Shown here: positions 1 through 64,000 of the stretch, in pieces
How positions within the stretch are numbered: the stretch's first letter is position 1
Layout: each line of letters starts with the position of its first letter
Assembly (NCBI GenBank): GCA_013178305.1
Contig: JABLXB010000005.1
Location: 1 to 64,000, forward strand
Length of the DNA: 64,000 nt
Direction: 5' to 3'
From: Bacillota bacterium
Lineage (GTDB): Bacteria > Bacillota > Sulfobacillia > JABLXB01
The notes under the pieces: generated by a model
Told to the model about the DNA's origin: nothing
The model's input: the letters and a program-made list of their open reading frames with translations, nothing else
The model's database searches: none
Position numbers and translations under genes: made by a program

Positions 1-56
1 ATCACTTCCTTAACCTCCTGCATCCGCGTTCTGCCAAGTATGAGGATACAGGATTA

Positions 57-118
57 GTGGTCGGGGTGGATCACTTTAAGACGAGCGTTTGCGGCATTAC
101 TGGATCACTTTTATTGTA
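57..118. mobile_element. probable end of an IS21-like element (remnant)
   Basis: The 11-mer TGGATCACTTT occurs twice here (about 67-77 and 102-112), in the arrangement I associate with the multiple terminal repeats of IS21-type elements. No transposase is present on either side inside the window. The rest of bases 1-342 holds nothing I can call a gene. The family call rests on memory of such ends only. Confidence 0.3.
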
Positions 119-342
119 ACGAACGCAAGATGGATGGCGGTTGACTACGGAAGGTGTTCCTTTCCCCGACCCCTGAGTGCTAGAAGTAGGGTGGAAGCGT
201 TACCTCCATCTCAGAAAAGCCCTCTCGTGCAGTGGCGGTGGGACCTTCCGTCGGGTCCCACTCACGTTGCACTTGCTGCTCATCGCTGTCATCAGCGGAT
301 GCTCCACTCCTTTTCTGGGGATCATGGGTACGCGTTGCGATC

Positions 343-588
343 TCAGGACGGCAGGCTCCGCTGGAACAAAACGTGCTTCGGACATTCTCGGATCTCAAAC
401 AGCGTGTCAAACTCCGCCTGGAGCACGTCGCACAGCCGCCTCGCAACTTGCGGGCTGGGTGCGCGCTGGCTTCGTTCCAATTGCGAGAGGTATGCACCGC
501 TCAAGCCGCACTTCTTCGCGAGGGCTCGTTGGGACAGCCCCGCTCGTATCCTCGTCTCGGCAAGCTGCTTAGTCTTGACCAATAGCAT
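343..588 (-). CDS. small XRE-family HTH regulator
   Basis: An 81-residue protein that is almost entirely one Cro/CI-type helix-turn-helix: an RxxxGLSQxxLAxxxGLS segment at about residues 13-30, then AYLSQLERSQRAPSP, the usual recognition helix and following turn. It should bind DNA as a dimer and act as a local repressor. The ATG is preceded by GAGGTGG at 6-nt spacing. It is divergent from a second XRE gene at 728. Its promoter has a perfect 10-bp palindrome just after the -10 box, which suggests autorepression. There is no effector domain. Such pairs are common next to mobile DNA; the actual target is unknown. Confidence 0.8.
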   Translation of the reverse strand: MLLVKTKQLAETRIRAGLSQRALAKKCGLSGAYLSQLERSQRAPSPQVARRLCDVLQAEFDTLFEIRECPKHVLFQRSLPS

Positions 589-606
589 CTAAGCCACCTC
601 GCTTGC

Positions 607-645
607 GCTTGCAAGCATTATAGCACCTGCTGCTTGCCATCGCAA
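607..645 (-). promoter_or_regulatory. promoter with palindromic operator for the leftward XRE gene
   Basis: Read on the minus strand: TTGCGA at 645-640, a 17-nt spacer, TATAAT at 622-617, and immediately downstream the perfect palindrome GCTTGCAAGC at 616-607. A further GCTTGC lies next to it (601-606), GCTTGCC occurs near 632, and GCAAGCAAGG lies near 710 ahead of the rightward XRE gene. The shared GCTTGC/GCAAGC motif on both sides suggests cross-control of the divergent pair. Operator function is inferred. Confidence 0.5.
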
Positions 646-727
646 CCATTTTGTGGAGTGGTTACCATTCCTTTCGGAAGATGATTGGGGTAGTATGGTG
701 CTAACAAATGCAAGCAAGGCGGTAACA

Positions 728-1093
728 ATGGGATTCGGGGAACACCTCAGGCGTTTGAGACAACGGAAGAGCTTCACAATTCGGCAACTGGCTATGCTGT
801 CAGGGGTGTCCAATGCCTACTTATCCCAGATTGAGACCGGTCAACGGGGCGCGCCGTCTCCCGAGATACTGGACAAGTTGGCGAAACCACTGGGCGTAAG
901 CTACGAGGATCTGCTACGCGTTGCCGGCTACCTTCGGGATACGCCCAAAGACTGGGCTGGACAGAAGCCTGCTAGCGTGATCGCCCGGGATCCCCGCACC
1001 GACGAGTACGAGGACGACCTGCCGGAGGAGGCAAAGAAGGAATTGGAGCAATACAAAAACTACCTCCGGCACAAGTACCGGAGGAAAGAGTAG
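728..1093 (+). CDS. XRE-family HTH regulator with charged C-terminal tail
   Basis: A 121-residue protein. Residues 1-70 form a SinR/Xre-type HTH (RQLAMLSGVSNAYLSQIETG, then a PSPEILDKLAKPLGVSYEDLL helix pair). The remaining 50 residues are acidic then basic (DEYEDDLPEEAKKELEQYK ... HKYRRKE) and may be a short dimerisation or anti-repressor helix. The ATG at 728 is preferred because the HTH begins immediately after it and AAGGCGG lies upstream; an in-frame ATG at 695 would add an unlikely extension. It is divergent from the 81-residue XRE protein and shares GCTTGC-type repeats with it. Target unknown. Confidence 0.82.
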   Translation: MGFGEHLRRLRQRKSFTIRQLAMLSGVSNAYLSQIETGQRGAPSPEILDKLAKPLGVSYEDLLRVAGYLRDTPKDWAGQKPASVIARDPRTDEYEDDLPEEAKKELEQYKNYLRHKYRRKE

Positions 1094-1159
1094 TTCGTCT
1101 GTTTCGGTGTATGACTCGGTTCACCTACACGGTAGACTCGAGTGGACAGCTGGTCATGA

Positions 1160-2233
1160 CTATGGACGGCGCGGGGACGAACGGCCGGGTTCCGGCCGGA
1201 CAAACAATGTCTGGGTCGGGTAAGCGAACTGTATCCCCTTTGCCTGGAACTCTTGACAAAGCCCGAGGTTAATAGCCTGTTGAGTATCCATGTACGCACC
1301 ATAGGCGGGCGTGGTCATCCAGTAGACAACCTCGAAGTTCAAGGAGAAATCGCCAAACTTCTTGAAATGAGCCCTTTCGAAGCGGGCCTGCGGTAGCTGG
1401 TCGACCACCGCTTTTACTATCCCCGGTATTGCCTCAAGATTCTCCGACGTCGTCTCGTACACCACGCCGAACGAGAAAGATACTCGCCGCTCCTGCATGG
1501 TTTTGTAGTTCCGTATCCGGCTGTTCAGCAAGTCCCCGTTTGAGAATACGAGCTGCTCGCCGGACAGACTCCGGATTCGAGTCGTCTTCAATCCTACATG
1601 CTCGACAGTGCCCGAGTAGTCGTCTATCACGACGAAATCTCCTGCGACGAACGGCTTGTCAAGCATTATAGAAAGAGAAGCGAGCAGGTCGCCCAGCAGG
1701 TTCTGAACGGCGAGGGCGACGGCGATCCCGCCAACCCCCAGCCCTGCAAGAAGAGTGGTAATCTCCAGGCCTGGTATGTTGTCGAGCGCGATCAAGAGCA
1801 CCAGTGAATACAACCCAATCCGTGCAATGAGGCCAAGCACGCCCACGGTCGTTGCGGCATCCGGATCGCGCTCGATCCGGCTTCTAACCAGGCGGGTTAC
1901 CGTGAAAGAGATGACGACGTTGCCCCAGGTGGCAGTCTGCGCAAGGACAACCATGATCCCTAGCGTCTCGACCATGTGGATCCACTTGTAAGGGAGATCG
2001 AGTAGAGAGATGCCGGCCAGTAAGGCTACCGTGAAAATGGTAGATGCTCGCGTTCTCGTACCAAGGCCGGTGACGAGGTCTCCAAAGCCCGATCTATGGC
2101 GCTCAACTGCAGCGGTCAGCGACACGACGACGAACCGCTTGGCGGCTGCAAGAATGAGAGCCACCGTCGCCGAAATCGCCATGGCTGTCAGCCAGTCCCT
2201 GACGGATACTCCTAGCCAGATGTAGTCAAACAC
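1160..2233 (-). CDS. MscS-family mechanosensitive channel
   Basis: A small-conductance mechanosensitive channel that would release solutes on hypo-osmotic shock. After several N-terminal membrane helices comes the pore-lining TM3 with the Gly/Ala-rich packing typical of MscS (LLAGLGVGGIAVALAVQNLL), followed by the beta domain (KPFVAGDFVVIDDYSGTVEHVGLKTTRIR) and the alpha/beta vestibule domain ending in the YPTQTL element. I chose GTG 2233 because GGAGGGGGT lies 7 nt before it; ATGs at 2251, 2254 and 2279-2281 are in frame but have poorer spacing. About 357 residues, a usual size. Monocistronic. Confidence 0.88.
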   Translation of the reverse strand: MFDYIWLGVSVRDWLTAMAISATVALILAAAKRFVVVSLTAAVERHRSGFGDLVTGLGTRTRASTIFTVALLAGISLLDLPYKWIHMVETLGIMVVLAQTATWGNVVISFTVTRLVRSRIERDPDAATTVGVLGLIARIGLYSLVLLIALDNIPGLEITTLLAGLGVGGIAVALAVQNLLGDLLASLSIMLDKPFVAGDFVVIDDYSGTVEHVGLKTTRIRSLSGEQLVFSNGDLLNSRIRNYKTMQERRVSFSFGVVYETTSENLEAIPGIVKAVVDQLPQARFERAHFKKFGDFSLNFEVVYWMTTPAYGAYMDTQQAINLGLCQEFQAKGIQFAYPTQTLFVRPEPGRSSPRRP

Positions 2234-2526
2234 TATCGTGACCCCCTCCATCATGGCAGAGTGTACAGCCACGTCGGGCAACCGAATGTTGCCCCTTCAA
2301 GTCCTGTCATTGGGCGTTCTTCCAGGAGAGTCTCCGTGATTCCTCTCCGCCGGGATTATCTGACGAGACTCATTGACCCGATGCAAATCAACGTCAGATC
2401 AACACCCTCCTGCTCGCAGGGGAAATGTCAAAAGAGCGCATGGTCCCAGGATAATATTTACGGAAGGTTTTCCCGCGTGTGTATCTAAGCGTAATAGGAA
2501 GGAGCATACCAGCGGGAGGGTCTGCC

Positions 2527-3786
2527 ATGAAGGCAAATGGCCAGAGTAACAAGGTTAATGTTGGAATAGGCTTTGTTACTGGAAGACGCCACTTCCCAGA
2601 GTTGTTGAGAACTTACGCTCACAATTGGCTACACAATCCTGAACTCAACCAGGAGAAGGTCAGTTTCCACCTGCTAGTTGCCTATGATACTGCCTACAAC
2701 ATGGTGAATCCAGAGGTTTTCGAGAGCATTCACCACGAGGTCTTGGATGTTGTCGATTCGGTGCTGTTCATTGACGATTCGACCATCGAACGGGAAATTG
2801 CCGATTTGGCAGATCGTACCGGCTTGCGGACCGACAGGGTGAGGTCCGTGATTGGCAAAGGCTATGCCAGGAGAAGAAACGCTGTTGTTCACTTTGCCGT
2901 CAAACAGCTAATGGATTACCTGATATTCATAGATGATGATGAATACCCGTTAGCGGTATTCAGGCACAAGGGCAGAACCCTGTGGAAATCCCAGAACGTG
3001 CTCGGCACTCACCTCGCAAGTCTGCACAGGGCCGACCTCACTCACGGCCACCATTGCGGATACATTTCTCCCATACCCATGATTGAGTTGGAGAACGGCC
3101 TGCCCAGGGAGGTCTTCCGAAGATTCATAGAGGCCGTAAGTAACGAAATAGTAAGCTGGAGCGCAGTGTCCAAACGGATGAAGCGTGGCGGAATCGATTA
3201 CGCAAGCCCGAAGGTACTTTCCGACGGCCCGTATTCAGTCGAGGAGGTCTGCGGTTTGAAGTTCATTTCCGGTTCGAATCTTGGCTTGAACCTGACGAAT
3301 TTCTATCGAGGCAGGGTTATCCCTCCTTTCTACAACCCTCCCGGCGCTAGGGGGGAGGACACTTTCCTGAGCGCTTGCCTATCCGATTTTGACGTGGTTA
3401 AGGTCCCGTGCTACACATTTCACGACGGTTTCATGAAGTACAAGAGGCTGTTGCATGGGGTCTTGCCCGCGCATCTGCAGCCGGTGACGCCGGAGAGCAG
3501 TTCGGTAGTGGACAGGTTCTGCCGTGCTTGCGTCGGATGGGCAAGATACAAACCTTTACTCCTCTACATCACCGACAAAACACAGTTCAAAACCCAGATT
3601 GAGAGGATACGCCGCAATCTCTACAAGTCTGTCCCAGTCCTGAGCGAAGCCCTTGGGCGCGATTTTTCTGTGGTGAGTCATGAATTTGAGCACTACCAGA
3701 GGTTGGTACAGACTCATTATCGAGAGTTCCAGGAGTGTCGGAAGACCTGGGAGGAACTCTGCTGTGCAACGCTTGGCGGTGACTAG
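2527..3786 (+). CDS. GT-A-fold glycosyltransferase-like protein
   Basis: A 419-residue soluble protein. The N-terminal NVGIGFVTGRRHFPELLRTY strand-helix, the acidic YLIFIDDDEYP motif near residue 140 (DxD-like, metal and nucleotide-sugar binding) and the later GARGEDTFLSACL motif (a GT-A E-D-x-x base region) suggest a glycosyltransferase. I do not recognise the family. ATG 2527 has GGGAGGG 6 nt upstream; an extended reading from 2479 has no ribosome site. It stands alone, without polysaccharide genes, and is followed by IS debris. Lower GC and A-rich codons compared with neighbours may mean recent acquisition. Substrate unknown. Confidence 0.6.
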   Translation: MKANGQSNKVNVGIGFVTGRRHFPELLRTYAHNWLHNPELNQEKVSFHLLVAYDTAYNMVNPEVFESIHHEVLDVVDSVLFIDDSTIEREIADLADRTGLRTDRVRSVIGKGYARRRNAVVHFAVKQLMDYLIFIDDDEYPLAVFRHKGRTLWKSQNVLGTHLASLHRADLTHGHHCGYISPIPMIELENGLPREVFRRFIEAVSNEIVSWSAVSKRMKRGGIDYASPKVLSDGPYSVEEVCGLKFISGSNLGLNLTNFYRGRVIPPFYNPPGARGEDTFLSACLSDFDVVKVPCYTFHDGFMKYKRLLHGVLPAHLQPVTPESSSVVDRFCRACVGWARYKPLLLYITDKTQFKTQIERIRRNLYKSVPVLSEALGRDFSVVSHEFEHYQRLVQTHYREFQECRKTWEELCCATLGGD

Positions 3787-3832
3787 GGTGACCGACGGTT
3801 GCGGTGATGCATCACTTCAGAAGCAGCCATGA

Positions 3833-4290
3833 CTACCTAAACAACAGTAGTCCGCCCATACCGGGACCTCGACAGTCCGCATAGACAGCGACGGAGTAGG
3901 TGTCGTCCAGCTTCCACCATGCCTTTTGATCATCAAGATAGGCGATGATCTTGCGCACACCGGAAGTTAACTTGGCCTTGCAGACATATTCCATGCAGTT
4001 GTCTTCGAAGTAAATGAAGTACTGTGGGTTTGACCGTTGTACAGGACGGCGTTTACTAATTCCCCGGTCTGGGAAATAAAGCCAACCTTGATTTTATACG
4101 ACCTTCTCCCGCGATATCTTGGATTGTAGCCGACTTTTGCGCCCTCCTGGGTTCCGAATACGGTGACCACGGTATCATCAAAGTCAAGCCAGATTTGCCG
4201 GGCTGGCGTTGAACAGTTGGTGGTAACAACTTGGACACAAAAAGACCACCATGGGGGTTGTTTTTGACCCACGGTGGCAGCGATTGCGTT
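3833..4290 (-). pseudogene. IS1380-family transposase remnant
   Basis: Two pieces of one transposase in different frames. The first (about 4270-4040) has WLDFDDTVVTVFGTQEGAK, the first catalytic Asp region of IS1380 transposases, then GYNPRYRGRRSY and GELVNAVLYNGQTHS. After an internal deletion and frameshift near 4030 the reading resumes with YFEDNCMEYVCKAKLTSGVR and stops at 3833. Both ends are missing and no inverted repeats are visible. Non-functional. It abuts a fragment of an unrelated IS, so this 1.4-kb block is an IS graveyard. Confidence 0.75.
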
Positions 4291-4294
4291 GTGT

Positions 4295-5228
4295 CTACTG
4301 TGCAGCCTTGCTCGTTACACTGATGGCCATATACCTTGGCGGCGGGTCCACCCTTAGCTGGGTGAAGACCTCCCGCTGGGCGGTGGTTAGCGGACTGGTC
4401 TGCCAGACTTCACCTGCTTGCGTCCGGTGAATCCCGACCTTCAGATCGGCCAATACATCTTTCACCTGGCGCCAGGCCTTCCCTGTGCTGTTCTCGATGA
4501 TGCGGATTAGCAGCAAAGCCAGCCAGCACAGCAGCACGTGCGCACGGATGCGATCCTCGAGCCGGTGGTACACCGGGCGGATGTCCACCACGTGCTTCAG
4601 GTCCCGGTGCGTGCGCTCGACCTGCCATAACTGCTTGTACCCATCCACGATCTCCTGGGCAGAGAGTCCATCGTCAGAACTGCTGACCAGGAACTTGCCA
4701 TCGAAGCCCTCCTCGGCTTTGATGCGAGCCCTGTTCAAGGCCAGTTTTCCCGTCCTGGTCTGTCGTACGTAGCGGCCATAGGCCGGATGCGCCCGCAACG
4801 CACACGCAGCGCGAGTATGTGGTTCCCCCTCCAGTTGGCGCAACTCCTCCAGACGGCGTTCAACCTCAGCGATGATGCTCTCGCGCTTCCTGCGGTCCCG
4901 CTCCGCCTCTTCGGGGTTGAACACCACTACGAAACGGCGCCTGGAAGTACTGTCGCCGCCCATCACCACTTCCTTGATCTCCAGACCGCAGTCGAGCTTC
5001 CGGTAACATCCGGCGCGCTTGAGCGCCAGGGCGGCATGACCATCGCGGCCCAAGCGCATCTTCTCCTCGATGATGTAGTGGTCACCCGCCCCCTGCAGAA
5101 CGCGCCGGTTCTGCGGCGAGTTAAACCCAGTGTCCAGCACGAATTCCGAAACCCCTGAGGAAGAAATTAGATTCCACAACCTGGTTATGTCAAAACTGGA
5201 GCGTGTCGGATTGCACGCATGCCTTGGT
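4295..5228 (-). pseudogene. IS1634-family (IS4 group) transposase, 5'-truncated
   Basis: An open frame of about 310 codons begins after a stop at about 5228 with no credible start. It contains the central and C-terminal parts of an IS1634-type DDE transposase: LDTGFNSPQNRRVLQGAG, VVFNPEEAERDRRKRE, the DGKFLVSSSDDGLSAQEIVDGYKQL block and the VERTHRDLK/RPVYHRLEDRIRAHVLLCWLALL block carrying the catalytic Glu region. Family members are about 550-600 residues, so roughly the first 40% is missing. Inactive relic. Confidence 0.82.
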
Positions 5229-5479
5229 CATTGAGGTGTTGTTCTATTACCCGGGGCTTCATGCCATCTGAATCCGTGGGATGGCTCACCGGTTATGCCG
5301 GAGGAGACTCTACTTCTTCGCGAGGTCATTGTGCAGCGGGTTGCCCTCGGCGGAACGGCATCCGGCAGTCGGCAATGACGTCGTGATAGCTGCGGAGGCC
5401 AAGGTACTAGGGCTATCACGATCGGGGACAACTCCAGAGTGAGTGCCAGGCTGCTTGTCGAAAAGGGGGTGCAAAGATT

Positions 5480-5625
5480 GGACACCTGGATCACGGGAAC
5501 CTGCCCGACCCGGTCGTTGAGATGTTGTCCGGCGGTTTAGCCATGATTGACGCAGCAGAGAAGGCCGGGCTCCTCGAACGAGGCGGAGTGATAATCGAGC
5601 TACCGGCAGGAACACGGGCATCGCC
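5480..5625 (+). pseudogene. possible cysteine-synthase-like fragment
   Basis: The reading LAMIDAAEKAGLLERGGVIIE resembles the segment after the PLP lysine in cysteine synthases (x-AMIExAExxGLLKPGGTIIE), but the PLP lysine and everything around it are absent and the frame then runs into the ars promoter. It is at most a short relic. Apart from it and the ars promoter, bases 5230-5695 show nothing recognisable. Confidence 0.25.
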
Positions 5626-5629
5626 CAGG

Positions 5630-5665
5630 CGCCTGATTGCCTATTTGGGCAATCAGGCGTATAAT
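5630..5665 (+). promoter_or_regulatory. ars promoter overlapped by a 12-bp inverted repeat (ArsR operator)
   Basis: CGCCTGATTGCC (5630-5641) and GGCAATCAGGCG (5648-5659) form a perfect inverted repeat with a 6-nt centre. TTGCCT (5637-5642), a 17-nt spacer and TATAAT (5660-5665) make a near-consensus sigma-A promoter. The right arm fills the spacer and ends at the -10 box, so a bound repressor would block RNA polymerase. The ArsR start is 30 nt downstream. This is the expected layout for arsenite-relieved autorepression. Confidence 0.75.
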
Positions 5666-5695
5666 GTGGTGCAGTGGAAAGGAGGTTGGGGACCG

Positions 5696-6136
5696 GTGAG
5701 GAGATACACCGTGATGTTCAAAGCCCTGGCGGACGAGACGCGTCTACGCCTCCTGAGACTCATCCTCGAGGCCGGCCATCCGGTTTGCGTCTGTGAGCTG
5801 GCCGATGCCCTTGGACTTCCCCTCTACCATGTCTCCAAGCATCTGGCGATTTTGAGGCAGGCTGGCTTAGTGGTTGACGATCGCAGGGGGACATGGGTTG
5901 ATTACGCACCGTCGCGGGAATCTCCCCTGCTGGTGGACATCTGTGAGATGGTGCGCAGGCGGATCACCGGCCCGCGGTTCGAGCGCGATCTCCAACGCCT
6001 CCGCGTACGCCTGGGACTGCGCCAGGAGGGGCAGTGTGTGCTGGGACCTGGTCATCCGCTTGCGAATTCAGCGCTTGCCCATGCAGGGCTGACGGATTCG
6101 ACGCCTGCAGATTCAGACAAGGAGGAACGATCATGA
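5696..6136 (+). CDS. arsR: ArsR-family metalloregulator
   Basis: A winged-helix repressor of about 146 residues. FKALADETRLRLLRLILEAGHPVCVCELADALGL followed by PLYHVSKHLAILRQAGLVVDDRRGTWVDY is the ArsR/SmtB HTH and wing. The CVC in the alpha-3 region matches the CVC arsenite site of classical ArsR. GTG 5696 is chosen because AAAGGAGGT ends about 10 nt before it and the upstream frame overlaps the promoter. The gene overlaps arsD as ATGA. Its operator is the perfect inverted repeat at 5630-5659. The C-terminus (about residue 105 on) is a longer tail than usual, ending TPADSDKEERS. Confidence 0.9.
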   Translation: MRRYTVMFKALADETRLRLLRLILEAGHPVCVCELADALGLPLYHVSKHLAILRQAGLVVDDRRGTWVDYAPSRESPLLVDICEMVRRRITGPRFERDLQRLRVRLGLRQEGQCVLGPGHPLANSALAHAGLTDSTPADSDKEERS

Positions 6137-6495
6137 GCGAAACCCAACGCCAAGCCAATGGAGCAGAGACCGGGCGCGTAGATGCGCGCGTGGAGATCTA
6201 CGACCCGCCTATGTGCTGCCCCACCGGGATGTGCGGGCCGACAATCGACCCGGTTCTGGTGGACGTCAACGAAATGGTACTCAATCTGAAGGCCGAAGGG
6301 GTTCGGGTGGAGCGGTATTCGCTGAGTTCCCAGCCACGGGCGTTCTTCACCAACCGCGAGGTGTACCGCTTGGTGCAGGAACGCAAGCTGGCGGCGCTCC
6401 CCATCACAGCGGTGAATGGGAAGGTGTTCAAGGTCGGAGCCTACCCGACCCTGGACGAGGTTCGCGCGGCCCTCAACGGCTCAGCTGCGGATTGA
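6133..6495 (+). CDS. arsD: ArsD arsenite metallochaperone
   Basis: ArsD passes As(III) to the ArsA ATPase. The 120-residue protein has the thioredoxin-like fold signature VEIYDPPMCCPTGMCGP, with Cys28, Cys29 and Cys34 matching the Cys12-Cys13-Cys18 site of the E. coli protein. The C-terminal vicinal Cys pairs of the plasmid R773 form are absent, which is common. ATG 6133 overlaps the arsR stop and follows GGAGGAACGATC. It precedes arsA, as expected for a chaperone-pump pair. Confidence 0.92.
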   Translation: MSETQRQANGAETGRVDARVEIYDPPMCCPTGMCGPTIDPVLVDVNEMVLNLKAEGVRVERYSLSSQPRAFFTNREVYRLVQERKLAALPITAVNGKVFKVGAYPTLDEVRAALNGSAAD

Positions 6496-6554
6496 CACGA
6501 CGATCTTTGCTGTGAGCCAGAGGATTGAGATAAGGAAAAAGGGGGACAAACGCG

Positions 6555-8456
6555 GTGTCGGCAGTTGAGTTCAAGTTCTTCTCCGGAAAGGGCGGCGTCG
6601 GCAAGACCAGCATGGCCTGCACCACAGCCGTACGCAGCGCAGACGAGGGTAGGCAGACCCTCATCGTCACGACGGATCCGGCTTCGAACCTGGCCGACGT
6701 TTTCGAGCAGCCGATCGGCCATAAGATTACTCCTATTGAAGGCGTGACCAATCTGTGGGCGATGGAGATCGACCCGGACCGGGCAACTCACGAATACAAG
6801 GAACGTGCCCTGGCCCCGATCCGCGAGATCTTTCCCCCAGAAGTAGTGCGGGTTATGGAAGAGCAGATGAGCAGCCCCTGCACCGCGGAGGTGGCGGCCT
6901 TCGACCGCTTTACTGATTTCATCGATACTGCTGGTGAGGACGGCCAGTCCTTCGGCCTGGTGATCTTCGATACGGCGCCCACGGGCCACACCCTCCGTTT
7001 ACTGGAGTTGCCGGCCGAATGGAGCCGCAGCATCCAGGAGGCTGCCGGAGGCAGCGGGCAGACGTGTATCGGCCCCGCAGCCGCCATCCAAGAGCACAAG
7101 GCCAAGTACGAACGGGCCCTCGCCGCCATGCGCGACCAGGAAAGCACTACGTTCACCTTCGTCCTGCACCCGGAGGCTACAGCGATCAAGGAGACGAAAC
7201 GCGCCATCGTCGAGCTTAGCAAGTTGGGGGTCCGAGCCTATCAACTGATCATCAATGGCATCATCCCGCCGGGCGAGGCCGCAAACGACTTCTTTGCCGA
7301 ACGGATTAGAATGCAGCAGGGTTACGTGGATCGGATTGCGCGGGAGTTGCCTTTCCCGGCTCGGCGCATGTTCCTCCTGGATGGCGAGATCAAGGGGGCA
7401 AGCCGGCTCCGCCATGTAGGCGAGATGCTGTTTGACGGACTGACGGATCGCGGACGGAGGAGGCCGGCATCGGTTAAGGCGGAGACGGCCGGAGAGGGGA
7501 GCCTCAAGGCTCAAGTGCGCGGAGACAGTCGGCGCTCGTCAACGCCCGGCATCTTGGCCCGGATTACCCCCGACTGCCACCGCCGCACCCTGTTTTTCGC
7601 GGGGAAAGGCGGCGTGGGGAAGACCGCGGTTTCATGCATCACGGCCGTATGGTTGGCCCGACAGGGGTACCGGACGTTACTCCTTACGACTGATCCTGCC
7701 GAGCACATAGGCGATGTGCTGGAAGTGCCCGTATCCGATGAACCCGCGAGGGTTGGGAGAGTGCCGCAGCTATGGGTCACCAAGATCGATGCAAAGGCCG
7801 CTGCTGAGGCCTATAAGGATCGCATTCTGGATGATGCCAGAAAACGGGGCCGTCCGCAGGAGGCGCTCGAAAGCATGGCAGAGGAGCTCAACAGCCCTTG
7901 CACGGAAGAGATGGCCGCCTTCGACAAGTTCATCGATTACGCTTCACAGGAGGGCTGGGACGTGGTCGTGTTCGACACGGCGCCAACCGGCCACACCCTG
8001 CGGCTCCTGGAACTGCCCATCGACTGGAGCGCGCAGCTGGATGTGAAGATCTTTGCCTCGGTGGATGCATCCGCCGCTGATGATGTCGCCAAGCGGCGGT
8101 TCGGTGAGGTAATCGAAATGATGAGGGACCCGGGGCGCAGCACATTCGCCTTCGTGATGTACCCTGAAAGCACGCCCATCGTCGAGTCTTACCGTGCGGC
8201 CCAGGAGCTGCGGACGGTGGGGATTGAACCGGGGCTGGTGGTGGCCAACCAGGTGCTTCCGCCGGAGGTTTGCACCACGCCCTACGCGCGGGCGCGCCGG
8301 TCCATGCAAGAGAAATACCTGGCCGAAATAGGGGAGCGATTCGGCGCGCCTGTCCTGACGGTGCCCCTCTTGCCCCACGAGGTGAGAGGGCTGGACGTAT
8401 TGGTTGAGCTCGGTGAGAGGCTTTACGGGGATAGGGTAGCGGCGAGACGATCCTGA
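6555..8456 (+). CDS. arsA: ArsA arsenite-stimulated ATPase (tandem)
   Basis: Two homologous ATPase halves. Half 1 has FFSGKGGVGKTS at residues 8-19, SSPCTAEVAAFDRF, DTAPTGHT near 139 and a TCIGPA Cys. Half 2 has FFAGKGGVGKTA near 350, NSPCTEEMAAFDKF and DTAPTGHT near 474. The paired Cys match the As(III)-binding Cys113, Cys172 and Cys422 of E. coli ArsA. 633 residues, the usual double length. ArsA normally energises the ArsB permease at the membrane; no arsB or acr3 gene occurs anywhere in this window, so the efflux partner is elsewhere or lost. GTG 6555 follows a purine-rich AAGGAAAAAGGGGG. Confidence 0.94.
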   Translation: MSAVEFKFFSGKGGVGKTSMACTTAVRSADEGRQTLIVTTDPASNLADVFEQPIGHKITPIEGVTNLWAMEIDPDRATHEYKERALAPIREIFPPEVVRVMEEQMSSPCTAEVAAFDRFTDFIDTAGEDGQSFGLVIFDTAPTGHTLRLLELPAEWSRSIQEAAGGSGQTCIGPAAAIQEHKAKYERALAAMRDQESTTFTFVLHPEATAIKETKRAIVELSKLGVRAYQLIINGIIPPGEAANDFFAERIRMQQGYVDRIARELPFPARRMFLLDGEIKGASRLRHVGEMLFDGLTDRGRRRPASVKAETAGEGSLKAQVRGDSRRSSTPGILARITPDCHRRTLFFAGKGGVGKTAVSCITAVWLARQGYRTLLLTTDPAEHIGDVLEVPVSDEPARVGRVPQLWVTKIDAKAAAEAYKDRILDDARKRGRPQEALESMAEELNSPCTEEMAAFDKFIDYASQEGWDVVVFDTAPTGHTLRLLELPIDWSAQLDVKIFASVDASAADDVAKRRFGEVIEMMRDPGRSTFAFVMYPESTPIVESYRAAQELRTVGIEPGLVVANQVLPPEVCTTPYARARRSMQEKYLAEIGERFGAPVLTVPLLPHEVRGLDVLVELGERLYGDRVAARRS

Positions 8457-8481
8457 TTCCAAGCAGTGATGAGGTGGGAAT

Positions 8482-8611
8482 ATGCCGACATACGATTACA
8501 TTTGCACGGAATGCGGAAACAGGGCTGAGGTACAGGCTAGCGTCGCACAGAAGGGGTGGAGGCAGCCCATCCGGGTGTGGGCCGCAAGCGGGGCCCGGTT
8601 GTTGCGGATGA
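8482..8611 (+). pseudogene. FmdB-type zinc-ribbon protein, internally deleted
   Basis: The N-terminus MPTYDYICTECGNRAEVQAS with its CxxC is a typical FmdB-family zinc ribbon. After VAQK the frame is lost; in the next frame the C-terminal signature GGGSPSGCGPQAGPGCCG appears and stops at 8611. About 30 internal residues, including the second CxxC, are gone. Family members are about 70-110 residues and often sit in arsenic or methyl-metabolism operons. GGTGGGAATAT precedes the ATG. Presumably a dead tail gene of the ars operon. Confidence 0.6.
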
Positions 8612-8642
8612 GGTTGTCACGGATGAATAAGGAGGCAGTCCT

Positions 8643-8816
8643 ATGTCGACCAGTAGCAGGACCGTGAGGGTCTTCACCATGCCCCAGCAGTTTCCCTGTG
8701 GCCCACGGTCTTCGTGTTGTGGACCTATCGGACAATCGGAGGAAGAGGTCAACAACATCAGAAGCGCCATTGGGCAAGCCGTCCTTGCAGTCAAGGAGAA
8801 AATCAACCAGAGTTGA
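8643..8816 (+). CDS. 57-residue Cys-rich protein after the ars genes
   Basis: AAGGAGG lies 7 nt before ATG 8643, an excellent ribosome site. The product contains FPCGPRSSCCGPIGQSEEEV, with a CGPxSxCCGP motif close in style to the ArsD CCPTGMCGP site, then one amphipathic helix. It may be a small thiol metal-binding protein, or the N-terminal end of a thioredoxin-like protein cut off by the IS fragment that begins 16 nt downstream. It follows arsRDA in the same direction, so an arsenic-related role is plausible. Nothing firm is known about it. Confidence 0.55.
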   Translation: MSTSSRTVRVFTMPQQFPCGPRSSCCGPIGQSEEEVNNIRSAIGQAVLAVKEKINQS

Positions 8817-8831
8817 GGGGGAAAGCGGCAG

Positions 8832-9122
8832 GTGACGGGCATGATGGGAGTCAAGGACTTTCAGGGCAAGTTGCTGTACGGCTTCTCCATCGACGACAAG
8901 GTCCTCGCTGATCACATCCTCTGGATCATCAGTAGCGCAGTCGACTTTGGATTCATCCGCGGCCTGGCACGCCCATTCTACAGTCACACTGGTGCACCAT
9001 CAGTCGATCCTGTCGTGGTGTCCAAGATAAGCCTCATCGGCTATCTCTACGTAATTAGCTCGGAGAGGAGATTGGAGGGAGAGTGCCGGCTCAACATGGC
9101 GTTCTTGTGGTTCCTCGGGTAG
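8832..9122 (+). pseudogene. IS1182/IS5-type transposase N-terminal fragment
   Basis: VLADHILWIISSAVDFGFIR, then YSHTGAPSVDPVVVSKISLIGYLY, SERRLEGECRLNMAFLWFLG is the conserved N-terminal domain of IS1182-type transposases (the DUF772 region). The frame stops right after FLG, where the full protein would continue for over 300 residues with the DDE domain. Only this fragment remains. Confidence 0.72.
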
Positions 9123-9134
9123 GACATACATGTG

Positions 9135-9277
9135 CCTCAAAACTGTCGAACTCGGGGGTCAGTTGTAGAGCCGATTCCTCATTGGGAAAGATCCGGACCA
9201 CATGCCCACGACTGCGGACTTCCTGGTTGAGCCGCTCAACACTTTCATGGTCCTCGGCCGCCGGTGGTATTGTTCAG
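9135..9277 (-). pseudogene. IS256-family transposase C-terminal fragment
   Basis: Reading the minus strand gives ESVERLNQEVRSRGHVVRIF followed by PNEESALQL, the conserved C-terminus of IS256 (Mutator-type) transposases (x-ERLNREIRRRTRVVGIFPNExSALRL). No upstream catalytic domain remains. With the IS1182-type piece just before it, it makes bases 8832-9280 an IS graveyard. Bases 9280-9434 hold no gene, only the leader of the FAD oxidoreductase. Confidence 0.6.
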
Positions 9278-9434
9278 GCAAGCGGCCTTCATATCGGGAG
9301 AACTATTGACCTTCTTTGCCTTTGTTCTCAAGTGCTGGAGGCATGCAGGAGACGGTGAATCCGCCGCGAATATTACTAGCATGTGATAATCTCATCATAC
9401 AACTTGGATCATCTGCCTTGGGGAGGGGAGACAT

Positions 9435-10724
9435 GTGCAAGCTGTCTACGAGCGGGGACGTTGGGTGCCGGTGCATGCAGAAGTCGATGTGCTCGTCGTT
9501 GGCGGAGGTGTTGCCGGCTTTGCTGCAGCGCTGGCAGCAGCTAGGAGGGGCCTGTCTGTCGCGATTGTGGAGAGGTACGGATGGTTGGGGGGGCTTGCTA
9601 CCGGCGGACTGGTTACGGCCTTCGAACCGTACGATGACGGCGCGGGTAACCAGATTGTAAGTGGAATTGCCTACGAGCTGGCGAAGCGCCTGGTGATAAA
9701 AGGCGAGGCGGTGATGCCCGGTGTTGACTGGAATTCCGTTGATCCTGAGGTTATCAAGAAGTGGAAGAGTTGGGCCTCAGTAGGATGGGCCGATCAGCGG
9801 GTTCGATTGGTGCTCAACGTCAATCCCGAGTTCATGAAGCATGAGTGCAATGTTATGCTTCGCGAAGCGGGAGCGCGGATCATCTATCATAGCTGGGTTT
9901 CCGATGTGATCATGGATAGCAACAGGGTCAGAGGCGCGATCTTTGAGAGCAAGTCGGGCAGACGGGCTGTGCTGGCGAAGGTGACTGTCGACGCCTCAGG
10001 CGATGGCGACATGATAGCCTGGGCCGGAGCTCCTTTCAGCGAACACAGTCGGGGGACTGGGCTGGTGTTCTGGGTTGGGAATGTTGACATAGACCGTGCC
10101 CTCGAGTTTCAATACAGTAATCCGGAGGAGTTCAAGGCAAGGTTGAAAGATGTTCACGGCTCGGTGTATTTTATGCGCACCACGTGCAGTGGTGTCGTTT
10201 GGTTCAACAACCGGTTTTATGCGATGAACGAGCTCGATATCGACGAGCTTTCGAAGGCAGAGATCGACATGCGCAGCAGAATTGTCAAGGCAGTCGAGGA
10301 TTATCGCAAACACATCCCGGGCTTTGAGAAAGCCGATTTGTTGCAGGTGGCGCCCCAACTAGGGATACGGTTGACTCGAATACTCAAGGGAAAGCACACT
10401 GTTACGAAGGCCACCATCCGGGAAAAGGTGTCCTTCCCTGACTCGATCGGTCGGGCCGGGCTGGATACTGAGTACGGTATTTCATTTCAGATCCCTTACA
10501 GGGCATTGCTGCCCGAAGGGGTTGAGAACGTGGTCGCCGCTGGGCGCTTCGTGTCCAGCGATTTCTATGCGCAGGAGTACCTTAGGTTGATACCGGCTTG
10601 CATGGTTACCGGCGAAGCAGCAGGCACTGCTGCAGCTTTGGCCGTCCGGAAGGGGGTCGATTTTAGCCAGGTTGATGTTAGCGAGCTTCAGCACGAACTA
10701 GTCAAATCAGGAGCCATTATCTAA
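9435..10724 (+). CDS. FAD-dependent oxidoreductase (FAD_oxidored family)
   Basis: Residues 16-45 form a Rossmann FAD site: VDVLVVGGGVAGFAAALAAARRG (GxGxxG) ending in the acidic IVERYG. Conserved elements of this family follow: GGLATGG, VDASGDGDMIAWAG near 185, and a C-terminal EGVENVVAAGRFVSSDFYAQ that closes over the flavin, then a GEAAGTAAALAVRKG helix. 429 residues. GTG 9435 follows GGGGAGGGGAGACAT. It leads directly into a TRAP transporter (14-nt gap), so it probably oxidises the imported organic acid or a product. Substrate unknown. Confidence 0.82.
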   Translation: MQAVYERGRWVPVHAEVDVLVVGGGVAGFAAALAAARRGLSVAIVERYGWLGGLATGGLVTAFEPYDDGAGNQIVSGIAYELAKRLVIKGEAVMPGVDWNSVDPEVIKKWKSWASVGWADQRVRLVLNVNPEFMKHECNVMLREAGARIIYHSWVSDVIMDSNRVRGAIFESKSGRRAVLAKVTVDASGDGDMIAWAGAPFSEHSRGTGLVFWVGNVDIDRALEFQYSNPEEFKARLKDVHGSVYFMRTTCSGVVWFNNRFYAMNELDIDELSKAEIDMRSRIVKAVEDYRKHIPGFEKADLLQVAPQLGIRLTRILKGKHTVTKATIREKVSFPDSIGRAGLDTEYGISFQIPYRALLPEGVENVVAAGRFVSSDFYAQEYLRLIPACMVTGEAAGTAAALAVRKGVDFSQVDVSELQHELVKSGAII

Positions 10725-10737
10725 GGGGGTAAGTGAA

Positions 10738-11808
10738 ATGAGGTCGAACAAGCCTATCAAGCGCGTGCTGCTTTGGGTAGTTGTTGTTCTGGTCGCATGC
10801 CAGCTGGCGGCCTGCACCGGTGGTGGTGCGAAGCCTCAACCAGCGCCTCAGGAGACCAAACCGGCTTCGCCCTCCCCAGCACCGGCTCAACCCGCCGCAC
10901 CCATAGTCCTTAAGGCTTCAAGCGGTGACCAGGACAACTACCCTGCTGTCAAGGGTCTGTTGAAGTTCGCTGAGCTGGTGGGCCAGAAAACGAACGGGAA
11001 AATAAAGGTGGAAGTCTACACTAACGGCACGCTTTATGGAGACCAGCAGGCCGAAGTCGAGGCCGCCAAGGCAGGTACGATAGCGTTTTCCCTTCCACAG
11101 GTCTCAGTACTCAGCGCGTGGGAGCCTAAAGTCGACTTCTTCGTTATGCCATACCTGTTCAAAGACGCTGCTCACGCCGAGAAAGTCCTGGACAGCGAGA
11201 TAGCAGCCAAAATCTTCGCCGGCTTGGAGAATAACGGTCTGAAGATAGTCGCGCCTCTAACCGGTGGCGGGATGAGGAGTTTCTACAACTCAAAGAAGCC
11301 CATCAAGACACCCGACGATATCAAAGGCCTGAAACTCCGTACCACCAAGTCGCCGCTGGCAAACGAAGCGTTCTCCGCTCTGGGGGCCATCCCGACGCCG
11401 ATTGCATGGGGCGAGCTCTATGCCGCTCTGCAGCAGAGAGTTGTTGACGGGGCCGAGCACGCACCCACAGATGTGCTCCTGTATAAGTTCCACGAGGTGT
11501 GCAAGTACTACTCGCTTGATGAGCACACGTACGAGCTTATGCCTCTAGTTGCAAGTGTTAAAGTCCTCAACAGCCTTCCTGAGGACCTTAGAAAGATCGT
11601 GCTGGACTGCGCGAAGGAGACGGTCCCTTATGTGCGCAAGATAGCCAGGGAGGAAACCGAGAAGGCGCTGGCGGAGATCGAAAAGAAAGCAGTGGTCGTG
11701 AAGGACGTCAAGAAGGAGGCTTTCATAGAGAAGGTGAAGCCCGTGAACGCCAAGTATGCTGAGAAACTCGGCAAGGACATATTCGATGCCATCAACTCCG
11801 CACGTTGA
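10738..11808 (+). CDS. dctP: TRAP transporter substrate-binding lipoprotein (DctP family)
   Basis: The N-terminus has a positively charged start, a hydrophobic stretch and the lipobox LAAC near residues 22-25, followed by a Pro/Ala-rich linker (PQPAPQETKPASPSPAPAQP). The mature domain matches DctP proteins: LKASSGDQDN, VEVYTNGTLYGDQQAEVEAAKAG, and the GLKLRTTKSPLANEAFSALGAIPTPI motif whose Arg normally grips a substrate carboxylate. It captures an organic acid outside the membrane and hands it to DctQM. A strong hairpin separates it from dctQ. Confidence 0.93.
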   Translation: MRSNKPIKRVLLWVVVVLVACQLAACTGGGAKPQPAPQETKPASPSPAPAQPAAPIVLKASSGDQDNYPAVKGLLKFAELVGQKTNGKIKVEVYTNGTLYGDQQAEVEAAKAGTIAFSLPQVSVLSAWEPKVDFFVMPYLFKDAAHAEKVLDSEIAAKIFAGLENNGLKIVAPLTGGGMRSFYNSKKPIKTPDDIKGLKLRTTKSPLANEAFSALGAIPTPIAWGELYAALQQRVVDGAEHAPTDVLLYKFHEVCKYYSLDEHTYELMPLVASVKVLNSLPEDLRKIVLDCAKETVPYVRKIAREETEKALAEIEKKAVVVKDVKKEAFIEKVKPVNAKYAEKLGKDIFDAINSAR

Positions 11809-11819
11809 GCGTTTTAGGC

Positions 11820-11851
11820 AGCCCTCCGGGGGCTTGGGTCCCCGGAGGGCT
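11820..11851 (+). terminator. intercistronic hairpin between dctP and dctQ
   Basis: GCCCTCCGGGG (11821-11831) pairs perfectly with CCCCGGAGGGC (11840-11850) around an 8-nt loop, with a flanking A-T pair. No T-run follows, so it is more likely a 3' stabiliser of the dctP message or a partial attenuator than a full terminator. Such a stem would let the binding protein be made in excess over the permease. Confidence 0.7.
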
Positions 11852-11868
11852 TAGGGAGGGAAGTCACT

Positions 11869-12342
11869 ATGAAGTTCCTGACCAGGATACTTGGATATAT
11901 CAGCGCTTTCGCCGTCTTGGTGGTCTGGGCTACCACTATTCTTCAGGTCATAAGCAGGTATGTTACGAGAAGACCCATGGCATTTCTTCCGGAGATGTGT
12001 GCGCTGGCATTTGGGGTGATGATCTTTTTGGGTTCTGCGCTGGTGCATCTCGAAGAAGGCCACATCGGGTTCGATCTTGTAATTAAAGTCCTTGAGGCTA
12101 GGCGGAAGAGGGTTGCGGACGCTATCAACTGGGTTCTTCAGCTCTCGATAGTCGTGTTCTCCCTCTTCATTCTGTTCTCTGGCGTACAGCTTGTTGCTGA
12201 GACGTGGCCTTCCAAGATGCCTTTGACGGGTATCTCAAATGGATGGAAGTACACTTTTCTGCCGGTCGGCTCTTCTATCATTGCACTTGGCTCGTTGCGC
12301 CTCCTGATCGGGAGTTGGTTGAAGAGGGGATGCGGGTTATGA
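11869..12342 (+). CDS. dctQ: TRAP transporter small permease (DctQ)
   Basis: 157 residues with four hydrophobic helices (about 8-28, 44-66, 86-106, 127-147). The VVWATTILQVISRYVTRRPMAFLPEM segment with its Arg-Tyr at the membrane edge is the DctQ signature. It pairs with DctM to form the sodium-driven translocator. AGGGAGGGAAGTCACT precedes ATG 11869. Its stop overlaps the dctM start (ATGA), giving translational coupling. Confidence 0.92.
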   Translation: MKFLTRILGYISAFAVLVVWATTILQVISRYVTRRPMAFLPEMCALAFGVMIFLGSALVHLEEGHIGFDLVIKVLEARRKRVADAINWVLQLSIVVFSLFILFSGVQLVAETWPSKMPLTGISNGWKYTFLPVGSSIIALGSLRLLIGSWLKRGCGL

Positions 12343-13616
12343 CGCCAGCTAATGCATTGGTAATCCTCTGCGTTTTCGTATCGACTTTTTTCATGAACAT
12401 GCCCATCGCCTTCGTCCTCGGCATAACAGGGGTAGTGGGCATGTTGCTCTGTTCACCCGTTCCCGTTTCCACATATGCTCAGGTGATGTCAACGGGTGTG
12501 GATTCTTTTCCCCTCGTTGCGATTCCGCTTTTCGTCCTCGGCGGAATGTTGATGGGTGAGGCGGGGATGACGGACAGACTGGTCAACTTCTCTAAGCTGT
12601 TGCTGGGCCGCATAAGAGGAGGACTCCTCTTGGCAGCCGTGGCCACGGCTATGATGTTCGGAGCGATTACTGGGTCCGCCACAGCGGATGCTGCGGCTGT
12701 GGCGACCATACTGATGCCCGCCATGATCAGGGAAGGTTACAGCCGGGAGTTCTCAACAGCCCTGATAGCAACCGCCGGCTGCCTTGGGGCGGTCATTCCT
12801 CCGAGTATCAACCTTGTTGTTGTAGGGTACCTTGCTGGGGTTTCAGTATGGAAGCTGTTCATCGGCAGCGTTCTACCTGGCGTGGTGACAGGAATCGGAC
12901 TGATGATAATCAGCTATATCCACGCCTTGAAATCAGGTTATCCAATTACAGAACCGGTTCGGGGCCGGGAAGCAATTGGCACTTGCGCCCAGGCCATTAT
13001 TCCCTTAGCAATGCCTATCATCATACTTGGAGGCATTTACTCGGGCAAATTCACACCGACTGAGTCTGCGGCAATTGCAGCTACGTACGCTATCCTTGTT
13101 GGCGTTATACGGCGGAGTTTCACGGCGAAGGGCTTGTTCATGAGTTTCCGTCAGACTACCTCTATAGCGGCCGGCCCACTCTTGATGGTCGCTACCGCAG
13201 GCCTATTTAGCTATTTCATGGTGCTCCTCAAGGTACCGCAGATGCTTGTCAAGGCGATGCTGGGTCTCGGACTAGGTCGAATAGCGTTCCTGTTCCTCAC
13301 CCAGGTCATCCTGTTCATAATTGGCATGCTGATGGACACCTTGCCTGCCATGATCATCCTGGTGCCGCTGCTCTTCCCGGTAGCCAAGAGCATGGGAATA
13401 GACCCGGTGCATTTTGGGGTGCTGATGTCGTTCAACTGCAGCATGGCCATGGCTACTCCACCGGTTGGTGTGGCCCTGTTCGCGGCGTGCTCAGTCTCGA
13501 AGGTATCCGTGGGTCAAGTGATGAAACCAATGCTGTGGCTGACGGCGTATGTGTTTTTGATGGTGTTGGTCGTAAGCTATGTGCCGTCTCTGAGTCTTGT
13601 CCTGTTGAGACAATAA
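12339..13616 (+). CDS. dctM: TRAP transporter large permease (DctM)
   Basis: 425 residues, 11-12 membrane helices. Family marks include NMPIAFVLGITGVVGML, FPLVAIPLFVLGGMLMGEAGMTDRL, the GAITGSATADAAAVATILMPAM loop that forms one re-entrant binding site, and PPSINLVVVGYLAG. The second half repeats the fold (YSGKFTPTESAAIAATYA; MDTLPAMIILVPLLFPVA; MSFNCSMAMATPPVGVALF). ATG 12339 overlaps the dctQ stop; an ATG at 12330 is also in frame. It is the channel unit of the DctPQM system. Confidence 0.93.
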   Translation: MTPANALVILCVFVSTFFMNMPIAFVLGITGVVGMLLCSPVPVSTYAQVMSTGVDSFPLVAIPLFVLGGMLMGEAGMTDRLVNFSKLLLGRIRGGLLLAAVATAMMFGAITGSATADAAAVATILMPAMIREGYSREFSTALIATAGCLGAVIPPSINLVVVGYLAGVSVWKLFIGSVLPGVVTGIGLMIISYIHALKSGYPITEPVRGREAIGTCAQAIIPLAMPIIILGGIYSGKFTPTESAAIAATYAILVGVIRRSFTAKGLFMSFRQTTSIAAGPLLMVATAGLFSYFMVLLKVPQMLVKAMLGLGLGRIAFLFLTQVILFIIGMLMDTLPAMIILVPLLFPVAKSMGIDPVHFGVLMSFNCSMAMATPPVGVALFAACSVSKVSVGQVMKPMLWLTAYVFLMVLVVSYVPSLSLVLLRQ

Positions 13617-13643
13617 AAGTAAAGTGAAGGGATTGGCTGGAGA

Positions 13644-14345
13644 GTGCTAGATTCGCTTGAGCAGGTGAAGAGCCAGAAACTTACGGGGATTGTCGCTGAT
13701 AGGATCGTTGAGTTGATAAGGTCCGGGGTCCTGAAACCGGGTGATAGACTCCCTACCGAATGTGAGCTGTGCAAGAAGTTCGGAGTGAGCCGGTCCCCCC
13801 TTCGGGAAGCGCTGCGTGCGCTCGAATACGTCGGGCTGATCGACTCACATCAGGGATCGGGAAGATACGTGTCCCCAACTGCACTATCCTGCGTTCAAAG
13901 GGGCATAGACTGGGGTAGGGCCTTGAGCCGATCCCCTCTAGCAGAGCTTATGGAAGCCAGGAAGTACATTGAAGTGCTGGCGTGCAGGCTTGCTGCTCAG
14001 CGGGCTACGGAAGAGGATATATCAGCAATCGAAGGTATCCTGGGTAAACTAAAGGCTCGCTATACCGACGAATCATTCTACTTCACTGAGGAATTGAACC
14101 TTCACTTTGCTATAGTAACTGCGGCCAAGAACAAGCCCGTACTCGAGTTCATGAAAGCTCTCATTGATGAGATCTACAAGGAATCGGACAGGTTCAAGAG
14201 AACGATCCCAGTGTTGTACAAAGCCGCATTACCACTATTCGACCAACTACTTGTCAGCCTTAGAGATGGTCATTCCGAGGAGGCTGCGAGGTTGATGTTG
14301 GAGCATTTGGAGGCGGTGGAGGGCACCCTATGTAATGGTGAGTGA
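13644..14345 (+). CDS. GntR/FadR-family (FCD) transcriptional regulator
   Basis: N-terminal winged helix (residues 10-75): IVELIRSGVLKPGDRLPTECELCKKFGVSRSPLREALRALEYVGLI, a textbook GntR HTH. The rest (about 90-230) is an all-alpha FCD ligand domain with MEARKYIEVLACRLAAQRAT and LNLHFAIVTAAKNKPVLEFM; the histidines in such bundles usually bind a metal and an organic acid. It lies 27 nt after dctM and is likely the local regulator of the FAD oxidoreductase-TRAP operon, responding to the imported carboxylate. GTG start; the ribosome site is weak. Confidence 0.87.
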   Translation: MLDSLEQVKSQKLTGIVADRIVELIRSGVLKPGDRLPTECELCKKFGVSRSPLREALRALEYVGLIDSHQGSGRYVSPTALSCVQRGIDWGRALSRSPLAELMEARKYIEVLACRLAAQRATEEDISAIEGILGKLKARYTDESFYFTEELNLHFAIVTAAKNKPVLEFMKALIDEIYKESDRFKRTIPVLYKAALPLFDQLLVSLRDGHSEEAARLMLEHLEAVEGTLCNGE

Positions 14346-14499
14346 GAGCTCGCGGAACACCGATGTGCTCTTGATGCCCTCATAGTCTATCAGGGGGTAG
14401 AGTCCGGTGGGCGAGTTGTTTGAGCGGAACATAGTGAGGAATCTAGCCCGGATCTGGCCTAGTTATAATGAACGAGGCCGGCCCCCAGATTGCGCTGAG

Positions 14500-14913
14500 G
14501 TAGGTTACACTGGATGTGCATGCGCACCAGCGCAGAGCTACACGCCGGCTGGAGGCCGACATTCACGCACAGGCCCAGGAGAGCGTACATAGTCCGGTGA
14601 TCCGGGCGCTTCAGACGCTGCGGGGTGTCAAGGAAGTGACGGCGGCCACGCCTGTGGCTGAGATCGGGTGCTTCTCGCGCTTTCGGAATCCGGGGCAGCT
14701 CATAGGGACGGGGAATCCCCACGTACGGCGCATAGTCATTGAGTCAGCCTAGAGTTACCGGTATCACCCCGGGGTCACGGGGACTATCAGGAAAAGACAA
14801 GAAGGGCAGACATCTGACATCTGTGCAATCGCATGGAAAGCGCAGGTCAGGCTGAGTAAGAAGTACATGGTCAGCAGGGAGAAGAGTGGTCCAGTAGCAG
14901 CGACGAGAGCGTA
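14500..14913 (+). pseudogene. IS110-family transposase remnant
   Basis: RRLEADIHAQAQESVHSPVI, RALQTLRGVKEVTAATPVAEIG and FSRFRNPGQLIG are the C-terminal (transposase_20) domain of IS110. A deletion then joins it to TGNPHVRRIVIESA, and the TGG of the AWSYR motif has become TAG at about 14750; the same frame continues RKRQEGQTSDICAIAWKAQVRLSKKY to a stop at 14913. It is a different sequence from the IS110 piece 500 bp downstream. Bases 14346-14500 hold nothing clear. Confidence 0.72.
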
Positions 14914-14929
14914 ATAAGTTGTGTGTAAA

Positions 14930-14962
14930 TGGTCAATACTTCCAATTAGGGGAGGTTGACCA
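14930..14962. repeat. inverted repeat at the left of the IS256-like copy
   Basis: TGGTCAA (14930-14936) and TTGACCA (14956-14962) form an inverted repeat directly upstream of the IS256-like N-terminal reading, preceded by GTTGTGTGTAAA, in the style of IS256 ends. It may be part of the left terminus. The right end is not seen because the copy is truncated. Confidence 0.4.
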
Positions 14963-14968
14963 TTAATA

Positions 14969-15964
14969 TTGGAGACAGCGAGGAAATTAGCCAAGGAATT
15001 GGCTAAGAACTGTAAGACGTTCCAGGACGTACAGAACGCGCTGAAGGATCTCTTCAAGACGACGCTCGAGGAGGTTCTGGAGGCCGAGATGACGGATCAC
15101 CTGGGCTATACAAAGAACAGTCCTGAGGGAGACAACTCGGGGAACAGTCGGAACGGGTACAGCAGAAAGACTTTCAAGACGCGCCAGGGTGAAGTGGAGG
15201 TAGAGGTCCCGCGCGATCGCAACGGTGAGTTCGAACCCCGGGTCGTCAAGAAGTACGAGAGGAACGCAAGCGAGCTCGAGGACCAGATCGTCGCGATATA
15301 CGCAAAGGGATGTCCATCAGGGACATTGAAGGCCACCTGCGTGACATCTACGGGATCGAGGTCTCCTCGGTTTAAGTCGAGGGCGCTTCAGGCGACTCTC
15401 GACGAGTACCGGCTGACTATCGAGGAGATGGAGGGACGGGTTCAAAGGTTGGAGAGCGAGATCCATGAGCACGCGGAGAAGAGCGTGCACACGCCGGTGA
15501 TCAAGGCGCTAGAGGCTTTTCGAGGCATCAAGGAAACAGCGGCTGTAACGATAGTGGCGGAAGTAGGGAAATTCTCCCGGTTCGAGAAGGCGCCTCAAGT
15601 GATGGGCTACTCGGGGACGGTGCCGAGCGAGTACTCCAGTGGGGCAAGGACCCATCGCGGGAGGATCACGAAGGCGGGGAACAACCACCTGAGGCGGATC
15701 CTGATCAAATGCGCGTGGAGTTACCGGCACAAGGCGTGGATGTCCGAGGCGATCAGAAAGCGGCAGGAAGGCCAGCCCGCCAGAGTCCAGGCGATATCGT
15801 GGAAGGCCCAGGTGCGTTTATGTAAGAAGTACCAGCATCTTATCAGCAAGGGAAAGAGTCCGCAGGTCGCCGTCACCGCGGTGGCTCGGGAGCTGCTGGG
15901 GTTCATCTGGGCGGCCGCCTGTGAAGTTGAGAAGCAGGAGATTAGGCAAGATGGAGCGGCATAA
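14969..15964 (+). pseudogene. chimeric ORF: IS256 N-terminus joined to IS110 C-terminus
   Basis: Residues 1-115 are the N-terminus of an IS256 transposase (LGYTKNSPEGDNSGNSRNGY, GEVEVEVPRDRNGEFEPRVV, DDQIVAIYAKG-like). Near 15310 a single-base shift puts the natural continuation GMSIRDIEGHLRDIYGIEVS in another frame, ending at a stop near 15374. From about 15375 the open frame is IS110 C-terminus: RVQRLESEIHEHAEKSVHTP, FRGIKETAAVTIVAEVG, YSGTVPSEYSSGARTHRGRI, TKAGNNHLRRILIKCAWSYR. Neither enzyme is complete. Bases 15965-16106 hold no gene. Confidence 0.8.
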
Positions 15965-16106
15965 CACGGTTAGATAGCTGCAGGCAGTGTCGGGGGCCAG
16001 GTCAAGCAGGTTTCTCAGCGAGAGGAGGTGGTCTACGAAGTACCGGAGGACTGACGGCGATCGCCGAAGTAGGCTGCAAGCGCATGGGCTTTCCGGAGGG
16101 AAAAGT

Positions 16107-18245
16107 ATGGTCGTCTTAGAATCCGATCATCAAGCGAGCGTACGGCGTTGCGGCCGAGCAATACAGCCGACCGGACCGGTGGGGGATGATGAGCTCGTGA
16201 AGGGAGTCACCGTAATTGCGAAGGGCAGGAACACCTGCCGTGCTCTGGTCGGGCAACTGCGAGGGATCCTCGAAGGCAAGGCGCGGGTGCGAGGGCTGTA
16301 TCTCGACGGTGGGATTGACGGACCTGTCTCAGACGACGTGGTGGTCGTGTCGAGCCGGATTATCGCCACGGACGCAAGGAAGTATACGCCCGAGGGCTGC
16401 AGGACCATCGTCGCGCGGAGGTGCCTCGACTACAACAACCTGAAAACGCTGTTCGACCTGCCCAACGAGACCGACGCCATCCTGGTGAACGACGCATACG
16501 CTGCCGCTATCGAGACAATCGACCTCTTGAAGGAATCGGGAATCGGTCACCTGAACCTCACGCCACACGCCCCGGACCATCCGTCCCCCGTACGAACGAC
16601 GCTCGCGATCACTGCGGGTGAGCCCCATCTGGTTCCCGACTATGTCAAGGAGTGTATCGACATTGGGGTCAGGCTTATCGACATCACGAGCATAGTGGAG
16701 ATCCTGATCGCCCTGGACCTGCTCGACGCCGAGGCGAATGTCGTATCGGCGCGCCAGATGCGGTATATCGTTGGTCTGCTCCGCGAAACAAGGGTTCAGG
16801 CGCTCCATGCCGGCAACGTTAAGAATCAGCTTGAGGCGATACTCGAATCAGTCGACGAAGGGATCATAGGGACGGATATCGACGGGAAAATCATGACCTG
16901 TAACCGCGCCGCGGCACGGCTGCTGGGTATCGACCTGAAGGACGTGCTCGGGAAGAAAACGGGCGACTTGCTGCCGGGAAGCGCTCCGGGGCTCGAGGCC
17001 GACCGCGACGCGTCCCGCTCAAGCGGTCTCATATCGGTGAATGAAAAGGACCTCGTGGCGACGAGGGCGCCCATCATGAGGGAACGTCAGCCGGTCGGGG
17101 CGGTATTTACTTTCAGGGACATAACCGAAATCAGACGCCTCGAGTCCCAGCTTTACAGTAAGCTCGTGAAGCAGGGGTACACCTCCAAATACAGTGCGGA
17201 CGACATCATCGGAACCAGCCCGGCGATGAGGGGCGCGATCGAGCTTGCCACTCGGATTGCCAGAGGCAATTCCACTGTGCTGATATGCGGGGAGAGCGGC
17301 TCAGGAAAGGAACTGTTCGCACACGCGATTCACGGTCTCTCGGACCGACGCCGCGGGCCGTTTGTCCCAGTCAACTTCGTCGCGCTTCCCGAGACCCTCC
17401 TGGAATCCGAGCTGTTTGGGTACGAGGAAGGGGCGTTCACGGGTGCCAGGAGAGGCGGTAAGCCCGGACTCTTCGAAGAGGCGCACGGAGGAACCATATT
17501 TCTCGATGAGATCGGAGACGCTTCCGCTGCTCTTCAGGCCAAGATCCTGAGGGTCCTCGAGGAGAAGAGAATACGCCGGGTGGGGGGTACGAAGAGCATC
17601 TCCGTGGACGTCCGGGTGATGGCGGCCACAAACAAGGACCTGCGGTCCCTAATAAGGGCGGGGTTGTTCCGGGAAGACCTGTTTTACAGGCTGGCCGTGT
17701 TACCCTTGAAAACTCCGCCTCTCAGGGAAAGGAGGCAGGACATTCCCCTCCTGATAGAGGTCTTTCTGGGCAGGTTGCACGCCTCCGGCAGCAGGCTGAA
17801 GATATCCCCGGAGGCAATGCGGTTGCTTATGGAACACCGCTGGCCGGGAAACGTGAGGGAGTTGCAGAACGTAATGGAGTACCTCTCCAATGTGTGCCTG
17901 GATGGCGTCGCAAAGCCACAAGACATCATGACGGTGCTGAACCTGTCTTCCGGCCTGCGCGCCCCAGCCATCCTGGGGCTCCTCTCCGCAGACAGAGACC
18001 TGGCCCTGTGGGTTCTGTCTGAGGCGCAAAGGGCCGCTGAGCGCGGCTCCGGCCTCGGCCGGAGGACGCTGATCGCCGCCGCAAGAGCCCACGGGCGCGC
18101 CGTGAGCGAGGGGGCACTCAGACGGTGCCTCAGCTATCTCCGGACCGCTGGACTCATCGAGGTCTCCAGGGGCAGGGGCGGGATCAGGGTTTCCGAGTTG
18201 GGGGCCAGCGTGCTCGGCGATAAGGCCGCATCACGCTCCCAATAA
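16107..18245 (+). CDS. sigma-54-dependent activator with PAS and non-Fis C-terminus
   Basis: 712 residues. Residues 1-220 are a sensor region I cannot assign. A PAS domain follows (AILESVDEGIIGTDIDGKIM to GAVFTFRDITEIRR). The AAA+ domain is complete: GESGSGKE Walker A, ELFGYEEGAFTGARRGG (the GAFTGA loop that contacts sigma-54), GGTIFLDEIGD Walker B and [11 protein letters not shown]. In place of a Fis HTH the last 110 residues end in a winged-helix-like module (LRRCLSYLRTAGLIEVSRGR). GGAGGG precedes ATG 16107. It very likely activates the -24/-12 promoter at 18419, ahead of the nhaC-iadA-aminotransferase operon. Confidence 0.9.
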   Translation: MVVLESDHQASVRRCGRAIQPTGPVGDDELVKGVTVIAKGRNTCRALVGQLRGILEGKARVRGLYLDGGIDGPVSDDVVVVSSRIIATDARKYTPEGCRTIVARRCLDYNNLKTLFDLPNETDAILVNDAYAAAIETIDLLKESGIGHLNLTPHAPDHPSPVRTTLAITAGEPHLVPDYVKECIDIGVRLIDITSIVEILIALDLLDAEANVVSARQMRYIVGLLRETRVQALHAGNVKNQLEAILESVDEGIIGTDIDGKIMTCNRAAARLLGIDLKDVLGKKTGDLLPGSAPGLEADRDASRSSGLISVNEKDLVATRAPIMRERQPVGAVFTFRDITEIRRLESQLYSKLVKQGYTSKYSADDIIGTSPAMRGAIELATRIARGNSTVLICGESGSGKELFAHAIHGLSDRRRGPFVPVNFVALPETLLESELFGYEEGAFTGARRGGKPGLFEEAHGGTIFLDEIGDASAALQAKILRVLEEKRIRRVGGTKSISVDVRVMAATNKDLRSLIRAGLFREDLFYRLAVLPLKTPPLRERRQDIPLLIEVFLGRLHASGSRLKISPEAMRLLMEHRWPGNVRELQNVMEYLSNVCLDGVAKPQDIMTVLNLSSGLRAPAILGLLSADRDLALWVLSEAQRAAERGSGLGRRTLIAAARAHGRAVSEGALRRCLSYLRTAGLIEVSRGRGGIRVSELGASVLGDKAASRSQ

Positions 18246-18323
18246 GATTCCTATTCGCACCTTCGCGTTCGTCAATCTACCCGCATATGGCGCATGTGCC
18301 CTGCAGCCGCCACCGACACTGAC

Positions 18324-18352
18324 CCCATTTACGTCCCATTTCCACCCCATAT
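18324..18352. promoter_or_regulatory. three helically phased CCCATWT repeats (candidate activator sites)
   Basis: CCCATTT at 18324-18330, CCCATTT at 18335-18341 and CCCATAT at 18346-18352 recur exactly every 11 bp, about one DNA turn, 70-95 bp upstream of the -24 element at 18421. This is where a sigma-54 enhancer-binding protein would sit. No other feature explains them. Binding by the adjacent activator is inference. Confidence 0.5.
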
Positions 18353-18418
18353 GCCCCGCCGCCTGACTACGGCTGTGTGAAACCCCTGCTCTTGTCAGTT
18401 GTCCGCGGCTTTCTGTCA

Positions 18419-18435
18419 TTGGCACGATTCCTGCT
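18419..18435 (+). promoter_or_regulatory. sigma-54 (-24/-12) promoter
   Basis: TTGGCACGATTCCTGCT: the invariant GG (18421-18422) and GC (18433-18434) are exactly 10 nt apart, and the -24 part TTGGCACG is a full consensus match. It lies 160 bp before nhaC and 175 bp after the activator gene. Expected product: one transcript through nhaC, iadA and the aminotransferase. Confidence 0.8.
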
Positions 18436-18595
18436 ATGACAGATGGTGTATCCGGTGGGCGGCGAGTTACCGGGGGGACCGGTCGATACTCCTCTCGGAT
18501 TGAAAGGGGGGTGTAAATAGGCTGTTTTGCGCGTTACGTCGAGAAGGCCATCCTGCCGTCACCGGCCAGTATCGGAGGAAAAGGAGGGCGTACGA

Positions 18596-19987
18596 ATGAA
18601 CGGCGGCGAAAAACCCGCGGAACCGAGTCTTAAGTTGTCTCTGACCGCTTTGTTGATCGCGATTTCGTTCTTGGTATACGGCGTCGGTTTCCTGAAGCTC
18701 AATGCGGCTGTTATCCTGCTTCTCATATCGATGGTGGTCACCGTAATCGCGGTATTCTGCCTGAGACATTCCTGGGACGAGTTACTTGAAAAGGGGATAA
18801 GGCCCACCATTGACAGGGCGATGGGCGCGATACTCATCCTCATAATAGTCGGTCCCCTCGTCGGCGCGTGGATGGTTTCGGGCACGATCCCGTATTTCAT
18901 CTACGTCGGGCTACAGATCCTCACGCCCAGGACTTTTCTCGTCTCGGCGGCGATCCTGTGTGCCATCTGCTCCACCATGACCGGCACCTCGTGGGGCACG
19001 GCGGCTACGCTGGGAGTTGCCCTGATGGGGGTCGCTTATGGCCTGGGCGTGCCGCTGCCGGCGGCGGCCGGCGCGGTCGTGGCGGGCTCGTACTTCGGGG
19101 ACAAGATCAGCCCGATATCGGACACGACGATTCTGGCCGCCGCGAGCGCGGAGACCGACCTGTTCGACCACATTAAGTCGATGCTCTGGACGACGCTTCC
19201 GGCGTTCGTGGTGGGGCTGGTCGTGTACACCGTTGCCGGGCTGGGGGCGTCGGGCGAAATCGACTACACTAAAGTGGAAGGCATCCTCAAGGGCCTGCGA
19301 CAGGTGTTCGTGCTTAACCCCATCTTACTACTTCCACCGCTGGTAGTGGTCTATCTGTCGTACCGCAAGGTCCCCACCATACCCACGCTGTGGGTGGGGA
19401 CAGTCGCGGCGATGCTCCTGGCCGTCACCGTGCAAGGGACCACGTTCAAGGCTGTCGCACAGGCGATGTACTCGGGAGGTTCCTTCAAGACGGATATTCC
19501 GGCCCTCAACAACCTGCTCAACCGCGGCGGTATGACCAGTATGATATCGTCGCTGGCTATCGTGTTCATGGCCTACGTCTTCGCCGGCGAGATGGAGTAT
19601 ACAGGAATGCTTAGAAAGGTCCTGGACCACATCAAGGCGTCGTTCATCAAGGGCAAGACCGGCAATCTGATTTTCTCAACGTCTCTCACGGGGATCCTCA
19701 CGGGGATGGTCACGGGGAACTCGTATCTGAGCATAATCGTCCCGGGACGCCTTTACATATCGCTGTTCAAGGAATTCGGGATCAAACGGTCCGTGCTGTC
19801 CAGGACGCTGGAGGACTCGGGTACTGTCCTGGTGCCCCTTATCCCCTGGTCGGCGGCGGGGGTCTACATGACCTCCACGCTTGGTGTCTCCACGCTGCAG
19901 TACCTGCCGTGGGCCGTGATGTGCTATCTTGGATTTGTCGTGGCGTGGGTTTATGGCTTCACGGGGCGGGCCATCTGGAGGGAATAG
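18596..19987 (+). CDS. NhaC-family Na+/H+ antiporter-like transporter
   Basis: 463 residues, 11-12 membrane helices. NhaC-type marks: CSTMTGTSWGTAATLGVALMG, AGAVVAGSYFGDKISPISDTTILAAA, and a C-terminal GNSYLSIIVPGRLY and SAAGVYMTSTLGV. Members include true Na+/H+ antiporters and the malate/lactate antiporter MleN. Here it shares an operon with an isoaspartyl peptidase and an aminotransferase, so exchange of an aspartate-like metabolite is as likely as pH control. ATG 18596 follows AAAAGGAGGGCG. Confidence 0.85.
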   Translation: MNGGEKPAEPSLKLSLTALLIAISFLVYGVGFLKLNAAVILLLISMVVTVIAVFCLRHSWDELLEKGIRPTIDRAMGAILILIIVGPLVGAWMVSGTIPYFIYVGLQILTPRTFLVSAAILCAICSTMTGTSWGTAATLGVALMGVAYGLGVPLPAAAGAVVAGSYFGDKISPISDTTILAAASAETDLFDHIKSMLWTTLPAFVVGLVVYTVAGLGASGEIDYTKVEGILKGLRQVFVLNPILLLPPLVVVYLSYRKVPTIPTLWVGTVAAMLLAVTVQGTTFKAVAQAMYSGGSFKTDIPALNNLLNRGGMTSMISSLAIVFMAYVFAGEMEYTGMLRKVLDHIKASFIKGKTGNLIFSTSLTGILTGMVTGNSYLSIIVPGRLYISLFKEFGIKRSVLSRTLEDSGTVLVPLIPWSAAGVYMTSTLGVSTLQYLPWAVMCYLGFVVAWVYGFTGRAIWRE

Positions 19988-20048
19988 TGGAGGAAGCTGG
20001 TCCGGGCTCCGGAAGAGCCCGGACCAGGATATGGCGGGAGGGGTCTCG

Positions 20049-21224
20049 ATGGGCTTGTTCAAGCTGCTGAAAGGCGGCAGGGTGTTCAGTCCCGACGAGC
20101 AGGGGAGGCATGACATACTGCTGTGTGGGGAGATCATCGCCGCGATGAACCCGTCTATCGAAGCGCCTCGTGGCATTCAGGCGGACGTGTACGACCTGGA
20201 CGGTGCCTGCATACTACCGGGGTTCATCGACCAGCACGTCCACCTTATCGGGGGAGGAGGCGAGGCGGGGTTCGCAACTCGCACGCCCGAGGTAACCCTC
20301 AGCGGCGTCACCCGGTGGGGGATCACGACCGTAGTCGGCTGCCTCGGCACTGACGGGGTGACAAGGCACCTGGCAGGGCTGCTTGCCAAGGCAAGAGGGC
20401 TGGAGTGCGAGGGGATCAGCGCGTACATGTATTCAGGGTCGTACCAGGTGCCCCCGGTAACCCTTACCGGCAGCATCCGGTCCGACATCGTGCTTATCGA
20501 TAAAGTGATAGGCGCAGGCGAAATCGCGATCTCGGATCATCGCTCCTCACAGCCCTCCGTACAGCAGCTGAAGGCCCTGGCCGCCGAGAGCCGGACCGGC
20601 GGGATGCTCTCCGGCAAGGCGGGAATCGTCAATGTCCACGTCGGCAGCGGCCGTCGAACCCTCGAACCGCTAATCGAGATAGTCGAGACCAGTGAGATCC
20701 CCATCTCCCAGTTCATGCCCACCCACGTGAACAGGTGCGCTCCCCTGCTCGACAGCGCCATAGGATGGGGAAGGCGCGGCGGGTACCTCGACGTGACGAC
20801 GGGCGTCAGCCCCGATGAAGGTTTCGGCGAGGCGATCAAGCCCAGCACCGCGCTCAGGGACATCTTCGAGGCGGGGGTCGCACCGGAGCTCGTTACGATG
20901 AGCTCGGACGGCAATGGTAGCATGCCGGTTTTCGACGAGCGAGGCAATCTCCAGCGCCTGCTTGTTGCCCCCCTCAAATCGCTGTATCTTGAGTTCGTCG
21001 ATTCCGTCACCAGAGAGGGCATCCCCCTCGGCCTTGCCGCTTCGGTCATCACCAGTAACGTGGCGAAGGCGCTCAGGTTGTACCCCCGCAAGGGTTGCGT
21101 CGCGCCCGGAAGCGACGCCGATCTGGTGGTGCTCGACAGCGGACTGCGGATCGCGCAGGTGTGGGCGAGAGGGAGGCTCATGGTGATGGACGGAGAATGC
21201 GTGGTGAAGGGGACTTTCGAATAA
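20049..21224 (+). CDS. iadA: isoaspartyl (beta-aspartyl) dipeptidase
   Basis: A zinc amidohydrolase that cleaves beta-aspartyl dipeptides from damaged proteins. GFIDQHVHLIGGGGEAGFATRTPE carries the HxH metal ligands; GVTRWGITTVVGCLGTDGVTRH, YSGSYQVPPVTLTGSIRSDI, GEIAISDHRSSQPS and SGKAGIVNVHVGSG are all characteristic of IadA. The VTMSSDGNGSMPVFD segment supplies the catalytic Asp. 391 residues, a normal length. GGGAGGGG precedes ATG 20049. It lies 61 bp after nhaC in the sigma-54 operon. Confidence 0.93.
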   Translation: MGLFKLLKGGRVFSPDEQGRHDILLCGEIIAAMNPSIEAPRGIQADVYDLDGACILPGFIDQHVHLIGGGGEAGFATRTPEVTLSGVTRWGITTVVGCLGTDGVTRHLAGLLAKARGLECEGISAYMYSGSYQVPPVTLTGSIRSDIVLIDKVIGAGEIAISDHRSSQPSVQQLKALAAESRTGGMLSGKAGIVNVHVGSGRRTLEPLIEIVETSEIPISQFMPTHVNRCAPLLDSAIGWGRRGGYLDVTTGVSPDEGFGEAIKPSTALRDIFEAGVAPELVTMSSDGNGSMPVFDERGNLQRLLVAPLKSLYLEFVDSVTREGIPLGLAASVITSNVAKALRLYPRKGCVAPGSDADLVVLDSGLRIAQVWARGRLMVMDGECVVKGTFE

Positions 21225-21272
21225 GTCCCGCCAGACAGACGGGGGGAAAATCTAAGATCAGGCCGGGGGTGG

Positions 21273-22145
21273 TTGGCGTTGGCGGGGCCGGAGCCGATCG
21301 TCTATGTGAACGGAAGGTTCGTGAGATACTGTGAAGCCACCGTAAGCATCGAGGACAGGGGATACCAGTTCGCCGACGGGATTTACGAGGTCATCCGCGT
21401 ATACGGCGGTAAGGTGTTCATGCTGGACGAACACCTGCAGCGTTTAGCCCGCAGCGCGGCAGCGATAGACCTGCCTCTGCCGGACCTTACAGCGCTCAGG
21501 CGGGATGCGCTCGAGCTGCTGACGAGGAACGGGTTTCCCGACTCCATTATATACATCCAGGTCACACGGGGAGCCTGCCCGAGGAGGCACCAGTACCCCG
21601 ACGGCCTGGCGCCTACCGTGGTCATGACCGCCAGGAAGATGGATATGCACCCCGCCCGGTTCAGGCAGGAAGGGGTCAGCGTCATATCGGTCGCGGATGA
21701 CAGGTGGGCACGGTGCCATATTAAGTCAATCTCGCTGCTCTCGAACATCCTGGCCAAACAGAAGGCCCACAAACAAGGCGCTTTCGAGGCCATCTATGTA
21801 AGGGACGGATTCGTAACTGAGGGGACGAACACCAATGTGTTCGTAGTCGAGGACGGCGCCATCGTCACTCCGCCGCTGACCAACTACATCCTGCCCGGTG
21901 TAACGCGGAGAGCGGTACTCAACCTGGCCGCACGGCTGGCGATTCCACGACGGGAGGAGCCGGTCTCGGTGGACCGGCTTTTCGCGGCGACAGCGGTATT
22001 CCTCACGGGCACCACGACCGAGGTCATGCCGGTGGTATCCATCGACGGCCGCCCGGTGGGCGACGGCCGCCCCGGCCCGGTGGCGTCGTGCCTGTTTGAA
22101 GGATACATGGACCTGGCATACCGTGAAGGTGAGCCGGTGCTGTAG
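21273..22145 (+). CDS. class IV PLP aminotransferase, D-amino-acid transaminase-like
   Basis: 290 residues. YVNGRFVRYCEATVSIEDRGYQFADGIYEVIRVY and a VTRGACPRRHQYP motif are strongly D-alanine transaminase-like; the PLP lysine is in RCHIKSISLLSNILAKQ, followed by TEGTNTNVFVV and LPGVTRRAVL. It would transfer the amino group between D-amino acids such as D-aspartate, D-glutamate or D-alanine and a keto acid. A branched-chain or 4-amino-4-deoxychorismate relative cannot be excluded. TTG 21273 is the best start, after GGCCGGGGGTGG. Last gene of the sigma-54 operon, ended by a hairpin at 22199. Confidence 0.85.
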   Translation: MALAGPEPIVYVNGRFVRYCEATVSIEDRGYQFADGIYEVIRVYGGKVFMLDEHLQRLARSAAAIDLPLPDLTALRRDALELLTRNGFPDSIIYIQVTRGACPRRHQYPDGLAPTVVMTARKMDMHPARFRQEGVSVISVADDRWARCHIKSISLLSNILAKQKAHKQGAFEAIYVRDGFVTEGTNTNVFVVEDGAIVTPPLTNYILPGVTRRAVLNLAARLAIPRREEPVSVDRLFAATAVFLTGTTTEVMPVVSIDGRPVGDGRPGPVASCLFEGYMDLAYREGEPVL

Positions 22146-22198
22146 GGCCGAAGACCTGTCTCAGGGCGGACGAAATCACCACCAATCAGAGCAGTGTG

Positions 22199-22224
22199 GA
22201 GGAGGCGGGTTTCCCCGCCTCCTC
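22199..22224 (+). terminator. hairpin after the aminotransferase gene
   Basis: GAGGAGGCGGG (22199-22209) pairs perfectly with CCCGCCTCCTC (22214-22224) around a TTTC loop. No T-run follows, so it may act with Rho or only protect the 3' end. The rest of 22146-22381 holds no gene. Confidence 0.6.
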
Positions 22225-22381
22225 ATGTGACGTTAAGACGCGGTCGCGTTGTGTAAGGCCAAGGGCCAAGTCGAACGGAGTCCGTCAGGTTGGAAGAGGG
22301 TTCAGGGAAGGGAAAGAGGCGGTGGTGCTGGAGTTCGTAGCTTACCTGGGATCACCTCAATCAACCCCGTCTAATACTCGT

Positions 22382-22445
22382 TGGTGTCGGGAGCGGGACT
22401 TGAACCCGCACGGTGTTCACCATATGCCCCTCAAACGTACGCGTC
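22382..22445 (-). repeat. partial tRNA-Leu copy: candidate distal attachment site
   Basis: These 64 bp match 31393-31456 of the intact tRNA-Leu(GAG) at 63 positions with no gap; the single difference is T at 22425 against C at 31436. The copy covers the anticodon loop, variable arm, T arm, acceptor 3' strand and CCA, but lacks the D arm and 5' strand, so it is not a tRNA gene. It is the expected duplicate of a tRNA 3' end left by a tyrosine-recombinase element, and marks the left limit of the 9-kb segment ending at 31393. Confidence 0.85.
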
Positions 22446-23222
22446 GGTCGACTCCCCAATATTTGAGGGATGAGGCACCCCCATTTCCTCCTGGATTAGG
22501 GCCACCACTTGCTTCAGCCTGTCTGCAATTTGTACAACTCGTTCGTGCGGATACCTCCAGTCAGGGCCCGCTGCACTCAATGAAGCCAGGGGCCTGCCCC
22601 AGTAACCCCTAATGGGAACGGCGACACCGGCCGTGCCTTTGGTAACCTCGCCCACAGTTAAAGCGAACCCTGTCTTCCTCACTTGTTCCAGGACAGTCTG
22701 GATTGTCTCCAGAGAGACGTTGTCGCGGTTCGCCACCCCTCTGGAGACGACGTCAATCACGAGCTGGGGTTCGTGAAACGCCAGCATCGCTAACCTGGAC
22801 GCTCCCCGGTACAGGGGCAGCCTCATACCGATGGGTTCTGTAATACGCAAGTTCAGGGGGCTTTCAACCTTTTCTACGTGAACGCCGTCCAAACCGTCGA
22901 GAAGGGTAAGATAAATGCTCTCTTCAAGCTCTTTTGCCAGGGACTCCATGTAGGGCCGGGCGATTGCTCTCACATCTAACGCCCGCCAGACCATCATCCC
23001 CAGCTCCAGAACTCTCAGGCCTATTCTGTAGCGCTTGTCGGCCGTTTGGGAAACGAATCCGTGATTCTTCAGCACCTGCAGCAACCTGTGAGTCGTGGCC
23101 ACCGGCATCCCTGTCTTGCCAGCCAGCTCAACGACTCCGTGAGCCCGCATCCCTTCCACCGGAGCCAGTTCAGTTAAGAGTCGTAACGCCTTGTCCAGGA
23201 CCAGAATCCCGCCTTGCGCCAT
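22431..23222 (-). CDS. IclR-family transcriptional regulator
   Basis: 263 residues. N-terminal winged helix (VLDKALRLLTELA, MPVATTHRLLQVLKNHGFVSQ) followed by the IclR effector domain (YRIGLRVLELGMMVWRALDV; VPIRGYWGRPLASLSAAGP). GGTGGAGAAGGG precedes ATG 23222. It is divergent from the MttB-type gene, and an IclR-style palindrome sits in the gap, so it probably controls that module. Oddity: its last codons and stop lie inside the partial tRNA-Leu copy; the TGA is the anticodon-loop TTGAG. The natural C-terminus was probably replaced by integration. Confidence 0.88.
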   Translation of the reverse strand: MAQGGILVLDKALRLLTELAPVEGMRAHGVVELAGKTGMPVATTHRLLQVLKNHGFVSQTADKRYRIGLRVLELGMMVWRALDVRAIARPYMESLAKELEESIYLTLLDGLDGVHVEKVESPLNLRITEPIGMRLPLYRGASRLAMLAFHEPQLVIDVVSRGVANRDNVSLETIQTVLEQVRKTGFALTVGEVTKGTAGVAVPIRGYWGRPLASLSAAGPDWRYPHERVVQIADRLKQVVALIQEEMGVPHPSNIGESTDAYV

Positions 23223-23379
23223 ACACCCTTCTCCACCTTTGAGCCGTCATTCCCCGTGCTCACAAGATACCTTTATGACTGCCTGTACAGATAATACCGT
23301 ATCGGCTCATGCTTGGCGAGTCGGCGCGCAAGTCGATTTGGGCTATACATTATGGCATCCCGCCCCGCTCTTGCAGGAT

Positions 23380-23424
23380 TATTCCACAGAACCGAGAATA
23401 TCACATTATGGAATAAGTATTCCA
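23380..23424. promoter_or_regulatory. IclR-type palindromic operator upstream of the MttB-type gene
   Basis: TGGAATAAGTATTCCA at 23409-23424 is a perfect palindrome of 7-bp arms around AG, close to the TGGAAATNATTTCCA pattern known for IclR. A second half-site TATTCCA lies at 23380-23386, 29 bp earlier. The palindrome ends 26 bp before the ATG, so binding would repress the rightward operon. Assignment to the divergent IclR protein is inferred from position. Confidence 0.55.
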
Positions 23425-23450
23425 CGATGTGGCAAATGGGAGGGTGGGTA

Positions 23451-24899
23451 ATGGCACTGGCTGGTTACGGGGGACAGTATAAACCTCTGACGCCGACTGC
23501 GTTGGAGAGCATCTACGACGGTGGCCTGCGGTTGTTGGAGGAAGTCGGAATTCAAGTCAACAACCAGCGGGCCATCGCGATTTTTTCGGAGGCCGGGGCT
23601 AATGTCGACTGGCAAGGGCGCGTTGTGCGGATCCCCAGAAGACTCGTTGAAGGGGCTATTAACTCCGCTCCCTCTTCCGTGACTCTATGTGGGAGGCAAG
23701 CCGGTCACGACCTTACCCTGGAGAAGAACAGGGTTCATCTAGGAACTGGAGGCACTGCGGTCAACGTACTGGACCTCGAAGGGAAACGTCGGCCGTCCAG
23801 CCTTGATGATGTAAGGCGGCTGGGCAGGCTGGTGGACGCCATGGAGAACGTTCACTTCTACATGCTGCCGGTTTATCCCCACGACCTTGCCGCGGAGGAC
23901 GTGGACGTTAACAGGTTCTACGCAGGGCTGTCAAGCACCACTAAGCACATCACGGGCGGAGTGTACTCGGTAAAGGGGGTACGCGAGACAATTCGCGCCG
24001 CTGAGATACTGTCCGGCGGGGCGGAGACCCTTCGAAAGAAGCCCATCATCTCCTTCGTGGTTCTCGCTATCACTCCGTTGAAGATAGACGACCTGTACGG
24101 CGAGATGCTGCTGGAGATCGCCTCAAACAGGATTCCCGTCATAGTACCCACAGAACCGCAGTGTGGCTCGACTGCGCCCATGACACTCGCAGGCAATCTC
24201 GTACTGTACTGTGCGGAAACACTTGCGCAGGTCACGCTTGTCCAGCTCTGCAGTCCCGGGAGCCCGGTCATATGTGGGTACGTGGGGACAGTGACTGACC
24301 CGCGGACAATGGGGTATCTGGCGGGTGCGGCCGAAATGGGTCTCTTAAATGCGGCTGCCGCTCAACTTGCGCAATTCTGGGGTCTGCCTTTCTACGGCAC
24401 CGCCGGGATGAGCGACGCCAAAATCCCGGATGCTCAGTGTGGTTACGAGTCGGCCCTGACGACCCTCCTTGTTGCTATGGCGGGCGCCAATTACCTACAC
24501 GATTCGGCAGGGCTGTTAGACTTCGCGCTTACGATGAGCTACGAGAAGGTAGTCATCGACAACGAGGTCAACGGGATGGTAACCAGGGTTCTGAGCGGCA
24601 TCAACGCGGATGCAGAGCACCTCGCCCTGGACGTGATCCGGGAGGTCGGTCCGGGAGGTAACTTCCTCGCTCAGGTCCACACCGTAAAGCACTTGCGGAA
24701 GGAGTTGTACATGCCGCGGCTGAGCGACCGCCGGTCTTACGAGGAATGGATTGAATCGGGTAGCAAAGACACCCGGACCAGGGCAAACGAAAAGGCCAGG
24801 GCTATCCTGGGCGAACCGGCCAAACGGGTCGTGCCTGAGAACATTGAGGAAGAGCTCGCTAGGGCCCTGCCCAATCTGCGGCTGCCCCGACACGAATGA
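23451..24899 (+). CDS. MttB-family methyltransferase (non-pyrrolysine)
   Basis: 482 residues of the trimethylamine:corrinoid methyltransferase superfamily. The family pattern runs throughout: LEEVGIQVNNQRAIAIFSEAGANVD, VRIPRRLVEGAINSAPSSV, LGTGGTAVNVLDLEGKRRPS, TTKHITGGVYSVKG, and a C-terminal GPGGNFLAQVHTVKHLRKELYMPRLSDR. It reads through without an in-frame amber codon, so it is of the MtgB/MtpB-like non-Pyl type that demethylates quaternary amines such as betaines onto a corrinoid protein. GGGAGGGTGGG precedes ATG 23451. The corrinoid partner is next. The exact substrate is unknown. Confidence 0.88.
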   Translation: MALAGYGGQYKPLTPTALESIYDGGLRLLEEVGIQVNNQRAIAIFSEAGANVDWQGRVVRIPRRLVEGAINSAPSSVTLCGRQAGHDLTLEKNRVHLGTGGTAVNVLDLEGKRRPSSLDDVRRLGRLVDAMENVHFYMLPVYPHDLAAEDVDVNRFYAGLSSTTKHITGGVYSVKGVRETIRAAEILSGGAETLRKKPIISFVVLAITPLKIDDLYGEMLLEIASNRIPVIVPTEPQCGSTAPMTLAGNLVLYCAETLAQVTLVQLCSPGSPVICGYVGTVTDPRTMGYLAGAAEMGLLNAAAAQLAQFWGLPFYGTAGMSDAKIPDAQCGYESALTTLLVAMAGANYLHDSAGLLDFALTMSYEKVVIDNEVNGMVTRVLSGINADAEHLALDVIREVGPGGNFLAQVHTVKHLRKELYMPRLSDRRSYEEWIESGSKDTRTRANEKARAILGEPAKRVVPENIEEELARALPNLRLPRHE

Positions 24900-24951
24900 G
24901 ATGGGTCAACGAGACAGGTCAACCCAGTACAGAAGTGGAGGCGAACAGGTC

Positions 24952-25590
24952 GTGTTGAAGGTCATGCAAGCCCTTTCAGAGGCGGTCGTATCAGGAGACA
25001 TCGATAACATCATGCGGCTGACCGAAGAAGCATTGCGTTGTAGCGCATCGCCCAAAGAGACTATAGATGTCGGTCTTATGCCCGGCATGGACAGGGTTGG
25101 CTCCCTGTTCAGGACTGGAGAGATGTTCATTCCCGAGGTTCTCCTTTCAGCACGCACCATGCAGATGGCGATGAACGTATTGCGCCCGCACCTGATGGGC
25201 GGCGACGTACGGAATCAAGGGTCGGTCGTTATCGGCACTGTCCAGGGTGATCTGCACGACATCGGCAAGAACCTTGTACGGATGATGCTTGAAGCTGCGG
25301 GATTCAACGTGATCGACCTGGGGACGGACGTGCCGCCGGAGAAATTCATCGAGGCGATAAAGGCCCATCATCCTCAGATTCTTGGTTTGTCTGCACTGCT
25401 CACTACTACGATGCGGAACATGGCCGTCGTGATCGATACCTTGAGGGAGTCAGGCATTCGTCACCTCATCAAGGTAATGGTGGGAGGCGCCCCTGTCACC
25501 GGTGACTTCGCAAAGTCGATAGGCGCCGATGGATACGCTCCCAATGCCGTCGTGGCGGTTGATATGGCTAAGATACTGGTCAGGGGCTAG
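24952..25590 (+). CDS. corrinoid (B12-binding) methyl-carrier protein
   Basis: About 212 residues: an N-terminal helical cap (SEAVVSGDIDNIMRLTEEAL ... GEMFIPEVLLSARTM) and a Rossmann-like B12 domain with GTVQGDLHDIGKNLV, whose DxHxxG histidine is the lower cobalt ligand, plus GLSALLTTTMRNM and VMVGGAPVT. It shuttles the methyl group from the MttB-type enzyme. GTG 24952 follows GTGGAGGCG and matches the usual N-terminus; ATG 24901, just after the upstream stop, is a possible alternative. Confidence 0.9.
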   Translation: MLKVMQALSEAVVSGDIDNIMRLTEEALRCSASPKETIDVGLMPGMDRVGSLFRTGEMFIPEVLLSARTMQMAMNVLRPHLMGGDVRNQGSVVIGTVQGDLHDIGKNLVRMMLEAAGFNVIDLGTDVPPEKFIEAIKAHHPQILGLSALLTTTMRNMAVVIDTLRESGIRHLIKVMVGGAPVTGDFAKSIGADGYAPNAVVAVDMAKILVRG

Positions 25591-25839
25591 GTGTGGTGGA
25601 GCCACGGAAACCGGTTCTTGGGATTGACCTGGGAGGAACGTGGCGGGCTGCCCTGCAGACACCTGCTCAACCAGGCTTTCCTGGTTTCGTGCATGGCGGC
25701 GGGGCTGGATGCTGCCATCCTTGACCCCCTTGATGGTCGACTGATGGTTCTCCTGAGGGCCGCCGACGCCCTCCTCGGCAGGGACCACTACTGCACCGAC
25801 TACCTGTGGGCTTATCGGGATGGTAAACTGGACATTTGA
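25591..25839 (+). pseudogene. MtgA-like methyltransferase reduced to its C-terminus
   Basis: The 82-residue reading GLPCRHLLNQAFLVSCMAAGLDAAILDPLDGRLMVLLRAADALLGR and DHYCTDYLWAYRDGKL matches the extreme C-terminus of methyltetrahydrofolate:corrinoid methyltransferases (MtgA/MtrH type, about 270-300 residues). The first 200 or so residues, which hold the pterin-binding TIM barrel, are missing; the frame starts directly at the corrinoid gene's stop codon. Deletion of the methyl-acceptor transferase from an otherwise intact module is notable. Catalysis by this stump is not credible. Confidence 0.65.
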
Positions 25840-25874
25840 AGCCGTTTTCTCGCGCAAAGGGGGTGAACGCTGCA

Positions 25875-27197
25875 GTGAGTCCGGAAAGCGCGAGCGAGTT
25901 CATTACCGGCCTGGAATGGGATTGCATCCCTGAGGATGTCGTTGAGCACGCAAAGATGTGTTTGCTCGACTACCTTGCGTGCATGCGCGCAGGGTCTGCG
26001 ACTGAAGCCACTCAGGCGGCTAGACGTTTCGCGTCACTATGGTTCGGCGGACCGCAAACATCCGCTCTGGGCGGCCGTGAGAGAATGGGGTTGCTGGGGG
26101 CAGTCTTCTGTAATGCTATCGCCGCGTCTGAACTGGACATTGACGACGGTCACCGCGCGGCGCTCGGCCATCCCGGGGCAGCGATTATACCCGCCGCGTT
26201 GGGAGTGGGGGGGATGCTGCGGAGCAGCGGGAAGGAGCTGCTTGCCTCGATAATAGTCGGGTATGAGGTCGGAGTGCGGGCGGGGGAGATCATCTATTCT
26301 CAAAGCAAGGAGAGATTCTTCGGATCGGGCACGTGGGCGGCCATCGGCGTGGCTGCGGCATCCGCCCGGCTGCTCAGGCTCTCCAGGCCGCAATCATCAG
26401 CGGCTATAGGTATCGCCGAAGCGCACGCCCCCTTGACTCCGGTGATGAAGAGCATCGCCAGCGGCGCCATGGTGAAAGAAAGCCTCGGCTGGGCGGCTGT
26501 AACCGGCGTAAGCGCAGCGTTGCTGGCTCGGGAAGGATTCGAAGGAGTCGAGAGCGTCCTCGATGAAGCGAAAGAACCGCAGCGCTGGGGCGATGAGTAT
26601 TACATAAAGCGTGTCTACTTTAAGCAGTACCCCAGCTGTCGATGGTCGCACCCGGTGCTGGACGCGATCACCGCGTTACTCAGGCATCATCCCCTGGGGG
26701 CCGACGAGGTCCAGGAAGTCAGGGTTTATACCTTTGCAAAGGCGCTATCCCTCGCCAACTACCGTCCGAAGACGGTACACCACGCGCAGTACAGTATACC
26801 GTTTACAGTTGGGGCGCTCCTCGTCAGAGGAGATGTCACACCGCGCGACATTTCGCCCGAGAGTATCCACGACGCGCGTCTTCTTGATGTCGCTCGGCGA
26901 GTGAGACTCATCCTCGACCCTGACAGGGAAAAGGTCTTTCCCGACAAGTGTACCGCCAGAGTTGTGATCGTAAAGCGTGATGGAGCCTTTCTGGAATCAC
27001 CCGTCATCCAAGCGAGGGGGGACTGGGATAATCCCTTCACGAGGGAGGAGATGATAGGGAAATTCCTGAGGCTCACCACTGGAGCTCTCACCGAACACCA
27101 ACAACGGCTGACCCTGCGCCTGGTCGATGGCCTGGAACGCAGCGAGCTGCGCGAGGTCGTCGATGGAGAGGAGGAACGACAGTGCCTGGGGATTTGA
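25875..27197 (+). CDS. MmgE/PrpD-family protein
   Basis: About 440 residues. PrpD-type marks: an N-terminal helical bundle with CLLDYLACMRAG, then NAIAASELDIDDGHRAALGHPGAAIIPAALGVG, GYEVGVRAGEIIY, and a C-terminal alpha/beta domain with KQYPSCRWSHPVLDAITALL. The family includes 2-methylcitrate dehydratase, cis-aconitate decarboxylase and iminodisuccinate epimerase, so a dehydratase, epimerase or decarboxylase on a polycarboxylate is possible. GTG 25875 follows AAAGGGGGTGA; an upstream TTG (25836) overlapping the previous frame is less likely. The next gene starts inside its 3' end. Confidence 0.82.
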   Translation: MSPESASEFITGLEWDCIPEDVVEHAKMCLLDYLACMRAGSATEATQAARRFASLWFGGPQTSALGGRERMGLLGAVFCNAIAASELDIDDGHRAALGHPGAAIIPAALGVGGMLRSSGKELLASIIVGYEVGVRAGEIIYSQSKERFFGSGTWAAIGVAAASARLLRLSRPQSSAAIGIAEAHAPLTPVMKSIASGAMVKESLGWAAVTGVSAALLAREGFEGVESVLDEAKEPQRWGDEYYIKRVYFKQYPSCRWSHPVLDAITALLRHHPLGADEVQEVRVYTFAKALSLANYRPKTVHHAQYSIPFTVGALLVRGDVTPRDISPESIHDARLLDVARRVRLILDPDREKVFPDKCTARVVIVKRDGAFLESPVIQARGDWDNPFTREEMIGKFLRLTTGALTEHQQRLTLRLVDGLERSELREVVDGEEERQCLGI

Positions 27198-29128
27198 CGG
27201 ATCGGGAGACGGCTGAGATCACCGTCACAGATGAATCAGCGCTCGTCAGGACCAGGTATGTCTCGAAGTGGTGGCGTGCCATTATCTCCGTAGTAGCTGT
27301 GGCGTGGACGTGTTTTCAGGTCTACACTGGTGTTTTTGGTCTGTTCCCCGCAATGATCCAGAGGTCGGTCACACTGGGCTTCGGTCTGTTGCTGGCGTTC
27401 CTGGGTTACGGGTTTCGGAAAGCGGATCGCAGGGCCATCCGCATCTACGACTATTTCCTGGCGGCGCTGGCGGTAGCGTGCGTAGTGTACCTGTGGCTGA
27501 ACTTCAGGGTACTCGTGCATAGGGCGGGAGCTCCGCAGCCTGTGGATGTAGCGCTCGGCATTATCGTAGTCCTGCTTGTACTTGAGTCCTCCCGGCGCAC
27601 GTTGGGCTGGCCGCTAGTCATCGTGGCTTTGGTCTTTCTGTTCTACGGTGCGTTCGGCCCGATATTCCCGGGTCTTCTCGGTCACCGAGGTTATTCAGTA
27701 GCGCGGCTTGCGTCTCACTTGTATCTGACGCTTGAGGGCGTCCTGGGTATCCCAATGTCGGTGATGACTACGTATGTCTTCGCCTTTATAGTCTTCGGGG
27801 CGTTTCTTGACAGCACCGGCGGCTCGAAGGCCTTCATCGACCTTGCTTATGCACTTACCGGTAAGGCTACGGGGGGACCAGCCAAAACGGCGATCATCGG
27901 GAGCGGGCTGCTGGGAACCATATCGGGAAGCTCCCTTGCTAACGTGGTCGGAACCGGGACATTCACGATACCGCTGATGAAGAAAGTGGGGTACAAACCG
28001 TCATTCGCCGGTGGGGTTGAAGCAGCCTCGTCGTCGGGTGGTCAGATCATGCCCCCCGTAATGGGAGCGGCGGCATTCATCATGGCGGAAATGACCGGAA
28101 TACCGTACCTCCAAATATGCAAGTCCGCCGCGTTGCCCGCCGTCCTCTACTACGCCTCGATCTACGTGATGGTTCACCTCGAGGCCAAGCGACTTGGCTT
28201 AAGGCCAATACCGCCGGAAGACCTGCCGAGACTGTCGGATGCGCTGAAGAATAGCATCCAACTGATCTTCCCGATCGTAACCATCATAGGGTTGATGGTC
28301 AGGGGATACACGCCTCTCAAGGCCGCACTCTACGCCACCGCGGTTGTACTGGTAATATCTTGCCTCAGAAAAGAAACGCGCTTGACGTTCAGGAAGATGG
28401 TCGAAACCCTGGAAAAGGCGGCTTTGAACTGCATTGCGGTAACCAGCGCTTGTGCCGCCTGCGGGATTATCACAGGGGTCATCACCCTCACGGGCCTTGG
28501 GCTGAAGCTGGCCGACCTGCTGCTTCAGGCTTCCGGAGGGAATCTGGCGCTCACCCTGGTGCTAACCATGGTCGCCTCTATCCTTCTAGGAATGGGCCTG
28601 CCTACCACCGCGAAATACATCGTGTTGGCGACGATCGCCGTCCCCGCGCTCGTAACCCTCGACGTCCCGCTGATAGCGGCAAACATGTTCATCTTCTATT
28701 ACGGGATTATCGCGGAGGTGACTCCACCGGTCGCATTGACTTCATACGGCGCGGCGGCGATAGCCAACGCCCCCGGCGTCGAAACAGCGCTTCAGGGGCT
28801 ACGGTTGTCCTTCGCAGGTCTATTGCTGCCGTTCATGTTCGTGTACCATCCTGCATTGCTCATGCTCAACGTGACGATCGCGGACATGGCCCTGGCGGTT
28901 ATCAGCTCTCTCCTGGGCATCGTGGGCCTGGGTGTGAGTCTTGGCGGTTACTGGCTAACGGATTGCCTGTTCTACGAACGAGTGGCTGCGTTTGTTGCGG
29001 CCCTTCTTCTCATCAGCTTCGGAATAGTAACGGACCTCGTGGGGCTGGTACTGCTTCTCCTGGTGTACCTGAGCCAGAAGGGCCGAGTAAACAGGCACCA
29101 TCGTGCAGGTTGCGGAGCGACTCTATAG
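27182..29128 (+). CDS. TRAP transporter fused 4TM/12TM permease (TAXI type)
   Basis: 648 residues, about 16 or more membrane helices: an N-terminal DctQ-like four-helix part, then a DctM-like part with FGAFLDSTGGSKAFIDLAYALTG, GTISGSSLANVVGTGTFTIPLM, SSSGGQIMPPVMGAAAFIMAE, GMGLPTTAKYIVLATIAVPAL and EVTPPVALTSYGAAAIA. This fusion is typical of TAXI-TRAP systems, whose binding protein is encoded next. AGGAGGAACGACA precedes GTG 27182, inside the 3' end of the MmgE/PrpD gene. Confidence 0.92.
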   Translation: MPGDLTDRETAEITVTDESALVRTRYVSKWWRAIISVVAVAWTCFQVYTGVFGLFPAMIQRSVTLGFGLLLAFLGYGFRKADRRAIRIYDYFLAALAVACVVYLWLNFRVLVHRAGAPQPVDVALGIIVVLLVLESSRRTLGWPLVIVALVFLFYGAFGPIFPGLLGHRGYSVARLASHLYLTLEGVLGIPMSVMTTYVFAFIVFGAFLDSTGGSKAFIDLAYALTGKATGGPAKTAIIGSGLLGTISGSSLANVVGTGTFTIPLMKKVGYKPSFAGGVEAASSSGGQIMPPVMGAAAFIMAEMTGIPYLQICKSAALPAVLYYASIYVMVHLEAKRLGLRPIPPEDLPRLSDALKNSIQLIFPIVTIIGLMVRGYTPLKAALYATAVVLVISCLRKETRLTFRKMVETLEKAALNCIAVTSACAACGIITGVITLTGLGLKLADLLLQASGGNLALTLVLTMVASILLGMGLPTTAKYIVLATIAVPALVTLDVPLIAANMFIFYYGIIAEVTPPVALTSYGAAAIANAPGVETALQGLRLSFAGLLLPFMFVYHPALLMLNVTIADMALAVISSLLGIVGLGVSLGGYWLTDCLFYERVAAFVAALLLISFGIVTDLVGLVLLLLVYLSQKGRVNRHHRAGCGATL

Positions 29129-29259
29129 CGCCGGTGAAACGACAGGAGGGCTAGACTCCGGGTAGGCGAGGAGGTGGGAATGCCGACGAAGCGTGAGGCG
29201 GGGATCTCGCAGTGAGGGCCGTTCTCCAGTATGGCGTACTCTATAAGGGGGTTAGTGCA

Positions 29260-30252
29260 ATGAGAAAGCCGGTCGCGGCACTATTGGCCCTGAGCATGGT
29301 GTGTTTCGTGCTTTCCGGGGTAGGTGGCTGCACCAAGCCAGCAGAGAAGCCGAAAGAGCAGTCCGGTCCCCTTCGTTTGTCGATCGCAACGGGCGGAGTG
29401 GCGGGAGTCTATTACCCCCTCGGAGGTGCGATAGCCTCCGTAATAAACACCAAGATGAAGAATGCAAATTGCTCGGTGGAGACTACCGGAGGGTCGGTTG
29501 CCAATATTCACCTCATTAAGGGCGGCTCCGCGAACCTCGCATTCTCGGCAGCAAACGTATTCTATGATGCGGTGAAGGGGATCGGAGCGTTCAAGGACCA
29601 GAAAGTCGAGTCCGCCAGAGCCATCCTCAGCCTTTACCCGGAGGCCGTACAGATCGTGACCCTGGCGGATTCGGGCATCAAGACAGTGAATGATCTGAAG
29701 GGCAAGAAAGTGGCCGTGGGCGACATGGGAAGCGGCACCGAGTTGATGGCCCGTGAGATCCTCAAACTATACGGCATGACCTATGACGACATTACGGAAG
29801 ACTACCTGGGCTTTTCTGAGGCTGCCAACGGTTTGAAGGACCGCACCATCGCCGCAGGGTTCATCTGGGCAGGGGTGCCTACAGCGGGCATAATGGACCT
29901 CACGTCGCAGAACAAGATATCGCTGGTACAAATAGATGAAGCCAGGATTAACGACCTCACCCAGCGGCTACCGTATTGCACCGTGATGAAGATAGTGGGC
30001 GGGACATACAAGGGCCTCGATACGGAGGTAACCACAATAGCCATCCCCGCGATTCTAATCGGACGCGCAGACCTCTCGGATGAGTTCGTTTACAGCCTGC
30101 TCAAGGCCATCTTTGATAACAAGAAGATGCTTGAACAAGCTCACGTAAGGGGCAAAGATATCAGCTTGCAGACGGCGCTAAACGGATTGAAAGGAATCCC
30201 GCTACACCCGGGTGCCGAGAGATTCTTCAAGGAAGCAGGATTGCTCAAATAG
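29260..30252 (+). CDS. TAXI-family TRAP substrate-binding lipoprotein
   Basis: 330 residues with a signal peptide and lipobox GVGGC near residues 19-23. The mature part has the family signature LSIATGGVAGVYYPLGGAIA, then NIHLIKGGSANLAFSAANVFYDA, VKTVNDLKGKKVAVGDMGSGTE-like (IKTVNDLKGKKVAVGDMGSG) and the C-terminal LHPGAERFFKEAG. It delivers substrate to the fused permease. ATG 29260 begins the signal peptide; a longer upstream reading has no ribosome site. Substrate is unknown but likely the methylated compound or acid used by the island. Confidence 0.92.
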   Translation: MRKPVAALLALSMVCFVLSGVGGCTKPAEKPKEQSGPLRLSIATGGVAGVYYPLGGAIASVINTKMKNANCSVETTGGSVANIHLIKGGSANLAFSAANVFYDAVKGIGAFKDQKVESARAILSLYPEAVQIVTLADSGIKTVNDLKGKKVAVGDMGSGTELMAREILKLYGMTYDDITEDYLGFSEAANGLKDRTIAAGFIWAGVPTAGIMDLTSQNKISLVQIDEARINDLTQRLPYCTVMKIVGGTYKGLDTEVTTIAIPAILIGRADLSDEFVYSLLKAIFDNKKMLEQAHVRGKDISLQTALNGLKGIPLHPGAERFFKEAGLLK

Positions 30253-30267
30253 CCACAAACGAGGGTG

Positions 30268-30303
30268 AACGGCGGACCACCCGTCGGCGGGAGGTCCGCC
30301 GTT
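30268..30303 (+). terminator. hairpin between the TAXI gene and the MTHFR-like gene
   Basis: AACGGCGGACC (30268-30278) pairs perfectly with GGTCCGCCGTT (30293-30303) around a 14-nt loop. TTCC rather than a T-run follows, so it may only partly terminate, letting the last gene be expressed at a lower level. Confidence 0.6.
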
Positions 30304-30362
30304 TCCGGTGCCGGTCGCAGACCCGGGGGCGCCGGACTTGTGGGCGAGGGGAGGCCGGGGAG

Positions 30363-31241
30363 ATGAGCGCGAAGAAGGTCATTGACAAACATTTCATGGA
30401 ACTGCTGACGCCGAGGCAGAATTCGGCCGACATAGAAGGCGACCTGGCGAAGTTCGAGCAAAGGTATCGCCTGTTCCTTGTAAACGACTACGTCATATCG
30501 ATAACGGATAATCCAATGGGGAATCTCTCTTACACCGGCCCCGAAGTCATCGGCATGCTCGACCTGCCGGTTGGCCCGGAGAATCTCATAATCCACCTCA
30601 ACACATTTCACAGGAAGACTGACGAGCAATATGACCCGGCGGTGGATCAGAACGAGCAGGACTTGGACATCCTGCTTCAGCATGCGATTCGGCAGGGGGT
30701 TAAGTACCTGCTGTGCGTGTCAGGGGACGGGAGCGAGAGGTTGCCGAGGCTGAGACCCGAGGACCTCGGCTATGACCCGGCGACGATAAGGGCGGTGACT
30801 TCGGTCCAGCTTATCGAGTATATCAGGAGTGCGTATCCGGGTCAGTTTACGATCGGAGTGGCGTTCAACCAGTACGAACCGCCAAAAGAAGAAATGGAGA
30901 AACTGGAACGCAAGCTAGCGGTAGGCGCGTCGTTCATCATATCGCAGCCTGTAGCCATGAATGAATCAAGCGACTCACGCATCAGTGCAGCCAACCGGGC
31001 GTTGAGGGATATGATTAAGGTGGCTGACGATGCAGGGATACAGGTCATCCTCGAAGCGTGGATGTCTCAAAAACTCGCATACTTACTTCCTGAGTGTGTG
31101 GGGTATGACATTGACTTCGGCAGCTTCGAGCCGTATTCAAATCTCAGGGCTATCAGGGAGGCGTACCCTGAGAGAAACCTCTACCTTAGCATGATATTCG
31201 GTCCCCAGGGACTTGAACGCGTGAAGCCTTTGCTCGGGTAG
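30363..31241 (+). CDS. methylenetetrahydrofolate-reductase-like protein
   Basis: 292 residues resembling the MetF TIM barrel: an early VNDYVISITDNPMGNLSYTG strand, IIHLNTFHRKTDEQ, GVKYLLCVSGDGSER, YPGQFTIGVAFNQYEPPKEE and LERKLAVGASFIISQP, the strand where MetF holds FAD. MetF enzymes interconvert methyl- and methylene-tetrahydrofolate. At the end of a corrinoid methyl-transfer operon it would oxidise the methyl group bound to folate. The N-terminal Glu of MetF is not obvious, so the exact reaction is uncertain. AGGCCGGGGAG precedes the ATG. Confidence 0.72.
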   Translation: MSAKKVIDKHFMELLTPRQNSADIEGDLAKFEQRYRLFLVNDYVISITDNPMGNLSYTGPEVIGMLDLPVGPENLIIHLNTFHRKTDEQYDPAVDQNEQDLDILLQHAIRQGVKYLLCVSGDGSERLPRLRPEDLGYDPATIRAVTSVQLIEYIRSAYPGQFTIGVAFNQYEPPKEEMEKLERKLAVGASFIISQPVAMNESSDSRISAANRALRDMIKVADDAGIQVILEAWMSQKLAYLLPECVGYDIDFGSFEPYSNLRAIREAYPERNLYLSMIFGPQGLERVKPLLG

Positions 31242-31392
31242 TGCGTCTTATGGAATACGGTTTTCGGCCAGACCCTGAATAGTCCGAGAACGTGGTGATT
31301 TAGAGCGAGAGGCTCCCAGACCCCAACGCCCCAACAAAACAGAAACGGCGTCTCGGCCATCATCCTGACCGAAACCCCGCCAATCTTCGATA

Positions 31393-31477
31393 TGGTGTCG
31401 GGAGCGGGACTTGAACCCGCACGGTGTTCACCATACGCCCCTCAAACGTACGCGTCTGCCAATTCCGCCATCCCGAC
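31393..31477 (-). tRNA. tRNA-Leu(GAG)
   Basis: Minus-strand cloverleaf: acceptor GTCGGGA/TCCCGAC, D arm GGCGGAATTGGCAGAC, anticodon stem TACGT/GCGTA around the loop TTGAGGG (anticodon GAG), a long variable arm with GGTG/CACC as in class II tRNAs, T arm GCGGG-TTCAAGT-CCCGC, discriminator A and an encoded CCA. All pairs close. Its 3' half is duplicated at 22382-22445, so it is probably the integration site of the segment to its left. Confidence 0.95.
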
Positions 31478-31602
31478 ACGTACAATGGCCGGTTTATTCT
31501 GGGTTTTGGGTCTGTCATGAGCTTCTCACCGTCTGCTAACCCCACACGTCCGGGGGTAGTTTGAGTCAAATCACAGTCGAGCCAGAGTCCAGAAAACAGC
31601 GA

Positions 31603-31628
31603 GCGCCCCGGGGTTGACCCCAGGGCGC
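31603..31628 (-). terminator. terminator hairpin for the leftward hypothetical gene
   Basis: On the minus strand GCGCCCTGGGGT pairs with ACCCCGGGGCGC around a 2-nt centre (one A/C bulge-type mismatch), 20 nt after the stop codon, with TTTT a few bases further on. It fits a factor-independent terminator. Confidence 0.65.
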
Positions 31629-31647
31629 CCAATAGAGGGGCTACGCT

Positions 31648-32151
31648 CTACGCCATGCGCTGGAACATGACCTCTTTGCCATTTGGCAGGGTGACGGTAT
31701 GCTTGTCGCCAACCTGAATCTTGGCCTCTTCGAGCCCTGTGAGCGCCCAGAACTCCTCCGCCGACAGAACGCCCTCGCCGTTCTTCCCAGCCTTACCGTT
31801 CGACCCTCTCGATAGCCTCCACATTGCCCGGCTCACTTCGGCCTGGAACGGGATCTGGCCGCTCGTCTCCCAGTAGTACACTACCTTCCGGTTCTCACCG
31901 TTGGCGCTACCGTTCATGGCCTTGTACTTCTCCGGTATGTCGATCCCGAGTAGCTGGGCAGCCTTGATCGCGTTCTTGATCGGGGCGCTAATCTGGTACT
32001 CGACCTCTTGCAGCTCCTTGTTGATCTTGGCGAGTTTCTCCTGGACCTTGGTTTTCTCCTGGAGATAGTTGGTCCGCTTGAGCTCCAACTTTTCGAGGTC
32101 ACCTTGGCCGACTGACGCTAGTAGTTGCTCGAAAGTCGCCTTCTCAGTCAT
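31648..32151 (-). CDS. hypothetical coiled-coil protein
   Basis: 167 residues, no family recognised. Residues 1-60 are strongly charged and heptad-like (DLEKLELKRTNYLQEKTKVQ, EKLAKINKELQEVEYQ), predicting a coiled coil. The C-terminal half (SRAMWRLSRGSNGKAGKNGE, LSAEEFWALTGLEE) looks like a small globular domain ending in a beta hairpin (VGDKHTVTLPNGKEVMFQ). GGAGGG lies 8 nt before ATG 32151. A minus-strand TTGACA (32240-32235) with TAGCCT 17 nt on could be its promoter. It has its own terminator and sits just outside the tRNA-Leu. Confidence 0.65.
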   Translation of the reverse strand: MTEKATFEQLLASVGQGDLEKLELKRTNYLQEKTKVQEKLAKINKELQEVEYQISAPIKNAIKAAQLLGIDIPEKYKAMNGSANGENRKVVYYWETSGQIPFQAEVSRAMWRLSRGSNGKAGKNGEGVLSAEEFWALTGLEEAKIQVGDKHTVTLPNGKEVMFQRMA

Positions 32152-32410
32152 TGGTAGCCCTCCCTCAGCCATCTAGATTGATTACGGCGCGATATCGCCG
32201 TTCAGCCTAGTCAGGCTACCAGTGTCTGGCGATAATGTCAACAACATTATTCCGATATATCGGTAACGGGGTGTAGCCTTGCACGGTAGATGACCCTGAT
32301 CCGGGGCTACCGGTTGCAGGTTGGTTGTCACCGGAGGCGCTTGGCAAGACTCTCCAGTGTGCTAGGATTCTTTCAGTATCTTTGGCTTCTGGGGAGGTAT
32401 TCGATTCCAC

Positions 32411-32949
32411 ATGCAGATCGTTTGGGACTTCGGGGTGGGAATCAAGGAATATGTCGAGAACTTTAGCTCCATTGTGTTTCCGCTGCTTCTCGAGTGTCCT
32501 GTGTGCGGAGCAGGCATTCCGCTGGAACGCCATGGTTTTTATCCCCGCAACGCCCTGCCGTGCGCCGTTGAGTACCGCATATCCATCATGAGGTACCTCT
32601 GCAAATCCTGCTGCCACACGGTTTCCCTTCTGCCGTCCTTCCTCCTGCCCCGTTTCCAGCATACCCGGGAGGTAATCCTGCAAAGTTGCGGGTGATGTTC
32701 TCAAGGCGACGGTTATTGCCGTACCGCCAGAGCGCCTATCACTACAGAAAGAGGTTTCAGCGCAATGTCCTGGCCATCGTCTCTGCACTGAGAGACGCAG
32801 GCTGCCGCGAGCGCCTGCCCGACGACGAGAACGAAAGGGCCATAAAGCTAGTGGACCGGTTGAGCATGCTGACGCTGCCAGACTCCCCAGTCGGTAACGG
32901 TCAGTTCTCCATCCGGATCCTAACCAACTTCATGGCGCTTTCATTGTAA
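32411..32949 (+). pseudogene. transposon-associated zinc-ribbon protein (DUF6431-like), frameshifted
   Basis: The first part, to about 32693, has CPVCGAGIPLERHGFYPRNA and YLCKSCCHTVSLLPSFLLPR, two CxxC knuckles. The frame then closes; in a second frame from 32686 the same protein seems to continue as LPYRQSAYHYRKRFQRNV and NERAIKLVDRLS to 32949. Proteins of this kind sit upstream of DDE-transposase plus ATPase pairs in Firmicutes. No slippery heptamer is visible at the junction, so decay is more likely than programmed shifting. Confidence 0.6.
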
Positions 32950-33097
32950 CAGACCGGCCCACCATCTTGGCAAGTGGGGTTTCCCCACACAACATTTGCG
33001 TGGCGGTCGTACAGGCTGCGCCCTTACAATGTCTTTGTGCGTGGGGTTAACCGGTTAACCTCCAGAAACTCCTACGAATTGGCTGGAGGTGTTCAAA

Positions 33098-34395
33098 TTG
33101 CCCCTGAGCGAAGACCAGAAGACGGACGTGGCCCTGTATCGTTTTTCCCTTTTGGCGCCGATCCTGAATAACCAGGTTGACGACGTCAAGGCGTACCTCG
33201 ATGAAGTCGCCTCGACCATGTACGACGTCCCTCACTACGGCCGGCGACAGTATAGCGCTCGCACTGTCAGGCGCTGGCTCTGGGAGTACAGGCGGGACGG
33301 GCTGGACGCCCTGAAGCCACAGAGGAGAAAGGACTCCGGTTCCTTCCGCTCCATCCCGCAGCCGTTGCAGGATAAGATACTTGCCGCCAGGCGGGAGAGT
33401 CCCCTGGCCACTGTCACCCTGTTTTACGAGGAACTCCTCCGCTCCGGAGCGCTCCTCCGAGCCGACGCCTCTTACTACTCGGTATACAGGCTCCTTCGAA
33501 AGCACGGCTTGGTGAGGGTTCCCGACGCGCCCGCGTCCACCAGGGAGCGCAAGAAGTTCGCCTTCGAGCAGGTCAATCGATTGTGGCAGGGCGACATGAT
33601 GGTTGGTCCATACATACTCGTGGATGGGCGGAGGAAATCGAGCAGCCTGTTCGCATTCATCGACGACTGCTCTCGGCTCGTGCCCTTTGGCAGGTTCGAC
33701 ATCGACCAGGATTTCGACGCGCTCAAGCGGGTGTACATCGAGGCTGTCGTCCGGCGGGGCATCCCCAGACCGTTTATCTGGACAACGCCAAGGTTTACCG
33801 CTCCAAACTGTTCCATGAGGCGCTGGCCAGGATGGGCACGATCATTGCGCACACACAGCCGTACGACGCAGCCAGCAAGGGAAAGATTGAGCGCTTCTTC
33901 AAGACGGTAAGGGAGAGATTCCTTCCCACAATCGGCGAACCAAGTTCAATCGAGGACCTCAACCAGGCGTTCTGGCGATGGCTCGAAGAGGACTACCACC
34001 GCCGGGTCCACTCCTCATTGGGCATGTCACCCCTGGATAAATACCTGTCCCAGGCAAACAGCATCAAACTGGTCTCCGACCCCGACGCTGTAAGGAAGTT
34101 GTTTTTGAAAAGGGAGGCTCGCCGGGTGAACAAGGACTCCACCATATCCGTCATGGGGGCCTTCTTCGAGGTTCCTGCTGAACTCGTGGGCCAGCGCATC
34201 GATATCCGCTTCGACCCCAACGACCTGGAGCAGGTGTTCCTGTACCGTGACGACGAGTTCCTGGGGACGGGGACTCCGGTGAGAATCGCCGACAACGCGC
34301 TGGTGAAGAGAAACCGAACCTCTCCGCCGGCGGACATGCCGCTGCTCTCATTCTGTGAGGCGCTGAAGAGGAAGGAGGGAGCAGGCGGTGTATAG
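33098..34395 (+). pseudogene. DDE (Mu/IS21-like) transposase, one-base frameshift
   Basis: TTG 33098 follows GGAGG. N-terminal HTH (YSARTVRRWLWEYRRDGLDALKP), then the RNase H-like integrase core: LWQGDMMVGPYI (first Asp), SLFAFIDDCSRLVPFG, and after a frameshift at 33765-33771 (a C run probably one base short) VYLDNAKVYRSKLFHEAL (second Asp) and SKGKIERFFKTVRERFLP (Glu), then a Mu-type C-terminal barrel. All catalytic residues survive, but not in one frame. It overlaps the ATPase gene by 8 nt. Confidence 0.82.
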
Positions 34396-35187
34396 GGCCT
34401 TCTACTCCCTGGCCGGCAGGCCGTTCACCAAGGAAATCAAGGCCGCCGACATGTTCCCGTCATCCTCGCAGCAGGAATGCCAGGCGAGGCTCGGCTACCT
34501 CAGGGACAACAGGGGCATAGGCTTGCTTGTCGGTGAGCCAGGTTCGGGCAAGACAGCCGCTTTGAGGGCCTTCGTCTCGTCCCTCAACCCAGCGCTGTAC
34601 AATCCGATCTATTTCCCGCTATCCACTGTCACCGTCCGCGATTTCTACCGTGGCCTGGCCTTGAGCCTGAATATCGAGCCGGCCTCCCGGAGAATCGACG
34701 TGTTCCACCAGATCCAGGGCGCCGTGCTGTCAGGTTACCAGGGCAAGAAAGTCACACCGTTCATCGTCCTGGATGAGATGCACCTGGCGAGTACGGACTT
34801 CCTTTCGGACCTCCATCTGCTCTTCAATTACGCAATGGACTCAGCGAATCCGTTCGTGCTCGTTCTCTGCGGACTACCTCAACTTGGCCCAAACTCTCCC
34901 TTGTTCACCACCAGCCGCTAAGCCAGAGGATCATAACGCGATATAAGATGCAGCCCATGGGGAAGGAGGAGGTCAACGCCTACATCGACCACCAGATGAA
35001 ACTCGCTGGGGCGAACTATCCCATCTTCTCCGAGTCCGCCCTGGAGGCTATTGCCACAGTCAGCCGTGGCCTACCTCGCCTGATCAACAACCTTGCTACT
35101 ACTGCCCTGGTCTATGGCTGCCAGAGAGGACTCAAGCAGGTCAACGAAGAAGCGGTCCGCCTGGCGGCTGTCGAACATGGCCTGTGA
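34388..35187 (+). pseudogene. ExeA/TniB-like AAA ATPase of the transposon, frameshifted
   Basis: GLLVGEPGSGKTAALRAF (Walker A) near residue 45 and TPFIVLDEMHLAS (Walker B) near 130 mark an ATPase of the target-selection type. The frame ends at 34921, but one base of shift near 34885 restores LSLVHHQPLSQRIITRYKMQ and then EEVNAYIDHQMKLAG and SRGLPRLINNLATTALV, the normal C-terminal half, to 35187. So the gene is one frameshift from intact, like its two partners. Confidence 0.8.
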
Positions 35188-35345
35188 CGCGTCGGGGCCG
35201 GCTCCCCGCGGGCCGGCCCAACCCTGCTCAGCGCCAGACACTCTGCAAGTCACTAATCCTGCAACCGCGCCAGGCCCATGTGCCACACAGCCCGCAAAGC
35301 TTGCAGAATCAGGCGGCTTGCCTGACCCAAGAAGTCTGAAAAAAC

Positions 35346-35369
35346 GCAAGACACTTATTGTGCAAGACA
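35346..35369. repeat. GCAAGACA direct repeats at the transposon's right side
   Basis: GCAAGACA occurs at 35346-35353 and 35362-35369, 16 bp apart, within the last 45 bp before the next ORF. Repeated short sites near an end are typical of transposons with a DDE transposase plus ATPase. Bases 35188-35345 contain no gene. Confidence 0.4.
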
Positions 35370-35387
35370 ACAATAGGTAAACCCTCG

Positions 35388-35828
35388 ATGCCTACGCCTG
35401 AACTCGATCTGGTCGCCTTCAAGCCCGGGGACAACACGCTACTAATAATCGAGGTCAAGTCTTACCTGGATTCTCCTGGGGTCAAGTACGAAGATGCCTG
35501 CAAAACATACAATAGCCTGAACGGCCGGTACAAGTTGTTTAGCTATGAACGCTACCGCCAAATAGTGACACGGCGGTTGCTCGATCTGTTTACCCGGGAT
35601 GGGCTCGTCACAGGAGGCGTCACTGTTCAATACGTCCTTGTTGCGGGCAAGGTCTATAGATCTGACGAGCCAAGGATACGCGCTTACTTCGAACAACGCG
35701 GCTGGGTGTTGGTTGGTCCCAGTGAGGTGGCCGATTCTATTCGCGCACTGGCCAAGAAGCGGTGGGAAGACAGTGTGCCGATGATGGTGGTCAAAATCCT
35801 GAATCAGAACCCTCCAGTACTGACCTAG
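35388..35828 (+). CDS. PD-(D/E)XK-like protein, probably 5'-truncated
   Basis: 146 residues. ELDLVAFKPGDNTLLIIEVKSYLDS has the D ... ExK spacing of restriction-type nucleases (D near residue 6, E and K in IIEVK), but the N-terminal helix that normally precedes the Asp is missing because the transposon side begins immediately upstream. The remainder (YDACKTYN-like helix, VQYVLVAGKVYRSDEPRIRA) fits a small nuclease core. No ribosome site precedes ATG 35388. Likely a gene cut by the transposon; a reduced protein cannot be excluded. Confidence 0.45.
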   Translation: MPTPELDLVAFKPGDNTLLIIEVKSYLDSPGVKYEDACKTYNSLNGRYKLFSYERYRQIVTRRLLDLFTRDGLVTGGVTVQYVLVAGKVYRSDEPRIRAYFEQRGWVLVGPSEVADSIRALAKKRWEDSVPMMVVKILNQNPPVLT

Positions 35829-36319
35829 CAGGGCTTTGTCCCTCGAAACGGGACGGCCGCATTGGGTGGTCCACATTTGGGCTCGCAAAAACGTTGTCCA
35901 TGCCCCTGGGCCGGGCACGGTTCAGTCCACTGGGGTTCGGCCTAAACCAAGCGCTTTACCTAGCCATGTCTCACGATCTCAACTAAGAACTGCCCGCAGA
36001 CCCCCTCTCCGACCTAGCCCTTGCCTCCGAAGGGATGCTGATTGGTTGGAGCCTCGCATGTGTTTCGAATTACCCGGGCCGAAACCGCCGAACTGTGTAG
36101 ACTGGGGCCAGGCAAGCCGGCCGCCTTCTGGCCAGGCTTGTCAGGGATGAAAAACTGAGACAAAATGGCCCGAGAAAAGGATCTTGATATGATTGCCGGT
36201 CATTGATATGGCCGCGGCTATGAGGCTTATGATCGGAGTCACGTGTGACTGTCCAGAAAGAGGAAAATCCCAGGGTGTTCAGAATTGGTTGACGAAAGAG
36301 ACCCGTATCGGAGGGCGGC
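35829..36319. other. gene-free interval before the SIR2 operon
   Basis: About 490 bp with no convincing coding frame, repeat or RNA. GGAGGGCGGC just before 36320 is the ribosome site of the SIR2 gene. I see no clear promoter. Confidence 0.5.
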
Positions 36320-38350
36320 ATGAGCACTGTGGACGAGGCGTGGGCGCACACTGCACGCAAGTTCAAGAGGCTCATTCAAAGAGTGCTTGACGGTGTTGTC
36401 GTGCCGTTTTTGGGCGCTGGCGTTTCGTACTGTGCTGAATGTGAGGGCAAGCACATCGCGGATACTGGGGTGATGGCTTTTCGTGTTTGTAGGGAAGTAT
36501 ACCCAGATAAAGCGGCAAAGTGCAACAGAGATGGAAAAGAAAAATGCCCAGATCAGGCGAAATGCAGGTACCGTGGCTCCCTGGCGCATCTGTGTGAGGA
36601 GTACCTATTGAAGCACCCGGGGAACAATCGCGAGACCCTAGTGAGGAACATCTTGGAGATCCACAAATTCGACGACTTGTCTCCGCAACCCGCGCATCGG
36701 TACATCGCCTTCCTCGCTAGAGAAGGCCTGGTGGACGAAATCATCACTACCAACTTCGACACGTGCGTCTCAAGGGCGTACGAGCAGACTTTTTACGATG
36801 AGTACGAGCGTGCCGGGCAACCGTACAAGCTCATTTATTATTTGAACCATTACAGGGAGAAAGAGAAGAGCGATGGGTCGAGGGCTGCAGCGTACCCACA
36901 CCTGAAGGTATACCACACTAATGGGTGCGCCGACTGTCTGCGTCCAAACAAAGGCGCTGTGGTGGACGTGGAAGGGATCCTGCTGACCGAGCGGCAGCTG
37001 CAGGACTGGAGAAAACGACACTGGGCTAGGGACTTGCTCAAGGACAGGTTGAGATGCAAGACAATTGTCTTTTCCGGGTTTGGCAGCCCGGAACCGCAGG
37101 TTCGATTCACCGTCTTGCAGGTCATGGAAGAGATGTCGCCTGCAAATCACTCGGGTGACGAAGCCACTGCGACCTCTTCAGCATCGTCAGCGTGGGACAG
37201 GTCGAACGCGCTGTTCGTACATGCATTTGACGCGCTGACTTTCGAGCAGAAGCAGATGCTTGCGGCTTATGCCAGCGGCCACGGAGTGAAGTGCTCGGAG
37301 ACCGAGATCGTGAGCGAGGGCAACTGTTTCTTGGGTAGCGAAGTGTCCTTCTTTTCCGAACACCATTCACCAAGCAACAACGACGGGTGCGTTGGGAAGC
37401 AGGCGCTGCTGCCCATCATCGAGGTGAGTCAGCGCCGTGCCAAGACACAGTCCCAACTCCCAGCAGACTTGTTCTGGAACCGCGTCTATACGGCGGCGTT
37501 CTGGTGCCTCCTGCGGCGCGCGCTTGACGAAGGCTCGCCGTTCCACAGGTACTTGCAGGGGGTAAACCCTGCAAGCTACCCCCTGCTTCTTGATGTGATG
37601 GACTGGCTGCTGCCGCCGGACGGTCGGGGCCCGGGACGGGGGCCCTACTTTGGCAAGTATCCAGAGTTCCTCGACCTGAACGACCGCGGCATGACCCGAT
37701 TGTCCGAAGACCTGTGGTGGGTGCGACACCGTAGGTGCCCAAGGGGCCCAGACGTGGCCTGGTACGCTGCAGTCAGAGACAGGAACCTGCTCATCCCGGC
37801 GTATTTTGTGCTGCTCTATGTGGCTGCACAGGCATTTGCACGGGAACGTAGGCGTGGCGAGCGAGCGGCCTCTGGCGGCGGGGAGGCCGTAGAGCAGATG
37901 GATTGGAGAGAACTTCAGGGTCTGGTTGACCGCAAGAACGGTGTCGGGGTCTGGTTTCGACTGGCAAACGGCGGTTCCGTGGACGAAGGATACGTGCCGG
38001 TGTTCCTGGCCCATCCTGGATCCGCCTTCACTGATTGGGAGAGAGTTGATGGGTTTCCCCAGGACTGTTGTTGGGCGGTGCAGGTCGTCGTGGGGCAGTG
38101 GTCCAAGCCTCGGGAAGTCAGGATTCTTGTGCCCTGTCACGAGAGTGTCTCGGAGGACGATCCGAACGTGAATTCGGCTGAAGTAGGCCTGGCGACGGTG
38201 TACCAGGTGTCTCTCACTGATGTCGTTCGGTCGGCTGGTTACGGTGGTCTGTCGGAGAAGATCAGGGATCGGCTCCTTAACGCTGCAGACACCACATATC
38301 GCGGACGAGTGAGGGTGGCCGACAGAGCAGAACGTCGCTGGAGGCGATGA
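36320..38350 (+). CDS. SIR2-domain effector of a Lamassu/ABC-3C-like defence system
   Basis: 676 residues. The N-terminal third is SIR2-like: VVPFLGAGVS (residues 27-36, the NAD GAGxS motif), IITTNFDTCV (141-150, the TTNxD motif), a YHTNG at 198-202 where SIR2 proteins carry the catalytic His-Gly, and IVFSGFGSPEPQ (249-260). Defence SIR2 domains usually deplete NAD+ once triggered. A Cys cluster (38, 41, 57, 68, 76, 82, then 203, 206) may bind zinc and is unusual. The 400-residue remainder is unassigned and probably contacts the partners. Its stop overlaps the next start (ATGA), and that gene overlaps the SMC-like ATPase. Confidence 0.78.
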   Translation: MSTVDEAWAHTARKFKRLIQRVLDGVVVPFLGAGVSYCAECEGKHIADTGVMAFRVCREVYPDKAAKCNRDGKEKCPDQAKCRYRGSLAHLCEEYLLKHPGNNRETLVRNILEIHKFDDLSPQPAHRYIAFLAREGLVDEIITTNFDTCVSRAYEQTFYDEYERAGQPYKLIYYLNHYREKEKSDGSRAAAYPHLKVYHTNGCADCLRPNKGAVVDVEGILLTERQLQDWRKRHWARDLLKDRLRCKTIVFSGFGSPEPQVRFTVLQVMEEMSPANHSGDEATATSSASSAWDRSNALFVHAFDALTFEQKQMLAAYASGHGVKCSETEIVSEGNCFLGSEVSFFSEHHSPSNNDGCVGKQALLPIIEVSQRRAKTQSQLPADLFWNRVYTAAFWCLLRRALDEGSPFHRYLQGVNPASYPLLLDVMDWLLPPDGRGPGRGPYFGKYPEFLDLNDRGMTRLSEDLWWVRHRRCPRGPDVAWYAAVRDRNLLIPAYFVLLYVAAQAFARERRRGERAASGGGEAVEQMDWRELQGLVDRKNGVGVWFRLANGGSVDEGYVPVFLAHPGSAFTDWERVDGFPQDCCWAVQVVVGQWSKPREVRILVPCHESVSEDDPNVNSAEVGLATVYQVSLTDVVRSAGYGGLSEKIRDRLLNAADTTYRGRVRVADRAERRWRR

Positions 38351-39087
38351 CAGTGCAGCAGGCGGAAGAAGAGTTCGTTTCGGCGCAGACCGGCCCATGT
38401 GACGAATGGGGGAGGCTGAAGCAGTACCAAATTGCCATAGAGGACGGGTGGTTCGTGAAAGTCGAAGACCACAAGGAGTTCTTCGAGATCCGGGTGTACG
38501 CAAGTGACGTGGCTCTGGTGGTAGTAGTACACAGGGCATCGGATCAGAGTGGACCTCGTGACGGTGTTTGTTCGAGCTGGCACGATGTAAGGGACCTGGG
38601 CCCACTGCTGAGAAGCGTAAGCAGCTGCGCCGAGCAGGTGGGACTCGAACTCCCTTGCCATTGCGTGGTTTGTGTGGGGGAGGAAGGCAAGCTGCGCGAA
38701 GAAATCGAGAAAGCCGCATCGGACCAGGATTGGCACAGAGGGGCCTTCACGATTACCCCGGTTGCCGATGGTCGCGAGGCTTTGCAGGTTGCCGCCTACC
38801 TCCTGGGCGAGCTCCGCGGCGACGACCTTCGCAGTCGACTGGACCCGATTACCCCCAATGCCCTCGTCAGCAATCTGGATGACAGGATACGGTCTTCTGG
38901 TCCTGGTTCCCACCGGGATCTGCTCGAACTGGTGAAGGACGTGATCGTCGAGCAGGAAGGTCTGGGAGGCCGCCTGAAAACGGCTGGAGTCAGTCCTGAG
39001 GCCAGATTCAGGCACTGGGTCGACGAGCGCTGGGCTGTGATCGAGAAAGAAGGTGAGAGGCGTGACGAGCAGGATAAGCCGGGTTAA
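38347..39087 (+). CDS. middle component of the SIR2/ABC-ATPase defence system
   Basis: 246 residues with no catalytic motif that I recognise. It starts on the SIR2 gene's stop (ATGA) and ends inside the ATPase gene, so all three are translationally coupled. Size, position and helical, charged C-terminus (ARFRHWVDERWAVIEKEGER) fit the small middle protein of Lamassu type II and related ABC three-component systems (LmuC / DdmB), which bridges effector and ATPase. That assignment comes from context, not from sequence motifs. Confidence 0.6.
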   Translation: MTVQQAEEEFVSAQTGPCDEWGRLKQYQIAIEDGWFVKVEDHKEFFEIRVYASDVALVVVVHRASDQSGPRDGVCSSWHDVRDLGPLLRSVSSCAEQVGLELPCHCVVCVGEEGKLREEIEKAASDQDWHRGAFTITPVADGREALQVAAYLLGELRGDDLRSRLDPITPNALVSNLDDRIRSSGPGSHRDLLELVKDVIVEQEGLGGRLKTAGVSPEARFRHWVDERWAVIEKEGERRDEQDKPG

Positions 39088-41341
39088 GAGACTGACCGTT
39101 GACGGGGTGAAAGGGTTCGTGACCCCCACAACCGTCAACACAGATGCCGATATCGTACTGGTTGCAGGGGCAAACGGCTTTGGGAAGACAAGCCTGATCG
39201 ATGCGCTGTGCGTGGCGCTCACTGGTGTGCGCGACCCAGATCGGGAGCCCTTCCTCTGCAGCTTTGGGAGAGGTAGTGCCCCCCAGCCTGGGCAGATCAG
39301 GATGAGAACATCGGATTCGGAGCAGTCCAATTTTGAGTATATATTGGAGATACCAGCTGATGCGGGGGCCGTTCGCCCTTCCGACGATGGCGATGCGCCC
39401 TGGGCTCTCGCCACATCGGAGGAGAGACAGGTGGCCGTGCGGGCGAGTTTCTTCTATCAGGACGCACTGAACCGTCTGTTCGAGGAAGAGGATCCTCTCA
39501 TCCGGCTGGAGGATTACCTGCTTGGTGGCACGGCGAGCATTTCCACGATTCAGAGTGCGATCAAGGACGGAGTGAAATACCTGAACGCTAAGATTGGAGG
39601 ACTCAGGCTATCGAGGGATCTACCCACTGAACAGTAGGTCGAATCTCGCCGAATAGAGGCTGCCCGACAGTTTGAAGATGCCTGGCTGGCTGCGTCCCGG
39701 CTGTTGGAGAGAGTCGGCATGGAGCCTCCGGTTCTTGATTCGTTGCTTTTCGCTTCGCGGGCTGGTCTAAAGCAATCGTGGCCGAGGATACTCGCGAAAT
39801 CCGCCCAGAAATGCCTTACCTCCCTAGACGAGAAGGTAGCGGGGCCCGCTGGCGACGACCCGTTGAGCGCACTGCAGGCTATCAAGAGGTTTTGGGAACG
39901 CACACGGGGGCTCTTCCTGGAGACCGTTGCCTTGCGGGCTAGTCAGGCAGACTTGACTCAACTGTTGGGCGGGATCCTGGACGAGACCATCATTGTGTCA
40001 CCCGAGCGGATGGAGGCCAAACAGCGCGAATTAGATGACCTCCATCGTCAAGAGGCCGATGCCACGACCCATTTGAGCGAAATGCAGTCTCTGGAACGGC
40101 ACTTTCAGGATTGGTCGGGTTCGGGCGTCGGCCTCGAGGACGTGCTGAGGTCTATCCGGACAAACGGCCCTGCCTGGTCATTGCTGCCCCAGTGCTCGGA
40201 TCCGTTCATGCAGCCGCCAGAGGCCGTCGTCAACTGGGTCAAGGCGGCGGTGTCTGCGCTCGATTCAGGGGGCGTCCCTGCCGATGATACGTTATCGCAA
40301 TGGTTGGTGCAGGTCAGGGACACCCGAATGAGGCTTGGAGCCGAGAAAGCCCGGCTTTCAGGGGAGATCGATCGGATCTCGAGGTCGGTCAGCGCTTCCA
40401 GACGCCTGCACGACGCCAGTGAGAGACTGCCCAACCTTCGTGCCATTCTTGCAGACATTGCCGCTGGAGGACGCGAGGAGGTACCTGGACGGGATCTAGC
40501 CGAGATGGTGTCGTCCGGAGCAGCTGCCCAACCTGTTCTTGACAGCGCGCCAATCGATGGGGTTATTACCAGTGTCAACCGGTGGATCGAAATCGAGCGG
40601 CAGGCTCTGGACAGAGAGGAAACGCTGCGGAGAGACGATCGATACAACAGAATTAAGACCACCGCGGAAGAGCTTGCCCGTGCGATGGACAGAGAGACCG
40701 GCAAGCAAGGCGTGCTCGTTAACATGGGACTTGTGCCACCGGATGTGCGGGAGCAATTTTCGCGAGATGTGAACTATGTCTTGGGCCACCTCAGAAATGT
40801 GGATGGAGTGCTACCGGTCAATCTCTACCAAGGTAGGTCATCATCAAGAGGGAAGACCGCCCCATGGGAGGTCAGAACGAACGATGGCAGAGGCTTTTCA
40901 AGCCTTTCCTATGGTCAGAGAGTCCAGATTGCGGTCTCGATGGTCATTGCGCTGAACGCGGCGCTGCGTGATATCCTGTGGTTCGACGTGATTGCATTCG
41001 ACGATTTCACGTCGGCTCTTGATATGACAAACCTCCCAAGGCTCGCGACGCTGTTGCGGCGCATTGCTTACGGCGATGGGCAGGGCACGAATGGGGCGAC
41101 GAAAGCGTTTCGCAGGCAGATCTTTGTCGTAAGCCATCACGAGGACATGACTAACCGACTGCTAGACTTCCTGATCCCGCCGGAGGGTCATAGTCTCAGA
41201 GTGCTGAAGTTCGTGAATTGGACTCCTCGCAAGGGCCCCACCATTGAGGAGATGAGCATTCGAGCTGGAGCTTCGGCCAGCCGGGCAAAGGAGAAACTTC
41301 AACGACTGCTCGCGAGGCGGCTGGAGCGGGAATTTGCCTAG
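39062..41341 (+). pseudogene. SMC/RecF-like ABC ATPase with in-frame amber codon
   Basis: About 760 codons. Head 1: VLVAGANGFGKTSLIDALCV (Walker A). A long helical arm follows. Head 2: GFSSLSYGQRVQIAVSMVIAL (ABC signature LSYGQ), DVIAFDDFTSALD (Walker B), and IFVVSHHEDM (H-loop). A TAG at 39635-39637 falls in the first part of the arm (..DLPTEQ-stop-VESRRIEAAR..) with no change of frame before or after, so the full protein needs readthrough or reversion. It fits LmuB/DdmC, the SMC sensor of Lamassu. GTG 39062 (or 39053) overlaps the middle gene. Confidence 0.75.
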
Positions 41342-41423
41342 ATTCAAGCCCGGTGAGGGCCCGCGGCGCATCCGGGGACGCGCTGCAAGCGACTGCCTGG
41401 CCCGTGCGAAGGGCAGTTCCCCC

Positions 41424-44400
41424 TTATGCGTAGTTGGCCGCAGCCTCGATGGTGCGTGCGACCTCTCCAGGTCCAGATGCCACGGCGTAGAGCCAGCGCC
41501 CGTAGATCCCTTCGGCGTTCACGGCGTTCACCCAGCGCAGCGCGGCCTGTGCCTTGACCTCCTTCAGCTCGTCATAACCCTTGGTCTCCAGGATGAGGTG
41601 GCGGAGGGGTTCCCCCTTTAAGCGGATAATAAAGTCAGGAACGTAGTCGTGCATCTGACCGTTGTGCAGGTAGGGGATGGCAAATCCGAGGCCGGCGTTC
41701 TTGGCGAACGCATCTACCATTTCGTGCCTGTCTATAACGTATGCCGAGCACTGCTCCCAAACCTTCGTGTCCAGCACAACGTAGTTGAGATGACACCGGG
41801 CAGCCTCCCGGACGTCGCGGCTTGTCCAGAAGTCCACCTCTGCCGTTGAACCGGGGCCGCGGCTAGCCTCGTACCTCGGGACCTCCGGGGTCTCACCCAG
41901 CGACACGTCGGGCTTGATGGCCTCCATCAGGCGTTCGATTACCCACCCGTAATACGGTGAGAGGAATACGTCCGTGACCTCGGCGGGACGGATGGGTACG
42001 ACCTTGTCCTGCAAATAGCGCCTGACCACCCCGACCATCTGCGGAAACAGGACGTGTGTGGGTATCTCACACGACGGCTGGCTAGCATAGACTCGCGTCA
42101 GTTCGCCGGCGAGTTCGAAGACCAGCTCCTGGAACCGGTGACCCGCCCGGAACGGGTTGAGGTCGACCGTCTCGATCCTGCCGGGGCCCGAGAGGGAAGG
42201 GCGGCCCTTGTTGCTGGGCACGCCGGCCTTCACTTCGACCTCGGGAGGGATCCGCGTTGGATCCAGGGTCAGCCGGGCCACTGAGTCCCAGTCGACTGTT
42301 ATCCTGTTGCGGATGGACTGGTAGTACGCCTCAACCCTGGGAAACCTGATCTCGTAGGCAGCCTTGGCCGCCAATGCGCATACGTGATGGCGTTTGACAG
42401 GGGGCTGAACTGTGCCTTTGTTCTCCTTGAACGGGATGACTTCGAACGGCACGCCGAAGACCTTCGCGACCTCCTCAGTGAGCAGCCCTCGCCCATCGAG
42501 ATCATACCTAGAACGTCTCAGCCCTCGCCCGACCACCTGCTCGCACAGGAGCTGCGACATGAACGGTCGCAGCCCTATGATATGGGTGACGGTCTTGCAG
42601 TCCCAACCCTCCGTGAGCATCCCTACACTCACGATGCACCTGATATCGCGGCCTGGCGGATGCAGGGGCCTCCCAAGCTTCTTTGCGAGATCCTCGAAGC
42701 CTTCCGGGTATATGGGCCTTCCCTGGCGGTCCGCAGGCCACTCCGTCTTGCCTACGGTGTCCAGGGTGAACCTCATCCACCGTGCCTCGTCAGACTTAGC
42801 CTCCCCGCTGTCGGTCTCGTGGACTACCTTGGAGTCGACCCGGATCGTGTTCAAGACTCCGTTCTCGTTGTGGAAGCCTCCAATGCTTGCCCGCGCAACG
42901 CCCACCGGTGGGCGATCTTCGGCCAACCACTCGTACACCGTCTTCGCGATCCTCGTGTTCTTGCACACGATGATGAATACCGGAGGACGTGGGTCGCCCG
43001 ATTCCCTCCATTCGAGAAGAGTCTCCTCCCAGAGACCGGCAAGCATGGCGATCGGGGTGTTGGCGTACTTGAGGATGGCTTCGGGCTTGGGGCCACCCTT
43101 CTTCCCGCCCCGTTCGGCCGGCGTGAGCTTAGGCAGGATCCATCGCCAGATGTTGAAGTACCCCGAGATTGGGGCCCCCGTAGTGTCCCGGACGGCGAAT
43201 TGGGGGACTTTCACCAGGCCCGACTCGATCGCGTCGGTGAGCCCGAAGTCGCTCACCACCCACGGAAACGCTCGGTTGGTGTCGCGCCCGACTCGCCCGA
43301 GATAGTAAGGGGTGGCGGAGAGATCGACGCACATGTTGATCCCCCGCACCCTGTGGACGCGGTCAAGACCTTCTATCCAAACCGTCGCTTCCTTGAAGAA
43401 CTCCTCGCCCTCGTCCTCCTCGCCGAACACGTCCCGTTCGGACTCGTCCGCTTCGGATCGCCTGATCCGGTAAGCGTGGTGCGCTTCGTCGTTGAATACG
43501 AGGATATTCTGCTTTCCCCCGACTTCGCGGCCCAGCACCCTGTTGACCAGGGAGGTATCGCTCTCAACGTATTTGACTGACTCGACGTGGACCTTCTTCA
43601 GGTTGCCGTGCCTGTCTTTCTCCTCGCTCAGAATGGTGAGGAGGTCGGCAGCGACCTGCCTGTTCAGCTCCGCCAGGGTGAGATAGCGCCTTCCGCGCGC
43701 TGTTGTCGTCTCCGGTCCTATTGTGATTGTCTCCCTGAGCCTGACGGGCACGCCGGCTCTGGTAACTCTGGCGCCCACCCCACCGACATGCACGCCCTGC
43801 GGCTCGAACGCGTGCCAGTTAGTCACGAGTACTCTGCCCTTGGTCAGGTCGGCCATGAGATGCCGGGGGACGAGGTCGCGCGTGCGGTATAGACTGGCCT
43901 CACCTTCGGCCGGGTCCAACTCGCGCAGCCTGTTCCGTATAGTCACGTTTGGGCAAACGACCAGCACTACGTCGGAAAACCGCGGGTCGCCCCTGTCATT
44001 GACCTTGTTCAAAATGCTCCACGCTGCCAGCATGCCCATGACCGTCGTCTTGCCTGTCCCTGTGGCCATCTTGCAGGCATAGCGACTGAAAGGCTTGTAC
44101 CCGCTGGCCTTCTGTTCGTCGCCTGGTTCGTCGAGGGGCACATCGATACCCTGGAGAAAATCGGATCTTGCTTCCGTGAGGAAGATGATGGTTTCGGCCG
44201 CCTCGAGCTGGGCATAGAAGAGGCGGTGTTCCCGCCCCTCGCGGCGCCAATAGTTCAGCAATTCGAGTGTTGTACGAGTCACCCCGGGCCAGCCCTGGCT
44301 GCGCCATTCCTTCATTCGCTGCCGGATCATGTTAACCAGGGGAATCTCGACCCACTGACTGTGAGCTTCGTGCTCTGCATCCGTGCCTGGGGCAGCCGGG

Positions 44401-44534
44401 TCTCGGTAGAAGTAACCGGCCGGTCTGCGTCCCGGCCTCCTTTCAGCGGGAGCGCCTTCGCTTATGTACCAGTGTTCAAGCGGCTCTTCGTAGGGGGAGT
44501 TGAGTATTGGCTGGGGGACCTCGTAGCTGCTCAT
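41424..44534 (-). CDS. type III-like restriction enzyme, helicase-nuclease (Res)
   Basis: 1036 residues of the BPTD_3080-like type III Res family. SF2 helicase: CKMATGTGKTTVMGML (motif I), LVFNDEAHHAYR (II), VDLSATPYYLG (III), IVSVGMLTEGWDCKTVTHII and LLCEQVVGRGLRR (V and VI). The C-terminus has DYVPDFIIRLKGEPLRHLIL with ETKG, a PD-(D/E)XK nuclease. With the Mod protein it would cut DNA lacking the methyl mark. GAGGAGG precedes ATG 44534, which overlaps the mod stop (ATGA). It converges on the SIR2/ABC operon. It appears intact. Confidence 0.92.
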   Translation of the reverse strand: MSSYEVPQPILNSPYEEPLEHWYISEGAPAERRPGRRPAGYFYRDPAAPGTDAEHEAHSQWVEIPLVNMIRQRMKEWRSQGWPGVTRTTLELLNYWRREGREHRLFYAQLEAAETIIFLTEARSDFLQGIDVPLDEPGDEQKASGYKPFSRYACKMATGTGKTTVMGMLAAWSILNKVNDRGDPRFSDVVLVVCPNVTIRNRLRELDPAEGEASLYRTRDLVPRHLMADLTKGRVLVTNWHAFEPQGVHVGGVGARVTRAGVPVRLRETITIGPETTTARGRRYLTLAELNRQVAADLLTILSEEKDRHGNLKKVHVESVKYVESDTSLVNRVLGREVGGKQNILVFNDEAHHAYRIRRSEADESERDVFGEEDEGEEFFKEATVWIEGLDRVHRVRGINMCVDLSATPYYLGRVGRDTNRAFPWVVSDFGLTDAIESGLVKVPQFAVRDTTGAPISGYFNIWRWILPKLTPAERGGKKGGPKPEAILKYANTPIAMLAGLWEETLLEWRESGDPRPPVFIIVCKNTRIAKTVYEWLAEDRPPVGVARASIGGFHNENGVLNTIRVDSKVVHETDSGEAKSDEARWMRFTLDTVGKTEWPADRQGRPIYPEGFEDLAKKLGRPLHPPGRDIRCIVSVGMLTEGWDCKTVTHIIGLRPFMSQLLCEQVVGRGLRRSRYDLDGRGLLTEEVAKVFGVPFEVIPFKENKGTVQPPVKRHHVCALAAKAAYEIRFPRVEAYYQSIRNRITVDWDSVARLTLDPTRIPPEVEVKAGVPSNKGRPSLSGPGRIETVDLNPFRAGHRFQELVFELAGELTRVYASQPSCEIPTHVLFPQMVGVVRRYLQDKVVPIRPAEVTDVFLSPYYGWVIERLMEAIKPDVSLGETPEVPRYEASRGPGSTAEVDFWTSRDVREAARCHLNYVVLDTKVWEQCSAYVIDRHEMVDAFAKNAGLGFAIPYLHNGQMHDYVPDFIIRLKGEPLRHLILETKGYDELKEVKAQAALRWVNAVNAEGIYGRWLYAVASGPGEVARTIEAAANYA

Positions 44535-47293
44535 GCCCCGGCCTCCTCGAAGCGCTGCACGACGGTCAGTTCATTCCCTCTGAGGTCGATCACCTTTGCG
44601 GCGACCTGCTTGTGTTCGCCTGTCTCGAAGGGCGCGCTTACAGTCCCCGCCAGGTGGTCCCAGACGCCCTCGTCGTACGTGCCCTTGAGGGCTTTCTTCA
44701 GGTTCTCCCAGGCTCCGGTCTTGGGGAAGAATGCCTGGCACACGTGGAAGCAAAGCCCGTTGTAGTCGGTGTCCAGGAACCATGCGGGCACTCCGCTGCC
44801 TTTGAGCGACTCCGGTTTCATTGTCACTGGATCGAAAACGTCCAGACCAAGGAGTTCGACCTCATACAACACCTGCTTATCGTCGCCGGGTTTCGCAGCG
44901 GCCCTGCGCAGAGTAATCTCCGGAAGGCCGCATACGCTGAATATCTGGCTGCTGCGCATGTTCTTGAGAAGGTCGCCCATCATCAGGTCCGGGGTAGCCT
45001 GGACGTAGACCGCGGGGATCCCCACGACGGCCTCGCACTCGTTGATGAGCTTGCGCGCGTTGGGTTCCACTGCGAATCCGATCACCAGCAATGAATGATA
45101 CCCCTTGGCGTGAGCCTCGCGGGCGGCTTCAAAGGCGAGTCTCTCACTCACGGCACCGTTCTCCGGCCCAAAGACCAGCGCCACAGGCTTCCGGTCACCG
45201 TTCGCGACGACCGCTTCGGCAGACAGTGACAGCGTCTTGGCCGGAAGGCGCACGTTTTCCAGCGTAATTGTTTTCCCGCCTCCAAGGTGAATCACCGGCG
45301 ATTTTTTGAGCACTTCGAGCATACGGCCTGCGAACGATCCATATTGCTCGCGGCTGTCCGCAGCAATCTGCGGCAGGTCCTCCTCTTCCCAGCTGAACGG
45401 GGTGGGGATCGTCGCCTCGACGCAGAACGGTCCGGTGACCCTGGTGACTCCCGTGTCCACCTCGGGGCGGTCAACCAGCACCTCTTCCTTTGGGGGCTCG
45501 TCGTTCGCGATGCTCTCCAGCGTAATGTGGGGGACTATGCCGCCTACCTCTTCGCCCTTGCGGTTTTGCCTGCGCCTGTACACAAAGCCGCCGGCTGGCC
45601 CGCGGGATTCGTCCTTGAGCTGGTAGTACGGGAACGTCGCCGTCAACAGCCGCTGCCGCGCAAGGGCCAGAGGGACGCGGCTCACGTCTATCGTTATCCA
45701 GCGGCGGCCCCATTTCTCGGCCATGTATGCGGTGGTGCCGCTGCCGCAGGTCGGATCGAGTACGAGGTCGCCCGGCTCGGTTGTCATGAGGACGCAGCGT
45801 TCGATGACCTTGACGTTGGTCTGGACGACGTACACCTTCTCATCGGTGAAACTACCCGTGATCGTGTCGGTCCAGATGTTCCCCCGCTCCGTGAATGAGA
45901 AATCGGTTGCGAATCTCCTGTACTGAAGGCTGTTCATGGCGACGTGTATTCGCCCTGCATCTGCGAGGCGCTGCATGCCGGCAGGGTAATTGGCCTTCCA
46001 GTGAGAGTTCGGGCCGGGATAGTACGTCTTGCCCTCGAATTCGAATGGTTGCGGCTCCGCCGCGGCTCCCTGCGACTGCAGATTATCGGGCTTATACAGC
46101 CGCGCTCCTTCCGGTATCTGCGCTTCCCCCCGCTGCTCGGCAGCCGTAACACCCCGGTACGACCCATCGGGGAGCAGGACCCATCTTGCATTTCCCTCTC
46201 CCGGGACGATGGGCTGTTCATCGAAGAGCTTGTGGGCCCTGATTCTGGCGCGGTCGCGAGCATACCACAGTAGGTAGTCGCCAAGAGATGCAATTGTAGA
46301 GGTCTCGAAACCCGACGTAGTCTGAAATGTGATCTGCGATACGAAGTTGTCGGCGCCAAAGACCTCGTCCATTAGTTCGCGAACGTGGTGCACGTTCTCG
46401 TCGTTGATCTGCACGAAAATGCTGCCACTTGGGGTCAGGAGTTCGCGGGCCAGCAGGAGGCGGTCGCGCAGGTACGTCAGGTAGGAATGCAGACCCATCT
46501 CCCAGGTGTCCCTGTATGCCTTCACCATCTCGGGCTCGCGGGTCATGTCGTCATCGTCGTTGTGCTTGACGTCCCTCTTGCGGACGAACGGCTGGAAGTT
46601 TGAACCAAACTTCACGCCGTACGGGGGATCCATATAGACCATCTGCACCTGGCCGCCCAGGCCCTCGTAGTGCAGGAGAGAGTTCATTACTACGAGGGAG
46701 TCACCCAGGATCATGCGGTTCACCCATGCGTCGCGGTATTCGTACGCGCGAAGCACCTGGTCCACTACCGGATGCTGGGGATCCCCGAACAGGTTCAGCA
46801 GGCTGAGCTGTTCCGAAACGCCGGGCTTCCTGTGTGACTTGAGAGTCTCTATTATGCCCATGGTTGACAGCCGCTCGTGGACAAACAGCGGCAGCGTCGG
46901 AACATCGAACGAAAGACGTTCCGCCTTACCCGCCCAGTTCAGGAACGGCTTGCCCAGGCTCTTTAGCATCCTGACTGCCTCCGCGAGATCGTGGACCCTG
47001 TACCTCCCCCCGGCGAATTCCTTCGGGGCAGGGAATCGGTGAGGGGGAGGCAGTTGGGCCGCCTCTTCGATTGCGCCCAGAAGCCACTCGCCTAGTTCGC
47101 GGGCAGGGTTCTGACTGTCCCAGTCGAGAGCAGGCGACAGGGAAGAATCGTAGCGGTAGACAACGGGCTGCTTCCTCTTCTTGAACTGGGATTGTGTCCC
47201 AGCATCTGGCCGCAGCAGGCTGTCTGCGGTGGGGTACCGGTAGTTATCGGCTTTCTCAGGCGAGGCAGTGCCTGCAGTAGGGCGTCTTGGCAT
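44531..47293 (-). CDS. type III-like DNA adenine methyltransferase (Mod)
   Basis: 920 residues. MVYMDPPYGVKFGSNF has the DPPY catalytic motif IV; DLVLDPTCGSGTTAYMAEKW is motif I (SAM binding); order IV before I makes it a beta-class N6-adenine/N4-cytosine enzyme. It carries a long C-terminal extension (from about residue 600) presumably for target recognition and Res contact. ATG 47293 is chosen because GAGGAGG lies 8 nt upstream; an earlier start at 47344 lacks one. Coupled to res by ATGA. Confidence 0.92.
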   Translation of the reverse strand: MPRRPTAGTASPEKADNYRYPTADSLLRPDAGTQSQFKKRKQPVVYRYDSSLSPALDWDSQNPARELGEWLLGAIEEAAQLPPPHRFPAPKEFAGGRYRVHDLAEAVRMLKSLGKPFLNWAGKAERLSFDVPTLPLFVHERLSTMGIIETLKSHRKPGVSEQLSLLNLFGDPQHPVVDQVLRAYEYRDAWVNRMILGDSLVVMNSLLHYEGLGGQVQMVYMDPPYGVKFGSNFQPFVRKRDVKHNDDDDMTREPEMVKAYRDTWEMGLHSYLTYLRDRLLLARELLTPSGSIFVQINDENVHHVRELMDEVFGADNFVSQITFQTTSGFETSTIASLGDYLLWYARDRARIRAHKLFDEQPIVPGEGNARWVLLPDGSYRGVTAAEQRGEAQIPEGARLYKPDNLQSQGAAAEPQPFEFEGKTYYPGPNSHWKANYPAGMQRLADAGRIHVAMNSLQYRRFATDFSFTERGNIWTDTITGSFTDEKVYVVQTNVKVIERCVLMTTEPGDLVLDPTCGSGTTAYMAEKWGRRWITIDVSRVPLALARQRLLTATFPYYQLKDESRGPAGGFVYRRRQNRKGEEVGGIVPHITLESIANDEPPKEEVLVDRPEVDTGVTRVTGPFCVEATIPTPFSWEEEDLPQIAADSREQYGSFAGRMLEVLKKSPVIHLGGGKTITLENVRLPAKTLSLSAEAVVANGDRKPVALVFGPENGAVSERLAFEAAREAHAKGYHSLLVIGFAVEPNARKLINECEAVVGIPAVYVQATPDLMMGDLLKNMRSSQIFSVCGLPEITLRRAAAKPGDDKQVLYEVELLGLDVFDPVTMKPESLKGSGVPAWFLDTDYNGLCFHVCQAFFPKTGAWENLKKALKGTYDEGVWDHLAGTVSAPFETGEHKQVAAKVIDLRGNELTVVQRFEEAGA

Positions 47294-47542
47294 CTGACCC
47301 AGCCTCCTCAATAATTCTGGCCTGCAGTCTGGTGGCGTCCTCATTGCGGTCTCATTTCCCCTGAACCGTCACCATTACGGTAACGCGCACACTGTCCCTT
47401 TCTTACGCACGCGCGTACAGAATTCCTGCACTGGGAGGGAATCATTGCCAGCAGAGCATCACGTGCAGTCAGGGTAGGCCTTCACCGGGATGTAGGTGAA
47501 ACCTGATACATTACCGAATTATGGGGCAGGAGGGATCGGACG

Positions 47543-48348
47543 ATGGTTGCAGCCGTGGCGCTTCAGCGGGAGAGAAAAAGCCGTTTCGTCAAGCTGTTCG
47601 ACAAGACCCCGGCGGGCGTCAACTGCCCCCATTTCCACGAGCTGGTCCTGTCGAACGGATGCCCATATGACTGCACCTACTGCTACCTCCGGCTGACCTT
47701 TAGGGGGAACAAGGCCCCGGTATTGTTCAACAATGGGTGGGAGCAGGTGAAAAGCGAACTTGACGCCGCCCCCGGTGGCGTGTTTTCGACGGGTGAGCTG
47801 GCTGATAGCCTGGCGGTAACCCCGCCCCTCCTGGATTCGGCCATAGACTACTTCGCAGGCCAGACCAACAAGTACCTGCTGTTGGTCACCAAGAGCACGA
47901 ATACAAGGGTCCTGACCCAGCGTGACCCAAGCCCACAGATTATAGTGTCTTTTTCAGTGAATTCCACCGCTGCCTCGGCTTTGTACGAGCCACTCTGTCC
48001 ATCTCGAGAAGAGAGACTCCTCGAGGCTGCAAAACTCCGGGACCTTGGGTGGCGGGTCAGGATTCGCCTCGATCCTATCATCGAGGAAGCCGGTATCCCC
48101 AGCCAGAGCTTGTTACCGTGGGCACACTCCGCCAATACCCCGGGCTCCATAACTACGCTAGGGAGGCTCCTCGAAAGGGTTTGCAGAGATCGCCCGATGG
48201 CCGAATGCGGTACCCAATAGCCACCCGGATTGCCATCTACGAGCGAGCGGCAGAGTGGCTGGGGCAGACCCCAGCCCTCTGCAAGGAAACTGACGAGGTT
48301 TGGCACGCCCTAGGGTGGCGGTTCGACCGCTGCAACTGTACTCCCTAG
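47543..48348 (+). pseudogene. SPL-like / three-Cys-motif radical SAM protein, internally broken
   Basis: GGAGGG precedes ATG 47543. LVLSNGCPYDCTYCYLRLTF carries the radical-SAM CxxxCxxC; YLLLVTKSTNTRVL and IIVSFSVNSTAASALYEP are typical of SPL-like members. After VRIRLDPIIEEAG near 48095 the frame closes into a tail ending at 48220, while a second frame continues as YPQPELVTVGTLRQYPGL and MRYPIATRIAIYERAAEWLG to 48348. A few dozen residues are also missing at the junction. It converges with a TcmP-like fragment, a pairing known for three-Cys-motif proteins. Confidence 0.72.
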
Positions 48349-48351
48349 GGC

Positions 48352-48843
48352 TCACGCGAGCCAGTCGTCTTCCGGAGCCAGCAATCGGATTTGTGGGTCA
48401 AACTGCTTGAACAGCACGTGCTTCGCGATGTTCGCACCCACCTGATGCCGGCCCGCCCAGATAAGATAGTACAAGGGCAGACCCGCATCAGTCTTGAAGA
48501 CGCTGGACCCGAAAACGTAAGTGTAGCCGAGTTCCTGGAGTCCCTTTCGGTAGAGTTCCAGAAACCCTCGGGCCAGGAAGCGTCGGTCGGTTCCTACGCA
48601 CTGGTCGTATACCGATCTCCAGCCAGGCGGCAAGTGGTCATCGAGCTTCTTCGCCATTTCATCCGTGAGTTTCTCATGTTGATTCGGCAACAGGCGCTGG
48701 ACCGCCATGTGATACGGGAAGTTGAGGAAGATCTCGGTTCTCCATTTGGCAATAGTCTCGATGGTGGCCCATTGCACCTGGCCTATGACTCCGGTGGGGT
48801 CTAGCACGACCAGTGTCGGGGCGGCGGGGTGGATGTCGTGCAT
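48352..48843 (-). pseudogene. TcmP-like (three-Cys-motif partner) protein, N-terminus lost
   Basis: 163 residues from the first ATG: APTLVVLDPTGVIGQVQWATIETIAKWRTEIFLNFPYHMAVQRLLP matches the LDPxG..W.TI..IA ... E.LINFP region of TcmP proteins. The frame stays open upstream (LYLGDCNIIILT-like reading before the ATG) but has no start with a ribosome site and lacks the N-terminal FAGSG part, so about 100 residues are missing. TcmP genes sit beside three-Cys-motif radical-SAM genes, as here. Confidence 0.6.
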
Positions 48844-49079
48844 GATTGTCAGGATGATGATATTACAGTCCCCCAGGTAGAGCCGGGCGTGTCCGTAACA
48901 GTCTAGGGCGTCTTGGCCGGGTTCTGCCGTACTCTGGAGAGATCCCAGTGCAACAACTGCAGTTGGAGAAGTGTGTCCTTGGTAGCGCGGTTAGGGTATG
49001 CGGCAAGATGGATGGCGGTCCTCCTAGGCGTAGGTGGTGAGGGCATTCCTTGGCCCACGCCAATCTCCACGCAGTGAGT

Positions 49080-49400
49080 CTAGTGTATCGGCAGAAAGCC
49101 CGCGTTTCGGTATTGCGTCACATTGATGCGACGATAACCCTGGCCTTGGGGGTTAAATCCGCGCATCAGTTCAGCCCCACGGGCGCATGCCTCGTCGAAC
49201 GAAGCCCTACCGATCAGGGTTGTCTCAAGAAAGAATACCTTGTTGGTTCCCATCTCAGACCATCCGACGAGAGCATGGCCTGGGACCAGCACGATTTCTG
49301 GCTACATCGAGAGGCTTTCCAAGAGGCTCGCGAATAGCACGGAGAGATCGATACAGTTGCCCGAGGCAAGGCGAATGGTCTCGTCCGGTGGTGTGGGAGG
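49080..49400 (-). pseudogene. conserved transglutaminase-like protein fragment with amber codon
   Basis: Minus strand reads DETIRLASGNCIDLSVLFAS, LLESLSM, a TAG, then PEIVLVPGHALVGWSEMGTN and VFFLETTLIGRASFDEACAR in one frame, ending at 49080. GNCIDLxVLFASLLE ... VLVPGHAFVGW ... ETT is a conserved arrangement in small transglutaminase-like proteins (Cys, His). The N-terminus is absent. The remaining parts of 48844-49545 hold nothing else I can identify. Confidence 0.5.
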
Positions 49401-49545
49401 ACGGCGGGGCGAACCCGCCTCCTACCCGACTCCCTCCGTAAAGGATTAGCCTCAAGAGTCGGAGAAATAGCACTCGCCGTCAAGTCGGCACGCAAGTCCG
49501 AACCTTCGCATCGGCGGCTGGCGCAGCCGGGAGGTGCATCTCGAC

Positions 49546-51510
49546 GTGAATTCGGACGAACTCTTGAGGGCGTGGCAAGACTATGTGGTGAGGAGAATTG
49601 CCGAGCCACCGGGCGTCAGAAGGTGCATCCTGGATTCATGGAACAGGTGCAGGCTCGCCGGGGTAGACCCCTACCAGGTTGTCGCGCCCGTGCTCGCCGA
49701 ACAGCAAGAGTTGAAGAGGCGACTTGAGCGCAGGCAGCAAATGATATCCATATCGCTGCCGCTAATGGAGGACCTGCACTCGCTGGTGCAAGGGTCCGGT
49801 TTCATCGTCGTCTTGGCGGACGAAGACGGCTATCTCCTTGGGGTCGTCGGGGACGAAGACGTGGCGGGTTCCGCGAGTAGGGGAAACTTCATCAAGGGCG
49901 CGGACTGGAGTGAGGAGACCGCAGGAACAAACGCCGTCGGTACCTGCATAATAACACGGAGACCTCTCCAGGTGGTAGGGAGAGAGCATTACTGTAGGTG
50001 CTCGCACCACTGGACATGCTCTGCAGCCCCCATCCGCGACCCGGACGGCAATATGATCGGAGTCATTGACATGACTGCCACGGTCGAGAAGGTCCATCCT
50101 CATACTCTCGGCATGGTTGTCGCCGCAGCACACGCAATAGAGTACAGCCTCATGGCCGGGAAGTTGTGGGAACAATACAAGCTCGCGGACGAATACAAGA
50201 CCATCATGCTCCAGTCCATGTCCGACGGGGTACTCGCAATCGACGAGACCGGGGCTGTAACACAGGCAAACGAGGCAGCGTGCAGGATGTTTGGGATGGG
50301 GTCGGACCAGATCGTCGGCACTCAGCTCCGCCCGTTCTTCGCTGAATCACCGCTTCTCACGAGGTTTTTCTCGTTCAGCGTCAACAAGAAAAACGTCGTT
50401 GAGCTGACCGACGAAGAGGTGGCCGTGCAAACCAAGCAGGGACAAATCAAGTGCGCCGTAAGTACGCGACCGCTCAGGGCGCTCAACGATCACATCGTAG
50501 GAAACATCGTAATACTGCGGGAGATTCGGCGCATCCACCAGCTGGTCAATAGAATGGTGGGAGCCAGAGCGCGGTTCTCGTTTGGAGACCTGATCGGAAA
50601 GAACAAGGAATTCCTCAAGTGCGTTCAGGAGGCCGCCATGGCGGCCCAGACTGACTCAAACGCCCTCCTGCTCGGCGAAAGCGGCACCGGGAAAGAAATG
50701 TTTGCGCAGTCCATTCACAACGCGAGCGTGAGAAGGGCCGGGCCTTTTGTAGCGATCAATTGCGCGGCATTGCCGCGCGAGCTGCTTGCGAGTGAGCTGT
50801 TCGGTTACAGTGAGGGAGCATTCACCGGCGCAAAGCGAGGTGGGAGCCCTGGCAAGTTCGAACTGGCGGACGGAGGGACAATCCTGCTGGACGAAATAGG
50901 AGACATGCCAGTTGATATGCAGGTCGCGCTCTTGAGGGTGCTGGACGAGAAGAGGATCGTCCGTATAGGTGGCAACGAGGTCGTGCCAGTCGATGTCAGG
51001 ATCATTGCCGCCACCAACAGGGATCTCGTCAATCTGGTTAGAGAGGGCCGGTTCAGGCAAGACCTCTTCTACCGCCTGAATACTCTTACAATCAAGATGG
51101 TGCCGCTTCGTGACCGCGTCGATGACATCCCTTTGCTGGCGATGCATTTCATTTCTCGCGCGAGCAGGAGCCTGGGGAAGATCGTGGACCTGATTCACCC
51201 GGATGCCCTTTCGCTGTTGCGAGACTACGAATGGCCTGGGAATGTTCGAGAACTGGAGAATGTTTGCGAACACGCAGTCAACCTTACGAACGGGAATTGC
51301 GTTCTTCCGGACGCAGTAAGATTGCCTTCGACGAGTGACCATCGTCAGCATGTTCCTGGGGCAAGACCGCTGAAGAACCTCGAAAGAAACGCGATTATTG
51401 AGGTGCTCCAACTGCACAAGGGAAACATGAGCAGAGTCGCCTCCGAGCTTGGAATCTCCAGAAGCACCCTCTACCGAAAACTTGCGCGATACGACATCCG
51501 GATCGGATAG
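49546..51510 (+). CDS. sigma-54-dependent activator (AcoR-like: GAF, PAS, AAA+, HTH)
   Basis: About 654 residues. The N-terminus ([20 protein letters not shown]) and GAF-type sensor ([20 protein letters not shown], then [20 protein letters not shown]) are AcoR-like. A PAS domain follows ([20 protein letters not shown]). AAA+: [57 protein letters not shown]. The C-terminal Fis-type HTH is [23 protein letters not shown] 49546 has GGGAGGTG 8 nt upstream; GTG 49534 is an alternative. It should drive the -24/-12 promoter at 51669 ahead of the 4-hydroxybutyrate cluster. Confidence 0.92.
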
Positions 51511-51534
51511 ATCTCGTCGGGTAAGAGCCGCCTC

Positions 51535-51549
51535 TGTCCCAGAGTGACA
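51535..51549. promoter_or_regulatory. candidate activator site (TGTC-N7-GACA)
   Basis: TGTCCCAGAGTGACA is an interrupted inverted repeat between the activator's stop and its terminator, 120 bp before the -24 element, a normal distance for an enhancer site. It is the only clear dyad in the gap besides the terminator. Function inferred. Confidence 0.35.
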
Positions 51550-51588
51550 CACCATGTTTCGAGTGCAGCAATATGATACAGCCCTCAA

Positions 51589-51623
51589 AGCGCGCCCCCG
51601 CCGCGGGGGCGCGCTCTTTTCCC
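51589..51623 (+). terminator. factor-independent terminator after the activator gene
   Basis: AGCGCGCCCCCG (51589-51600) pairs perfectly with CGGGGGCGCGCT (51604-51615) around a CCG loop, followed by CTTTTCCCC. It separates the activator from the operon it is thought to control. Confidence 0.85.
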
Positions 51624-51668
51624 CCTGTCTGCAGGCCTCTTGCGAGTTCTCTCCTCCTTGAACTCCGG

Positions 51669-51684
51669 TGGCATTGACCTTGCT
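51669..51684 (+). promoter_or_regulatory. sigma-54 (-24/-12) promoter of the CoA-transferase operon
   Basis: TGGCATTGACCTTGCT: GG at 51670-51671 and GC at 51682-51683 are exactly 10 nt apart, and TTGCT is the ideal -12 element. It lies 111 bp before the first CoA-transferase start and just past the terminator of the adjacent sigma-54 activator. Confidence 0.82.
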
Positions 51685-51794
51685 ACCACGTGACCCAGGT
51701 AGCCCTCTCCTGCTTATCGATCCGGCGCGATCCGCCGGTGGCTTTTCGGTCCAGTTTAAATAATGCAGTTCCAGACATGAGGAGGAAAGTGCAC

Positions 51795-52730
51795 ATGCAG
51801 GGTGAGCCACTGAAAGGTAGGTCGAGAGCGGACAAAAGGATGACCCTGGACCAGGCGATCGCAGCGTACGTGCACGACGGAGACTCGATTACATTCAGCG
51901 GTATGGGTGGAGAACAATGCGTGGCCCAAACCTACGAAATCATTCGCCAGGGCAAGAAGGACCTCACCATTATCGGTGATAGCCCGTGTGAAGCAGCCGA
52001 CATGCTGATAGGCGCGGGACTCGCAAAGAAGGTGGAAGTGGCCTGGATAGGCTACGCTGTGGCAGGGCTTGCGGTCAACTACCGGCGCGCTGTGGAGGAG
52101 CACGTGCCCCGCCCGATCGAGGTCGAGGAATACTCCAACTACACTATGGGTCTTCGTTTCCTCGCCGGGGCCATGGGGATCCCTTTCATGCCCACACGGT
52201 CTCTCGCGGGCTCCGACATCCCGAAATATAACGAGAAGATCAGGACCACTAGTGACCCCTATTCAGGGAAACCGGTCACACTGGTCCCTGCCGCCCGGCC
52301 CGACGTGGCGGTAGTACACGTGCACCGGTGTGATAAGAGGGGTAACGCCCAGATGCTGAGCTTTTCCTCCAACCTCGAGAACATCGGACGGGCAGCCAAG
52401 CGGACCATCGTCACCTGTGAAGAGATAATATCGACCGACGAGGTGCGCAGGACCGGGAATCTGACTATTCTGCCCGAGTACTGCGTTGACGCTGTAGTCG
52501 AGTTGCCCTACGCCTGTCACCCGTGGAACATGCCATACTCGTACGCGTACGACATCCCATTTCACATGGAGCAGATGGCCCAGATTGAAACGAGGGACGG
52601 CTTCCTGGAATGGCTGGACAAGTGGGTTTACGGGTGCAAGGACCACGCGGATTACTGCAGCAAGGTCGGGTGGGACAGGCTACAGAAACTGACCCGGCTG
52701 GAGCGAAAGTTCTGTAAACCTCTTGTATAG
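51795..52730 (+). CDS. CoA-transferase subunit A (GctA-like)
   Basis: 311 residues of family I CoA-transferases: RMTLDQAIAAYVHDGDSITF, SGMGGEQCVAQTYEIIRQGK, SLAGSDIPKY, VVHVHRCDKRGNAQ and a C-terminal WVYGCKDHADYCSKVGWDRL resemble glutaconate/acyl CoA-transferase alpha subunits. With the next gene it would move CoA from acetyl-CoA (or similar) to a hydroxy acid, here probably 4-hydroxybutyrate. GAGGAGGAAAG precedes ATG 51795. First gene after the sigma-54 promoter. Confidence 0.85.
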   Translation: MQGEPLKGRSRADKRMTLDQAIAAYVHDGDSITFSGMGGEQCVAQTYEIIRQGKKDLTIIGDSPCEAADMLIGAGLAKKVEVAWIGYAVAGLAVNYRRAVEEHVPRPIEVEEYSNYTMGLRFLAGAMGIPFMPTRSLAGSDIPKYNEKIRTTSDPYSGKPVTLVPAARPDVAVVHVHRCDKRGNAQMLSFSSNLENIGRAAKRTIVTCEEIISTDEVRRTGNLTILPEYCVDAVVELPYACHPWNMPYSYAYDIPFHMEQMAQIETRDGFLEWLDKWVYGCKDHADYCSKVGWDRLQKLTRLERKFCKPLV

Positions 52731-52745
52731 CAGGGAGGGAAAAGA

Positions 52746-53609
52746 ATGAGCCAGATAGCTAACGCGAAGGACTATAGCCTCCAGGAACTGCTGGTAGCGG
52801 CTGCGGCCAGGGAGATCAAGGACGGTGAAAAGGTGTTTGCAGGCGTGGGCATTCCCTGCCTGGGGGCAATGGTTGCCCAGCTGACGCACGCCAGAACAGC
52901 GATCATCGCGGTCGAAGCCGGTTGCATTGGCCCTAGTGCGAGGCGCATTATCCTGGGCATCGGAGATAACCCCTGCATGGAGCGGGCACTGTGCACAACG
53001 TCGCTGTGGAGGCTTTTCTCCGATCAACAGAACGGTTTCTTCGACGTCGGAATGGTAGGCGGAGCCCAGGTAGATATCTACGGCAACCTCAACAGTACTG
53101 CGATCTTCGGCGAAGGCAGCTACTACCAGCCCGCCTCGCGCCTCCCCGGCAGCGGGGGAGCCAACGACATCGCCTCCTCAGCCGGACGCACAGTGATCAT
53201 GGTCCCTCTCCAGAGACGAAGATTCCTCCAGAGAGTCGACTACATAACCTCCCCCGGGTATATCACAGGACCCGGCTCCCGCGAAGCCGTGGGACTGCCG
53301 GGCGGTGGACCGTCTGCAGTGATCACCAATAAGTGCGTATTCCGCTTTGATCCTGAGACCAGGGAGATGTACCTCGCCAGCGTACACCCCGGAGTGACTG
53401 TCGATGACGTCCGCAAGGAGGTGTCATGGGATCTAAAGGTTGCCAAAGACCTGGAAACTACAAAGCCCCCGACGGTGGAGATGCTGGAGATCACCCGCAC
53501 CATCGACCTTGAGAAGATCTATCTGGGTGGCGGTCTAAAGAGCCTCTCCTTCGAACGGTACGTGAAAATGCTCGAGACATCCTTTGAAAGGCTGGCCAGC
53601 CTGTTTTGA
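52746..53609 (+). CDS. CoA-transferase subunit B (GctB-like)
   Basis: 287 residues. FAGVGIPCLGAMVAQLTHAR, IIAVEAGCIGP with Glu57 as the likely CoA-thioester nucleophile, GFFDVGMVGGAQVDIYGNLN, GSGGANDIASSAGRTVIMVP and a YITSPGYI stretch are those of the beta subunit. It follows subunit A by 15 nt with AGGGAGGG before the ATG. The pair activates the substrate used by the 4-hydroxybutyryl-CoA dehydratase encoded next. Confidence 0.86.
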   Translation: MSQIANAKDYSLQELLVAAAAREIKDGEKVFAGVGIPCLGAMVAQLTHARTAIIAVEAGCIGPSARRIILGIGDNPCMERALCTTSLWRLFSDQQNGFFDVGMVGGAQVDIYGNLNSTAIFGEGSYYQPASRLPGSGGANDIASSAGRTVIMVPLQRRRFLQRVDYITSPGYITGPGSREAVGLPGGGPSAVITNKCVFRFDPETREMYLASVHPGVTVDDVRKEVSWDLKVAKDLETTKPPTVEMLEITRTIDLEKIYLGGGLKSLSFERYVKMLETSFERLASLF

Positions 53610-53684
53610 CAGTTCCATGATGCTCCCGCATGGTTTGGGATGATCGGCCGGCTGGACACAGCATGTTTAGGGGGGTTAATCAGA

Positions 53685-55133
53685 ATGAAGACTGCACAGC
53701 AGTATGTTGAGAGCCTCAAGAAGCTTGAACCGGTTGTTTATGCATTTGGCAAGCGCCTCGAGAACCTAATCGATCATCCGCTAGTAAGACCCCATGTAAG
53801 TGCAGCTGCGATGACCCACCACCTCGCGTTCAAACCCGAACATGAAGACCTGATGACCGTGACCTCGCACCTCACCGGCAAGAAAATCAACCGGTTCACT
53901 CACATTCACCAGAGCACCCAGGACCTCATTAACAAGGTCAAGATGCTTCGGATGATCGGGCAGAGAACCGGCACATGCTTCCAGAGGTGTGTGGGATTCG
54001 ACGCCCTCAATGCGCTGTACACGGTCACATACGAAATGGACGAAAAGCTGGGCACGAGGTATCATGAGCGTTTTCTCAAGTACTTGAGGACGGTGCAGGA
54101 CGAGGACCTGATGTGCGCAGGGTCCATGACTGACCCAAAGGGCGACCGGTCGCTGTCACCGAGTCAACAGCCTGATCCGGATCTCTTCGTCCACGTGGTG
54201 GAGAAGCGCGCGGACGGTATCGTGGTTCGCGGGGCAAAAGCACACCAGACGGGAATCGTAAACTCTCACGAATTTATCTGCATGCCGACCATCGCCCTCG
54301 GCGAGGCGGACAGGGATTACGCCGTGGCGTTCGCTCTTCCCGTTGATGCGCCCGGGGTAATACACATCTTCGGTCGCCAGACCAACGATTCGAGGAAGAT
54401 GGAAGGAACCGTCGACCAGGGTAATGCCAAGTTCGGGATCGTCGGCGGCGAGGCCCTGACCGTGCTCAACGACGTGTTCGTCCCCTGGGAACGGGTATTC
54501 ATGTGCGGTGAATACCAGTTCGCAGGGCTCCTGGTGGAGCGCTTCGCCTCCTACCACCGGCAAAACTACGGCGGCTGCAAGGTGGGCGTCAGCGATGTGA
54601 TCATCGGCGCCACCGCTGCAATCGCCGAGTATAACGGAGCCGCAAAAGCTTCTCACGTCAAAGACAAGATCGTTGAGATGTGCCACCTCGCCGAAACCCT
54701 GTACGGCGGGTCCATCGCATGCTCGTGCGAAGGCCAGAGGACCCCGTCCGGAGCGTACTTCGTGGATGCGTTGCTCGCCAACACCGTAAAGCAGAACATC
54801 ACACGGTATATCTACGAGATCTGCAGGCTAGCCCACGACATAGCTGGCGGTTTCATAGCCACCCTCCCATCGGAGCAGGACCTCAGAAGCCCTGAGGTCG
54901 GCAAGTACGTCGAGAAGTATTTCAGGGGAGCCGCGCACATCCCCACGGAGCAGCGGTTCCGCATGGCCCGCCTGATCGAGAACATGACGGGTGGCACGGC
55001 ACTGGCCGAATCCATGCACGGAGCGGGATCACCACAGGCGCAGCGGATCATGATCCTCAGGCAGTCAAACCTGGATTTTAAGAAGAAGCTCGCCGAAGCG
55101 TTGGCCGGCATCCGGCAACCAGCAGAGCCCTGA
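53685..55133 (+). CDS. abfD: 4-hydroxybutyryl-CoA dehydratase / vinylacetyl-CoA isomerase
   Basis: 482 residues of the HpaB/AbfD flavoprotein family. Unlike HpaB monooxygenases it has all four ligands of the AbfD [4Fe-4S] cluster: Cys98 and Cys102 in CFQRCVGFDALN and His291 and Cys298 in YHRQNYGGCKVG, equivalent to Cys99, Cys103, His292 and Cys299 of the Clostridium enzyme. It dehydrates 4-hydroxybutyryl-CoA to crotonyl-CoA by a radical route and is oxygen sensitive. It lies between the CoA-transferase and beta-oxidation genes, exactly where the pathway needs it. ATG 53685. Confidence 0.92.
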   Translation: MKTAQQYVESLKKLEPVVYAFGKRLENLIDHPLVRPHVSAAAMTHHLAFKPEHEDLMTVTSHLTGKKINRFTHIHQSTQDLINKVKMLRMIGQRTGTCFQRCVGFDALNALYTVTYEMDEKLGTRYHERFLKYLRTVQDEDLMCAGSMTDPKGDRSLSPSQQPDPDLFVHVVEKRADGIVVRGAKAHQTGIVNSHEFICMPTIALGEADRDYAVAFALPVDAPGVIHIFGRQTNDSRKMEGTVDQGNAKFGIVGGEALTVLNDVFVPWERVFMCGEYQFAGLLVERFASYHRQNYGGCKVGVSDVIIGATAAIAEYNGAAKASHVKDKIVEMCHLAETLYGGSIACSCEGQRTPSGAYFVDALLANTVKQNITRYIYEICRLAHDIAGGFIATLPSEQDLRSPEVGKYVEKYFRGAAHIPTEQRFRMARLIENMTGGTALAESMHGAGSPQAQRIMILRQSNLDFKKKLAEALAGIRQPAEP

Positions 55134-55223
55134 GACCCTGTGCGGGCGGCGGATCTTTTCTCGTCGCCCTGGCGGCACAGATGGAAGTCCCGCGTGAATT
55201 CCGTAGGAGGGATACGTGAGTAC

Positions 55224-55997
55224 ATGAGCCTGGACATGTTCAGCCTCAGAAACAAGGTTGCCATAGTAACCGGCGGCACGCGTGGCATCGGCAGGGCTAT
55301 CAGCCTCGCCCTTGGCAGCGCAGGAGCGAGGGTTGTTGTCACCAGCCGCACCCTGGCTGACGCGGAGAGGGTAGCCGGCGAGATTGGGACCGGGGGCGGG
55401 GGATCTCTTGGCATATCTACGGACGTGGGTGACCCGTCGGATGTCACCCGCCTCGTGGCAACCACCGCGGATCGCTTCGGCACGGTGGATGTGCTGGTCA
55501 ACTGCGCTGGAATCAGCCCTTACCTCAAGTCCGCTGAGAAGATGACCGTGGAGGAATGGAATGAGGTGCTTCGCACGAACCTGACGGGAATCTTCCTTTG
55601 CAGTACCGAGGTGGCCAGGCTGATGATATCCCAGAAGAGAGGGGGATCAATAGTCAACATCTCCTCTGTCGGAGGAACAGTCGCTCTCCCAAGGCTGGTT
55701 GCGTATTGCGCGGCAAAACACGGCATCTTCGGCATTACCAAAGTGATGGCGGTTGATTGGGTGAGATACGGGATCAGGGTCAACGCCATTGGGCCTGCCT
55801 ACGTCGAAACCGACATGACCCTCGCCATCAGGGAATCCGCTCCAAGAATCTACGAGGATCTCATACGCAAAACGCCGATGGCACGATTCGCCAAGCCACA
55901 GGAAATCGCAGGGGCCGTTATCTATCTTGCGTCGGAGGCGTCGAGCTACGTTACGGGGCAGACCATCTTCGTTGATGGCGGGTGGCTGACCCTCTAG
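55224..55997 (+). CDS. short-chain dehydrogenase/reductase
   Basis: 257 residues, classical SDR: VAIVTGGTRGIGRAISLALG (TGxxxGIG), VLVNCAGIS (NAG-type), the Ser and YCAAKHG (YxxxK) catalytic residues after NISSVGG, and IRVNAIGPAYVETDM. It ends SSYVTGQTIFVDGGWLTL. It uses NAD(P)H. In this operon it could oxidise the incoming hydroxy acid's precursor, or act as a 3-hydroxyacyl or glucose-type dehydrogenase; sequence does not decide. GGAGGG precedes ATG 55224. Confidence 0.88.
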   Translation: MSLDMFSLRNKVAIVTGGTRGIGRAISLALGSAGARVVVTSRTLADAERVAGEIGTGGGGSLGISTDVGDPSDVTRLVATTADRFGTVDVLVNCAGISPYLKSAEKMTVEEWNEVLRTNLTGIFLCSTEVARLMISQKRGGSIVNISSVGGTVALPRLVAYCAAKHGIFGITKVMAVDWVRYGIRVNAIGPAYVETDMTLAIRESAPRIYEDLIRKTPMARFAKPQEIAGAVIYLASEASSYVTGQTIFVDGGWLTL

Positions 55998-56062
55998 GGT
56001 TACGGCCGCAGTCCCGCCTGCGAATCACACGATGATTCACACAAGGAAAGGAGTGACAGCAG

Positions 56063-56209
56063 GTGGCCGACAACCTTCCCGGTTTCTGGGCGTTCTTCAG
56101 CCCGCTATTCTTCTGTGGCATCACGTACCTGACGATCATCATGTTCGCGATCCTGCTTAGGACCAAGGGAACCGATGACCCGAATTGCGTGTGGAGACCT
56201 AAGGGGTAG
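56063..56209 (+). CDS. small membrane accessory protein of the symporter
   Basis: 48 residues: VADNLPGFWAFFSPLFFCG then a hydrophobic helix (ITYLTIIMFAILLR) and a short polar tail ending CVWRPKG. AAGGAAAGGAG precedes GTG 56063 by 9 nt, and the symporter gene starts 19 nt after its stop with its own AGGAGG. Short one-helix ORFs in this position accompany some sodium/solute symporters, so it is probably a subunit or chaperone of the transporter. Function otherwise unknown. Confidence 0.7.
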   Translation: MADNLPGFWAFFSPLFFCGITYLTIIMFAILLRTKGTDDPNCVWRPKG

Positions 56210-56228
56210 ATAGGAGGTTGAAGAAAAC

Positions 56229-57803
56229 ATGGCTGCATGGTACTACCCGTTCGCAATCGGTCTCACAATAGTCATGTCTTTCGTGTTGAGCTGGATCGTA
56301 AAGAAGTACGTAAAGGGTCTGTCCGACTATTATGTGATGGGCAGGACGGCAAACTGGGTACTATTCACCTGCACTACAACTGCGGCATGGATGAGCATGT
56401 GGACTCTGTTGGGCGGGGCGGGCCTCGTCTGGGCGGGGTGGGGTCCGTTCTCTATCGAGTCGTGGTTCATGGGTAGCGTCACTGGCATCGTTTTCTTTAC
56501 CTTCGTACTCGGCCCTAGCTTAAGGCGCGCAGGATACCTGACCATTCCCGACTTCTTCCAGGACAGGTTTTGCTCAAAGAGGGTTAGAATTGCGGCCGTA
56601 CTGGCCCTCATCGTCGGGACCTATTTCTACATCGTCCTGCAGGTAACCGGCGGAGCGATCATCTTCGAGCAGATGTTCGGACTGAGCTATAAGACAGCGG
56701 TAGTGCTCTACCTCCTCGTCGTGATGGTCTGTATCTTTATCAGCGGCCAGTGGTCCGTCGTCGTCATAGACGCATTTGGCTTCACGGCGTTCATGCTGGC
56801 GGGCATCCTCTGGCCGATCTACATGGTGAGAATGGCGGGAGGACTCCACGCCGCGATAACCGGTGCCGCAAACCTTCACGGCGCCGCGTATTGGACGCTC
56901 CTTGGCAAGTCCGGCGCGACTACAGCCCAGCAACTGGGCAACATCCTGTCGTGGGTCATCATCCTGGGCGCGTCCCCGCACCTCATCGCCAAGTCCTTCA
57001 TCGTGAAGGATACTAAACAGATCTACAAAGGCGCCATAGGCACGCTCATCTCGGGGACCACCCTCACGTTCTTCCTTTACCTCGGGTTCGTGGCGCTCGT
57101 GAGCCTTGTGAAGCCGGGCACAGTCAAACCGGATTACCTGGCCGTGCACGCGGCGATAAAGGTGGCCCCTCCGTTGCTGGGATGCCTGTACCTGATGGGG
57201 GCATTCATGGCGGGAACCACGACAGCGAACGCCCAGTACATGACCTGTTCCCAGGGCCTCGCTCGGGATCTCTACCAGAAACTCATCAACCCCAGAGCAA
57301 CGGACCAGCAGATCATCGCCATCACCAGGATAGGGCTCGTGCTCATCGCCATAGCCACGGCGATAATCGCGTTTCAGAAGCCGTGGCTGCTCGTCATCGC
57401 CGGGACCATCACGGGCATGGTGTTCTCGTTTGGCTACTTCCCAGCCCTTGCCCTGGGGATATTCTGGGACAGGTTGACAGCCAAAGCGGTGGAGATCGCG
57501 CTCTGGATCAGCGTGCCGGTATCCGTGTTCGCGGTGTACACGTGGACCAAGTACAAGTGGTTCCAGCCGCACCCTACCATATGGGGGGTACTCATCGGCT
57601 TTGCGCTTCTCATCAGCCTGTCGTACGCTACCCGGAAAACGCCTGAAGAGGAAGAGCGCTGGAAGAGCCTCAAGCCGGTGCTCTGGCCGAAGGAGCCGAC
57701 GCTTCTCAGGGAGCCCTCCGATAGGGTGTTCATGATCGTGGCCGGGATCGCTGCAACAGGCCTTGCGTTCGTCATCATTGGCCTGTACCGGCTGTGGTTC
57801 TAA
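56229..57803 (+). CDS. sodium:solute symporter (SSS family)
   Basis: 524 residues, about 13 membrane helices. VKGLSDYYVMGRTANWVLFT, TTAAWMSMWTLLGGAGLVWAGW, GPSLRRAGYLTIPDFFQDRF and a FMAGTTTANAQYMTCSQGLARDLYQ segment (helix 8-9, with the Ser/Thr region used for Na+) mark the SSS family, which moves monocarboxylates, proline, urea and similar compounds. In this operon it most likely imports the short hydroxy acid. It follows the 48-residue accessory protein. Confidence 0.9.
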   Translation: MAAWYYPFAIGLTIVMSFVLSWIVKKYVKGLSDYYVMGRTANWVLFTCTTTAAWMSMWTLLGGAGLVWAGWGPFSIESWFMGSVTGIVFFTFVLGPSLRRAGYLTIPDFFQDRFCSKRVRIAAVLALIVGTYFYIVLQVTGGAIIFEQMFGLSYKTAVVLYLLVVMVCIFISGQWSVVVIDAFGFTAFMLAGILWPIYMVRMAGGLHAAITGAANLHGAAYWTLLGKSGATTAQQLGNILSWVIILGASPHLIAKSFIVKDTKQIYKGAIGTLISGTTLTFFLYLGFVALVSLVKPGTVKPDYLAVHAAIKVAPPLLGCLYLMGAFMAGTTTANAQYMTCSQGLARDLYQKLINPRATDQQIIAITRIGLVLIAIATAIIAFQKPWLLVIAGTITGMVFSFGYFPALALGIFWDRLTAKAVEIALWISVPVSVFAVYTWTKYKWFQPHPTIWGVLIGFALLISLSYATRKTPEEEERWKSLKPVLWPKEPTLLREPSDRVFMIVAGIAATGLAFVIIGLYRLWF

Positions 57804-57881
57804 ATGCAGGGGGCGGGGCGGTCCGGAGACGGCCGCCCGCCCGTTCGCCTGATCAGCGGATATCCAGGAGGTCATTCAAGA

Positions 57882-59066
57882 ATGCGCGAGGTAGTGATCG
57901 TTTCAGGGGTCAGGACTCCAATTGGTACGTTTGGTGGACAACTCAAAGATGTCCCAGCCCATGAGCTAGGTAGCCTCGTGGTAAAGAAAGTAATCGCAAG
58001 GGCAGGCCTGGATCCTGACCAGGTCGACGAGCTCGTCTTCGGGAACTGCATCCAGACAATCGACGAAGCGTCCAACGTGGCCAGGACAGTTGGGCTGCGA
58101 GCCGGCCTTCCCGACAGGGTTCCGGCAATGACGGTGAACAGGCTGTGCGGTTCAGCATTGCAGGCGATCAACACAGGCGCCTACACGATCATGGCTGGGG
58201 ATGCCGATATCGTGGTCGCCGGCGGCACAGAGAGCATGAGCCGTGCTCCATACCTTCTGAAGTCGGCCAGGTTCGGCTACAGGATGGGGCACGGCCAGAT
58301 TATTGACTCCCTGACCGCAGTCCTGTCCGATCCCGATGCCGGCAACATCATAATGGGAATGACCGCGGAAAACCTTGCTGAAAGGTACGGGATCACGCGC
58401 GAGGAACAGGACATGTTCGCTCTGGAAAGCCAGCGGAAAGCGGCGGAAGCCCTCAGCGCAGGGCGTTTCGTCGAGGAAACGGTGGCTGTTCCGGTACCGC
58501 GCAGGGATAGAACGACGGTGGAGCTCAAGGTCGATGAGCACCCAAAACCAGACACCACTATCGAGCAGCTCTCGGCCATGAAGCCAGTGTTCAAGAATGG
58601 CGGCACGGTCACCGCAGGCAACGCCTCGGGAATAAACGACGGGGCGGCTGCAGTGGTACTGATGGAAGCCTCAAAGGCAGCGACACTTGGGGTGAAACCC
58701 ATGGCCGTCATCCGCTCGATGGCAGTCGCCGGCGTCGAGCCAGCCTACATGGGCTACGGTCCGGTCCCCGCGACAAAACTCGCCCTGAAGAAGGCGAACC
58801 TCGCCCTCGGTCAAATGGACTTGATCGAGGCCAACGAGGCGTTTGCAGCGGTATGCCTGGCAATCGAAAGAGGCCTCAATTGGGACCGGTCGAAGGTGAA
58901 CCCGAACGGCGGCGCTATTGCCCTCGGCCATCCGGTCGGAGCGACAGGGGCCATCCTCGCGGTTAAGACCATCTACTGGCTCAGGGCCGCGAAGAAGCAA
59001 TATGCTCTGGTAACACTGTGCATTGGGGGCGGCCAGGGGATAGCGACGATACTGGAGCGCGTGTAA
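57882..59066 (+). CDS. acetyl-CoA acetyltransferase (thiolase)
   Basis: 394 residues. The nucleophile Cys is in [11 protein letters not shown] (near residue 88); [41 protein letters not shown] (His) and CIGGGQG (second Cys) complete the active site. It cleaves acetoacetyl-CoA to two acetyl-CoA, the last step of 4-hydroxybutyrate oxidation. AGGAGGT precedes ATG 57882 by about 10 nt. Confidence 0.95.
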
Positions 59067-59124
59067 ACCCCGCGTGGTGTATGAGGTCTCACAACATCAA
59101 CAATTAGCCAGGAGGAGAGGGATT

Positions 59125-59988
59125 GTGGAGGTCAAGAGGATCGCCGTTATCGGCGCGGGAACCATGGGCAGCGGGATCGCTCAGGTGGCGGCTGAGAGTG
59201 GCTTTGACGTGAGCATCGTCGATGCGACCCCTGAGCTCAGTGAGCGCGGCTACCGCACGATAGAAAAGAATTTGAAGAAGGCGGTCGAGAAGGGGAAGAC
59301 AACACCGGACGCAGTGGCTGCTACTATGCAGCGCCTGCAGGTTGCTCCAAACATCGCCGAAGCAGCAAAGGCGGATCTTGTCATAGAAGCGGTGTACGAA
59401 TCACTGCCCGTGAAGAAGAAACTGTTGTCCGAACTTACGCCCTTGGCCCGGTCGGAGGCGTTCTTCGCCACAAACACCTCGGCCCTGAGCGTATCGGAGA
59501 TGGCTGCCTGCATGATGAAGCCCGAACGATTCGTTGGGATGCATTTCTTCAACCCGGTTCAGGTAATGAAACTGGTCGAGGTGATCAGGGGCGCCAAGAC
59601 CTCCGATGACACAGTCAAGATAGCCGTTGACGTCGCAAACAAGATGGGCAAGACCCCGATCCAGGTGAAGGAGCACCCGGGATTTGTGGTGAACAGGCTT
59701 CTGGTTCCCTTGATCAACGAGGCCGCATTCGTATACGCCGAGGGCCTGGCGAACGCGCACGACATCGACGCCGGTATGAAGCTGGGAGCCAATCACCCCA
59801 TCGGACCACTGGCTCTTGCCGATCTCATCGGGATAGACGTGTGCCTGGCCGTTATGGAAACACTGCATACCGAGTTGGGCGACCCCAAGTACAGGCCATG
59901 CCCTCTGCTCAGGAAGATGGTGAGAGCGGGGCTGCTCGGAAGGAAAACAGGCCAGGGATTCTACACCTACGGCGGTGAAAGACCATGA
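59125..59988 (+). CDS. 3-hydroxybutyryl-CoA dehydrogenase
   Basis: 287 residues. Rossmann site [21 protein letters not shown] near the N-terminus, [21 protein letters not shown] (His-Glu dyad region), [21 protein letters not shown] and [19 protein letters not shown]. It oxidises 3-hydroxybutyryl-CoA to acetoacetyl-CoA with NAD+. GTG 59125 follows AGGAGGAGAGGG. Its stop overlaps the crotonase start (ATGA). Confidence 0.95.
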
Positions 59989-60764
59989 GTAGCCTTGAAA
60001 ACATCACCCTTGCCATTGATGGTGGAGTAGGCACTATTACAGTCCAGCGACCAGCTGCACTCAATGCTCTCAACAGGGCAATGCTCGTCGAGCTCAAGCA
60101 AGCCATGAACCTGGTCAAAGCGAACGAGGCCATCCGAGTAGTCGTGCTGACTGGGGCGGGAACCAGGGCGTTCGTGGCTGGAGCCGACATATCGGAGCTC
60201 GCCCTGGCCGATCCCCTGGAGGCTCTGAAGGTAGCCGAGGAAGGCAAGGACGTGTTTGATATGATTGAGCGGCTCCCGAAGCCTACGATAGCAGCCATCA
60301 ACGGTATAGCCGCTGGCGGGGGTCTTGAATTCGCGTTGAGCTGTGACTTCAGGATCGCCGCCGCCACAGCCCGCCTCGGCCTTCCCGAAGTAAACCTCGG
60401 CCTTCTCCCGGGCTGGGGCGGAACCCAGCGGCTGCAGCGCCTGGTGGGGTTCTCCCGGGCCAAGAGGCTCATACTCCTTGGAGAGCTGATTTCCGCCGAA
60501 CAAGCTCTTGGAGTGGGCCTTGTGGACCAGGTAGTGCCTCAGGAACATTTTGCCAGCGCGGTAGCTGACCTTGCCGCGTCTTTGCTGCGGAAAAGCCCCG
60601 TGGCACTGTCCCTGTGCAAGGCCGCGATACATGCCGCCGCCAGCCTTGACGCGGGGATGACTGCGGAGACCCGTTTGTTCGGCCTTGCTTTCACGACTCA
60701 AGACAGTCGCGAGGGGCTCGATGCTTTCACATCAAAGAGGAAACCAGTCTTCACTGGAAAGTAG
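59985..60764 (+). CDS. enoyl-CoA hydratase (crotonase)
   Basis: 259 residues. Oxyanion-hole segments [12 protein letters not shown] and [20 protein letters not shown], the catalytic Glu region [23 protein letters not shown] with both acidic positions (E in LPEVNLG), and GLVDQVVP. It hydrates crotonyl-CoA, the AbfD product, to 3-hydroxybutyryl-CoA. Translationally coupled to the dehydrogenase. Confidence 0.95.
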
Positions 60765-60775
60765 GGACCGATCCC

Positions 60776-61228
60776 GTGTCACAGAGCCTGGATCCACCGC
60801 TACCCGAATCACTGGTCCACCTGATCAAGACGAAGACCGCGACGTGCACCCTTGCCACCGTGGGAGAGGATGGTAGACCGAATACCGCCCCGATCCACAT
60901 AGTGACTGCGCCAAACGAGCGCACGCTCCTGATGGGCATAGGCAGGATCCACGATACCTTGCGGAACATACGCATGAACCCATGGGTGAGCGCCTCATTC
61001 ATGGGCGAGGGGGACGTGGCATTCTCGGTAAAGGGGAGGGCTACGATAACGGCTGACAGGATGGCGTCGAGCGAAGCACTGGCTATGGTGGCAATCGAAG
61101 TCACGGAGGTTAAAAGCGACACGGCCCCCTCTGTCCTGGTTGAGCAGGGAGTGAAGATCCGGTACAGGTCCGACCGTGCGGCCGCCTTTGTAACGAATGC
61201 GTTCCGGGAACTCGAACAGAAACCGTGA
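60776..61228 (+). CDS. pyridoxamine-5'-phosphate-oxidase-like flavin split-barrel protein
   Basis: 150 residues: LVHLIKTKTATCTLATVGED, GRPNTAPIHIVTAPNERTLL, RIHDTLRNIRMNPWVSASFM fit the split-barrel flavin-binding family. These bind FMN or F420 or heme and are often of unknown function. Last gene of the sigma-54 operon, 11 nt after crotonase; GTG start, weak ribosome site. It may be a redox accessory. No specific substrate can be given. Confidence 0.75.
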   Translation: MSQSLDPPLPESLVHLIKTKTATCTLATVGEDGRPNTAPIHIVTAPNERTLLMGIGRIHDTLRNIRMNPWVSASFMGEGDVAFSVKGRATITADRMASSEALAMVAIEVTEVKSDTAPSVLVEQGVKIRYRSDRAAAFVTNAFRELEQKP

Positions 61229-61235
61229 ACATCGA

Positions 61236-61325
61236 TAGGGAGGGGGCGGCTAGCGCCCGTCCTCTCGCACCACCGGACATGCAGGTCCGCATCCGGCGGT
61301 TCGCCAAGCCTCACGGGTGGCAGAG
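61236..61325 (-). mobile_element. 3' end (domains V-VI) of a group II intron, remnant
   Basis: On the minus strand CCGGATGCGGACC is paired by TGCATGTCCGG, followed by TGGTGCGAGAGGACGGGCG and CGCCCCCTCCCTATCGAT. This resembles the domain V/VI end of bacterial group II introns of the class C type, including the terminal YCCTAYY(C)GAT-like sequence. No reverse transcriptase is present upstream, so only the 3' end survives. Bases 61326-61558 hold nothing else. Confidence 0.5.
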
Positions 61326-61558
61326 TAGCATTTAGTCAGGCTGACCAGTCCCTGGATGCGAGGAAGGGGTGGCCTCCCTGTAGAAGCCGCGTGGTTCGAG
61401 ACTAGAGTCGGCGATGCAGACGAACGGATGGTATATTGGGTCCATTGTCTTTCTCATTCCGTCACGCGCGGGAAGCGCATCTGGCCGAGTCGCCGAGTCT
61501 TTGTCAATTCTTCTCCTCATACTGGCGCTTGGCCAGTTCGAGGAGGTTCAGCTTGTTT

Positions 61559-61942
61559 CTACCCGGCGCGCCACCTCCCTTCGAACTCGAGTGGGGTGAG
61601 ATACCCCAGAGCCGAATGCCGCCGGCGGCGGTTATAGAAAGCCTCGATGTATTCGAAGATCGCTGACTGAAGCCCGCGGCACGTCCGCCAGACGCCTCTA
61701 TCATGCAATTCCGTCTGTAGCGTGGCGAAGAAGCTTTCCGCCACCGTGTTATCCAACGGGCGCGCCCTGGCCGACACTTTTCGCTTTCGCCAATCGTAGT
61801 ATCCGCTGGTGGAGACGCCCAGTACACGACACATTGTGGCGACATGGTGATAGGCCTTCTCTCGCTCAACGAACATGAACATGGGGGTCCGGCGCAGGAT
61901 CTGGACGGTTGCCCGTGGTCCTCCAATGCCTTTGGTTAGCAA
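61559..61942 (-). pseudogene. IS3-family transposase (OrfB) with internal deletion
   Basis: 127 residues join the start of OrfB (MFVEREKAYHHVATMCRVLG, VSTSGYYDWRKRK) directly to its end (NTVAESFFATLQTELHDRGV, FEYIEAFYNRRRRHSALGYL, TPLEFE). The DDE core between them, about 150 residues including both Asp, is deleted. IS150-like. Inactive. Bases 61943-62290 contain no gene. Confidence 0.82.
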
Positions 61943-62293
61943 CGTTTCGACGTTCGCTTTCCCTGGTGGACCCCTAGCCCTCAGTACACTTAGATCTTCG
62001 GCTATTGATGATATCTGTGTGGTGGACTCATATATTCAGCGGCATTTGACGGTGCTGAGTTCCCGCCATGGAAAGCCGGATGCCAAGTTTCCTGGTGCTA
62101 CCGATCGTACTGAAACAATGACAACACTCTCCAGCGTCACCCGGCACCGGTTGAGCGGGGTATTATCTGGGCTTCAGCCCTGGTATCTCGGATTTCCATG
62201 GTATGGCCAGACTTCCTTTCAACGACGTGGGAGAGAAGAACACCAGGATATCCTTTTAGGTTATAATGGAAACTGGATACTTGAAGGGGCAAT

Positions 62294-62354
62294 GTGACAA
62301 GGTTCTTTCCAGGTTGTATGATAAAATCTGGATAGTGAAGTGGACGACTTCACT
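62294..62354 (+). promoter_or_regulatory. promoter and palindromic operator of the AbrB/PIN pair
   Basis: GTGACA (62294-62299), a 17-nt spacer and TATGAT (62317-62322) form a good sigma-A promoter. Downstream AGTGAAGT (62334-62341) and ACTTCACT (62347-62354) are a perfect 8-bp inverted repeat with a 5-nt centre, ending 3 nt before the ribosome site. Autorepression by the AbrB-type antitoxin through this site is expected but not shown. Confidence 0.65.
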
Positions 62355-62363
62355 TGGGAGGAA

Positions 62364-62633
62364 ATGGCGGTGGTACCAGTCAGGAAAAGAGTTGAACCGG
62401 ACGGCCGGATCGCGATTGGAGAGGTGTTGAAGGCGTCTAGAATCCAACCCGGTGATTTGGTTGAGATTATCCCGGCTGTAGATAGAATCATCATCAGGAC
62501 CGTAACTCTTCCAAGAGCGGAAGGAATAGTCAGGTCTGTTGCTGGTAAGTGGATGAACCGCCGTGACCTCGTTGAAGATCTTCTCAGAATCAGAGAGGAT
62601 GAAGATGACCGGCCAGGGACAAGCCTTGAATAA
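62364..62633 (+). CDS. AbrB/SpoVT-type antitoxin
   Basis: About 89 residues. VPVRKRVEPDGRIAIGEVLKASRIQPGDLVEII is a swapped-hairpin AbrB fold that binds DNA as a dimer. The C-terminal tail (WMNRRDLVEDLLRIREDEDD) is acidic and helical, suited to block the toxin. ATG 62364 has GGAGG only 2-3 nt upstream; GTG 62370 gives the normal 8-nt spacing and may be the true start. It overlaps the PIN gene by 29 nt. Confidence 0.8.
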   Translation: MAVVPVRKRVEPDGRIAIGEVLKASRIQPGDLVEIIPAVDRIIIRTVTLPRAEGIVRSVAGKWMNRRDLVEDLLRIREDEDDRPGTSLE

Positions 62634-63045
62634 GTATGTCGTTGATACGAATATCGTAATCGCCACAATGCAGGGTATACCTGAAGCGGTCGATTTCATG
62701 GAGGCAATTGAGTCTACTGAATCCGAAGTGCTGTACTCTGTGATCGTCGAAGCCGAGCTGTTTTCTTCGCCTCTATTAACTGAAGACGACAAGACGGATT
62801 TGAGGAAGCTGCTCAGCATGGGTGACATAATTGATGTCGATTCCGAGACAGCCCTCAAGGCGGCCGAGTTAAGAGCATTGAGCAGAAGACTATACCACCG
62901 AAAGATGAAGCTTCCTGATGCTCTAGTTGCAGCTACAGCCCTTATGACGTCTGCCACTCTGGTGACTCGGAATGTGGAGGATTTCAAGCATCTTCAGCGC
63001 CACGGCCTACGCATCCACAATCCGTTTGGGCCTTCTGCAGAATAG
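62605..63045 (+). CDS. PIN-domain toxin (VapC-like)
   Basis: 146 residues. KYVVDTNIVIA (first acidic residue), VIVEAELFSS (second), LPDALVAATALMTSATLVTR (third and fourth, with the DAL motif) and NVEDFKHL are the PIN ribonuclease core. It should cleave RNA when freed from the AbrB antitoxin encoded by the overlapping gene upstream. ATG 62605 is preferred over 62599 because of GAGAGG 6-7 nt before it. Confidence 0.83.
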   Translation: MTGQGQALNKYVVDTNIVIATMQGIPEAVDFMEAIESTESEVLYSVIVEAELFSSPLLTEDDKTDLRKLLSMGDIIDVDSETALKAAELRALSRRLYHRKMKLPDALVAATALMTSATLVTRNVEDFKHLQRHGLRIHNPFGPSAE

Positions 63046-63130
63046 ACCAGACTAAGCCTCAGCATGGCTCCGCAGGAATACCCCCAAGTGTAGTGCGCGA
63101 GTATCTGAAGAAGGTGAGGGACCTCGTCGA

Positions 63131-63478
63131 ATGCCTGAAGAAGCAGGCCGAGTGACAGCCGTGGTGAGCGCTTACATTGCGGCCCTCAGGCGCCATGGCA
63201 TCCCTGCGGAGAAGGTATACCTCTTCGGCTCCCGCGCAAGGGGTGACGCGAGGCCCGAGAGTGACATAGACCTCATCCTCGTGTCATCGGCGTTCTCGGG
63301 GATGCCGGCGTGGAAGCGCTGGGAGGTTCTCGGAGATGCCCTTGCCGAGGTACTGGAGCCCATAGAAGCTCTTGCCTATTCACCTGAGGAATTCGAGGCG
63401 AAGAAGGACAGGAAGGCTTCCTTTCTGGGCCACCTACTGAGCCAACCCGAGGTTGTGCAGTTCCAGCCGGAGACATGA
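63131..63478 (+). CDS. MNT-type minimal nucleotidyltransferase
   Basis: 115 residues. VYLFGSRARGDARPESDIDLILV is the GSxxxGxxxxxSDxDL motif of minimal nucleotidyltransferases, which as antitoxins AMPylate HEPN toxins. The upstream frame ending at 63151 (VREYLKKVRDLVECLKKQAE) resembles the C-terminal helix of a HEPN protein, so the toxin may have been deleted. The third acidic residue is not obvious. Stop at 63478. Confidence 0.78.
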   Translation: MPEEAGRVTAVVSAYIAALRRHGIPAEKVYLFGSRARGDARPESDIDLILVSSAFSGMPAWKRWEVLGDALAEVLEPIEALAYSPEEFEAKKDRKASFLGHLLSQPEVVQFQPET

Positions 63479-64000
63479 CGGCTCTTCCCCGGAATCGCCC
63501 CGCATTCGCTCCTAGTTAACCGCGTTAACACGGGATCTGCCGTATTCGCAGTGGACATGAGGCGCTCGGCCTCTGTCCTCGAACAGAGCCTGTCGGCGCG
63601 GAGCTTCGCCGTGAGGATCGCCCCGAGCGGGTAGCCGGACGCCAGGCCCATCGCCAGGACGAAAGAACCCACCCCCGGCAGATTGAACAGCGGCCTCATG
63701 AGCGGCTCCATGAGCACCCCCATGAAGTGTACGACGCCCAGGCCCATCAGGATCTGGGACCCGATGAAGAACGGGAGGAGGGCGGGGAACACGATATCCC
63801 ACCAGATCTTGAGGCCGTCCACCGCGGACTGGAAAGCGGCGTCCGGATATATCACCATGGACACAGTGATGAACACCGCGAACAGGGCGATCAAGTAGCT
63901 GAACAGTTCCCCTGAGGCGGTGGCCCCGAACCTCTTCCGAGCGCCGAGCGCCCAGGCGAACACAACGAGAAAGGCTACAAGAGTTGTCAAAGTCGCAGGT
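63376..64000 (-). pseudogene. ylbJ: YlbJ-type sporulation membrane protein, 3'-truncated, runs off the window
   Basis: Minus strand. WWDIVFPALLPFFIGSQILM, GVLMEPLMRPLFNLPGVGSF, VLAMGLASGYPLGAILTAKL and AERLMSTANTADPV are the N-terminal 155 residues of YlbJ (full length about 400). Homology stops at 63529, exactly at the palindrome GTTAACCGCGTTAAC (63515-63529); the last 50 codons are unrelated and antisense to the MNT gene. The start may lie beyond 64000. YlbJ is a late-sporulation inner-membrane protein, hence the inference of a spore former. Confidence 0.75.

Follow-up and report, generated by a model that had tools for sequence, protein, structure and literature searches.

The usual picture of a sigma54 enhancer-binding protein is a Fis-type dimer on inverted repeats. 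Direct repeats are bound by CggR, a repressor of the SorC family that works with sigma70-type promoters and has no AAA+ domain. Among the sigma54 activators, those of the NtrC/NifA type combine a Fis (HTH_8) C-terminus with a GAFTGA-bearing AAA+ domain, a -24/-12 promoter and a site some 100 bp ahead of the transcript start, and the basic architectures set out by Francke et al. 2011 (PMC3162934) carry either HTH_8 C-termini or PTS-type N-terminal domains. The main text of Nie et al. 2019 (PMC6615313) assigns Fis-type domains to 335 of 490 clostridial activators, which leaves room for a winged-helix family. It reports inverted TGT-N10-12-ACA sites for many groups. Of the 39 groups for which motifs were computed, 15 are called ‘distinct’, XcyR, GamR and GasR among them; that main text mentions no winged-helix domain and no tandem half-sites in phase, and no description of the present family, as winged-helix or direct-repeat sigma54 activators, was found in the open-access literature. 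The locus described here retains the AAA+ domain, promoter and site distance of the NtrC/NifA type, but a predicted winged helix stands in place of the Fis-type DNA-binding domain, and predicted tandem direct half-sites in place of the inverted repeats.

The window, the whole 64-kb stretch of DNA analysed here, encodes a sigma54 activator of 683 residues on the + strand (16194–18245; the GTG start codon at 16194 was placed by ortholog alignments), recognised by Pfam, by its GAFTGA and Walker A/B motifs and by AlphaFold2 models. The protein is laid out as an N-terminal alpha/beta sensor (residues 1 to about 205), a PAS domain (212–310), a sigma54-interaction AAA+ domain (338–505; PF00158, E = 3.9e-66), a lid (511–580) and a winged helix (about 590–683). 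GAFTGA lies at residue 413, and the Walker motifs, GESGSGKE and IFLDE, are intact. Pfam gives PAS plus AAA+ only, with no HTH_8 match that would mark a Fis-type helix-turn-helix and no PRD match, as would be expected of a LevR/PTS-type layout, which combines PRD domains with an N-terminal DNA-binding domain. AlphaFold2 models the first 205 residues with confidence as an alpha/beta domain, for which Pfam has no relative and the PDB no confident match; they are probably the sensor. Just upstream of the activator gene, a single ORF (14969–15964, +) begins as a Mutator-type transposase (Transposase_mut) and finishes as one of the IS110 type (Transposase_20); it is either a chimera of two element remnants or an assembly of them.

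The predicted C-terminal DNA-binding domain (17934–18242, +) was modelled by AlphaFold2 as two helices (H1 and H2), a recognition helix (H3), a two-strand wing with a GRGG sequence and a last helix (H4), with a pLDDT of about 91–95 in the winged-helix core. The best Foldseek match is the DNA-binding domain of CggR (E = 0.009), a likeness at the fold level only. Within the activator family, which is present in Bacillota and Spirochaetes, Pfam HTH_12 is matched by 34 of 45 members, and a GR turn, an arginine in the recognition helix and the wing sequence RGRxG are conserved. The initial annotation had described an activator that lacks a Fis helix-turn-helix and ends in a winged-helix-like domain; the missing HTH_8 match and the AlphaFold2 model bear out the first point, and the model together with the HTH_12 matches in the family supports the second. 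At three further loci (L150, L152 and L155), the winged-helix domain ends ORFs of 330–370 aa without a GAFTGA-like motif; their products are split or non-activator proteins that carry the domain.

Between the activator stop (18245) and the nhaC ATG (18596), three copies of CCCATWT follow one another as direct repeats at a step of exactly 11 bp: CCCATTT at 18324–18330, CCCATTT at 18335–18341 and CCCATAT at 18346–18352, all on the + strand. Downstream lies a -24/-12 sigma54 promoter, TTGGCACGATTCCTGCT (18419–18435, +), with one mismatch to the consensus TGGCACGNNNNTTGCW. Direct reading confirmed the three positions and the 11-bp step given by the initial annotation, and with the single mismatch its description of the promoter as near-perfect holds; the nearest ortholog has an aligned element. 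From the repeat starts to the GG of the -24 element the distances are 97, 86 and 75 bp, usual for an enhancer, and the repeats would lie at about -122, -111 and -100 if the transcript started near 18446. Neither a sigma70-like promoter nor an intrinsic terminator turned up in 18200–18640, and the stretch from the activator to the promoter (18246–18420) holds no inverted repeat of the NifA/NtrC type (TGT-N10-12-ACA or TGCAC...GTGCA). We propose, with a probability of roughly 0.8, that the phased CCCATWT repeats are the predicted enhancer (upstream activating sequence) of the adjacent sigma54 activator, controlling nhaC, iadA and the transaminase gene. A perfect 8-bp inverted repeat, TCTGTCAT/ATGACAGA, flanks the -24/-12 element (18412–18443); it is absent in the nearest ortholog and is probably due to chance.

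The nearest ortholog, G001, belongs to the same taxonomic family, and its activator is 59% identical. Directly after the activator stop, G001 reads CCCATTT-N4-CCCAATA-N4-CCCATTA, with an extra CCCATAT two turns on, followed by CCGGCACATTTCATGCT. In a gapless, promoter-anchored alignment, the intergenic DNA of the window and G001 is 37% identical, and the three repeats (CCCAWWW in G001) stand in register, so that the half-sites of the window face CCCATTT, CCCAATA and CCCATTA, in that order, and TTGGCACGATTCCTGCT faces CCGGCACATTTCATGCT; in each, the first repeat begins 95 bp upstream of the promoter element. The units are short, at 7 bp, as a chance or neutral low-complexity feature would have them, but at the motif density of the window only about 2e-7 exact triples with 11/11 spacing are expected, and window shuffles give at most 0.01 triple matches with up to three mismatches in 64 kb. 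The array is also unique in the 3.37-Mb genome, where the second match is the same array shifted by one unit. With the array kept at the same distance in G001 while the flanking DNA diverged, the ortholog comparison refutes a chance origin in practice, and we give it next to no credence.

The predicted enhancer and promoter precede three + strand genes, all named by passing NCBIfam equivalog cut-offs: nhaC, a Na+/H+ antiporter NhaC-type transporter gene (18596–19987; TIGR00931, 446.6 bits, cut-off 370), iadA, for a beta-aspartyl (isoaspartyl) dipeptidase (20049–21224; TIGR01975, 511 bits, cut-off 331), and the gene of a D-amino-acid transaminase, a class IV aminotransferase (21273–22145; TIGR01121, 297.5 bits, cut-off 277). 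Their G001 counterparts are 80%, 65% and 63% identical, respectively. In G001, the activator contig stops about 55 bp past the promoter, and the operon begins a different contig, 63 bp upstream of nhaC, both ending in a gap; most simply the two contigs are neighbours, although the join was not seen. In 13 other loci, from Bacillota and one Spirochaete, iadA adjoins homologous activators, and in 8 of the 13 it comes second behind the promoter, after a gene that usually encodes a transporter, which makes a transporter plus iadA a recurring target. Judging from its enzymes, our guess is that the operon probably serves the uptake and breakdown of isoaspartyl dipeptides. Further along the + strand, Rfam PYLIS_3, the pyrrolysine insertion sequence of mttB, scores above its gathering threshold at 24408–24507, inside an MttB-like ORF (23313–24899). 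The ORF reads through without a stop, and is therefore probably a non-pyrrolysine homolog that keeps the RNA-like sequence.

Across the wider family, 46 loci from genome collections carry the C-terminal domain, and a -24/-12 element lies downstream of, or divergent from, most of the activators. The promoters were searched for pairs of CCCATWT, with one mismatch allowed, on the same strand and 9–13 bp apart, the motif having been fixed before the orthologs were seen. Pairs occur in 14 of the 39 family promoters other than those of the window and G001 (shuffle mean 1.2, maximum 4) and in none of 49 promoters of an initial control set of other sigma54 activators. Eleven of these 49 controls came from full-length homologs and were then counted with the family; the remaining 38 have no pair either, but few chance pairs are expected in the controls, so that the shuffles weigh more than the control zero. 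A phylum-wide profile search with the C-terminal domain added 17 fresh promoters, 4 of which have pairs (shuffle mean 0.33, maximum 2 of 200), a modest signal. With the fresh loci pooled, pairs are present in 18 of 67 promoters against 1.7 in shuffles, and 49 of the 67 have no pair under this simple motif test. Triples with at most three mismatches occur in 13 of 69 promoters, against 0.35 in shuffles and 0 of 38 controls. At L161, from another bacterial family, four CCCAT/CCCAA copies lie on the other strand, spaced by about 11, 11 and 10 bp. The phased repeats that the initial annotation had expected upstream of orthologous genes are present, at the identical distance in G001 and, as pairs, far above shuffles in the family. 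When 154 genomes of the class were scanned for CCCATWT triples, the matches outside G000 and G001 were no commoner than those of a reversed-pattern control, had no convincing -24/-12 element behind them, and were set aside as chance. Around 1501–1529 of L121 (G005), GCCCCACAT recurs in 11-bp tandem repeats without a convincing sigma54 promoter nearby.

Word enrichment without motif input was used for the consensus in place of an EM motif search, which collapsed onto base composition. The words AACCAAT, ACCAATT, TTTAACC and ACCATTT rank at or near the top, and the de novo words give a family consensus of AACC(A/C)ATTT with a step of about 9–13 bp. The lags between copies cluster at 9–11 and 20–22 bp with a trough at 14–17 bp, and the best period is 10.75–11 bp, a periodicity matched by 0 of 2000 uniform draws. 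On the promoter sequences compared, these periodic lags make the same-face arrangement a property of the family. Exactly 11 bp is not such a property: steps of 9–10 bp are commoner, orientation varies too, and the exact 11-bp step with the letters CCCATWT is a trait of the GC-rich members. The earlier suggestion of a same-face array is accordingly supported, with helical periodicity across the family, but a strict 11-bp spacing does not extend to all members.

The phase of the repeats would also suit T-tracts that bend DNA, as TTT recurs in helical phase, and a GntR/FCD regulator (13644) and an IclR regulator (22431) are both encoded within 5 kb and could be the proteins that bind. Simple bending has no need of the CC core found within the enriched words. 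Moreover, the motif tracks the activator family across Bacillota and Spirochaetes despite different neighbours, and is absent from the promoters of other sigma54 activators. We therefore regard it as unlikely that the repeats bend DNA or bind another regulator or an architectural protein, and return to the adjacent activator as their probable ligand.

How the activator would work from these sites can be outlined; binding, oligomerisation, looping and the inducer are the parts that we infer. One C-terminal winged-helix domain would dock on each CCCATWT copy as its half-site, and the tandem spacing of about one helical turn would place neighbouring subunits on one face of the DNA. Three phased half-sites could then seed an AAA+ oligomer 75–97 bp ahead of the -24 element. 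Once the N-terminal alpha/beta domain, the PAS domain or both had sensed a ligand, the activator would be licensed to contact sigma54-RNA polymerase by looping, open the promoter and switch on nhaC, iadA and the D-amino-acid transaminase gene. Such an arrangement points to a control circuit for the recycling of isoaspartyl dipeptides.

Whether these proteins form a class of sigma54 activators widespread among Bacillota and Spirochaetes, in which an HTH_12-like winged helix replaces the Fis-type domain and tandem same-strand AACC(A/C)ATTT sites are read at steps of about one turn, is a proposal to which we give even odds. If it holds, the oligomer would be built monomer by monomer on one face of the DNA, rather than from dimers on palindromes, and the winged helix with helically phased direct half-sites would offer a different and testable way to nucleate an AAA+ ring. 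The recognition code, a CC core plus ATTT at steps of about one turn, would also allow regulons to be predicted for numerous activators of amino-acid and peptide catabolism, so far uncharacterised, in Bacillota of the gut and of soil. The targets of XcyR, GamR and GasR given in the main text of Nie et al. 2019 (PMC6615313), malY-pepT and puuD-puuT, match the genes adjoining two family members (L063 and L057), and, judged from these target genes, the three groups likely overlap with the winged-helix family. The letters of the site may already be present in the motif figure of that paper. Because that paper computed motifs for what are probably groups of this family, the initial annotation's claim of a new site type is uncertain; if the XcyR, GamR and GasR motifs read like AACCAATTT, the site would already be listed, but its grammar would not.

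The position of the repeats behind the activator gene bears on one more explanation, in which they are a remnant or part of that gene's intrinsic terminator rather than an operator. At five loci (L041, L156, L165, L167 and L172), motif copies directly after the activator stop do form an inverted repeat with T-rich DNA behind it. The window, on the other hand, has direct repeats only, without a terminator-like site. The pair signal also survives in divergent promoters, which should have no terminator (6 of 14, compared with 0.6 in shuffles), and in family promoters that lack a perfect 9-bp hairpin (10 of 46, compared with 1.1). A terminator origin is hence quite improbable, more so than the binding of another protein or DNA bending, and a predicted operator remains our preferred reading of the array. 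At the same five loci, the half-sites lie within the terminator-like hairpin, an arrangement that could couple binding of the activator to termination of its own gene.

Follow-up and report, generated by a model that had tools for sequence, protein, structure and literature searches.

A probable deletion scar joins the start of a hyuA-like gene to the end of mtgA in an mttB-type operon of a Bacillota bacterium

The 82-codon open reading frame that lies directly behind the mtbC-like gene in the window (the whole stretch of 64,000 nucleotides analysed here) is very probably (roughly 0.88, by our own estimate) a deletion scar, a pseudogene of an ordinary and known type, left by an out-of-frame deletion of ~2.6 kb in which most of hyuA and most of mtgA were lost. 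The ancestral operon would most likely have carried mttB, mtbC, hyuA and mtgA in that order, ahead of mmgE and the transporter genes; the deletion would have set in at codon 16 of the hyuA-like gene and reached about codon 200 of mtgA, its ends being joined out of frame such that neither HyuA nor MtgA could be made whole. The features concerned are collected in Table 1.

Table 1. Features of the operon, and of the scar within it, in positions of the window; percentages are identities.
Feature	Position	Strand	Basis
IclR-type regulator, divergent from the operon	22431..23222	-	IclR_C E 8.3e-26, HTH_IclR E 5e-12; 60% to the IclR of G046
mttB-superfamily methyltransferase, full length	23436..24899	+	PF06253 E 4.1e-110, profile positions 30-489 of 500; 76% to G046
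mtbC-like corrinoid protein, full length	24901..25590	+	two B12-binding domains, NCBIfam corrinoid families; 67% to G046
82-aa open reading frame under study	25591..25839	+	fortuitous reading across the junction
hyuA/hydA-like 5'-end remnant, 16 codons up to the ASKHA motif VLGIDLGGT	25593..25640	+	motif scan, gene-order comparison
probable deletion junction	25641..25644	+	4 bp assignable to neither side; hyuA homology ends at 25640, mtgA starts at 25645
mtgA 3'-end remnant, 64 codons and stop, not in the frame of the hyuA start	25645..25839	+	NF005719; 73-76% to full-length MtgAs
MmgE/PrpD family protein, downstream neighbour	25836..27197	+	domain match
TRAP permease (27182-29128) fused to TAXI binding protein (29212-30252)	27182..30252	+	domain matches
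MTHFR-like protein, 292 aa	30363..31241	+	PF02219 E 1.7e-7

Working outwards from the scar, we see an operon in which the methyltransferase MTI and the corrinoid protein are full length (the mttB frame being open throughout, without an in-frame TAG) and in which MTII is broken; a complete set of MTI, corrinoid protein and MTII is thus not found together here. A tRNA-Leu gene (31393-31477) lies just downstream of the operon, as does a Mu/rve-type transposase that is spread over two overlapping frames (33089-33910 and 33583-34395) and looks frameshifted. The ORF at 14969-15964, which by eye resembles an IS256-type transposase, lies on the other side, and the operon region may therefore sit between two transposase genes. 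The genes upstream, between 15987 and 22145, include a sigma-54 activator, an NhaC-type antiporter, an amidohydrolase and a class IV aminotransferase, and perhaps constitute a module of their own for amino acids or dipeptides.

The GTG start of the 82-codon frame abuts the TAG of mtbC (25588-25590), just as the preliminary description had it, and the frame closes in a TGA. That description read the whole of the frame as the last 82 residues of MtgA. It is indeed the C-terminal remnant of a deleted mtgA that we find, residues 19-80 corresponding to positions 202-263 of 268 in NCBIfam NF005719 (methyltetrahydrofolate:corrinoid/iron-sulfur protein methyltransferase, MtgA-type; E 3.5e-19), with the best matches to the stump showing 73-76% identity over ~62 residues, a level above chance that marks it as kin to MtgA; but the MtgA share is only 64 of the 82 codons (25645-25836, homology also starting at 25645 in tblastn), the first 18 being the 5' end of the hyuA-like gene read in the wrong frame. 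Pfam gave no match within the ORF, Pterin_bind included. The catalytic barrel is gone, as first thought: nothing of MtgA before about residue 200 is present, and the stump opens at the tripeptide GLP just past the motif GLSNVS, the Asn of which is therefore missing. We take this residue to be the catalytic Asn199 of AcsE; amongst PDB chains the motif reads GLSNVS in 2e7f versus GLSAVS in 2ogy, an N-to-A change. Set against the MtgA/AcsE methyltransferases of 4o0q, 2yci and 2e7f, the stump is equivalent to their C-terminal quarter, without most of the barrel and without the GLSNVS Asn. What is left shows no decay—at the 10 positions where 90% or more of 52 full-length MtgA-like sequences agree, the stump never departs from the consensus—which fits a recent deletion, but would equally fit a product that is kept.

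Read in the frame that begins at 25593, the other side of the junction translates as VVEPRKPVLGIDLGGT, which is how a hydantoinase/oxoprolinase-like (HyuA/‘HydA’) protein begins; similarity is lost after the remnant, and the frame, 43 codons long, then closes. The assignment concerns 16 codons only, essentially a single motif, G-I-D-x-G-G-T, which is present at the start of the gene behind mtbC, as expected of a HyuA/HydA-like member of the ASKHA group, and which presumably serves in phosphate binding. Pfam was blank for positions 25593-25700 of the window, with neither Hydant_A_N nor Hydantoinase_A matched, and a 21-residue hyuA start searched against its own genome matched only itself. The ASKHA motif occurs three times in 746,930 six-frame residues (the window plus 23 loci), at 25614 in the window and once each in the genomes G046 and G020, all three directly behind an mtbC; the pattern was composed after the window had been seen, and the count is accordingly a description rather than an independent test. 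That the 5' piece came from a ROK-type sugar kinase was also considered and was rejected, the site behind mtbC in G046 and G020 indicating HyuA instead.

The closest orthologous operon is that on contig C1 of G046 (locus L088; identities in Table 1). Like the window, it has a divergent IclR gene, mttB, mtbC and, directly after mtbC, a HyuA-like gene; unlike in the window, the last of these is intact, encoding a 678-aa protein that starts VRPMGDLVLGIDTGGT and matches both Hydant_A_N (E 5.3e-27) and Hydantoinase_A (E 8e-34). The two operons differ also in the placing of MtgA: in G046 no mtgA stands behind hyuA, the gene being found past the IclR gene at a distance of ~8 kb. Neither MmgE nor TRAP was matched within the stretch fetched for this operon. 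In both operons seen with a similar MttB (G046 and G020), hyuA sits directly behind mtbC, and the view that the stump lies within an ‘otherwise intact’ methyl-transfer module does not hold, given that hyuA has been lost as well. A further mtgA of G046 (L053, G046:C5:146000-155226, at 6759-7546) carries a frameshift near codon 217 that divides it into frames of 377 and 111 codons, and is either a pseudogene or a sequencing error.

For the position of mtgA itself we turn to a wider comparison. The HyuA of G046, used as a query against 398 genomes of the phylum, gave 34 listed matches in 27 genomes, and 20 of the 34 form our gene-order sample; a non-random one, 14 having been chosen for a nearby MtgA and 6 not. 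At 12 of these 20 loci mtgA comes after hyuA in the same orientation, and the first matched gene upstream of hyuA is mtbC (5 loci) or mttB (7), whilst the order is mtgA-hyuA at three and no MtgA was matched within the fetched stretch at five; HydA thus stands beside MtgA at 15 of 20 loci in this non-random pick, and the six loci not chosen for MtgA comprise one with hyuA-mtgA and five without MtgA in the fetched stretch. The distance from the GGT of the ASKHA motif to the GLP of MtgA is 2569-2644 bp at 11 of the 12 hyuA-mtgA loci and 3206 bp at the remaining one, compared with 4 bp in the window, and it is this spacing (2.57-2.64 kb in 11 relatives, 3.21 kb in one) that points to a deletion of ~2.6 kb. 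A comparable arrangement comes from the glycine betaine methyltransferase cluster of ‘Candidatus Formimonas warabiya’ strain DCMF, the cluster table of which lists MtgC-MtgB-‘unknown’ (668 aa)-MtgA (265 aa), with the text on the nine-gene cluster naming one N-methylhydantoinase A/oxoprolinase (PMC9768040); going by that table and that passage, the 668-aa protein would, by elimination, be this enzyme. The cluster so described shares with the window the adjacent mttB-superfamily MTI, corrinoid protein, hydantoinase-like gene and MtgA; it differs in that hydA and mtgA form a fused scar in the window, and in the TRAP, MmgE/PrpD and MTHFR-like genes.

Saying this, the relatives in which mtgA follows hyuA are not those closest to the stump. 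In a tree of 52 rows (stop-free matches covering most of the protein, with near-duplicates dropped and AcsE- and MetH-type relatives taken in), the stump, which fills only 24% of the columns and at most 64 of them, belongs to an 8-row clade (97/84) together with MtgAs of G046, G016, G003, G058, G013 and G057, whereas the MtgAs of its own family, f1, form a separate clade (100/100). The MtgAs behind hyuA at our gene-order loci sit in clades other than this clade of 8, and no HyuA match was found beside the stump's closest MtgAs in the neighbourhoods fetched for them; the place of mtgA behind hyuA is thus drawn from more distant relatives. We infer that in this lineage hyuA and mtgA stood side by side and were lost in a single event; alternatively, two events may have made the scar, or the two genes may have met separately in this lineage. 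The grouping of the stump with MtgAs of other families suggests that the operon was imported and then trimmed of redundant parts. GC3 is 0.72 for the stump, 0.66-0.69 for the genes of its operon and 0.85 for the mtgA that resides elsewhere in the genome. As to two other members of the family, the best match of G002 to the window MttB reaches at most 36%, and G001 gave none at E up to 1e-60. Separately, a scan of genome contigs returned one Spirochaetales match, at 47%.

The preliminary description proposed that the methyl group might now be passed on by another enzyme, either a distant MtgA or the MTHFR-like protein, and advised a search for a full-length gene. Such a gene exists: a complete mtgA (G000:C1, ~847.3-848.1 kb; 266 aa; NF005719 E 1.4e-100) is located behind another mttB-mtbC pair of the same genome, and a distant MtgA may indeed stand in. 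The stump was rejected as a copy of this resident gene, to which it is 58% identical over its length as against 73-76% to MtgAs of other families, with the two in separate clades. A divergent MtgA/AcsE-like protein at C3:4570 scores 209 of 259 bits with NF005719, below the model cut-off; we rejected it as the AcsE of a Wood-Ljungdahl cluster on account of that score and of CdhC/ACS not being found in the draft genome, the assembly of which is rated 97.7% complete. A role for the MTHFR-like protein finds no support and was set aside, since MTHFRs act on a folate-bound one-carbon unit and not on methyl-corrinoid; the genome has two other MTHFR-family matches, and nothing was seen that ties them to methyl-corrinoid. 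An MTHFR-family match at G000:C8:153901-154203 (L165) lies, as does the window's MTHFR-like protein, in an open frame of 292 codons.

The genome encodes four MttBs, that of the window included, and also holds two further MtbC-type proteins, a single RACo-type corrinoid activator (C1:25315) and HyuA homologues on C8, C2 and C1 (31-37% identical to the HyuA of G046). Were MttB and MtbC of the window still in use, the methyl group would pass to folate by way of the resident MtgA acting in trans, with the RACo-type activator reactivating the corrinoid protein; the resident MtgA would be the most economical route. That the trimmed operon does still work without HydA and MtgA, its corrinoid protein being served either by the methyltransferase of the resident system or by a MetH-like protein, we hold to be possible, albeit doubtful.

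The second of these routes taken by itself, in which the module still functions and MtbC gives up its methyl group via the MetH-like protein to homocysteine or folate such that MtgA is not needed, appears unlikely. The protein in question (G000:C1:627968; L004:1486-3135, minus strand) has a homocysteine S-methyltransferase domain (PF02574, E 1.1e-69) and a pterin-binding folate domain (E 2.8e-11) and matches positions 40-585 of the 1182 of MetH; a search of 550 codons out of 587 showed no B12 domain. It could be a split methionine synthase that depends on a corrinoid protein supplied in trans. The route is also in keeping with CdhC/ACS not having been found in the genome, and with a model proposed for Ruegeria pomeroyi that, as outlined in PMC12478193, ties glycine betaine demethylation to methionine synthesis via MtgC. 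Either of the two other MtbC-type proteins could, however, serve the MetH-like protein, and the assumption is unnecessary given a resident MtgA.

A deletion is also to be weighed against an error of assembly, in which hyuA and mtgA would really be intact and ~2.6 kb would have been skipped. We are dealing with a draft genome in 22 contigs, and the join is abrupt; a collapse, however, needs near-identical repeats, and the candidates on offer are the other MtgA, at 58% over the stump, and HyuA homologues as far from the G046 protein as given above. Within the window, no 16-base word of 25591-25700 is repeated, and two 14-base words recur 22 and 35 kb off. We regard such an artefact as very improbable.

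The poorest prospect of all is that the stump is still translated and has been kept as a small protein, a C-terminal domain standing alone, as the preliminary description had allowed: an 82-codon open frame with AGGGG 4 bp before its GTG, coding-like identities by codon position versus three relatives (0.75-0.81, 0.78-0.84 and 0.41-0.48) and unchanged conserved sites speak for it, but no more than the final quarter of MtgA is left, the first 18 codons belong to a hyuA start that is here read out of its frame, the same AGGGG lies 6 and 9 bp before two GTGs in the hyuA frame, and no other stand-alone copy appears among the matches listed in a search of 398 phylum genomes with the stump (E up to 1e-8; matches in 205 of 398), all others there lying in open frames of at least 199 aa. 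A search of relatives at E up to 1e-5, which took in three family f1 genomes, each of another genus, gave one other short frame, the 111-aa part of the frameshift-split mtgA on G046:C5 described above.

The deletion scar is in itself routine. What it offers is a natural case of an MttB-type operon that has shed HydA and MtgA while keeping MttB, MtbC and transport, and one that could be used for testing both the sharing of MtgA between systems and the purpose of HydA. If the trimmed operon does still work, then MttB systems with a likeness of only 35% between their MttBs could exchange such parts, and HydA would be dispensable.
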